From contig QXXX01000020.1 in NCBI GenBank assembly GCA_009887195.1, positions 1-37,549 on the forward strand: a DNA stretch of 37,549 nucleotides, given 5' to 3'. The position numbers and the translations under genes are program-made. The notes beneath the pieces were generated by a model. It saw only the letters and a list, made by a program, of their open reading frames with translations. It did no database searches and was not told the DNA's origin. Shown here in pieces: positions 1 through 37,549 of this stretch; the first letter of the stretch is position 1, and each line of letters opens with the position of its first letter. The DNA comes from Candidatus Poseidoniales archaeon. GTDB lineage: Archaea; Thermoplasmatota; Poseidoniia; Poseidoniales; Poseidoniaceae.

Positions 1-407
1 AAATCCCCTTCCGCTTGAACGATGTAAGAGCCCCAACATGATTTACCACCACGTTTCATCCATGGTTGCCATAATTCTACCGTATCTTGTTTAGTAATGC
101 TTTGAATCGCCATGTGTTCATGATTACCTTTGAGACAAATTATTCGCTTATCACTACGAATAAGTTTGACCACTCCTGCTGAGTCTGGGCCACGGTCGAT
201 CATATCACCTAAGCAAATAACTCGGTCTTGTTTACCAAGTCTTAGTCGATGAAGTAGTGCTCTGAAAGTTGCTAAGTGGCCATGTATGTCGCCAATAGCA
301 TACACTTTGTGGCCACCATCAATACGCGACTGTAAGTCAGCCTCGAGCGAGAGGTCCCGGATTCCCGGTCCCAATGGGATGTTTAACTTGCAAGACAAAT
401 TTTGCAC
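1..407 (-). CDS. Metallophosphoesterase (PPP/ApaH-like Ser/Thr phosphatase family), truncated at left window edge
   Basis: Own translation of the minus strand gives ...KVYAIGDIHGHLATFRALLHRLRLGKQDRVICLGDMIDRGPDSAGVVKLIRSDKRIICLKGNHEHMAIQS..., with GDxHG, GDxxDRG and GNHE motifs. Start is uncertain (GTG at 407 or TTG downstream). Not in the ORF track because it runs off the edge. Confidence 0.85.
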   Translation of the reverse strand, partial: MQNLSCKLNIPLGPGIRDLSLEADLQSRIDGGHKVYAIGDIHGHLATFRALLHRLRLGKQDRVICLGDMIDRGPDSAGVVKLIRSDKRIICLKGNHEHMAIQSITKQDTVELWQPWMKRGGKSCWGSYIVQAEGD

Positions 408-537
408 CAGAGGAGTATTCCCCTCAGTATATCCACACTTACGACATTAAGTAATCTTCTCTATATTTTTCATATCATGAGGGTGTTTTTGCTACCTTTT
501 TACAAAATCTCAAACACATTCCGCACTGTGTGTTGAA

Positions 538-3500
538 TCACATGTTACGTCGATATTGTCCACCGACTTTGAACAGTGCATCAGTAATCTGCCCTAGGCT
601 TGCAACCTTGACAGTCTCCATTAATTCTTCAAACACATTGCCACCTAAGCGGGCAACTTCTTGCAGTTGCTTTAGCGCCGCAGTAGTTTGGTCTGCTTGT
701 ACAGTTTGCCTTACTTCAACACGCTCTAGACATTCCTGTTTTTCTTCTGGTGTTGCTCTTGCTAACTCCATTTCGAAGTCATCAGCAGCTGATTCATCAA
801 AGGCCTGAGCGTTTGGATTCTGGAAAGTATTGACACCAACAATCGGTAGAGTTCCATCGTGTTTCAAGTGCTCATAATACATTGATTCATCTTGGATCTT
901 TCCACGTTGATACATGGTCTCCATAGCACCAAGTACGCCACCACGACGACTGATGGCTTCGAATTCTTCTAATACCGCAGCCTCGACTAACTCAGTTAAT
1001 TCATCAACAATAAACGAGCCCTGCATTGGATTTTCGGTTTTGGTCCAACCAGATTCTTTGTTGACAATCAACTGAATCGCCAATGCTCTTCTTACACTTT
1101 CTTCGGTAGGAGTTGTAATCGCCTCATCATAGGCATTGGTGTGTAGTGAGTTAGCATTGTCCTGAATTGCTAACAGTGCTTGGAGAGTGGTTCTAATGTC
1201 ATTGAAGTCAATCTCTTGAGCGTGAAGACTTCTTCCACTGGTTTGAATGTGGTATTTGAGTTTCTGAGACCGTTCATCAGCACCGTACATATCACGCATT
1301 GCGACAGCCCAAATTCTTCTGGCAACTCTGCCAATAACGGTGTACTCAGGGTCAAGTCCGTTACTAAAGAAGAAAGAGAGGTTTGGTGCGAACTTATTGA
1401 TGTCCATGCCACGACTGCGGTAATATTCAACATAGGTGAATCCATTAGCCAGTGTGAAGGCTAACTGAGTAATCGGGTTGGCACCTGCTTCAGCAATATG
1501 GTAGCCTGAAATGGATACTGAGTAATGATTTCTTACACCGTGATCGATGTAGTATTGTTGCACATCACCCATAAGTTTGAGAGCGAATGGGGTTGAGAAA
1601 ATACAGGTATTTTGTGCCTGATCTTCTTTGAGAATATCTGCTTGAACAGTGCCTCTAACGGTTTGCAAGGTTTTTGCTTTGATTTCTGCGTAGGTCTTAG
1701 CGTCGACTAACTGATCACCACGCTTGCCAACTGTGGCAAGTCCAAATCCATTGTGACCTTCAGGTAACTCGCCACTGTAAGCAACATCACTCATTTCGAG
1801 AGTTTTACCTTGCTGTGTCAAGTGAGCCTCGACTTGTTGGTCGATTGCTGCATTGAGATAGAATGCTAGAATGATTGGTGCAGGTCCATTGATAGTCATG
1901 CTGACAGAGGTATTTGGATTACACAAGTCGAAGCCAGAATACAAACGCTTAGCATCATCACAGGTAGCAATACTGACACCTGAATTACCAACTTTACCCC
2001 AAATATCTGGTCGCTTGGCTGGGTCACGGCCATACAATGTTACTGAATCAAAAGCAGTTGACAGTCTAACGTAATCTTGGCCTTGAGACAAATAGTGGAA
2101 CCTACGGTTGGTACGCTCAGGACCTCCTTCACCAGCAAACATTCTAGCCGATAATTCATCGGTTCGCTTGAATGGAAATACTCCTGCAGTATACGGAAAA
2201 TGACCAGGGGCATTCTCTCGTGTCATCCATGAGTACAACTCACCATCATCAGCAAAGTTTGGCAAGGCGACCCTAGGAATATCAGAATGGGCTAGAGATT
2301 CAGTTGTTGTCTTAACAGTAAATGGTTTACCTCTGACGTGATAAGTATACTCGCCACTGGAATATTCTTCGGCTAATTGACGGAATTGGCTCAGTGCAGA
2401 TTTGGCATCTGCAACTTCTTCAAGCAACTCATCGATTTGGTCTTGCAAATCCTTTGCTACAGCCTTAGCACCACGTTCACTGGCATTAGCAGCCGCAGTT
2501 TCTAGATGTTGACAAAGACGTAATTTCTCGGCAATCTCATTGTTAGCAGTATGATAATCACGAACGGTAGCAGAAATTTCGGAAAGATAGTGGACACGCT
2601 CAGCCGGAATTACTCCTTTACGCTCGCCCATTTCGTCAGTTGGCAAGCTTGCTTCAAAACCGACTAATTTGGCAACCTTACCCCACAGTCGGTCAACACC
2701 GCCATCAGCGAACTGGCTAGCAATTGTTGCAACTATTGGTAATTCTTCATCAGCAACATCAAACATGTTACGGTTACGTCTAACTTGTTTACGAATTGCT
2801 CTAAGAGCATCTTCACTACCACGCTTCTCGTACTTGTTAAGCACGACAATATCTGCAACATCTAGCATCTCGATTTTCTCCAGTTGAGTATGGGCGCCAA
2901 ACTCTGCAGTCATTACATACATCGAATGGTCAGCCACCGTGGTAATTGCATCACTGCCTTGGCCAATACCACTAGTTTCACAGAAAATCAGGTCAAAACC
3001 AACCGCCTTTGCTACCTCAATTGCTCGGTCTAGATTGGCAGAAATCTCACTGCCTGAGCCACGGCTAGCTAGACTTCTCATGTAGAGGTCATTATTGGAT
3101 AGTGAATTCATTCGAATACGGTCACCAAGTAAGGCGCCTCCTGTTCGCTTTCTAGTCGGGTCAACGCACAGTAAGCAGACTTTCTTACCTGGATTGTCGC
3201 GTAAAATTCGCAGCATTAACTCGTCTAACAGACTTGATTTCCCTGCACCGCCAGTTCCGGTAAAACCGATTACTGGGACTTGCTTGTCACTGGAGCGACA
3301 AGTCTCAAGAGTGGCTTTGAAGGTTGCATCATCTGCACTTTCACTCATGGTCAACAGCAGTCCAACCCGAGCCATTTCCTGTGCAGTAATTGGGCTGTTG
3401 AGGGTGGCAAGTCGTTCTGGTTTAACCAGGTCTACTTCACTAGCAAGCCCCATTAAGTGATGGATCATCCCCATCAGGCCCATTGCTCGACCATCATCTG

Positions 3501-3876
3501 GTGAGTAGATTTTAGAAATTCCAGATTCGTGTAGGGTCTTGATTTCTGGTGGCGTAATTGTGCCACCACCTCCGCCAAAGATGCGGATATGCTGGCAGCC
3601 AGCCTCATCAAGCAGTTGGCGGATGTAAGTGAAATATTCAACGTGACCGCCTTGGTATGAGGTAAGCGCCACACCGTGAGCATCTTCTTGAATCGCGCAG
3701 TCAACTACCGCCTTTGCAGACTGGTCGTGGCCAAGATGAATCACTTCTGCACCAGATGACTGAATCAATCGACGCATGACGTTGATTGCCGCATCATGAC
3801 CGTCAAAAAGCGAGGCCGCAGTGATGATTCTTGGTGGACCAGTAGAGGTCTCAAACACCGGTTCATCTTCGGCCAT
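538..3876 (-). CDS. icmF: Fused isobutyryl-CoA mutase IcmF (B12-binding domain - MeaB-like G-protein chaperone - mutase catalytic domain)
   Basis: 1112 aa. N-terminal B12-binding region (SLFDGHDAAINVMRR...GGGGTITPPEI), P-loop GTPase (GFTGTGGAGKSSLLDEL...VLNKYEKRG), mutase domain (AGVFPFKRTDE, FAGEGGPERTNRRFHYLS, SISGYHIAEAGANPITQLAFTLANG, HIQTSGRSLHAQE). QNTCIF replaces the RNTYIF of methylmalonyl-CoA mutase. Confidence 0.93.
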   Translation of the reverse strand: MAEDEPVFETSTGPPRIITAASLFDGHDAAINVMRRLIQSSGAEVIHLGHDQSAKAVVDCAIQEDAHGVALTSYQGGHVEYFTYIRQLLDEAGCQHIRIFGGGGGTITPPEIKTLHESGISKIYSPDDGRAMGLMGMIHHLMGLASEVDLVKPERLATLNSPITAQEMARVGLLLTMSESADDATFKATLETCRSSDKQVPVIGFTGTGGAGKSSLLDELMLRILRDNPGKKVCLLCVDPTRKRTGGALLGDRIRMNSLSNNDLYMRSLASRGSGSEISANLDRAIEVAKAVGFDLIFCETSGIGQGSDAITTVADHSMYVMTAEFGAHTQLEKIEMLDVADIVVLNKYEKRGSEDALRAIRKQVRRNRNMFDVADEELPIVATIASQFADGGVDRLWGKVAKLVGFEASLPTDEMGERKGVIPAERVHYLSEISATVRDYHTANNEIAEKLRLCQHLETAAANASERGAKAVAKDLQDQIDELLEEVADAKSALSQFRQLAEEYSSGEYTYHVRGKPFTVKTTTESLAHSDIPRVALPNFADDGELYSWMTRENAPGHFPYTAGVFPFKRTDELSARMFAGEGGPERTNRRFHYLSQGQDYVRLSTAFDSVTLYGRDPAKRPDIWGKVGNSGVSIATCDDAKRLYSGFDLCNPNTSVSMTINGPAPIILAFYLNAAIDQQVEAHLTQQGKTLEMSDVAYSGELPEGHNGFGLATVGKRGDQLVDAKTYAEIKAKTLQTVRGTVQADILKEDQAQNTCIFSTPFALKLMGDVQQYYIDHGVRNHYSVSISGYHIAEAGANPITQLAFTLANGFTYVEYYRSRGMDINKFAPNLSFFFSNGLDPEYTVIGRVARRIWAVAMRDMYGADERSQKLKYHIQTSGRSLHAQEIDFNDIRTTLQALLAIQDNANSLHTNAYDEAITTPTEESVRRALAIQLIVNKESGWTKTENPMQGSFIVDELTELVEAAVLEEFEAISRRGGVLGAMETMYQRGKIQDESMYYEHLKHDGTLPIVGVNTFQNPNAQAFDESAADDFEMELARATPEEKQECLERVEVRQTVQADQTTAALKQLQEVARLGGNVFEELMETVKVASLGQITDALFKVGGQYRRNM

Positions 3877-3926
3877 GATGCTTCGATACCCCTGCAGTTC
3901 ATCAATCCAACCCTTCGGTTAGAGAA

Positions 3927-5603
3927 TCAAACTTCTGAGATTTCATCTTCGCCAAGCGGCGGTAGTCCTTTCTTGGCCCGGATATAATCGGTATAATTGC
4001 CGTAATAGGTGGTTATGACACCATCTTGTAATTCCCAGATTCGATTGACGACTTGGTCAAGGAACCATCGGTCGTGAGAAACGGTTACTAAAGAGCCTTC
4101 ATAACCAATCAAGGCTTCTTCTAAAGTGTCCTTTGAATCCATGTCAAGGTGGTTGGTTGGCTCGTCCATCAGTAGTAGATTGTTTTCTTCAAGTAGTAAT
4201 TTGAGTAGGGCAACTCTTGCTCGTTCCCCACCGGATAACTGGGAAAGTTTGGAAGTTACTTGGTCGCTAGAAAACTGGAATCTACCTAGTGCAGCACGGA
4301 TGTCCCCGTACTGGAAATCTGGTCGTAGTACCTCAATTTGCTCCACTGGATTCAGATTGAAATCAAGGGTGGCGTGGTCTTGATGGAAGTAACCAATTTG
4401 GCAACCAGGGGCTAAGTCACGGACGCCTGAGTCAAGTTTCAAATCACCATTAATCATCTTTAGCAAGGTGGTTTTACCTTGGCCGTTACCACCTACAATA
4501 CCAATTCTGTCACCTTTACGGATCTCTAAATCTTGGTTATCAAGGATTGGTCTTTCTAGGCCCTCAAAGCGTTTTGAACCGCCTTCAATGTGAAGCACAT
4601 CCATACTCGCTTTGTCAGTTGCTTCCAAGTTTAGAATTAGTGGTTTACGTTTCTTTGGTACTCTGTTTCTTAGCGCCTTTTGTTCCTGTTGAAGACGCTC
4701 AATCATCTTGTGTTTAGCAGATATTGATTTGTCATATTTGTTAGCGCGCTTCATTTGCTGTAGTGCGCCCATTGTGGATTGAATCTTCTTTTCAACCGTA
4801 TTAATTCGGTCAGCAAGTGATGCTTCAGTAGCGATTTTTTGCTTGATAAATTGCGAATAATTACCCTTCCATGGCCAAGCCCTTAGGTTATCCACTTCGA
4901 TAATTCTAGTACATACTTGGTCAAGGAAATAACGATCGTGAGAAACGATCAGTTGAGCGCCTTGGAAATCTTTGAGGAAAGCCTCCAGCCACTCTGTAGT
5001 TTGAATGTCGAGGTGGTTGGTCGGCTCGTCGAGAAACATTACATCCACACCAGCAAGCCCAACAAGTTGTCTTGCCAGTGCAAGTTTGGCTTTTTCTCCC
5101 CCAGACATTGAACTAACAGTCATGTCCATTGGGTGTTTGTCAAGGCCAAGTTCTTCGAGAATCCCCTTGGCAATACCGGCAACGTTGCCTCCGCCACTGC
5201 TCGCTAGCATTTGTTGTAGTTCGCTGTAACGTTCGATAATTGGTTCCCAATCTCCATCATAGAATGCAGGGTCAATCATTTGAGCCTCAATAGCCGCAAT
5301 TTCTTCCTCCAGTTCTTGGAATTGTCGACCTTTACGGCCTAATTCTTCTTCGATAGTGGAATTTGAATCAATATCTCGAATTTGCGTGAGGTAAGCAAGC
5401 CTGATTCCAGGGGCAAAATCAATGTCACCAACATCCTGTTTCTGCTCACTTATAGTGTTGAGTAGAGTGGTTTTACCTGCTCCATTATGGCCCACAATAC
5501 CTATTCTGTCACCATCATTGACAATCATGTTAATGTCTTTGAGTACATCAACTGGTCCGAAACTTCGGTCAACGCCTTCGACAGTTATCAGCTCACGAAC
5601 CAT
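3927..5603 (-). CDS. ABC-F family ATPase (Uup/EttA-like, no transmembrane domain)
   Basis: Two ABC domains: GHNGAGKT / MSGGEKAKLALARQL / LDEPTNHLD and GGNGQGKT / LSGGERARVALLKLL / MDEPTNHLD, joined by a charged helical linker. ORF extends to 5654; MVRELITVEGVDRSFG at 5603 is the likelier start. Confidence 0.93.
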   Translation of the reverse strand: MVRELITVEGVDRSFGPVDVLKDINMIVNDGDRIGIVGHNGAGKTTLLNTISEQKQDVGDIDFAPGIRLAYLTQIRDIDSNSTIEEELGRKGRQFQELEEEIAAIEAQMIDPAFYDGDWEPIIERYSELQQMLASSGGGNVAGIAKGILEELGLDKHPMDMTVSSMSGGEKAKLALARQLVGLAGVDVMFLDEPTNHLDIQTTEWLEAFLKDFQGAQLIVSHDRYFLDQVCTRIIEVDNLRAWPWKGNYSQFIKQKIATEASLADRINTVEKKIQSTMGALQQMKRANKYDKSISAKHKMIERLQQEQKALRNRVPKKRKPLILNLEATDKASMDVLHIEGGSKRFEGLERPILDNQDLEIRKGDRIGIVGGNGQGKTTLLKMINGDLKLDSGVRDLAPGCQIGYFHQDHATLDFNLNPVEQIEVLRPDFQYGDIRAALGRFQFSSDQVTSKLSQLSGGERARVALLKLLLEENNLLLMDEPTNHLDMDSKDTLEEALIGYEGSLVTVSHDRWFLDQVVNRIWELQDGVITTYYGNYTDYIRAKKGLPPLGEDEISEV

Positions 5604-5659
5604 GTTATCACCAAGCCTATCGGCCGATAACTGATTGATAAACCAAGTCCTCAAAAGGC

Positions 5660-5995
5660 TTAGTCAAATGAAGTAAACGCCCTAAGTATTCTTTGCCGAC
5701 GGGCTCTTTCTGCTCTTCGCTTGGATTCTAGTTCACGGCGGGCAGCAATTTGTCCTTTCATCATACCAGGGCAGCCAAATAGACACACAGCTATTCCAAG
5801 TGCCCCACCAATACCAATGGATGATAGAAGTGGCAGTCCAAGAATCAGTGAGTTGGAAAGCCCCAGTATTGTTCCCACAATTATGCCAACTCCTAGTGGC
5901 TTTTGCAGGGTGCGAGTAAATAGAGACGGTGAAGAATAATGCTGCGCTAACTCTGTATCATCAGCAGAAAACTCTTGTTCACCATCTATAGTCAT
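5660..5995 (-). CDS. Small membrane protein of unknown function
   Basis: 111 aa with two hydrophobic segments (LGVGIIVGTILGLSNSLILGLPLL, IGIGGALGIAVCLFGCPGMM) and an Arg/Lys-rich C-terminal helix. Confidence 0.6.
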   Translation of the reverse strand: MTIDGEQEFSADDTELAQHYSSPSLFTRTLQKPLGVGIIVGTILGLSNSLILGLPLLSSIGIGGALGIAVCLFGCPGMMKGQIAARRELESKRRAERARRQRILRAFTSFD

Positions 5996-6103
5996 TTAAC
6001 TAAAAAACCCGATGGCGGTCTATAAACTAAATGCCGAACTGCATTAAATCAGGTTTAGTTGTGACTGTCATCCGGTAGGCGATTACCGCTTTGAGGGCAA
6101 GAT

Positions 6104-8026
6104 TCAGCCTTTGATTTTGGTAATCTCGGCTTCGTGATGGGTCAACAAATTACGTAGTTTTACCTTCATTGATGGAGTCAACATGTCGTTGTCGGTAGTC
6201 CACTCTTCATGATCAAGAATAAGGTTGGCGGCAACTTCATAGCCTTTCCAAACTGGTGATTTCATGTTCTTCGCTTTTAGTTCTGCAAGCAACCAATCCT
6301 TGGTGCTTTGACGTCCGCAAATATCTGCATTACTGCCTGAAGCATCCACTCCAGCACCACTCATGGCAGCCTTCATGGCATCCATGTTAGGATGGATAAT
6401 TAGGTAAGTTCGCAACATGTCCTTGCCGTCAAGTACTGCTTGTTCAACTAGTGGTGACAGTTTGAGGTTCTCCTCCAAAGGTGCCGGTGAGACATACTTG
6501 CCGTTTTCAAGTTTGAATTGACTCTTGACACGTCCAGTAATGGCAAGGAAACCATCTTTGTCCAATTTACCGAGGTCGCCGGTTCTAAATACGCCAGGTT
6601 CGATAATAACTTCCTTGGTAGCCGCCTCATTATTCCAGTAACCCTTCATTACGTTAGGTCCGTGAACAATAATTTCGCCTTCATCAGGTCGGTCAGGGTC
6701 GTCCCAAGCATCAGTGTCGATAGTGACCTTGACGCCATTAGCAACTTGGCCAACACAGCGTAGCCTAGACTTTCCAGGTCCAGACCAGCCGTTAGCGGCA
6801 ACTAGAGGAGCGGTTTCAGTCAGACCGTATCCTTCGTAGCAACTAAATCCAACTTGTTGGATAAATGCTGCTACATCAGGAGATAGTGCTGCTGCACCAG
6901 ACATACAGAATCTGATGTTACCGCCAAATCGTGCTCTAACCTTAGACCAAACCAACTTATCATACAGTTTGTCAAAGAAGCCACTAGCAGGTACTGCGTC
7001 ACATTCTACGCCAGCTTTGGCGATTCTTCGAGACGCGTGTTTCTTAGCCTTACCGATGAGTATCTTCTTGACTCCGGTAGCGGCCTCAAATTGACTGTTA
7101 ACTCGGTCATAGAACTTATTCCATACTCTTGGTACTGCAAGTAGTACTGCTGGTTTAATTTCAATACATTCATCAGCAATCTTGGTGAGATCTGAAATCA
7201 AGTTGATGTGAACTCCACACCTAATCATCCAATGCAAGTCAAAGGTACTACCAAACGAGTGAGCCCAAGGCAGGAATGCGGCGTTTTTGTCGCCAACATA
7301 AATCTTGAATGCCGATTGAACACAAAGAATGTTGGATAGAGTATTCCAGTTAGTTAGCATAACTCCTTTTGGATTTCCGGTAGTTCCCGATGTGTAAATT
7401 AGTGTGTTGAGAGCAAATGGGTCATCAGCGATTTCGAATTCATTTTCGCTAGCTCTGCCTGCAGCCACAAATTCGCTCCATGCGTGAACTTCAACACCTT
7501 CTGGAGGCAGTTTGTTGGCTGATTCATCCCCAAGCAAGAGGATTCCACAATCAGGCCATGATGCTGCATCGCTTGGAAGGTTATCGACCAACTTGTCAAG
7601 TACTGCAGTATTAGAAACTGCGAGTAGAGATGGAGTTGAATCATTAAGGATGTATGCCCACTCAGAACCATGTTGGTGTGTGTACATAGCGGTATATGCT
7701 GCACCGATAGCGTTAGCACCATATGATAGCGCAGCCCACTCAACAGAGTTGTCAAGAATTAGTGCAACTCTATCACCAGTATTGACTCCAAGGTCGTTTA
7801 GACGCTTAGCCGCAGATGTTGCTAATTCACCAAATGTATTGTAATCTAAATGTTGTCTAGGCATGCCTGGTTCTGGTATATATCCAAAACAAGGTTCATT
7901 GCCAAATCTCTCAACGCTAGTCATCAGCATTTGGTATAGTGTTCTAGGATCGTCTCCTTCAGGTCCTTCCCATTGTCGGTCGTCGGGCTGACGGGCCCAT
8001 GCCATCTTCTCTTCTGCCATGCACAC
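6104..8026 (-). CDS. AMP-forming long-chain acyl-CoA synthetase
   Basis: 640 aa. LIYTSGTTGNPKGVMLTNWN (AMP-binding signature), GYGLTETAP, FRTGDLGKLDKDGFLAITGRVKSQFKLENGKYVSPAPLE. Confidence 0.93.
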   Translation of the reverse strand: MCMAEEKMAWARQPDDRQWEGPEGDDPRTLYQMLMTSVERFGNEPCFGYIPEPGMPRQHLDYNTFGELATSAAKRLNDLGVNTGDRVALILDNSVEWAALSYGANAIGAAYTAMYTHQHGSEWAYILNDSTPSLLAVSNTAVLDKLVDNLPSDAASWPDCGILLLGDESANKLPPEGVEVHAWSEFVAAGRASENEFEIADDPFALNTLIYTSGTTGNPKGVMLTNWNTLSNILCVQSAFKIYVGDKNAAFLPWAHSFGSTFDLHWMIRCGVHINLISDLTKIADECIEIKPAVLLAVPRVWNKFYDRVNSQFEAATGVKKILIGKAKKHASRRIAKAGVECDAVPASGFFDKLYDKLVWSKVRARFGGNIRFCMSGAAALSPDVAAFIQQVGFSCYEGYGLTETAPLVAANGWSGPGKSRLRCVGQVANGVKVTIDTDAWDDPDRPDEGEIIVHGPNVMKGYWNNEAATKEVIIEPGVFRTGDLGKLDKDGFLAITGRVKSQFKLENGKYVSPAPLEENLKLSPLVEQAVLDGKDMLRTYLIIHPNMDAMKAAMSGAGVDASGSNADICGRQSTKDWLLAELKAKNMKSPVWKGYEVAANLILDHEEWTTDNDMLTPSMKVKLRNLLTHHEAEITKIKG

Positions 8027-8077
8027 TTAGTGTAGCGTGAAGCACTTAAAACCGACGCCTGCGAATCTTGGCGAATT

Positions 8078-8848
8078 TCAACGGTTTTCTAACACCGAAA
8101 TCACATTTTCTCGCCAATCAGCCCCATCATTTCGATTGGCTAAGGGGCTAGCAGGGCTTGGATGCCAACACGAAGTAATAGCAATGGTTCGCCCACTTTT
8201 GGTCACACCATCACCAGATGTACCAGCATCAAATGCTAGTCTTGCCCGTTTCTCGGCATATTTACCCACACCAATTATTCTAGTTATGCCCATAATTTCA
8301 ACCACCTGCTTCAAATGTACGTCACAGGCTTCTAGTATTGGTTTCATTACTGCACTTGGTAAATTATCGGGAGTTAGATTTTTTCCGGTTTCACCAAGTA
8401 AAAGTAAGGGGCAGTGATTAACCACAAAAATGTTAGAAAATACCGCTTTACCATCGCCAAAATGATTGAACATTAATGACCATAAGCGTTGACCTGAAAC
8501 TTCTTGCCTCTCAAGTTCTAAACCAATAATCGGGCGTTTTGGGTGGGCATTTGCTGGAGTGGATAATGGATGCGGCTCAATTTCTAATTTATCTCTAGCC
8601 ATTTCAGTTGAACCAAAGGGCACGCCAGTCTGGGCCATCCCCCAAGGTCCAGGATTCATTCCTAGCAGCAATGTTGTAGCTCCTAGTCCACCCCACTTAG
8701 CAAGGTACTGTTCATGGTGGGCCCATGCATAGTCTAGTGGATTAGTGGCATGACATACTGGAGTTTTTCGTTCAATCTTGGTAATTGATTTATCACAAAT
8801 GCTGGACAGTTGCTGTGCTGCCTTGATTAGTTCACCAACCGTATCCAC
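8078..8848 (-). CDS. SMUG1-like uracil-DNA glycosylase
   Basis: 256 aa. LLLGMNPGPWGMAQTGVPFG, HPKRPIIGLELERQEVSGQRLW, FVVNHCPLLLLGETGKNLTP, IIGVGKYAEKRARLA, SCWHPSPASPLAN; these closely match vertebrate SMUG1 motifs as I recall them (GMNPGPFGMAQTGVPFG, HNLCPLLFL, LHPSPRNPQAN). Confidence 0.9.
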   Translation of the reverse strand: MDTVGELIKAAQQLSSICDKSITKIERKTPVCHATNPLDYAWAHHEQYLAKWGGLGATTLLLGMNPGPWGMAQTGVPFGSTEMARDKLEIEPHPLSTPANAHPKRPIIGLELERQEVSGQRLWSLMFNHFGDGKAVFSNIFVVNHCPLLLLGETGKNLTPDNLPSAVMKPILEACDVHLKQVVEIMGITRIIGVGKYAEKRARLAFDAGTSGDGVTKSGRTIAITSCWHPSPASPLANRNDGADWRENVISVLENR

Positions 8849-8896
8849 ACTACCTGTAACAGCAGATGATAAATGATACTTCCGAGAGTTAATCCC

Positions 8897-10672
8897 TCAT
8901 TTGGTGAAGTAAACTTGGAAATCGTCTTGCCAATCAATACCAGTAGTCTCAAACCATTGTTTGGAGTTATCATATGAATTCTCTAAGCCCTTCCGCTTTA
9001 GTTTAGCACGCTGACTTATTAATTTCCAAGCGGTTTTACTACCTATCCCTGGTATTGCTGATAGTTGCTTTTCAGTGATATTATCGTGGTTAAGACCGAT
9101 TTCCATACCGGTAATAGATCTGGCTCCGTGACCAGTGACCAATATGTCTGATGATGATTCTAATGGTATGAGGTATTCAGTGCCAATGAGGATTGGATAA
9201 GCCCCTATCTGTCGGCCAAAGGTAATTCCTGCTTTACCATGGCAACCCAAGTCAGTGTGCTCAGGGCCTAAGTGTGCAGGCAGTCTTGTCCGACCACCGT
9301 GAGATTCCCAATGAACAGAACGTAATATTTGCCCTAGTGGGAATAATTGTTGCAGTAACGGTTTGTCGATTTCATTGCGAACTTGTTGCTTGAAATCATT
9401 GAATTCTTGTTGTGGTATTTCTTGGAAGCCTTCCCCTTCAACTTGCCTTATGTTGATTCTTCTAAGCAGTAAATTTTCGTTTCGCAACTCCTGTAATAAG
9501 GCGAAGTTTTTGTGATAAGTTTGTTTAGTTTCACCATTAAGTCCAGCAATGAAATTTAGCCCAGGCAATAACTTTGGCAAGCCTCTAGAACCACGTGTTG
9601 CACCATATTTATTGATCAGGCGGATGGCGGTTTTCAACTGATTGGGATCGCAGTTTAGCCAATTTGCTTCGTGTACTGCAGTATCTGCTGATTCAAGACC
9701 AAACGATAACACAGCACCATCAGATAAAGTCGCCACCAAAGTTTTGGTGATCTCCTCAGAAGGTTCTAGGTTTTCAGCAATAATCGAGGGGTTTCCGTTA
9801 TCGGTATGGAGGATTTCTAACCGTTCGTCATTGCGTAAGCCATGCAATAGTTTGGCTATTGGCTCAGGATTAGGTATGGGATATTCCAGTTCTTTTACTC
9901 CCTCGGCCATGTAGGTGTAGGTGTCAGTCATGCCGCCTAATCTCACGTGTTTTACTCCAAGGTCATGAGCTAGCTTAACCTCCTGAATAATATCTTCAGG
10001 GCTACGCCAAATTGGTACGCCTTTCTTCGGCTCGATACAGAACTTACAACCACGCTTGTATCGAACACATCCTTGGTAGACTTCTACTTCAAAGGTTAGT
10101 GGTCCTGGATTGGTTTCACTACCTAAATCAGGATGGAATTTAACCGCCTTACTTTGAGCACCTAAGTGAGCCCATTTAGTCCACTGTTCTGCGTCTCTGC
10201 GCATGTGTTTCCAAGCACCATTAGTAAGGTAATTATCTAATGTAGCGTCGGTATCTTGAACTGCTAAAAATAAATTTTTGCGCAATGGATTCCAACCTTG
10301 TTGCCGCCATCCTCTGATTGCCCAGCCGCCAAGGATTGCCGGGATTTCACTGGGTAAAGTACGAACAACTTCTTTCATTTCTCGAACTGAAATAGGTGTG
10401 CCTCGAAGGTACTTTCCGGGAACCACCGCACCGGCAATGCAAGCAAAACCATCCAACCTAGTCATCAAAGTTTCAATGCCTGATTCGCCTTGTTCTCTGA
10501 CAAGTTCACGCCATTGATCTATAGTCATATATTGGTACTCGATATTGTGCTGCTCTAATACTCCGCACAGGTAACGAATGTGGAATCCAACATATGGAGG
10601 GACGCCAAAAGCCGCTGGCTCATCTTCATAACCATCGAGAACTAACCATTTAGGTGATTGGTGCTCGACCAT
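8897..10672 (-). CDS. Radical SAM Fe-S protein with C-terminal helix-hairpin-helix (COG1031-like)
   Basis: 591 aa. EVYQGCVRYKRGCKFCIEPKKG cluster motif (CX6CX2C), GVKHVRLGGMTDTYTY, C-terminal HhH LSAIPGIGSKTAWKLISQRA. Confidence 0.8.
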   Translation of the reverse strand: MVEHQSPKWLVLDGYEDEPAAFGVPPYVGFHIRYLCGVLEQHNIEYQYMTIDQWRELVREQGESGIETLMTRLDGFACIAGAVVPGKYLRGTPISVREMKEVVRTLPSEIPAILGGWAIRGWRQQGWNPLRKNLFLAVQDTDATLDNYLTNGAWKHMRRDAEQWTKWAHLGAQSKAVKFHPDLGSETNPGPLTFEVEVYQGCVRYKRGCKFCIEPKKGVPIWRSPEDIIQEVKLAHDLGVKHVRLGGMTDTYTYMAEGVKELEYPIPNPEPIAKLLHGLRNDERLEILHTDNGNPSIIAENLEPSEEITKTLVATLSDGAVLSFGLESADTAVHEANWLNCDPNQLKTAIRLINKYGATRGSRGLPKLLPGLNFIAGLNGETKQTYHKNFALLQELRNENLLLRRINIRQVEGEGFQEIPQQEFNDFKQQVRNEIDKPLLQQLFPLGQILRSVHWESHGGRTRLPAHLGPEHTDLGCHGKAGITFGRQIGAYPILIGTEYLIPLESSSDILVTGHGARSITGMEIGLNHDNITEKQLSAIPGIGSKTAWKLISQRAKLKRKGLENSYDNSKQWFETTGIDWQDDFQVYFTK

Positions 10673-10696
10673 GAGCCATGCTTGAAGTTCAACACT

Positions 10697-12100
10697 TCAA
10701 TCCTTCTTGCTACGAGGTCTAGGCTTACGCTTTTTTCCGTCTTCTTCTTCCTCACGCATGGCGCGTAACTCTCTTGAAGTCTTACCAGGGCTATTGCCAC
10801 CTTTCTTGTCGCCGCCTTTCTTTTGTGACAAGTCAACTCTAATCTTACGTCCAAGTACCTCTGTACCATTCAGTTGTTTGATTATTTCATCGCCCTTGTC
10901 CATCTCTTTGACGGTGATAAAGGCAAATCCTTTGGGTTTGCCACTGTTATCAGAAATGATATTGACATCTACAACAGTTGCATGCTGTTTGAATAGATTA
11001 GTCAGAGTCTTGTCGTCAGCCTTGAATGGTAGATTCCCGACATAGAACTTCAATCCAGCAGGGTCCTTGCGGTTTTCTCGCTTACCCTTCTTGTTGTCAC
11101 TATCTGCATCTCGAACTCCAATTCTTCTTCCGTTAATTCTGTGCCCATCCAATTCTTTGGCAGCAGCATCAGCAGTTGCTTTGTCGCCAAAGGTGACAAA
11201 TCCGAAGCCTCGGTTAGCGCCACCATCATCAGTAGGAACGAAACAATCACTCATTTCACCGAATTTAGAGAATAGATCACGTAATTCATCTGTGCCGATT
11301 TCACGAGGTAGTCCGCCGACGAATAATTTGCACCCAGGCTTGGCCTTCTCACGTCGATTTCCGCCACCAGATTGTTGTCCTTCGAAGCGGAAGTACTCTC
11401 TGTCTCGGCCGTCTTCACGGAAATCTTCAGCAATGAAAGTAGCTCTGCCAGATGGTCCTTTAGCGAACAAATTCTCTGCCTCACTACCCCACCTTTTGCC
11501 TGAATTGTTTAACGAACTAGCGCCTTGATCTAATTGAGCAAATCCTGCGGCGAAATTATCTGCTAATGCTCTGAAAGAACGGTAATTACAGCTCTTACAA
11601 TTGACATTCCAATCGCCTTGAAGCTCAGCAACTAATGTGTCACCACATGATGGGCAAATAGCGTGTAATACGCCACAATCATTGCGTTCACGGAAATCTA
11701 TTCTGACCACAGGAGATACCTCCTTAACAAGGGCACGACAGACATCCCGGCGTCTTACTGCATCAGCAGTTTGGTGCATGTATCTGTCGACCAGTCCGGT
11801 TACATGGAAATGTCCGTACAGGTGCTCTGGTAGTAGACTGCCAGGCTTACCTTCAATGCACAGAATCATGGCTTCACCATTTTTCTCATTGAGTTTTTCG
11901 ACTCGACATATTACAGTGTCACCAACTTCTGGAGTGCAGACTTGCTTTGCAGCAGTAACCGTAGCAATTCCATCAGCGATGAAAAAATTACCAACAGCAG
12001 TCGCTAAGATGCGACCATCTACTTCGATTGTTCCTTCACCAGCCTCACAATCGGAGGTGGTTGATACTTGCATTCCCGGGGTGACGAGGCTCGCCGTCAT
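10697..12100 (-). CDS. Archaeal exosome Csl4-like subunit (S1-type region + zinc ribbon) fused to two RRM domains
   Basis: N-terminal VTPGMQV...GEGTIEVDGRILA...GDTVICRVEKL and zinc ribbon CPSCGDTL-//-CKSCNYRSFRALAD typical of Csl4. RRM1: KLFVGGLP...GGANRGFGFVTFG. RRM2: KFYVGNLP...GKPKGFAFITV. Basic tail KKRKPRPRSKKD. ORF extends to 12142; MTASLVTPGMQV at 12100 is the likely start. Confidence 0.88.
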   Translation of the reverse strand: MTASLVTPGMQVSTTSDCEAGEGTIEVDGRILATAVGNFFIADGIATVTAAKQVCTPEVGDTVICRVEKLNEKNGEAMILCIEGKPGSLLPEHLYGHFHVTGLVDRYMHQTADAVRRRDVCRALVKEVSPVVRIDFRERNDCGVLHAICPSCGDTLVAELQGDWNVNCKSCNYRSFRALADNFAAGFAQLDQGASSLNNSGKRWGSEAENLFAKGPSGRATFIAEDFREDGRDREYFRFEGQQSGGGNRREKAKPGCKLFVGGLPREIGTDELRDLFSKFGEMSDCFVPTDDGGANRGFGFVTFGDKATADAAAKELDGHRINGRRIGVRDADSDNKKGKRENRKDPAGLKFYVGNLPFKADDKTLTNLFKQHATVVDVNIISDNSGKPKGFAFITVKEMDKGDEIIKQLNGTEVLGRKIRVDLSQKKGGDKKGGNSPGKTSRELRAMREEEEDGKKRKPRPRSKKD

Positions 12101-12207
12101 TTTTATCATTCCTAAGCAATTGTGGCCCGGTTTAGGTCGCACAACCTTCGCTTGTGTTGACGGGCGAGTTTATCCCTTTTCAATGCATCATATGAATTTG
12201 ACAAGCG

Positions 12208-12864
12208 TTATTCATCCTCATCAATGATTTTAGCGTCGCCTGGAAGATGAAATCTCCAGCATTTAATTTGGGTTTCGCCCATTTTTCGACTTTGATGAGA
12301 ATACTTTGGTGGTAATCGGAAATTGCTTTCAAAAACGACCTCCCAATCATATCCGTGAGTTTTGGCAATAGCCTTGAGGTGTCCCGCTTGTTGGGAATGG
12401 AGTACATACATTGACTTGGGCTGTAGACTAAACCCATATTCAAGCAATGGACGGTCAGCTCTTGGACTTTGAAACCCCCATGGTGGATTCATTACCACAA
12501 TATCGACTTCCAAATACTCAGGCGCCGCCTCTTGACCAACCATACATTGAACAGTTTCAATAGAGCAATTATGTTTATTCATGACCTTAAGTGAATTTTC
12601 ATTTGCTACAGTCACAACCGCTTGATCTCCTTCTACCAAAACAACATTACTGGCTCCAATCATTGCACAGCCGAGTCCAAGTACGCCATTTCCTGCGCCA
12701 ATATCAACCACGGTTTTCCCTTCTAACAAATCTAATTGATCGATTGCTAAGACAAAGAACGATGCCAAGTCACCTTCTGTGGAATATTGCTCTAGCTCGA
12801 CAGAATGTTGAGGATGTTGTTGTAGTTTGGACAACTCGATGGCCAAATGTTTGGGCCGCAACAT
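12208..12864 (-). CDS. METTL5/COG2263-like RNA N6-adenine methyltransferase
   Basis: 218 aa. LEQYSTEGDLASFFV, VVDIGAGNGVLGLGCAMIGASNVVLVEGD (SAM motif I), IVVMNPPWGFQ (NPPW catalytic motif). Confidence 0.85.
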   Translation of the reverse strand: MLRPKHLAIELSKLQQHPQHSVELEQYSTEGDLASFFVLAIDQLDLLEGKTVVDIGAGNGVLGLGCAMIGASNVVLVEGDQAVVTVANENSLKVMNKHNCSIETVQCMVGQEAAPEYLEVDIVVMNPPWGFQSPRADRPLLEYGFSLQPKSMYVLHSQQAGHLKAIAKTHGYDWEVVFESNFRLPPKYSHQSRKMGETQIKCWRFHLPGDAKIIDEDE

Positions 12865-12867
12865 AAA

Positions 12868-13134
12868 TCACCAACCTGGGGGCCGGTAATTTTGATTTTG
12901 TTGATTGTTGAGGCGTGCTGCTGCTTCGGCTTGTTGACGCATTGCTTCTAAGCGGGCATAAGCATCATTTTGCTGATTGTTTCGTTGTTGCATTTGCATA
13001 CTAAGCAAGCGTATTTGTTCAGCCTCTGCCCTTAGCCTGGCCAACAATTGTTCACTTGGCTGGCCAGTTCCACAAAATCGGCAAAATCTGACACCATCAT
13101 GATGTTGATTGCCGCAATTGATACAGAAGCCCAT
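12868..13134 (-). CDS. Small zinc-ribbon protein with Gln/Asn-rich tail
   Basis: 88 aa. MGFCINCGNQHHDGVRFCRFCGTGQP double CxxC zinc ribbon, then QMQQRNNQQNDAYARLEAMRQQAEAAARLNNQQNQNYRPPGW. Confidence 0.7.
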   Translation of the reverse strand: MGFCINCGNQHHDGVRFCRFCGTGQPSEQLLARLRAEAEQIRLLSMQMQQRNNQQNDAYARLEAMRQQAEAAARLNNQQNQNYRPPGW

Positions 13135-13172
13135 GTCTTTCCCTCTTCCCCGTCATATTTGAGTCAATCGTT

Positions 13173-14207
13173 TTACTGTACTGCAGTTAGTTGCAAAAAT
13201 ACTGGCCATGTTTCAAAGCCAATTGCCATTGCACGCTCGCTAATATCTTCCCACCTTGAATCATCCATCATGTCCGAAGGTTCTACCCCTGCTTCCATCA
13301 GTTCGGTGACCAAGGCACGGAATTCTATCTCTACATCGGACATCTCGATTTCCGGTTCAGCCTCTACAACTTCCGGTATTTGTACGTTTGATATTGGGTC
13401 TTTCTGAGTATCTAAAGACTCAAGAGTGTGGCTTACTGGTTCGGTTATCGCCGCTGATTTGGGTTGAGAAAAAGGTAATTCTACATTGATTACTTCTTCA
13501 GCTTCTGTCGCCATTTCTTCTAACATCTGGTCTGAAAAATTATCCATCACCGCATCTAAGGTTGCCTCACTTTGAGATTTAACTTGCGGTGGAAGAGCTT
13601 CAACTGGTGTTTCCTGCTCGATAATTTTAGTTTTCTTTTCAAGTCGGCCAACACCTAGGACTTCGGCTTGTTGTCTTGCCAACTCTGCTGCTTGTCGCCT
13701 TGGTAATGAGACAAAACATTTGCCCGGTATAGACTTTGGTGGGAATGGTAGATAATAGCGTTCAAGAGATTCAATGTCAGGATGTCTAAAGCACAGCATA
13801 TTGATTGGTTCAAAGCCACGCTGTGCTGGAACTCCCATAGAAAAAGGCACAGGAACTACATCGATGGTGCTCCTTAGCCACTTTTCCTGGGACATTAATT
13901 GCTGCATCCAAGGTCCTAAATCAGAACTAGCGATGTCGATGAATTGGTATGAAGCAGAGCGAGGGTCAAAATTTTGTTCCTCGAGTAGTTTGGCTTCATC
14001 TCTAGGGCGATGAAACACAGTCATTACTGGTTGACCATGTTCAATCATGTCTCCATGCAGTTCCATGATTTTCCGGTGTTTACGAGGGAACATCAGTAAA
14101 ACAAGTAGCCGAGCAGCGTTTTGATCCCAAATCTCATCCCAGCGGGATTCAGCCTCGACATATAGTTGGCCAATGGTCATGTCTGGTATCAATGCAGTGA
14201 TTCCCAT
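13173..14207 (-). CDS. Conserved-looking protein of unknown function
   Basis: 344 aa. N-terminal globular region (TIGQLYVEAESRWDEIWDQNAARLLVLLMFPRKHRKIMEL), acidic Glu-rich linker, small helical C-terminal domain. No family recognised. Confidence 0.6.
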   Translation of the reverse strand: MGITALIPDMTIGQLYVEAESRWDEIWDQNAARLLVLLMFPRKHRKIMELHGDMIEHGQPVMTVFHRPRDEAKLLEEQNFDPRSASYQFIDIASSDLGPWMQQLMSQEKWLRSTIDVVPVPFSMGVPAQRGFEPINMLCFRHPDIESLERYYLPFPPKSIPGKCFVSLPRRQAAELARQQAEVLGVGRLEKKTKIIEQETPVEALPPQVKSQSEATLDAVMDNFSDQMLEEMATEAEEVINVELPFSQPKSAAITEPVSHTLESLDTQKDPISNVQIPEVVEAEPEIEMSDVEIEFRALVTELMEAGVEPSDMMDDSRWEDISERAMAIGFETWPVFLQLTAVQ

Positions 14208-14260
14208 AGCGCACCGTGCTGATGGAGTAGGAACAATACTTTAGGCATACCGTATTGTAG

Positions 14261-15316
14261 TTAGGAATTTTCATGCAGCAAAAATTCAGCCAAATATACT
14301 AATCCGCCAGCAGCCCCACGTATCGTATTGTGCGAGTATGCACTAAACGAAATTGTATCTCTTTCAACCGACAAATCTCCAACAATAACCGCCATACCAG
14401 TCTTCAAGTCACTAGATGGGTCTGGATTGTCAGAGAAGTGTTCTCCATTGCTCCATAAGTGTTTTTCGGGATTGATTCTGTCAACTAAGTGAATCGCTTG
14501 TTTAGGCTTACTTGGCAGCTCAAAATCGATTTCTAAGGTTTGTAATTGTTGGATTATCTGAGTTAACTCAAGTGGCTTTTGAGTCTTTACTGTGACAAAT
14601 ACTTGATGGCCGTCACGGCGCGCAATCCGTTGGCAATTGATATCGAGAAGGAATTCAGCAGGAGTTACTAATTGGTTTTGCACACCACCAAGAATATGAA
14701 GTAATTCAGCAGAGGTCTTTTCCGCCTCGCCATCAATGTTAGGATTAACCTTTCCAGATAGAGCTTGCTGGTCGAATAATAGTTGCCAACCAGCACCAGA
14801 AAGGGCTTGTTCACTACGCATTTTAACTGACACAATTTTAGATAATTTGCTAATGGCAGCAAGTGGAAGGGCAAGTGGAATCAACGTGCAATTTGTTGCA
14901 CAATAATGCTTACTTGGATAATTGTGGTGAGGATTTATTTCAGGTATTATCATTGGTACACTCGATGTTCTTCGATATGCACTTGAGTTGGAAAAAACTG
15001 TGATTCCAGCATCAACAAGGATTTGTTCAACAGATTGAGCAACCGCTGATGGAAGTCCAGAGAAAGCAAATTTAATGCCTAATGATTGACAATGTTGAGC
15101 CAGGTTTGGGCTATTGGCATCAATAACAAGCAGATCTGGTAAATTTGGCCGGTCCTCGTCTAAGCGCCACGGAATTGAAGACAATTGTTGGTCTGCAGAT
15201 GAGGGGCTGCCAGCAATTGCCATAATCTTGAACATTGGATGATTAACAAGCCGCTGTTGCAGTCTTTGACCGACTAACCCACCGGCACCCAATACCAAGC
15301 ATTTACGACGGGTCAT
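14261..15316 (-). CDS. asd: Aspartate-semialdehyde dehydrogenase
   Basis: 351 aa. CLVLGAGGLVGQRL (NAD(P)-binding), FSGLPSAVAQSVEQILVDAGITVFSNSSAYR, YCATNCTLIPLALPL (catalytic Cys), SVKMRSEQALSGAGW, SHNTIRGAAGGLVYLAE. Confidence 0.9.
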   Translation of the reverse strand: MTRRKCLVLGAGGLVGQRLQQRLVNHPMFKIMAIAGSPSSADQQLSSIPWRLDEDRPNLPDLLVIDANSPNLAQHCQSLGIKFAFSGLPSAVAQSVEQILVDAGITVFSNSSAYRRTSSVPMIIPEINPHHNYPSKHYCATNCTLIPLALPLAAISKLSKIVSVKMRSEQALSGAGWQLLFDQQALSGKVNPNIDGEAEKTSAELLHILGGVQNQLVTPAEFLLDINCQRIARRDGHQVFVTVKTQKPLELTQIIQQLQTLEIDFELPSKPKQAIHLVDRINPEKHLWSNGEHFSDNPDPSSDLKTGMAVIVGDLSVERDTISFSAYSHNTIRGAAGGLVYLAEFLLHENS

Positions 15317-15352
15317 GATTTGGCCTTCTAGTCATCAAATTTGATTCCTTGC

Positions 15353-16087
15353 TTAGTTCATGTCGAGATTGCCTTTTCCTGTCACCACTTCAATAGGGTC
15401 TCCAAAGATTCGTCGAATAAGCAATTTTTTGAAAATTGCCCAACCATCAACCACCGAACCTAATTTTGCTTCACCAAGTCTTGCTCGATAACTAATGGGA
15501 ATTGCGCCAAGGATTAACTCCTCTTTAACGCAAGATGCAAACATTTCTGCCTCTATTTCAAAACGCATTGAATTTAATTTCAGTGAAGATATGGCTTTCT
15601 TTGAAAACGCCCAATAGCCTGTACACAAGTCATTGGCTGGAACGCCATATAATCCTGAAGCAATCCAAGTGAGCATGTGGTTGCCAAAATAATTTAATTT
15701 AGTCATAGCATTTGGATCAATACGGCCTTTAAGTCGGTTCCCAATAACTACATCATTTGATTCAAGTGAGTTGAGCAGGTTGGTAATTTCACCAGCATCA
15801 TAAGTACCATCCGCATCTAGCATTACTAGTGCATCATGCTTTGATGAGAGGAATTTAGTAAAGCCAGTACGCATTGCTGCACCTTTTCCTGTCCCTGCTT
15901 GATTGACCACCTCACACCCATGCTGGTTAGCAATCTCAATAGTTTGGTCCTCACTTCCTCCATCAACAACCCAAATGTTAACATTCCAGCCCATTTGTTC
16001 TAGTTTCAGTGTAGGTATTTCTGGCAGTACACTACGTAGTCCATACTCCTCGTCCAAGGTGGGGAGCATGACTACAAGGCTCTTCAT
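15353..16087 (-). CDS. Family 2 glycosyltransferase (dolichyl-phosphate hexose synthase-like)
   Basis: MKSLVVMLPTLDEEYGL...VVDGGSEDQTIEIA...GKGAAMRTGF...VMLDADGTYDAGEI. The ORF reaches 16159, but MKSLVVMLP at 16087 removes a 22-bp overlap with the upstream gene. Confidence 0.85.
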   Translation of the reverse strand: MKSLVVMLPTLDEEYGLRSVLPEIPTLKLEQMGWNVNIWVVDGGSEDQTIEIANQHGCEVVNQAGTGKGAAMRTGFTKFLSSKHDALVMLDADGTYDAGEITNLLNSLESNDVVIGNRLKGRIDPNAMTKLNYFGNHMLTWIASGLYGVPANDLCTGYWAFSKKAISSLKLNSMRFEIEAEMFASCVKEELILGAIPISYRARLGEAKLGSVVDGWAIFKKLLIRRIFGDPIEVVTGKGNLDMN

Positions 16088-16137
16088 GAACCTAGACACA
16101 GGTAAGTTAGTTTTGATGCCTTCGTCGTTTTTACGCT

Positions 16138-18456
16138 TTAAATGTCTATTTCCAACCAATGTAGCCTTATTCCAGTTACATCAAATACTCTGTCACCACG
16201 TCCAGAAAGACCAGTTGGATTTATCCATGAACTTGATTTAGTATCGCTGTCCCACTGAATTTGTACTGTTAATTGATTTACTGTTTGATTAATTATGAAA
16301 CATTCACTGTGCCATCCAGCATCTGTAGCATCAATGTTAATGCTATCTGCGGGCAATTGTAAAGAAAAAGCGTCTACATTACCAACGGATTCAAAAAATA
16401 AGCAAGCGTTAGAATTAGTAAAAGCAGTTCTAGGTAAGTCAAATGAAATAGACGAATCCGAGCCTTCTTCGATAAAAGCTCGATAATCTGGGTTCATGTT
16501 GGTAATTGATTTGAAACGATGGTCGCGCCAAGGATCTAGGCGCATCTCACACCCATCCTGGCAAGACTCATCAATTACTGGAGCAAGCATCGCCTGATTT
16601 GAATCGCCGGCAAGATTGAATTGCCACAATCTACTACCATCTGCTTCTTCTAGGACACTCCAATATCTGGACTCTGCCAATTTCCACCCGATTGTCCCGA
16701 TTGGTGAACTTATTGCGTAATCAATGCCTAATTGCTGAATTTTGGTGAGGTTATCGTATGAAATCCCAGATGTGGCCAGAGGATGAATTGTCGATTCTAG
16801 ATTAACTAAACCAAGTGTTGGGATGCTGGTTGTAGCAACATTTGCTGGGGTGTCATAGAAATGTCCCCAATGATTATTTTCAGTGTATATAATGCTGCCA
16901 CTGGGTAATTTTTCTAAGTACTCTCGTAGAGTTAGGTCGCCGTTAGTAATCGGTCTTAATTCCTCATGCTGAGCGATTTGAATCACCACTGCATTAGCTA
17001 AAAGTATGCCAACCAGTACTGATGCACTGAGTACTTTGGCTAACTTCTCTTTGATAGTTGGGTCCCAGCCAATCGACAATAATCCCACTTCGTCATCTAC
17101 TCCGGTCAACTTTGTTGAAGGGCTAATCCATAGCGCAACTAGGGCAGCAAGTGGTACATGAAAGGCGTGCAGCCCCATAGAATACAAGGTGTAAGATAAC
17201 AGAGATAATACGGGTATACTTTGTAATCCTTCAATTATGTGGATTGAACTTAGCACCCACAACATAGCAGTGCATAAGATAAGTAATCGGGCTTCAACAG
17301 TTCGGCGTAATTTAAACCCGGCAATGATAGCAAATACTAGTAATAACCCGTTATAGGTCAGCAATGGTTTGCCTCCTTGCCATCCGTATTCGGCAAAAAC
17401 AGCTTCATTCAACATCCTTGGTGCTAAGAATACAATTGAAATAGCAACCGCGATAGTCAATAATATCGAACATGCAAATAACAATCTTTGGATGTTTTCA
17501 CCATATTCGGCTCGCAAACTGAGGCCAATAATTATGTGGGCAGCCATTAAAATCCCGAGATATATTGCCCCAGTAGGGTGAATCAAGGCAACACAAGAAA
17601 CTGCAATAATAAATCCTCGAGTGTGATGTGTCCCGCGATTTGATGATGGTCTAAGTAACACCAATAGTCCAACAACTAGTCCCAACTGGCTGGCTATTGT
17701 TGGGAATCCGGAATCATAAGTTTTGGCAAACAGGCCAAAACCAAGTGCCACAGCAATAAAGAAATGTCCTCCAGAACCATGATGGTCCATTGCCCCAGCA
17801 AGACCAATAATCAATATTGCTAGAGTATAATGGCCTAGATGGAATACAGCAGTACCTGAATCGATTCCGATCGTTTCCTGTAGCCATGCAGCCAATGCCG
17901 GAAAAGCCGGTGGATAAGTCCAAAACCCTTCATTGGTTCCAGTTAATACTAAACTGCCATTTTCGGCTATTTGTCCCGCAAGTACTGCAAAACCAATCCA
18001 ATCTACTCCAAACGGTAATTTCTGGATTAAGGGCAACATAGCAATGCTGAATACTAAAATTCCACCGATTAGATAATTATAATTTGAACGGTGCGACTGA
18101 AACCATTGTTGGGTAGTAACTTCATCAGTAATCTCTTGGTCGTCGCTAGGTAAAATCATCCCGTGCATTGCCGCTTCAAGTTTTTGCCACGGCGTCAAAC
18201 CTTTATCGACATTTACTCGTCTTTTAATATGAGCAATTCCTAACGTATTCAACAATAAAATACCTGCTGAAGCAAGTTCCCAAGTCCATAACCCTGAAAT
18301 CAAAATAATTCCGCAGGTGCCGTATATTAGCAACAAGCCTAAGGCTGGGCTTAGCATTGATTTTCTGAGATTATCAGCGGTGCCGTCTAGCACTTTACAT
18401 AATGCATATCCAGGGATAATGCTGATTGCCAACAGGACGCAGTAGGCAACAAGCAT
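16138..18456 (-). CDS. Large polytopic membrane protein, possibly a lipid-linked glycosyltransferase-like protein
   Basis: 772 aa with multiple hydrophobic helices followed by a soluble C-terminal domain; directly upstream of the GT2 gene on the same strand. Confidence 0.7.
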   Translation of the reverse strand: MLVAYCVLLAISIIPGYALCKVLDGTADNLRKSMLSPALGLLLIYGTCGIILISGLWTWELASAGILLLNTLGIAHIKRRVNVDKGLTPWQKLEAAMHGMILPSDDQEITDEVTTQQWFQSHRSNYNYLIGGILVFSIAMLPLIQKLPFGVDWIGFAVLAGQIAENGSLVLTGTNEGFWTYPPAFPALAAWLQETIGIDSGTAVFHLGHYTLAILIIGLAGAMDHHGSGGHFFIAVALGFGLFAKTYDSGFPTIASQLGLVVGLLVLLRPSSNRGTHHTRGFIIAVSCVALIHPTGAIYLGILMAAHIIIGLSLRAEYGENIQRLLFACSILLTIAVAISIVFLAPRMLNEAVFAEYGWQGGKPLLTYNGLLLVFAIIAGFKLRRTVEARLLILCTAMLWVLSSIHIIEGLQSIPVLSLLSYTLYSMGLHAFHVPLAALVALWISPSTKLTGVDDEVGLLSIGWDPTIKEKLAKVLSASVLVGILLANAVVIQIAQHEELRPITNGDLTLREYLEKLPSGSIIYTENNHWGHFYDTPANVATTSIPTLGLVNLESTIHPLATSGISYDNLTKIQQLGIDYAISSPIGTIGWKLAESRYWSVLEEADGSRLWQFNLAGDSNQAMLAPVIDESCQDGCEMRLDPWRDHRFKSITNMNPDYRAFIEEGSDSSISFDLPRTAFTNSNACLFFESVGNVDAFSLQLPADSINIDATDAGWHSECFIINQTVNQLTVQIQWDSDTKSSSWINPTGLSGRGDRVFDVTGIRLHWLEIDI

Positions 18457-18527
18457 AGATTGTCCTAAGGCAACTAGGTCTTGACTTTTCGGCCAAGAAT
18501 CAAGAATATGTACCTGTTAGCGTAGCC

Positions 18528-19148
18528 ATGGCCGGAAGTGAATCACTGTTCCATCCAGTAGTTCTACTTCCCGATGATTATTGGGTATTTGACTTTACCA
18601 AAGGTCCAAACTCCAGTTGGCAATGTCCGTTTGATTACCAAATTGGACGTTATGATGAATACAGGCCTGGCATGTATACTACTGACTTATTTTCAGGTGA
18701 ACGTGATTTGCACGTTGGACTTGATATTGGCGCACCAGTACATACCAATGTTTACGCATTTGCCGACGGCGTAGTCTACAGCGTCGGAATAAATCCCGAA
18801 GCAGGTTCATACGGACCAACTATCATCACCCAGCATAAGTTGAGATTGCCAAGTGCGGTAGGCTCAACAGAACTAGGCCCAATGAGGACATTTTGGGTTC
18901 TGCATGGACATCTTTCTACTGAATCACTGACAATGGTAAAAGTTGGAAAGACCGTAAAAAAAGGCGAATTAATCGCAACAATTGGCAATGAACAAGAGAA
19001 TGGCGGATGGCCTCCCCATGTTCATTTACAAATTTCGTATGATGAGCCAGTCAATAATGATCTTCCCGGTGTGGTTAAGTTAGCAAACAGAGAAGCAGCC
19101 CTCAAGATCTATCCGGACCCTAGGTTAATTGCTGGACGGATTTATTAG
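18528..19148 (+). CDS. M23-family (LytM/DD-metallopeptidase-like) protein
   Basis: 206 aa. Zn ligands HVGLD (HxxxD) and HVHLQ (HxH), with AFADGVVYSVG, HGHLS, VKKGELIATIGN and GGWPPHVHLQI. Confidence 0.85.
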   Translation: MAGSESLFHPVVLLPDDYWVFDFTKGPNSSWQCPFDYQIGRYDEYRPGMYTTDLFSGERDLHVGLDIGAPVHTNVYAFADGVVYSVGINPEAGSYGPTIITQHKLRLPSAVGSTELGPMRTFWVLHGHLSTESLTMVKVGKTVKKGELIATIGNEQENGGWPPHVHLQISYDEPVNNDLPGVVKLANREAALKIYPDPRLIAGRIY

Positions 19149-19158
19149 CAGATAGAAT

Positions 19159-20241
19159 TCAGTTATTTTGGTCAGCCAAGAACTTCTTGAGAGAGATTAT
19201 TGGGCTGATTGATGAAGGGTCTTTCCCATGGATTAACCCTAAGGCAATACTCAACCAATCCATGACAATACACAGATGTAGCAAGGATTCCAACAGAGTT
19301 TCGCCTTCACCGTGAATTCGCCATGCCATATCACTTGGAGTGTGGGCAATCATCCATTCTAAACGTTTGAGAACTCTTGAATGCATACCATTCCAAGTTA
19401 GAAATAATATCACATTTTCACCGACATTAAAATCAGCATCATCACCAACTCCACCCCAAGCCACACTTTCATTGTGGTTCATCTCAGGATACACTCCAAC
19501 CCGTGCGAATCTTGCAGAGTTTTCATTCAATTGATTTTTGAATCTAATCAAGGCGGGAGTAAGTTCAGACGGGCCAAGTAAGGCGATTGGTTGGGTTTCC
19601 ATATACGCTATTAATTCTAATAAGTCAGATTCTTGGTTGGTGATGAAATCGTATTCTTCAACTACGGATTGGAGACGGGTTAACATCGCCTGGTCATCAT
19701 TATCGTCCGGTATAATCCCTAAGCACCTAAACAACGCAAGTTGTCTCGCAAATATGTGGCCAAATGCCGATCTTGGGGGTTGGCCGCCAATCGATGGAAT
19801 AAGATAGCAGTTGTAATGTAATTCTGCAAGCCCAGATAGTATACCACCTGTTGATATTACGATAACTGTAGCGCCGGCCTTTAATGCAATTTCTGTCGCT
19901 TCAATCGCCTCTTCAGTATTGCCGCTGTGTGATGTTGCAATGACTAGCCATTGTTCGTCCCACCATGCAGGGATCACGTAATCACGTTGAACGATAACTG
20001 GGATTGAGCCTTTCAAATCACATATGGTAGATAAGAAGTCACCCCCTGCAGCAGAACCGCCCATTCCCAAAGCAAGCACGCCTTGCCATTGCCCATTGGC
20101 AATTTCTTCAATCCACGGGTAACGGTCAACATTCACTGCGTTTAATCCTCTTCGAATATCCTCGACAAAGGCACGAGTGAAGCCAATCATATCTTCGCTA
20201 TCGAGTGTTGACGCAAGATCATTGATGTCAAAGTCCGCCAT
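19159..20241 (-). CDS. Bifunctional phosphoglucose/phosphomannose isomerase (SIS domain)
   Basis: 360 aa. VLALGMGGSAAGGDFL, VIATSHSGNTEEAIEA, GGQPPRSAFGH, and the archaeal PGI/PMI-like NQLNENSARFA...PEMNHNESVAW. Confidence 0.87.
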   Translation of the reverse strand: MADFDINDLASTLDSEDMIGFTRAFVEDIRRGLNAVNVDRYPWIEEIANGQWQGVLALGMGGSAAGGDFLSTICDLKGSIPVIVQRDYVIPAWWDEQWLVIATSHSGNTEEAIEATEIALKAGATVIVISTGGILSGLAELHYNCYLIPSIGGQPPRSAFGHIFARQLALFRCLGIIPDDNDDQAMLTRLQSVVEEYDFITNQESDLLELIAYMETQPIALLGPSELTPALIRFKNQLNENSARFARVGVYPEMNHNESVAWGGVGDDADFNVGENVILFLTWNGMHSRVLKRLEWMIAHTPSDMAWRIHGEGETLLESLLHLCIVMDWLSIALGLIHGKDPSSISPIISLKKFLADQNN

Positions 20242-20266
20242 AAAGCAGTGCTAGACTTTCTAGTTT

Positions 20267-21337
20267 TTACTCTATGCTATCATTTTCATCAATAGCCATG
20301 TTATGTAACGAAATCCACTCGCCATCAACACGAGCAATACGGATCGATCCTCGGCCATTATGATCCCAAGGCAGCCTCACCGAAGCCATCACCCAAGTAT
20401 TTGGATCAAGAAATTCTCCCACTGAGGAATCTTGATTAATTAAGTCAACAGCTAGATGCTCAGACATTTGAGATACAACTTGGGCAGATTCTAAGTCACG
20501 CCATGAAGCACCAGTCCTTTCTTGTCGATCTACTCGCTCAACAATAGCACCATCCTTAGTCCAAGATGCTGGTCTCCAGAAATTTTCTCGCCATCTAATA
20601 ACATCCCCTAAATCATAGCCTGGTTTCCGGTAAAGCATAGTGAGTCTCGTCACATCAACCCCGTCTTTTCGACCAACAGTGGAGTTGGTTTCTACCACTT
20701 GTCCACCATGTTCCTTTGTCAAATGTCGACCCCAAGCTCTAGCCAGTCCTTTACTACCCATTACCACATCATAACCACCTGTTACAGGCCCTTCGCTGGT
20801 AATGAAAAACATTGGATCATTAGATAACATTTCGATTACATTATCCAGCGTGGCTCGTAGATTATTGTATTCTGTCTCGCTAAGTTTCCTACCACTAGAG
20901 CGCAATTGAACGGTGGCTTCGTAATAATTACCTGCTCTTCTTGTGCATGTCAAACAAACACCATTGGCCATTCGAGCGCGCATTGTATGCTCTTCTTGAA
21001 ACAACAGTGATTCAACCACTCCTTCTAATTGTAAATATATCAAAGTGTGACGGTCTGAAATGGTTCTTGTCTCTACTGCAATGGCAATATCTTCAGCGTC
21101 AGTATGGAATTTTAGATTTCGCTGTATCAACTCATCCCATACTTCTTGTTCGCTTAGATGCACCCATTTACCTTGAATCTCGACAATACCGCATCTGGCA
21201 CACCTAACCCATGGGACATTTTGCGGCACCTCAGCCAACTTTACTCGCTTCCTAAGGCATGATTCACACATACGTTCGCCAAATAGTGGAGGTGGAGAAC
21301 CACAGACTAGACAAAATTCTGCGCCCAACTCTGACAT
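20267..21337 (-). CDS. NMD3-like ribosomal subunit biogenesis/export protein
   Basis: FCLVCGSPPPLFGERMCESCLRKR, RCARCGIVEIQGKW and CLTCTRRAGNYYEATVQLR are typical of archaeal/eukaryotic NMD3. Start placed at MSELGAEFC (ORF reaches 21358). Confidence 0.87.
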   Translation of the reverse strand: MSELGAEFCLVCGSPPPLFGERMCESCLRKRVKLAEVPQNVPWVRCARCGIVEIQGKWVHLSEQEVWDELIQRNLKFHTDAEDIAIAVETRTISDRHTLIYLQLEGVVESLLFQEEHTMRARMANGVCLTCTRRAGNYYEATVQLRSSGRKLSETEYNNLRATLDNVIEMLSNDPMFFITSEGPVTGGYDVVMGSKGLARAWGRHLTKEHGGQVVETNSTVGRKDGVDVTRLTMLYRKPGYDLGDVIRWRENFWRPASWTKDGAIVERVDRQERTGASWRDLESAQVVSQMSEHLAVDLINQDSSVGEFLDPNTWVMASVRLPWDHNGRGSIRIARVDGEWISLHNMAIDENDSIE

Positions 21338-21387
21338 TGCTTCACCAACCTCTCGCACAAGTATCTAGGCTTCAAACTGTGGCAGGA

Positions 21388-21576
21388 TTATTCCGTTGTA
21401 TTGTCATTTAGCACAGCAATAGAATCTGCTTCGGCTTGTTTGATATTCAAACTTTCTTCCATGGCAATTATGCGAAGTTCTAACTTTCTGCTTCTAGAAA
21501 TAGTAGTCCAGGTCCAAATAGCCAAGCCTAGAATCATCCCTAAATAGGCAATTGAGAGGTATGTTTTGTCTTCCAT
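21388..21576 (-). CDS. CcmD-like small membrane protein
   Basis: 62 aa. Single TM (YLSIAYLGMILGLAIWTWTTI) then a basic/charged helix; abuts the ccmC stop codon. Confidence 0.65.
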   Translation of the reverse strand: MEDKTYLSIAYLGMILGLAIWTWTTISRSRKLELRIIAMEESLNIKQAEADSIAVLNDNTTE

Positions 21577-22275
21577 TTACTCACCATCAAGCTCTTTCTG
21601 TAAGCGGTCGATACGTTGCTCAAATTTAGTTATCTCTATGGAAGTCATGATATGGCCGATAATTAGGATAGTAAATGACAATGCGCCAATCATCAAAACC
21701 AGCGCCATGTCACCAGAGATAGAACTATCTTCATCTCCGGCAATAACTGGGCCTGGATGGCGAATTACCCAAATTCTGGTGGCTATGTAAGTGATTGGAA
21801 CCAAGACAAAACCATACAAGCCAAAGGTCGAGAAAGTATCACGACTTTCCACTCCATCAGGTTGACTTTGCCTGCCAAGAACAAGGAATAGTGCCAATAA
21901 AGTTAGCAAGCCAAAGGTGTTGAGTCGGTAATCCTGCCAATCCCACGGAGTGCCCCATTCTGCAGCACCCCATACGCAACCAGACCAAACGGCCATTAGC
22001 CCACATGCTAGTCCAGCTTCAGACCCAGCGACATGCAGTTTCCAACCAAGTGGACTTCGCTTGAAAAACCATAAAGCAGAGCCGAGAAATAATACTGCGA
22101 AGGCAATGAATGCAGCCCATGCGGCAGGAACATGCCAGTAAAATATTCTTTGAGCCTCGGGCGACTGAAATGCATTGATATTCACGCTTGGTGCCCAGTT
22201 AAAGGCGAGGTAAAGCGTTAACATCAAGCCAGAAAATCCGGCCATCAATAATATGTCACCAGACCTAACTCGCAT
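21577..22275 (-). CDS. ccmC: Cytochrome c assembly protein CcmC
   Basis: 232 aa. FYWHVPAAWAAFIAF, SEAGLACGLMAVWSGCVWGAAEWGTPWDWQDYRLNTFGLLTLLALF (tryptophan-rich WWD-like motif), six hydrophobic segments. Confidence 0.87.
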   Translation of the reverse strand: MRVRSGDILLMAGFSGLMLTLYLAFNWAPSVNINAFQSPEAQRIFYWHVPAAWAAFIAFAVLFLGSALWFFKRSPLGWKLHVAGSEAGLACGLMAVWSGCVWGAAEWGTPWDWQDYRLNTFGLLTLLALFLVLGRQSQPDGVESRDTFSTFGLYGFVLVPITYIATRIWVIRHPGPVIAGDEDSSISGDMALVLMIGALSFTILIIGHIMTSIEITKFEQRIDRLQKELDGE

Positions 22276-22312
22276 GATTACTCCTCAGTGGGCTCCTTAT
22301 TGAACTTGAAGG

Positions 22313-23530
22313 TCATAATTTAGCACAATAATCAACGATGATACCCCAAGGCAAAATTAGAATTGGAGTCAATAAACGGATAAAAACTGCGTTGCTTCGG
22401 GCAAGTCTGATAGTACTTAGTTGCAGGAATCTAACACATGCAGTGGTGGTAAGTGCGATTAATCCACCAATGATAATAATTCGATAATCCACAGATTGAA
22501 TGAATATTTGACTAGAAATGGTAGTGAGAATTAGGCCACTAATGAACGATTCAACATAGGAATTTGGTACTTGATTATACTGGGCTCGCCACCAATCAAT
22601 AGATCTCTGCTCGTTGAGTATCTTGAATACAGCATCACCCACTAGACCCAAGGTAAAAGCAGGAGCTAGCGTAAAACCCATCAGAATAACAGTTTCATCG
22701 CTCAACGTTAGAGGGTCAACAATTGATAATAATCCTCCCATTACCAGTAAGGCTGCTAACCAGTTCCGTTGAACTGAAACTAAGGTTGAAGAATTATATT
22801 TCCAACCAATTTTGGTCTTTAAAAAAGTGGGTGATTTTGATTCAGGTTCTGCTTCCCATCGAGCGTCATTGCTGACTTCTTGGGTTTTCTCAGAGCGCAA
22901 GTCATTTAATGATGTGCCACACTCAAACAACCTCGAATCATGCGTTGCAATCATGAAACAATGTCCAATATTTCTTAATTCGTGAATAGTCTGGACGAGC
23001 ACTTTGATGGCTGAATCATCGAGTCCAGAATCTGGTTCATCGAGTACAACAAGTCTTGGTTGCTGTTCAATCATGGCTGGGATCAGTCCCGCAATAACTG
23101 CTACTTTTCGCTGTTGTCCGCCTGATAAATGAGCAATTTTATCATTTCTTCGATTAGCAATGTTAAACGCCGATAAAATCGGTTTCAGGTCAATTGACTT
23201 GGCACATAAATCCATCACATTAGTCAGATGTTGTTCTACAGTTTGACTGGCAACCAAACAATTTGATTGAAGGGTTAAACCAAATGATTTTTTTGGATTT
23301 AACCTTCTACCCTGTCCGTCACATACTAGGCTGCCATGGTGAAATACTGCTCCAGATTCCATTGGTAATAATCTTGCAGCAGTCTCAATAATCGTTGATT
23401 TCCCTGCGCCGTTTTTGCCATGCAAAATTATACATTCACCAGATTTGATTTGCAAAGAAAAATCTTGTAAGACAATCCCCATACCCCGCCGAACTGTGAC
23501 CTTGTCCAGTTCCAGTATTGGGTCTGCCAT
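22313..23530 (-). CDS. CcmA-type heme-export ABC ATPase fused to a CcmB-like membrane domain
   Basis: N-terminal ABC domain: LHGKNGAGKSTIIE, LSGGQQRKVAVIAGL, RLVVLDEPDSGLDD. C-terminal ~165 aa with several TM segments. Downstream genes are ccmC and ccmD-like. ORF reaches 23578; MADPILELDKVTVRR at 23530 is the likely start. Confidence 0.75.
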   Translation of the reverse strand: MADPILELDKVTVRRGMGIVLQDFSLQIKSGECIILHGKNGAGKSTIIETAARLLPMESGAVFHHGSLVCDGQGRRLNPKKSFGLTLQSNCLVASQTVEQHLTNVMDLCAKSIDLKPILSAFNIANRRNDKIAHLSGGQQRKVAVIAGLIPAMIEQQPRLVVLDEPDSGLDDSAIKVLVQTIHELRNIGHCFMIATHDSRLFECGTSLNDLRSEKTQEVSNDARWEAEPESKSPTFLKTKIGWKYNSSTLVSVQRNWLAALLVMGGLLSIVDPLTLSDETVILMGFTLAPAFTLGLVGDAVFKILNEQRSIDWWRAQYNQVPNSYVESFISGLILTTISSQIFIQSVDYRIIIIGGLIALTTTACVRFLQLSTIRLARSNAVFIRLLTPILILPWGIIVDYCAKL

Positions 23531-23619
23531 ACTTTGCCCAGTTGACAGGGTGACATGAATGCTACCATTTGTCAACAAATCCCACAGTAGTTCAAAAGTA
23601 ACAAGCCTTAACGCTAAAC

Positions 23620-24660
23620 ATGGCCGCCCAGTTGATGCAGTTCAACGGAGTTGAAACGGCATTATTCGTAGTCTGGTTGACCGTAATTTTTTGGCCGCTA
23701 TATTATTCATTTCGCCACAAGACTTCCTTTGCTTTGTCAATGACAGTCGGTTTGTTGCTGGGCTACCTTGTCCAAGTTATATGGTCATTATTTTACAACT
23801 TTGGCTTTGTTGACCTTTGGCTATGGGAGGACTTGTGGATGCGGCCAACAGAAGCTAAGGAACCATCAGGATGGATTACCTTCATTTCCGCCGGATTTTT
23901 GCACAGTCAATTCGATGCAACCCATGTGCTTGGTAACATTATGGTAATTGCTCTTGTTGGAATTCCACTTGAGCAAAGGCTGGGCAGAAATAGATTCTTT
24001 GCTGTTTACTTCATTGGTTTAATTGGCGGGTCCTTCGCTTGGTTTTTGTTTAATATTGAGTCATCGAGACCTGCTCTTGGCGCTTCAGGTGCAGCATTTG
24101 GATTATTTGGCGCATATCTAGCAGGTTGGCCAAAAGACGAGATACCATTTCCGCTAATTCTAATACGCAAGTGGCCAGTGTTTTATTTGGCATTAATATA
24201 TTTTGGACTGGAAGTATTCAGGGCTTATTCGACTTATGGGCTTGAAAGACCAAGTGATGTTGGGCACATGGCGCATTTGGGTGGTTTCATTTTAGCGTAT
24301 GTTACCTTGCCTTTGGTTGCTAAGGGTGGACCTGTTCCACTGGGTGTCGAAGATGGAGGCCCCTCTTCCTCGAGTGAGGTGATCAATAGATTGCGGAGCA
24401 TAAAAAAGCAAATGAAAGACTTGAACTCCGCAGAAGATCCTTGGACTGCTCAGGCGTATGAGTTGCCCAAAAATGTACGAGAATCAGTTAAGAGTCTGAT
24501 GGATTCAAGCGATGAGCCAGAAACTAGGCAGGCTTGGATGGAACATATTGCAGACCTAGCCAATTGCCCTCAGTGCGCTAGTCCGCTAGGAGTAATTGAA
24601 CGTTCAGATGGTCCTCACATTCAATGCTCAAGCAACCCTGAGCACTTTAATTGGCCCTGA
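23620..24660 (+). CDS. Rhomboid-family intramembrane serine protease with C-terminal Cys-rich zinc-finger-like tail
   Basis: 346 aa. ATHVLGNIMVIALVGIPLEQRLG, RPALGASGAAFGLFGAYLAG (GxSG serine), VGHMAHLGGFILAY (catalytic His); C-terminal CPQCASPLGVIERSDGPHIQCSSNPEHFNWP. Confidence 0.88.
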   Translation: MAAQLMQFNGVETALFVVWLTVIFWPLYYSFRHKTSFALSMTVGLLLGYLVQVIWSLFYNFGFVDLWLWEDLWMRPTEAKEPSGWITFISAGFLHSQFDATHVLGNIMVIALVGIPLEQRLGRNRFFAVYFIGLIGGSFAWFLFNIESSRPALGASGAAFGLFGAYLAGWPKDEIPFPLILIRKWPVFYLALIYFGLEVFRAYSTYGLERPSDVGHMAHLGGFILAYVTLPLVAKGGPVPLGVEDGGPSSSSEVINRLRSIKKQMKDLNSAEDPWTAQAYELPKNVRESVKSLMDSSDEPETRQAWMEHIADLANCPQCASPLGVIERSDGPHIQCSSNPEHFNWP

Positions 24661-24667
24661 GGTGCAC

Positions 24668-24707
24668 ACTACAGAAGTTGGATTTTTGGTTTGCTAAACT
24701 CTGTAGT
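24668..24707. terminator. Stem-loop after the rhomboid gene (possible terminator or RNA-processing element)
   Basis: Inverted repeat ACTACAGA-(A)-GTT ... AAC-TCTGTAGT: 11 paired bases with one bulged A around a T-rich loop, 8 bp after the rhomboid stop. No clear poly-T tract follows, so terminator function is unproven. Confidence 0.4.
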
Positions 24708-24812
24708 AAAATCGTAATACATGGGTGTTAAAGTTGGTTATTGTAGGGTCGAGAAATGGATACTATCAAAACATGGCAAAGAATCGGTTGACTGGGGAAG
24801 GGTGAGTCAGCG

Positions 24813-27800
24813 ATGAAATCAACAGTTGGATTACGCCGTTCAGCGCTTTTTATAGCACTCATTTTCTTAATTGCAGATGTCTCTGCCGCAGCCTCTTACA
24901 ACCTTGGTACGGACCAATCCAGTAGTTCCAATGATTCAGCACAAATGTATAGTGACCCAATCCTAATTGATGGCCTGCCACCATTGGTGTGCGATGATGA
25001 ATTGTGTGACCGTCCCTTGAGGATTGATTTGCGCAACAACCAACCGGCATCTGAAAAAGCAGGCTGGTGGCTGGGTTACGGGCCCGATTTAGATTGGAAC
25101 GGCATGGATGATCGACTGCAGCGAGTTATTTCGGGCTACGATTCTATCTCTCCTACTGCCATTATTGGCGATGATGGGAAAAAGACTGTAGCCATTATTG
25201 TTGATTACGCATGGCATCCAAGTGATTTGGAAATAAATCAGTTGAGAGATGTGCTAAATTTGCATAATTGGATAGGTGAAGAGAATGGTGCCTGGTTAGA
25301 TCTCCCAGAAAGCATCGATGCAATAGTAGTTGACAAGGTCCCAGTTAGCGCTTTGATGGACATTTACCATTTACCCGGAGTAGTGGTAATTGAAATGCAA
25401 AATGTGATGGTGCCAACCAATGATGTGGCTGGACAAGCAACTAGAGCCATGCCTTCTGATGTTTATACTGAATCTGCTTATGAGAGAGGTTACAGCGGTG
25501 AAGGAGTAGTTATTGCTGTACTTGATACTGGGGTAGATAACGAACACCGTTCGCTAAACGATTTTGATGATAATAATGATGCACCAGACACTGATGCTCT
25601 GTCATATGATGACCACAAGTGGGTGGCAGGATATGATGCAACTTCAGCAGCAGCCAATCCGGATGGCTCACAAGACCCGGATGATGGTCAAGGACATGGT
25701 ACTCACGTAGCAGGTTCTGCTCTGGGAACAGGCGATTCATCAAGAGTACATCGTGGCACCGCACCTGGAGCATACCTAGTAGATATCAAGGTATTGACCG
25801 ATACAGGCGGTACAAATTCACAATATTCAGTAAGCGGTATCCAGTGGATGATTAACAATGCAGATACTGATTGGGGGCATAATTCCTCTAGTCGTGGTAT
25901 ACAAATAGGTTCTATGTCATTTGGCTCGGTTTCCTCCCCGCTAAATCCCGGAGATGAAGGTGACAACGGTACCGGTGCAGAAGCACGGCTCATCAATAAC
26001 GCAACACTGACCGCAGATATCGTGTGTGTAATTGCAATGGGCAATGATGGCTCAAAAAGAGTACCATCTCCAGCAAGCGCAGATCTCGGATTTGCGGTAG
26101 CATCTGCCTCAGACTTTGGCAACATTAACCGAACTAATGACGGAATTTCCAGTTTCTCAAATTATGGGCCGAGGCTTGATGATGGTGATGATAATGAATG
26201 GGATGAATTGAAACCAGACATCGCTGCCTATGGGTCAAATATTATGTCGGCAACTGCGGCTACTGGTACATCATTACCTGGGGCTCCAAGGCCCGAAGCT
26301 GATTCCAGTTATGATGAAAAAGATGGTACTAGCATGGCAACACCAATCGCTTCAGGAATAGTGGCTTTGGTACGCGAAGCGGCACCATCGCTTGATGCCT
26401 TTGAGGTAATGGATGTCATTCGTAACTCTTCAGAAATCAGAGAAAAGGCAGCAAACACAGTTTCAGATAGATGGCATGAAGAATGGGGTTTTGGGTTAAT
26501 TGATGCCTCATGTGCAATCGATTTTGCTCTTGACCAACCTTGTACTCCACTGGAAGATACCGGTGTGGTTAATCCGCCACCAAGTGGTAACGGGAGTGGC
26601 GATTATGTTGATATTTCTCAACCATCTAATGATACATGGTGGCTTGAAGGTAATCGGGTGACGATTTCAGGTACCACGAATTTCCCCTCTTCACAACAAT
26701 TCGACCAAATACAAGTGCGAATCGTTCAATTCTTAGAATCAGGAACCGAACGTGAATTGAAGCCGTGGACTATCGCTGGAGGAGACGTTGCCAACTGGAA
26801 TTTGAACGTTAACGTGCTTGAAGACTGGGTGCAAAGTGATGAAGAGTACGTCATCGTTAGTGCTAGGGCTTATGATACAGTAACTGAAGCGGAATCTAAT
26901 ATCGATTTTAGAGTTATCAACCTGGCTAGAATGAAAGTAACTTTAGCAAGCCCTGCGGTTGGAGATTCAATCAGTGGAATGGTGGACTTTTCAGGATCTG
27001 TTGACGGGGTTCAACATGACTACATTGAATTCAAAGTTGACAACGGTCAATGGGAGTTCGGTACAGATTTGCCTGAATTGGAAGTAGGTAGTCAAGACTG
27101 GTCATTTAGTTGGGACTCAACAACTGTTTCAGATGGTTCCACGAGGATTAGTTTTAGGATGGTCAATGAATCTGGGGTGAAAACAGATGATGTGAGGAGA
27201 ACTTTTGATGTCGACAATATGCCAGCAGCGCCAGATTTTGCCTTTGCTGGCGTGGTTGAAATCCAAGATGAAGTTGGCTTACCAGTATTATCTGCTGTTG
27301 CAGGTTCAATTTTGACCGTTAAGTTCACCATCGAAAATGTCGGAGACTTAGATGCTGATGATGTCTACATCAAGTTGATTGCACCAGGTGACAATTCTGA
27401 TATTTATCCGTCTGATGTCACTTTGTCAAACCTTGACGATGGTGACTCTGTACAAGTAACTCTATACTGGTGGGCTACTGAAGTTGGCACTCACACAGTG
27501 ACCATTTCCATCGACCCATCAGGCAATTATAACGATCCTAACCCCGAAGATAATTCCTATTCCTTTTCCTTTGAAGTAGAAGAGAGGCCAGAAGAACCAA
27601 CGCTCCGGTTTATGCAAGGAGCCTACCAAACCACACCATTAATTCCAACACCTGGCGATCAGTATACTCTTAGAGTGAGAGTTGACAATCTAGGACAAAA
27701 TGATGCAACAGGGCTTACTCTTACATTGTATACAAGAATTGAATCTATAGGTTGGACTGAGGTTGACCAAGTCAGTATTCTGGTTATTCCTGGTTCAGAC

Positions 27801-29762
27801 TCAAGTTCAGGGTTCGATGAAGCTTCGTTTACAATTCCTAATAATTTATCAGTCTACGGAGGTACTGATTTTAGAGTGGTAATGTCTGGCGATGGTGTCG
27901 ATTCTGAACATTCAGAATTGCAGTTTACTGTTGTAGTCAACAATGTAGACATCGATTCACAAGTTAGACTAAATTTACTTTCAGGAGAGTCTGTTATTGA
28001 TTTTGTCGGAATGGAAGAAGGTGGTTTGCTATTCACGACTGTGGATGGGGAACTGCACGTAAGAACTGTTACAGAATCCTCTTCGGGGGCATGGTCAACT
28101 CTTGCAGATGTCAAACTGGCAGATTCTTGGGCAGGAGAATTAACGGCAATTTTACGAGATGATGGTCTTGTTCATGCAGCATGGACTGAAAACATCCTAA
28201 GTGACCAGGGTTACTTTTTGTCACATGTCGCAATGACATCAATAACAAACGCAGGTGAAACCACAGAAAAACAAACCCACATGCCGGCTTTGAAACTATC
28301 AGAAGGACGTTATTGGGGCCTTGACATGGCTAAAAAGGGGGATAGAGTAGTACTTGCCGGCTATTATCGAGACATCGCTACGGGTGGTTCTTACAACGAC
28401 ATCACCTCAATATTTGTCTTAATGTCGGATACAGCTCATATCGAAAGTTCATGGAGTTCGAGTAATATCCTATCCAATATAGATATCAAACCATCCCAAG
28501 GGGACAAATTAGCAATTGGTCTTGGGGAGGAAAATATGCATATTCTTTACCAAGAAATAAGAGATGATGTGACTGGAATTGACCGCGTTGGTATGATGTA
28601 TGCTCACGGACAAGAATGGAATCCTTCCTGGACATTCCAATACTCAGTAGGAGATTATGCCTCTAATGCCCAATTAGAAGTTTATCAAGAAAATGACCGA
28701 GATGTATTAGCGGCAACTTGGGTCGAAGGATTTGGCGGAGAATCAAAGATCGCATATGTTGTTACCGATAATTCATGGTCTGCTGAAGAACCAGATTACC
28801 TTACAGCTAGTGGAATTACTAACATGGTTATGAGCTCAAATGGTGAAGAAATTTCTATTGTGTATGATGAAATTAATGCCTATGGACCAATGACTCGGTA
28901 CGGTATTTTGGATTTAGATAACAACCATTTTGCTCTTTCAAACTTAATTGTTGAAGGGTTTATGACCGGTTATGCAACTACAACAAGTGACTCTATTATC
29001 TTAGTATCTTCCAGTAGTGGAACTTTGTCGTTTAGAACAATAGTCTCTTTGGAAGATGAAAGGCTCGAGGCAGAGGAGAAATCATTCCTTGATAGCCTAC
29101 TTGAACCATTACCCGGTGATGAAAATACAAAAGCATTGATGTTGATTATTACTGCGTTATTGATTGCCTCAATCTTCCTTTATCTTGTAGTATCTTTACG
29201 CTCTTCCAACAGAGAGGTCGAGGAAAAGATGCTATCTGCTACTCTGGTTGAAGATGATGATTCAGTTGAAATAATGGTTGATATTGAAAGTGATGATGAA
29301 CCCTCAATGGCGATAAATTTAGATTCTGAGGAGTTAGTCGTGCAATCTTTAGTTGCTACGATTGTTGATGAGCCTGTAGTAGAAGAGGACAGTTTAGCTC
29401 AGACCTTAGAGATAAAAGCAGAATCAGGTGAAGGAAATTCACGCCTTGAACGGCGAATGAAGCGTAAGAAACAGAGAGATTTAGTCGAGATGACTGAGAA
29501 TATGATGGCCAACTTACCGCCACTACCTGCTCTAGATGGACAGGTGCCGTTCGCTATGCCCGCCACAGACGCTGTGTTATCACCACTTCCTGAATTGCCC
29601 CCAATCGGCGATGGCCCTCTACCTCCTCTACCAGGGGCGATGGGGATGTCAATTCCACAAAAGGAAGCCAAATGTAGTGAATGCTCTGCTAAATTCACCA
29701 TCAAGGACCTTAGACTTACCAAGGTCGAATGTCCAATATGCTCTAGCACTGTTCAATTGTAG
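24813..29762 (+). CDS. Giant secreted, membrane-anchored subtilisin-like (S8) serine protease with CARDB-like modules and cytoplasmic zinc ribbon
   Basis: 1649 aa. N-terminal signal-like hydrophobic segment; catalytic triad motifs VIAVLDTGVD, GHGTHVAGSALG, DGTSMATPIASG; Ig/CARDB-like repeats (FTIENVGDLDADDVYIKL, VRVDNLGQNDATGLTLTL); TM KALMLIITALLIASIFLYLVVSL; terminal CSECSAKF-//-CPICSSTVQL. Confidence 0.92.
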   Translation: MKSTVGLRRSALFIALIFLIADVSAAASYNLGTDQSSSSNDSAQMYSDPILIDGLPPLVCDDELCDRPLRIDLRNNQPASEKAGWWLGYGPDLDWNGMDDRLQRVISGYDSISPTAIIGDDGKKTVAIIVDYAWHPSDLEINQLRDVLNLHNWIGEENGAWLDLPESIDAIVVDKVPVSALMDIYHLPGVVVIEMQNVMVPTNDVAGQATRAMPSDVYTESAYERGYSGEGVVIAVLDTGVDNEHRSLNDFDDNNDAPDTDALSYDDHKWVAGYDATSAAANPDGSQDPDDGQGHGTHVAGSALGTGDSSRVHRGTAPGAYLVDIKVLTDTGGTNSQYSVSGIQWMINNADTDWGHNSSSRGIQIGSMSFGSVSSPLNPGDEGDNGTGAEARLINNATLTADIVCVIAMGNDGSKRVPSPASADLGFAVASASDFGNINRTNDGISSFSNYGPRLDDGDDNEWDELKPDIAAYGSNIMSATAATGTSLPGAPRPEADSSYDEKDGTSMATPIASGIVALVREAAPSLDAFEVMDVIRNSSEIREKAANTVSDRWHEEWGFGLIDASCAIDFALDQPCTPLEDTGVVNPPPSGNGSGDYVDISQPSNDTWWLEGNRVTISGTTNFPSSQQFDQIQVRIVQFLESGTERELKPWTIAGGDVANWNLNVNVLEDWVQSDEEYVIVSARAYDTVTEAESNIDFRVINLARMKVTLASPAVGDSISGMVDFSGSVDGVQHDYIEFKVDNGQWEFGTDLPELEVGSQDWSFSWDSTTVSDGSTRISFRMVNESGVKTDDVRRTFDVDNMPAAPDFAFAGVVEIQDEVGLPVLSAVAGSILTVKFTIENVGDLDADDVYIKLIAPGDNSDIYPSDVTLSNLDDGDSVQVTLYWWATEVGTHTVTISIDPSGNYNDPNPEDNSYSFSFEVEERPEEPTLRFMQGAYQTTPLIPTPGDQYTLRVRVDNLGQNDATGLTLTLYTRIESIGWTEVDQVSILVIPGSDSSSGFDEASFTIPNNLSVYGGTDFRVVMSGDGVDSEHSELQFTVVVNNVDIDSQVRLNLLSGESVIDFVGMEEGGLLFTTVDGELHVRTVTESSSGAWSTLADVKLADSWAGELTAILRDDGLVHAAWTENILSDQGYFLSHVAMTSITNAGETTEKQTHMPALKLSEGRYWGLDMAKKGDRVVLAGYYRDIATGGSYNDITSIFVLMSDTAHIESSWSSSNILSNIDIKPSQGDKLAIGLGEENMHILYQEIRDDVTGIDRVGMMYAHGQEWNPSWTFQYSVGDYASNAQLEVYQENDRDVLAATWVEGFGGESKIAYVVTDNSWSAEEPDYLTASGITNMVMSSNGEEISIVYDEINAYGPMTRYGILDLDNNHFALSNLIVEGFMTGYATTTSDSIILVSSSSGTLSFRTIVSLEDERLEAEEKSFLDSLLEPLPGDENTKALMLIITALLIASIFLYLVVSLRSSNREVEEKMLSATLVEDDDSVEIMVDIESDDEPSMAINLDSEELVVQSLVATIVDEPVVEEDSLAQTLEIKAESGEGNSRLERRMKRKKQRDLVEMTENMMANLPPLPALDGQVPFAMPATDAVLSPLPELPPIGDGPLPPLPGAMGMSIPQKEAKCSECSAKFTIKDLRLTKVECPICSSTVQL

Positions 29763-29770
29763 GTATTTTC

Positions 29771-31591
29771 ATGTGCGGTATTTTTGGATATATGGGCCCT
29801 AAACAAGCCTCACCTATTTTGGTAGAGGGATTGCGCAAACTCGAATATCGTGGTTATGATTCCTCAGGTATTGCCATTAAAAATGGTGATTTCAAAATCT
29901 ACAAAAAAATAGGTAAGGTTGCTGAATTACAATCAATACTTCCTAAACAAATACCCGGTAATGTCGGAATTGCCCATACTAGATGGGCCACACACGGTGG
30001 AGTGACCGACCCCAATGCTCACCCTCACTTATCAGAAAACGGGAAGGTTGTGATAGTTCACAATGGGATAATAGAAAACGCTCGAATTTTTAGATCAATA
30101 CTAACTCGAAAAGGAGTAGTGTTTCACAGCGAAACAGATTCTGAGGTTATTTCACATATTCTAGAATATGAACTGGCAAGGGATAATTCACCAACTAAGG
30201 CACTGCGTAGGACGCTCTCTAAACTGGTAGGAACCTGGGGGCTATGTGCTATTTTCTTGGAACATGATGTTATGGTTTGTGCTCGAAATGGGTCACCACT
30301 GATTATCGGACAAGGTGATGGAGAAACATTCGTATCAAGCGATCCACATGCGCTATCTACACATACACAGCGAGTTGTATTCATGGAAGATGGCGATATC
30401 GCCACCTTGACTCATGATAATATCACTATGAGTAACATTCATGGACATTCTTTAGATACAGATGTAACCATCCTTGAGGAAGAATGGGAAGAAGCGGTAC
30501 TCGGAGACTTTGAACATTATATGTTAAAGGAGATTTATGAACAACCAGATGCGCTAAGGCAATGTATCAACGGACGGTTTGATAGAGTTAGAGGGAACGG
30601 TCGGCTAGGTGGCCTGAAACTGACGCCACTCGAACTTTCTAAGCTCCCACACGTTAGGCTACTGGGCTGTGGTACAGCAAACCATGCTGCAGAAATAGGC
30701 GGGTTTTTGATTGAATCCCTGGCTAGAATCCCATCATTTGCTCATATCTCTAGTGAATTTAGAACCAATGAGCCGGTAATCAACCCTAATGCTCTACATT
30801 TCGCAGTATCACAATCAGGAGAAACAGCAGATACTTTATCGGCGGTAAAAGAAATTCTTCTAAAAGGCGGCAAAGTTCACGGTGTGATAAATGTAGTCGG
30901 CTCATCAATTGCTAGGCTATGTGGTCAAGGAGTTTACATCCACTCAGGACCCGAACAAGCTGTAGCATCGACTAAGGCTTTCTCTAACATGGTGACTGCG
31001 CTAACAATTTTTGCTATTCAAGTTGGTCGCTCAAGAACCTTGAGCAAGGAAAAGGGCAAGGAAATAATCGATAATCTTCAACAACTACCGCACTTAATCG
31101 AAGAGTATCTAGAACACCAAGGACCAATAATGGAAGCCGTTGATTTAGTAAAACATGCCAAATGCGTATTATTTCTTGGCCGTGGTATTTCAGCACCTGT
31201 GGCCAAAGAGGGCGCACTAAAATTAATGGAAGTTGCTTACATTCCTTGCTTGGCATACCCTGCTGGTGAGATGAAGCATGGCCCTATTGCATTATTAGAA
31301 GAGGGTAGTCCGGTTATCTTCGTGGTACCTAATGACCACGTAAAAGAGAAATCACGTTCGGCAATCCATGAATGTCGTGCTAGAGGTGCTAAAATAATTT
31401 TAATCCACGAGGCTGGTGACGATATTAGTGGGGAAGGAGACATAAACATTCCAATTCCGCAAGTCAATAATTATCTTTCACCAATGCTTTCGGTAATTCC
31501 TCTGCAATTAATTGCTTATCATACGGCTTTAGCACTTGGCTGTGATGTAGATCGACCAAGAAACCTGGCAAAATCAGTTACCGTTGAATGA
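29771..31591 (+). CDS. glmS: Glutamine--fructose-6-phosphate aminotransferase (isomerizing)
   Basis: 606 aa. MCGIFGYMG (N-terminal Cys glutaminase), HTRWATHGG, HNGIIEN, SIS domains (LGCGTANHAA, SQSGETADTLSA), C-terminal DVDRPRNLAKSVTVE. Confidence 0.96.
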   Translation: MCGIFGYMGPKQASPILVEGLRKLEYRGYDSSGIAIKNGDFKIYKKIGKVAELQSILPKQIPGNVGIAHTRWATHGGVTDPNAHPHLSENGKVVIVHNGIIENARIFRSILTRKGVVFHSETDSEVISHILEYELARDNSPTKALRRTLSKLVGTWGLCAIFLEHDVMVCARNGSPLIIGQGDGETFVSSDPHALSTHTQRVVFMEDGDIATLTHDNITMSNIHGHSLDTDVTILEEEWEEAVLGDFEHYMLKEIYEQPDALRQCINGRFDRVRGNGRLGGLKLTPLELSKLPHVRLLGCGTANHAAEIGGFLIESLARIPSFAHISSEFRTNEPVINPNALHFAVSQSGETADTLSAVKEILLKGGKVHGVINVVGSSIARLCGQGVYIHSGPEQAVASTKAFSNMVTALTIFAIQVGRSRTLSKEKGKEIIDNLQQLPHLIEEYLEHQGPIMEAVDLVKHAKCVLFLGRGISAPVAKEGALKLMEVAYIPCLAYPAGEMKHGPIALLEEGSPVIFVVPNDHVKEKSRSAIHECRARGAKIILIHEAGDDISGEGDINIPIPQVNNYLSPMLSVIPLQLIAYHTALALGCDVDRPRNLAKSVTVE

Positions 31592-32311
31592 TTAAAGAGT
31601 GGTAAATCTCTGTTCTTCAGACTTCCAAGTAAACGGTTTATATCCTAGAATATGGTTAGTATGACGCATCTTGATGACGCTTAATTTTCTACTAACATCA
31701 TCATTAGAACGTTCCATTACCAGATGGATTACACCATCTGCGAGGTAATCTTCAATGCCATATTCACCAAATTGTTTGTGATCCTCTCCAGTCATTTCAC
31801 AGATGAAGAATGAAGTAAGCCCTAGTCTTCTAACCGCCTCAAATAATCGGAAAATTTCATCTCTTGGGTTTTCCATTTTTGTCAGGGTAAAGAATGCACC
31901 TAATGAGTCAAACACGAGTAATTCAAACCCGATAGATTGCCGGTATGACGTCAATTGTTTGATTAATTGACCCATCCAATCTACTCGATTACTCATACCT
32001 TGTTCATCCAGTTGGACTCGTAAGTCTACTAAGTCGATAATCGCAATACGATTTCTAACTCTAGGGTCATCAACATTCATTCCCATATTGCTCATGTGGG
32101 CGCGTAGCGACTCTTTGCCTTGCTCTAAGGTGATATAAATTCCACTAGTCTCACCGTACAATACTGCGTTGTAAAGCATGGAAAAAGTCAGACTTGACTT
32201 CATTGCTCCAGACGCACCTGCCACCAAGCATATGTGTCCTTGTGGGATTCCGCCCTGCATATTTTCGTCTAATCCTTCAATGTGGGTTGGTATTCTTTCT
32301 AGTCCAGACAT
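31592..32311 (-). CDS. KaiC/RAD55-like RecA-superfamily ATPase
   Basis: GLDENMQGGIPQGHICLVAGASGAMKSSLTFSMLYNAVLYGETSGIYITLEQ, LLVFDSLGAFF, VIKMRHTNHILGYKPFTW. Start placed at MSGLERIPTHIEGLDE (ORF reaches 32383). Confidence 0.8.
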   Translation of the reverse strand: MSGLERIPTHIEGLDENMQGGIPQGHICLVAGASGAMKSSLTFSMLYNAVLYGETSGIYITLEQGKESLRAHMSNMGMNVDDPRVRNRIAIIDLVDLRVQLDEQGMSNRVDWMGQLIKQLTSYRQSIGFELLVFDSLGAFFTLTKMENPRDEIFRLFEAVRRLGLTSFFICEMTGEDHKQFGEYGIEDYLADGVIHLVMERSNDDVSRKLSVIKMRHTNHILGYKPFTWKSEEQRFTTL

Positions 32312-32415
32312 GCGGCCACCGTTTGTCGGATTGCTATCAATCACTTGAATATGTCTAAAAATTGGGACGTGCAAAAATAACAATGTTGATTCAGTATAAT
32401 GAACGCCTTGGATTC

Positions 32416-32988
32416 ATGAGGGTGTGGCTTGCTTCTGCGTCAACGCGACGCAAGGAGATGTTGCAGCCACTATTTGATAACCTTCAATGCGAAGCACTTG
32501 AGTTGGTTGACGAGTCATCCAATGCGAATACCGTTCCCGGACAAATATTAGAAATATGTCAAAAAAAAGCAGCTGCTGTAAATAATTCACAAGGTTTTGA
32601 TGTGGTTATTGTTAGTGATACAATGTTACAAGACCCGGATTCTGATGACTTAGCCATGGGTAAAGCAAACGATGCTATCGAAGCTGCGGCTATGTTGCAT
32701 CGCCTGTCTGGTCGCCGACATAGGGTTTGGTCTGCTACCGGTATTTTCCACCAAGGTAACTGGGAATTTCATCTAAATCAATCGATTGTAGAGTTTGATA
32801 TACTGACCGATGATGTTCTTGTTGAGATGGTGTTAAACAAATCTTGGTTAGGTAAAGCCGGTGCTTATGATTTGGCTGGACCCATGAGTAATTATGCTCG
32901 ATTAGTGGAAGGCGATGAGGCCACTGTTCTAGGGATTGCCGCTGATGCAATGGAATTATTAGTTTCATTAAGTAACTACGAGATATAA
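32416..32988 (+). CDS. Maf-like nucleotide pyrophosphatase
   Basis: MRVWLASASTRRKEML (Maf N-terminal motif), VIVSDTM, LHRLSGRRHRVWSATG, LGKAGAYDLAG...LVEGDEATVLGI. Start at the ATG at 32416 (ORF begins 32362). Confidence 0.82.
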   Translation: MRVWLASASTRRKEMLQPLFDNLQCEALELVDESSNANTVPGQILEICQKKAAAVNNSQGFDVVIVSDTMLQDPDSDDLAMGKANDAIEAAAMLHRLSGRRHRVWSATGIFHQGNWEFHLNQSIVEFDILTDDVLVEMVLNKSWLGKAGAYDLAGPMSNYARLVEGDEATVLGIAADAMELLVSLSNYEI

Positions 32989-34265
32989 CGCTCATAATGC
33001 ATTGGCATCCGGTGCCATGTATCCATTGATAGAATCAAATCCTTAAACAAGATAATTACCATATAACCCATCATTGATAATAAAGCGAAATTCCTCATGA
33101 AAAAGTATACTAAATCAGAATTATCGCCAAATATAGTAACCTTGAATCCAATCATGAATAATGAAGCAACTCCTATTACATTGAATGTCAATAATTTGTA
33201 GAGTTTAGAACGGTTATGTATTGATTGGTGTAAATGGTCCCTGTGTAGGTAAACTCCTGAGCCCCATATTGAGAGCATCGCCGTTGAGAATATTAGGGTC
33301 ACATAAGAAATATTGGTGAATTTCCCTTCGTCAAAATTTGGGATTAATGCCATAACACCTGCTACGAGAAAATACCATTGGGCAGAACCGATTAGTGTGG
33401 AATGGGGTTTTGCATCTTTACCAATTGCATAGCGAAGCATTTTCATCGGCCTAGTGGAAATAAAGGCCCATAAAAACGGCAACGACTGTGTGACATTTGC
33501 TAAATTCTCAGTGACCTGGCCTCTTTCATACATTAATACTGAAAAGCAATGAATTAGTGCTAAAACAAGATAAATTGCGACTACAGGTCTGAAATCTGTG
33601 AATTTTACTAAACCCCAAGACAGTCTCCTATTGAAGTGAGCAAGTATTAAACTCAAGGCAATAGTACCCATCATAACTACAACATTAAACGAAAAACCAA
33701 AATCAAGAAAACCAGTATTTTGTCGGAAAATCCAACAAGCCAGAATGACTAGGGCTGAACCGGGAATTAGTAGTGCCGGTATCAGTGCGATATTGCCACA
33801 ATTAATCCCATTACTCATCGCACTGAGGTGTAATTTCCAACTAGGCCAAGCGATGGTAACCACTCCCCAACATAATAGAACAAGTCCAACAGTTGCCATC
33901 TCCAACATCAATTGTAAATCATTAGTGAAAATCCCACCAATAATCAATAGTTGTCCAATAATATTGATCAATAGGTACTGATTTGAATGAGTGTGAGTGT
34001 ACGCCTTACTATTATGAGTTATTGGAAATAAATCGAAGGTAATTCCAACAACCATTGACATTAACCAGCCAAGAGTAATTAAAGCAGTAAGGATAAAAGC
34101 AATTTCTAGTCGATAATTCTCCTGCCGAAATGAATATTCTGATTCGGTATAAGACAGCCACGAAACGGCCAACATGAACGGGACTGTCATCACCATAGAT
34201 GAGGTGAAGTGAGGTACATATGACCCGCTTAAACCCGAAAATGGATGTTTTAACTTATCGGCCAC
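32976..34265 (-). CDS. Polytopic membrane protein of unknown function, His-containing
   Basis: 429 aa, roughly 10-12 hydrophobic segments; His-containing stretches (THNSKAYTHTHSNQ, HRDHLHQSIH). No confident family. Confidence 0.65.
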   Translation of the reverse strand: MADKLKHPFSGLSGSYVPHFTSSMVMTVPFMLAVSWLSYTESEYSFRQENYRLEIAFILTALITLGWLMSMVVGITFDLFPITHNSKAYTHTHSNQYLLINIIGQLLIIGGIFTNDLQLMLEMATVGLVLLCWGVVTIAWPSWKLHLSAMSNGINCGNIALIPALLIPGSALVILACWIFRQNTGFLDFGFSFNVVVMMGTIALSLILAHFNRRLSWGLVKFTDFRPVVAIYLVLALIHCFSVLMYERGQVTENLANVTQSLPFLWAFISTRPMKMLRYAIGKDAKPHSTLIGSAQWYFLVAGVMALIPNFDEGKFTNISYVTLIFSTAMLSIWGSGVYLHRDHLHQSIHNRSKLYKLLTFNVIGVASLFMIGFKVTIFGDNSDLVYFFMRNFALLSMMGYMVIILFKDLILSMDTWHRMPMHYERYIS

Positions 34266-34313
34266 ACACTATGCAGTCAAATATCCTTTTTAAGGCGATT
34301 TCCGACGTTTTTG

Positions 34314-34904
34314 TTAATTCATCAGTGTACTTATGCCTAAATCATGGTTGCCGGTGTCGACAATTACATCACTTCCGGGTATCATTAACAACTTATCTTC
34401 TGAGTCCAAAGCGAAAATTCCGACACCAACTTCCTCACTCATCATCTTTAATTCTCTGCGACATGCATTTTGGTGTGAATCCATATGAAACATACTTCGT
34501 AAATCAACAATAATTGTATCTCCATTGGTAACTCTTTGAGCAATGCCCCGTGTTGGTATCTGCTTCTTTTCATTAGGTGCAATATATCTTAATGCTCTAG
34601 ATGGAAATGATCTTCTAGCCAAATTCTGAACTCCCAAGTCGTGAAAAGCTTCACCATCAGCAGTTAATGGTCCGTTCCAATTAAGTGGGACGACGCTTTT
34701 TCGAGTGATTGGTTTCTGTTTGGTCGGCGTTGGTAATAATGCAGGAGTCTCGGGTTCTATTTCGACAATAGTTTGTTGAGTCAGGCTATTAGGTGTTAAT
34801 TCATTTACGGGTTGGCTTTCTGGTTTCTTACCAGTGGGCTTTTTTTGCTTCTTGACACTGCCATCAGGATCAGGTAAGCCAAAGAAACTCCACAGGTTAG
34901 CCAT
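34314..34904 (-). CDS. SepF-like protein (candidate FtsZ membrane anchor)
   Basis: 196 aa. N-terminal amphipathic MANLWSFFGLPD, Pro/Gln/Thr-rich linker, C-terminal domain ALRYIAPNEK...NGDTIIVDLRSMFHMDSHQNACRRELKMMSEEVGVGIFALDSEDKLLMIPGSDVIVD resembling the SepF core fold pattern. Confidence 0.6.
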   Translation of the reverse strand: MANLWSFFGLPDPDGSVKKQKKPTGKKPESQPVNELTPNSLTQQTIVEIEPETPALLPTPTKQKPITRKSVVPLNWNGPLTADGEAFHDLGVQNLARRSFPSRALRYIAPNEKKQIPTRGIAQRVTNGDTIIVDLRSMFHMDSHQNACRRELKMMSEEVGVGIFALDSEDKLLMIPGSDVIVDTGNHDLGISTLMN

Positions 34905-34913
34905 TTTTCCACT

Positions 34914-37549
34914 TCACAAGTCTAGGTCATCTAATAAATCATTTAGATTACTAGTTGCGGATTGTGTTGTGGTACCTGTACTTGTTGGTTGAATTGGGGC
35001 CGGAGCGGTGTTTTGAGCGGCTAGGTATTGTGCGCCATAATGTTGCCATTGGTCCATCGTCCAGCCTTGTGGAAGCCCTGTTGCAGGGAGTGGTGGGCCT
35101 TGTTGTACCGGTGCAGGTGCTGGTGCAGTTGGTGCTGGTGCAGGCTGAGCTACAGATTGAGTTGTTGGATTGTAGGTAGAATATGGGTCTACTTGCGCAG
35201 GAGCCTGCGCAACTGGATTATATGCAGCATATGGGTCAGGTTGAACCGTTTCTTGTTGGTACAAACCAAATCCGGCATCTGCACCTGGCGTGCTTATTGG
35301 GTCACTAAATTGGCTGGTTGTGCCGCCAATATTGAAATCAGTGAATTTTTCAGTCGAAGGTTTTGAATTCCTGGTAAATAGTAAGAATGCAGCAAGGCCG
35401 ATTACTACTATTGCTAGAATACCAATCACCATAGTTCCCACTCCACCGACAGAATCAGTAATTGATTCTAGGAAATTCTCAGCAGGCTTGGCTTTTACTT
35501 TGATATCGATAGTAGTAGTGCTGAACTCACCATCGTCATCTGTTACAGTCAGACTTATTGTCCATGATCCAGCAGGTAAGTCGGTCATTAGATACTCTTG
35601 ACCATAAAAGTCAATATCGCCAGCTTTTTCACCATCTAGATCAGAATCGATGTGGTCACTATCCCATGCATATATCAGCGATAATTTATCAAAAGCAGTA
35701 TCTGTTGTAGTAATCCCTGATAAGGTTAGATTATCACCTTCATTAAGCGCTAAGACATCAGTTGAGTTGGTTATTTTGGCTCGAGGTGCGGAATTAATTA
35801 CGCTTACATTGACGCTGGTTGAATCAGTTGCACCATTATCATCTGTTACTGTTGCAGTTATCCATCTAACGCCAGTAGTTGGCCATGATGCAGTCATTTC
35901 TAAGCCGCTAAAATCGCAATCATTGTCGGTAAAACCATCATCGTCGTCATCGGCTAAGGAGTCTAAATCCCAACATACGACTAACGATTCTATATCAGAA
36001 GCAGTGTCGTCCACTTCAGCAACAAATGTGAGATTGTTATCTTCAAAAATTGGCTGTGTAGAACCCAGGCTGGCAATTGAAGGAGCGACATTTGTAATGT
36101 TGACAATTCCACTTCGTACTTCAGATTTTACATTGTCATTATCATATGCTACTACAGTGAGGGTGTGAAGTCCGGAAGTCGGCCAAGATACAGTTGTCTG
36201 TGAAGAAGGTCCAACAGTAGTAATAGTCCAATTTTCATCTAAGTCAGAAGGTGTCCATTCAATTATAATCGTATCTTTGTCAAGTGGTGTATCATCTGCT
36301 ATTGCTCTTAAAATCACGGTCTCATCTTCATTGAGGTTCCAATATCCCATCTCATCAACAGACTGGTTTTGCCCTGCTTTCCATAGCTCTGGTTGCGATA
36401 TCGTCGGGACAACATTGAGTACCTCAAGAGTGGTTGATACAGTAGTAGTAGCACCATCGTCGTCTTGTGCTACTGCAGTTATGTTTAACACACCTTCCTC
36501 TGTGACTAAAACGGTACATATCGGGCCAAATGTTGTTCCTTCGCAATTTAAATTAGGCCAAGTTATTGTTACTTCTTGACCTTCTGGTGAGACGGAGTCT
36601 AAGTCTCCACTATCCTCTGCATTAATTGTCACATAATTATTTACTTCTATGCTTTCTAATACCGAGAGGTTGATGTATGGAGCCCGATTAAATACCGTTG
36701 CTGTAATATTTGCTGTGTCAGTGTCTAATTCATCATCAATCACTAGAACTTCAATATTCCATATTTGTCCGTCACTCCAATTGTATTCGATTATGCAATC
36801 TTCTGAGTCTATATTCTCAATCAAGCCAGGTGCCTTTTCTAATGTAAAACGACATTCGACACCTCCACCATCTTCATCGAAACTCGATGAGGCATCGATT
36901 GTTACATTTTCAAATGTGTACACTTCGTCAAGAACTAATATTTGCGCTGTGGGAGTTCTACCAATGAATAAATCAACTACTGCAATGTTGTTACTTCTAT
37001 TGGTATCTTCAATAACAAGGCCATCAGGGTCTACTTCTATATTGAATGCCAAAGTCCCTATTGGTTCGTTAAGTGGAACCTGGTAGTCAATATCAATACG
37101 GGATTCACTGTAGGCAGGAATTGATGGCAAGTTCTCACTAGTCACTTGTCCATTAGGGGTGGTAATCTCAATTGTTGTGCTGTTTGCGGCCTGTTTCCCC
37201 CGGTTTTGGGTTGGAATTGAAAAGGATAACACATCACCCGGCAAAGCATTAAATCCAATGGATTTGGATAATGTAGATTCTACATCTCCTCGAATTCTAG
37301 TAAGGATAATAGCATCTGATTGTGCCACTAAATCCACATCAGTAATTGAGGGGTCAATGATTATGGTGGTTGCTCCAATAACTTTGTTGAAAGGGTCCCA
37401 CACTAACAAGCCATTGCTGGTGTAGTCGTCGCTGGCATTGGTGTCATCAATAACGTCAGATGAATCAAAAATTTGGTTAGCCATGCCATTAGCATCGGTA
37501 GTAGGATTGAGATATGTATTGGTCATTTCATAGCGTAGTTGTAAATTAA
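34914..37549 (-). CDS. Large membrane-anchored surface protein with PKD/CARDB-like repeats and Pro/Ala/Gln-rich cytoplasmic tail (5' truncated at window edge)
   Basis: The frame is open through the right edge (upstream codons ...NLQLRYEMTNTYLNP). CARDB-like FSIPTQNRGKQAANSTTIEI; repeated PKD-like units (WPTSGLHTLTVVAYDNDN, WPTTGVRWITATVTDDNGATDSTSV, AGSWTISLTVTDDDGEFSTTTI); C-terminal TM VGTMVIGILAIVVIGLAAFLLFTRN; tail ending GLPQGWTMDQWQHYGAQYL...LNDLLDDLDL. Confidence 0.85.
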   Translation of the reverse strand, partial: NLQLRYEMTNTYLNPTTDANGMANQIFDSSDVIDDTNASDDYTSNGLLVWDPFNKVIGATTIIIDPSITDVDLVAQSDAIILTRIRGDVESTLSKSIGFNALPGDVLSFSIPTQNRGKQAANSTTIEITTPNGQVTSENLPSIPAYSESRIDIDYQVPLNEPIGTLAFNIEVDPDGLVIEDTNRSNNIAVVDLFIGRTPTAQILVLDEVYTFENVTIDASSSFDEDGGGVECRFTLEKAPGLIENIDSEDCIIEYNWSDGQIWNIEVLVIDDELDTDTANITATVFNRAPYINLSVLESIEVNNYVTINAEDSGDLDSVSPEGQEVTITWPNLNCEGTTFGPICTVLVTEEGVLNITAVAQDDDGATTTVSTTLEVLNVVPTISQPELWKAGQNQSVDEMGYWNLNEDETVILRAIADDTPLDKDTIIIEWTPSDLDENWTITTVGPSSQTTVSWPTSGLHTLTVVAYDNDNVKSEVRSGIVNITNVAPSIASLGSTQPIFEDNNLTFVAEVDDTASDIESLVVCWDLDSLADDDDDGFTDNDCDFSGLEMTASWPTTGVRWITATVTDDNGATDSTSVNVSVINSAPRAKITNSTDVLALNEGDNLTLSGITTTDTAFDKLSLIYAWDSDHIDSDLDGEKAGDIDFYGQEYLMTDLPAGSWTISLTVTDDDGEFSTTTIDIKVKAKPAENFLESITDSVGGVGTMVIGILAIVVIGLAAFLLFTRNSKPSTEKFTDFNIGGTTSQFSDPISTPGADAGFGLYQQETVQPDPYAAYNPVAQAPAQVDPYSTYNPTTQSVAQPAPAPTAPAPAPVQQGPPLPATGLPQGWTMDQWQHYGAQYLAAQNTAPAPIQPTSTGTTTQSATSNLNDLLDDLDL
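35111..35145. repeat. Short in-frame low-complexity repeat (GGTGCW/GCTGGT units)
   Basis: ggtgcaggtgctggtgcagttggtgctggtgcagg; encodes APAPTAPAPAP on the minus strand within the surface protein tail. Confidence 0.6.

Follow-up and report, generated by a model that had tools for sequence, protein, structure and literature searches.

In the archaeal exosome, the selection of substrates is ascribed to Rrp4 and, in Sulfolobus, to the poly(A) preference of DnaG. Known archaeal Csl4 proteins, such as those of A. fulgidus (2ba1) and S. solfataricus, are about 180-200 aa long and share an N-terminal domain, an S1 domain and a zinc ribbon with residues 5-183 of the protein described here, which adds an extension of about 58 aa, two RRMs and a basic tail. 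A related arrangement has been engineered: the RNA-binding N-terminal domain of DnaG was fused to the C-terminus of S. solfataricus Csl4, the rationale being that the N-terminus of Csl4 anchors to the ring (Hou et al., 2014, PMC4227792). The product, Csl4-DnaG(NTD), was incorporated into the exosome of S. solfataricus and bound poly(A); degradation of poly(A) was faster than by the exosome with plain Csl4 (PMC4227792). Both proteins carry an RNA-binding domain at the C-terminus of Csl4; however, the one is man-made with a DnaG domain, whereas the Marine Group II (MGII) gene, known from sequence, is natural, has RRMs and occurs beside a separate, retained DnaG. The human NEXT complex includes an RRM cofactor, RBM7, which binds U-rich RNA and guides the exosome to such RNA (PMC4417160, PMC5146272). 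The likeness, an RRM tied to exosome substrate choice, is an analogy of working and not homology as a whole, and RBM7 differs in being a separate cofactor that works together with MTR4 and ZCCHC8 on an exosome that is not phosphorolytic. Standalone RRM proteins of the Rbp type contain the same domain and occur sporadically, in frames of 80-160 aa, in other Thermoplasmatota and in a sister group within the class. In contrast to the MGII protein they are not fused to Csl4, and their RNP1 mostly reads GFGFVEM rather than GFGFVTF/Y. Among the open-access papers searched, none was found to describe a Csl4-RRM fusion, archaeal RRMs or Poseidoniales exosome architecture.

The window, that is, the whole stretch of 37,549 nucleotides analysed, is contig C13 of a 1.70-Mb assembly (G000) that is 80% complete and whose named near relatives are Candidatus Poseidoniaceae / Marine Group II. 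The csl4-RRM-RRM gene and its parts are listed in Table 1. A preliminary description had called it a single uninterrupted ORF of 468 aa; the frame is indeed uninterrupted, in dozens of assemblies, but it comprises 467 codons and a stop. An in-frame upstream GTG could lengthen the ORF to position 12142. This is an unlikely start, because several relatives have a stop codon just 5′ of the same MTAS/MTPS start. The window derives from a metagenome-assembled genome (MAG), and in a few relatives the locus is broken at contig ends or contains runs of N (L053/L054, L055). These facts could point to an artefact of assembly or gene calling in which csl4 was merged with a separate RRM gene. Its probability is negligible: the continuous frame recurs in dozens of independent MAGs and other assemblies, including CM001443, an MG-II chromosome in a single contig, and single-amplified genomes (AG- isolates), and purifying selection at the codon level acts on both sides of the junction, which together rule out a chimera. 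Nei-Gojobori omega, computed against the two closest relatives, amounts to 0.039 and 0.025 in the Csl4 part; the corresponding values in the RRM part are 0.054 and 0.030. At greater distance synonymous sites are saturated. Csl4 and the RRMs are encoded by one gene in relatives as well, and csl4-RRM-RRM is a true single gene and no assembly accident.

Table 1. Features of the csl4-RRM-RRM locus (positions in the window; residues of the 467-aa protein).
Feature	Position	Strand	Basis and remarks
METTL5-like methyltransferase gene, 5′ of csl4	12208..12864	(-)	Named by Pfam methyltransferase matches and position
csl4-RRM-RRM gene	10697..12100	(-)	467 aa and stop; sole Csl4 and sole RRM protein found in the window's genome
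Csl4 core (N-terminal domain, S1, zinc ribbon), residues 5-183	11552..12088	(-)	NF034126, 92.9 bits; 2ba1_A by phmmer and Foldseek
CxxC...CxxC zinc ribbon, residues 149-171	11588..11656	(-)	Four Cys invariant in A1 and A4 alignments
Order-specific extension of about 58 aa, residues 184-241	11378..11551	(-)	LN..G.RWG..AE...GP.GRATFIA.D.REDGR...FRFEG; conserved in Poseidoniaceae
Gly/Arg/Lys linker, residues 242-256	11333..11377	(-)	Low pLDDT; variable in alignment
RRM1, residues 257-331	11108..11332	(-)	PF00076, 76.8 bits; RNP2 LFVGGL, RNP1 RGFGFVTF
Charged inter-RRM linker, residues 332-349	11054..11107	(-)	Low pLDDT at 336-347
RRM2, residues 350-424	10829..11053	(-)	PF00076, 59.8 bits; RNP2 FYVGNL, RNP1 KGFAFITV
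Basic tail, residues 425-467, with short C-terminal motif (S/T)SRELRAMREE	10700..10828	(-)	A1 alignment

The Csl4-type N-terminus that had been proposed is borne out by domain search, by sequence and fold comparison and by a conserved neighbouring gene. The NCBI equivalog model for Csl4 (NF034126; PRK09521) places Csl4 in the N-terminal half, matching from position 2 to 178 of its 180 at 92.9 bits against a cutoff of 90, and A. fulgidus Csl4 (2ba1_A) is the best solved-structure match of this half by sequence (phmmer E 3.7e-12). The AlphaFold model of the whole protein (pLDDT 70.5 on average, and about 80-89 in most of the Csl4 core) likewise finds 2ba1_A at rank 1 of the PDB (Foldseek E 2.5e-15, TM 0.65 by target); ECR1_N scores slightly below the Pfam cutoff. 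The zinc ribbon is present as described, and C149xxC152...C168xxC171 is invariant both in the sampled genus (A1) and in the wider A4 alignment. Its cysteines are lost in one divergent Poseidoniaceae genus, g17, where a Csl4-RRM-RRM protein (L183, genome G256) has broken CxxC pairs (CSNSGEKL...CHTSGTRYF). The Csl4 moiety of MGII is divergent and scores little above the NCBI cutoff, at about 93-108 bits vs 133-166 for those matches of the sister group that exceed it. The genome-wide search of G000 gives csl4-RRM-RRM 95.5 bits. In this genome and in a closed 2.1-Mb relative of the same genus (G074, whose locus matches that of CM001443 in position) it is the only Csl4-family match over the cutoff, the second, weaker match in G000 being Rrp4.

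Both RRMs exceed the gathering cutoff of PF00076 (20.7 bits; whole-protein E 7.9e-38), and all four RNP motifs named in the preliminary description are intact. The model shows the strands and helices of the beta-alpha-beta-beta-alpha-beta fold for each, and after 2ba1_A the Foldseek matches are tandem-RRM proteins, e.g., HuR, Sex-lethal (Sxl) and hnRNP A2/B1. The Csl4 core and both RRMs lie mostly at pLDDT about 75-89; values fall below 50 in the linkers (214-253, 336-347) and over most of the tail. The extension between Csl4 and the RRMs, also mostly of low pLDDT, is conserved within the Poseidoniaceae and has a related motif in the Thalassarchaeaceae: LN..G.RW...AE in the former corresponds to LNR.GERWS.EAE..LGHDGARPYLSP.ADHRRG in the latter, a putative order-specific element of Csl4. 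The basic tail is present, with a net charge of +8 over 43 aa; basal genera have a related SSRE..A.REE motif, and a helix is predicted at 442-455. Eukaryotic tandem RRMs can serve as protein-protein docking modules, and the conserved short C-terminal motif suggests partner binding. The RRMs might therefore contact a partner (helicase, ribosome or DnaG) and not RNA. This is quite improbable, since the RNP2 aromatic and RNP1 positions 3 and 5 are preserved in all complete fused RRMs examined, contrary to most docking RRMs; the check covered 32 RRM1, 40 RRM2 and 47 RRMs from single-RRM or partial proteins.

RRM_1 was surveyed in 390 genomes of Thermoplasmatota, comprising the Poseidoniaceae (MGIIa), the Thalassarchaeaceae (MGIIb), the sister group within the class and others. 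Matches occur in 71 of 72 Poseidoniaceae, 54 of 55 Thalassarchaeaceae and all 8 genomes of the sister group, and in 21 of the 255 remaining genomes; the rarity of RRMs in archaea asserted earlier thus holds within Thermoplasmatota outside the class. The one genome in each of the two families that lacks an RRM match (G359, G043) also lacks a Csl4 match over the cutoff, as is expected of incomplete assemblies. Nearly all Poseidoniaceae have two matches per genome and Thalassarchaeaceae one, and every listed match in these families lies in a frame of at least 230 aa, mostly 420-600. Csl4-RRM-RRM is found at all full-length Poseidoniaceae loci examined, in the genus of the window and several others, including basal ones. 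At the Thalassarchaeaceae loci inspected, Csl4 precedes a zinc finger of the form CxxC-x17-CxxC (TIGR04272/PF23477), a single RRM and a tail rich in RG; this finger, a treble clef, stands where MGIIa has RRM1 (L033-L052). A Thalassarchaeaceae-like csl4-RRM contig (L125) also turns up in a MAG labelled Flavobacteriales, likely by misbinning. In the sister group the RRM is encoded in a frame of 85-105 aa and csl4, where complete, in one of 185-235 aa. The rest of Thermoplasmatota has a plain Csl4 of about 190 aa, with no RRM or a standalone one in frames of 80-160 aa. No other Csl4-RRM fusion was seen in the 255 Thermoplasmatota genomes outside the class, where long Csl4 frames are explained by open frame ahead of the gene or, twice, by RGG tails. 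These two proteins (L220, L221) have long RG/RGG-rich C-terminal tails, apparently an RNA-binding element gained independently at the same terminus. The survey of Csl4 homologues in relatives shows that the Csl4-RRM fusion is conserved across the order Poseidoniales. This breadth, the different version in the sister family and the extension of about 58 aa had no place in the preliminary description.

The gene neighbourhood indicates when the fusion arose. The METTL5-like gene adjoins csl4 at 43 of 44 Poseidoniaceae loci, 37 of 37 Thalassarchaeaceae loci and all 6 loci of the sister group. Because this neighbour is common to the three, fused and plain csl4 are positional orthologues, which dates the fusion to after the split from the sister group. 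Directly downstream of csl4 in the window lies a gene for a radical SAM protein with a C-terminal HhH region (8897-10672). Such a gene follows csl4 directly at 39/44 Poseidoniaceae and 33/37 Thalassarchaeaceae loci, and none was seen beside csl4 at the sister-group loci examined.

The origin of the RRMs is less clear-cut. Solved RRM structures are overwhelmingly eukaryotic, and so are the best PDB matches of these two. Searched alone, RRM2 has as its best NCBIfam model the Rbp RNA-binding regulator (Rbp_regulator), and RRM1 scores about equally with Rbp and with a eukaryotic splicing-factor model. A tree of 76 columns with many open forks and no bacterial RRMs places hnRNP A2/B1 among RRM1 of MGII and the RRMs of Thalassarchaeaceae, with RRM2 of the window apart. 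The label 'eukaryote-like' is thus not specifically supported. In the same 76-column tree the single RRM of MGIIb groups with RRM2 of the basal Poseidoniaceae genus g18 (96/95); the ancestral RRM may thus be the C-terminal one.

The partners of Csl4 are encoded in the same genome. G000 has an Rrp4-Rrp41-Rrp42 operon, preceded by an SBDS-like fragment (identified by sequence reading). It also encodes, besides Rrp41/Rrp42, a bacterial-type RNase PH (L175:947-1771, G000:C45; TIGR01966 240.5 bits, cutoff 141.5); RNase_PH-domain genes number three in 5/5 MGII genomes tested and two in the sister group. DnaG is found in 12 of 12 genomes tested, nine of them from MGII, G000 included, which rules out loss of DnaG as the cause of RRM gain. 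MGII DnaG matches the archaeal model in two pieces, strongly over 1-282 and weakly at the C-terminus (about 26 bits in G000), whereas DnaG of the sister group and of an outgroup matches in one piece; the C-terminal domain has diverged in MGII (L213, G000:C54). In S. solfataricus this domain is required for binding to the Csl4 exosome (PMC4227792). This parallel divergence is suggestive only; the cap may be organised differently in MGII.

One reading of these divergences is that the protein no longer belongs to the exosome and acts as a free RNA-binding protein or chaperone that uses the old S1 and zinc ribbon of Csl4 together with the RRMs. The low Csl4 profile scores of MGII, the altered DnaG, the zinc ribbon lost in g17 and the fact that a homotrimeric Rrp4 cap could do without Csl4 would all fit. 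However, the protein is the only Csl4 of its genome, the exosome operon with Rrp4 is kept, gene order is conserved and purifying selection on the Csl4 region is as strong as on the RRMs, so that departure from the exosome appears unlikely. We consider it probable that the protein is a constitutive Csl4 cap subunit whose RRMs recruit RNA in cis and thereby bias substrate choice. The observations behind this reading are the integrity of the gene, the orthology of its Csl4 part, intact RRMs, order-wide conservation, encoded exosome partners and the status of sole Csl4; from them we infer ring binding, RNA binding and an effect on substrate choice. Of the earlier interpretation, the Csl4-RRM fusion stands, and it is conserved in genomes that encode the exosome core; sequence-selective RNA degradation and a tethered RNA chaperone would be candidate functions, and the eukaryotic character of the RRMs is not specifically supported.

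As a cap subunit, the protein would dock on the Rrp41/Rrp42 ring through its Csl4 N-terminal region, as orthology indicates, with the two canonical RRMs tethered by a flexible linker. The tethered RRMs would bind single-stranded RNA beside the pore, raising substrate affinity and biasing substrate choice, and the 3′ ends of the bound RNA would be fed to the phosphorolytic core. Recruiting and biasing the substrates of the phosphorolytic exosome is therefore proposed as the most likely function. A bolder extension, which we hold only tentatively, is that the RRM-Csl4 cap took RNA selection over from DnaG, the C-terminal domain of which diverged in step. The result would be an exosome that is sequence-selective in cis, a prokaryotic counterpart of eukaryotic RRM-guided targeting, existing as two variants that are each specific to a lineage (RRM-RRM and zinc finger-RRM).

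Apart from the two fused RRMs, no RRM was found in G000 or in its closed relative G074, and the survey suggests that the whole RRM repertoire of most MGII genomes is devoted to the exosome cap. A major group of uncultured surface-ocean archaea would thus have RRMs hard-wired into this cap, an evolutionary parallel to the RRM-containing exosome cofactors of eukaryotes. RNA-binding modules (RRM-RRM, zinc finger-RRM, RGG tails) appear to have been added repeatedly at the C-terminus of Csl4. The fused RRMs probably let the exosome choose its RNA targets, and how an archaeal exosome is told its targets can now be tested with one recombinant protein.
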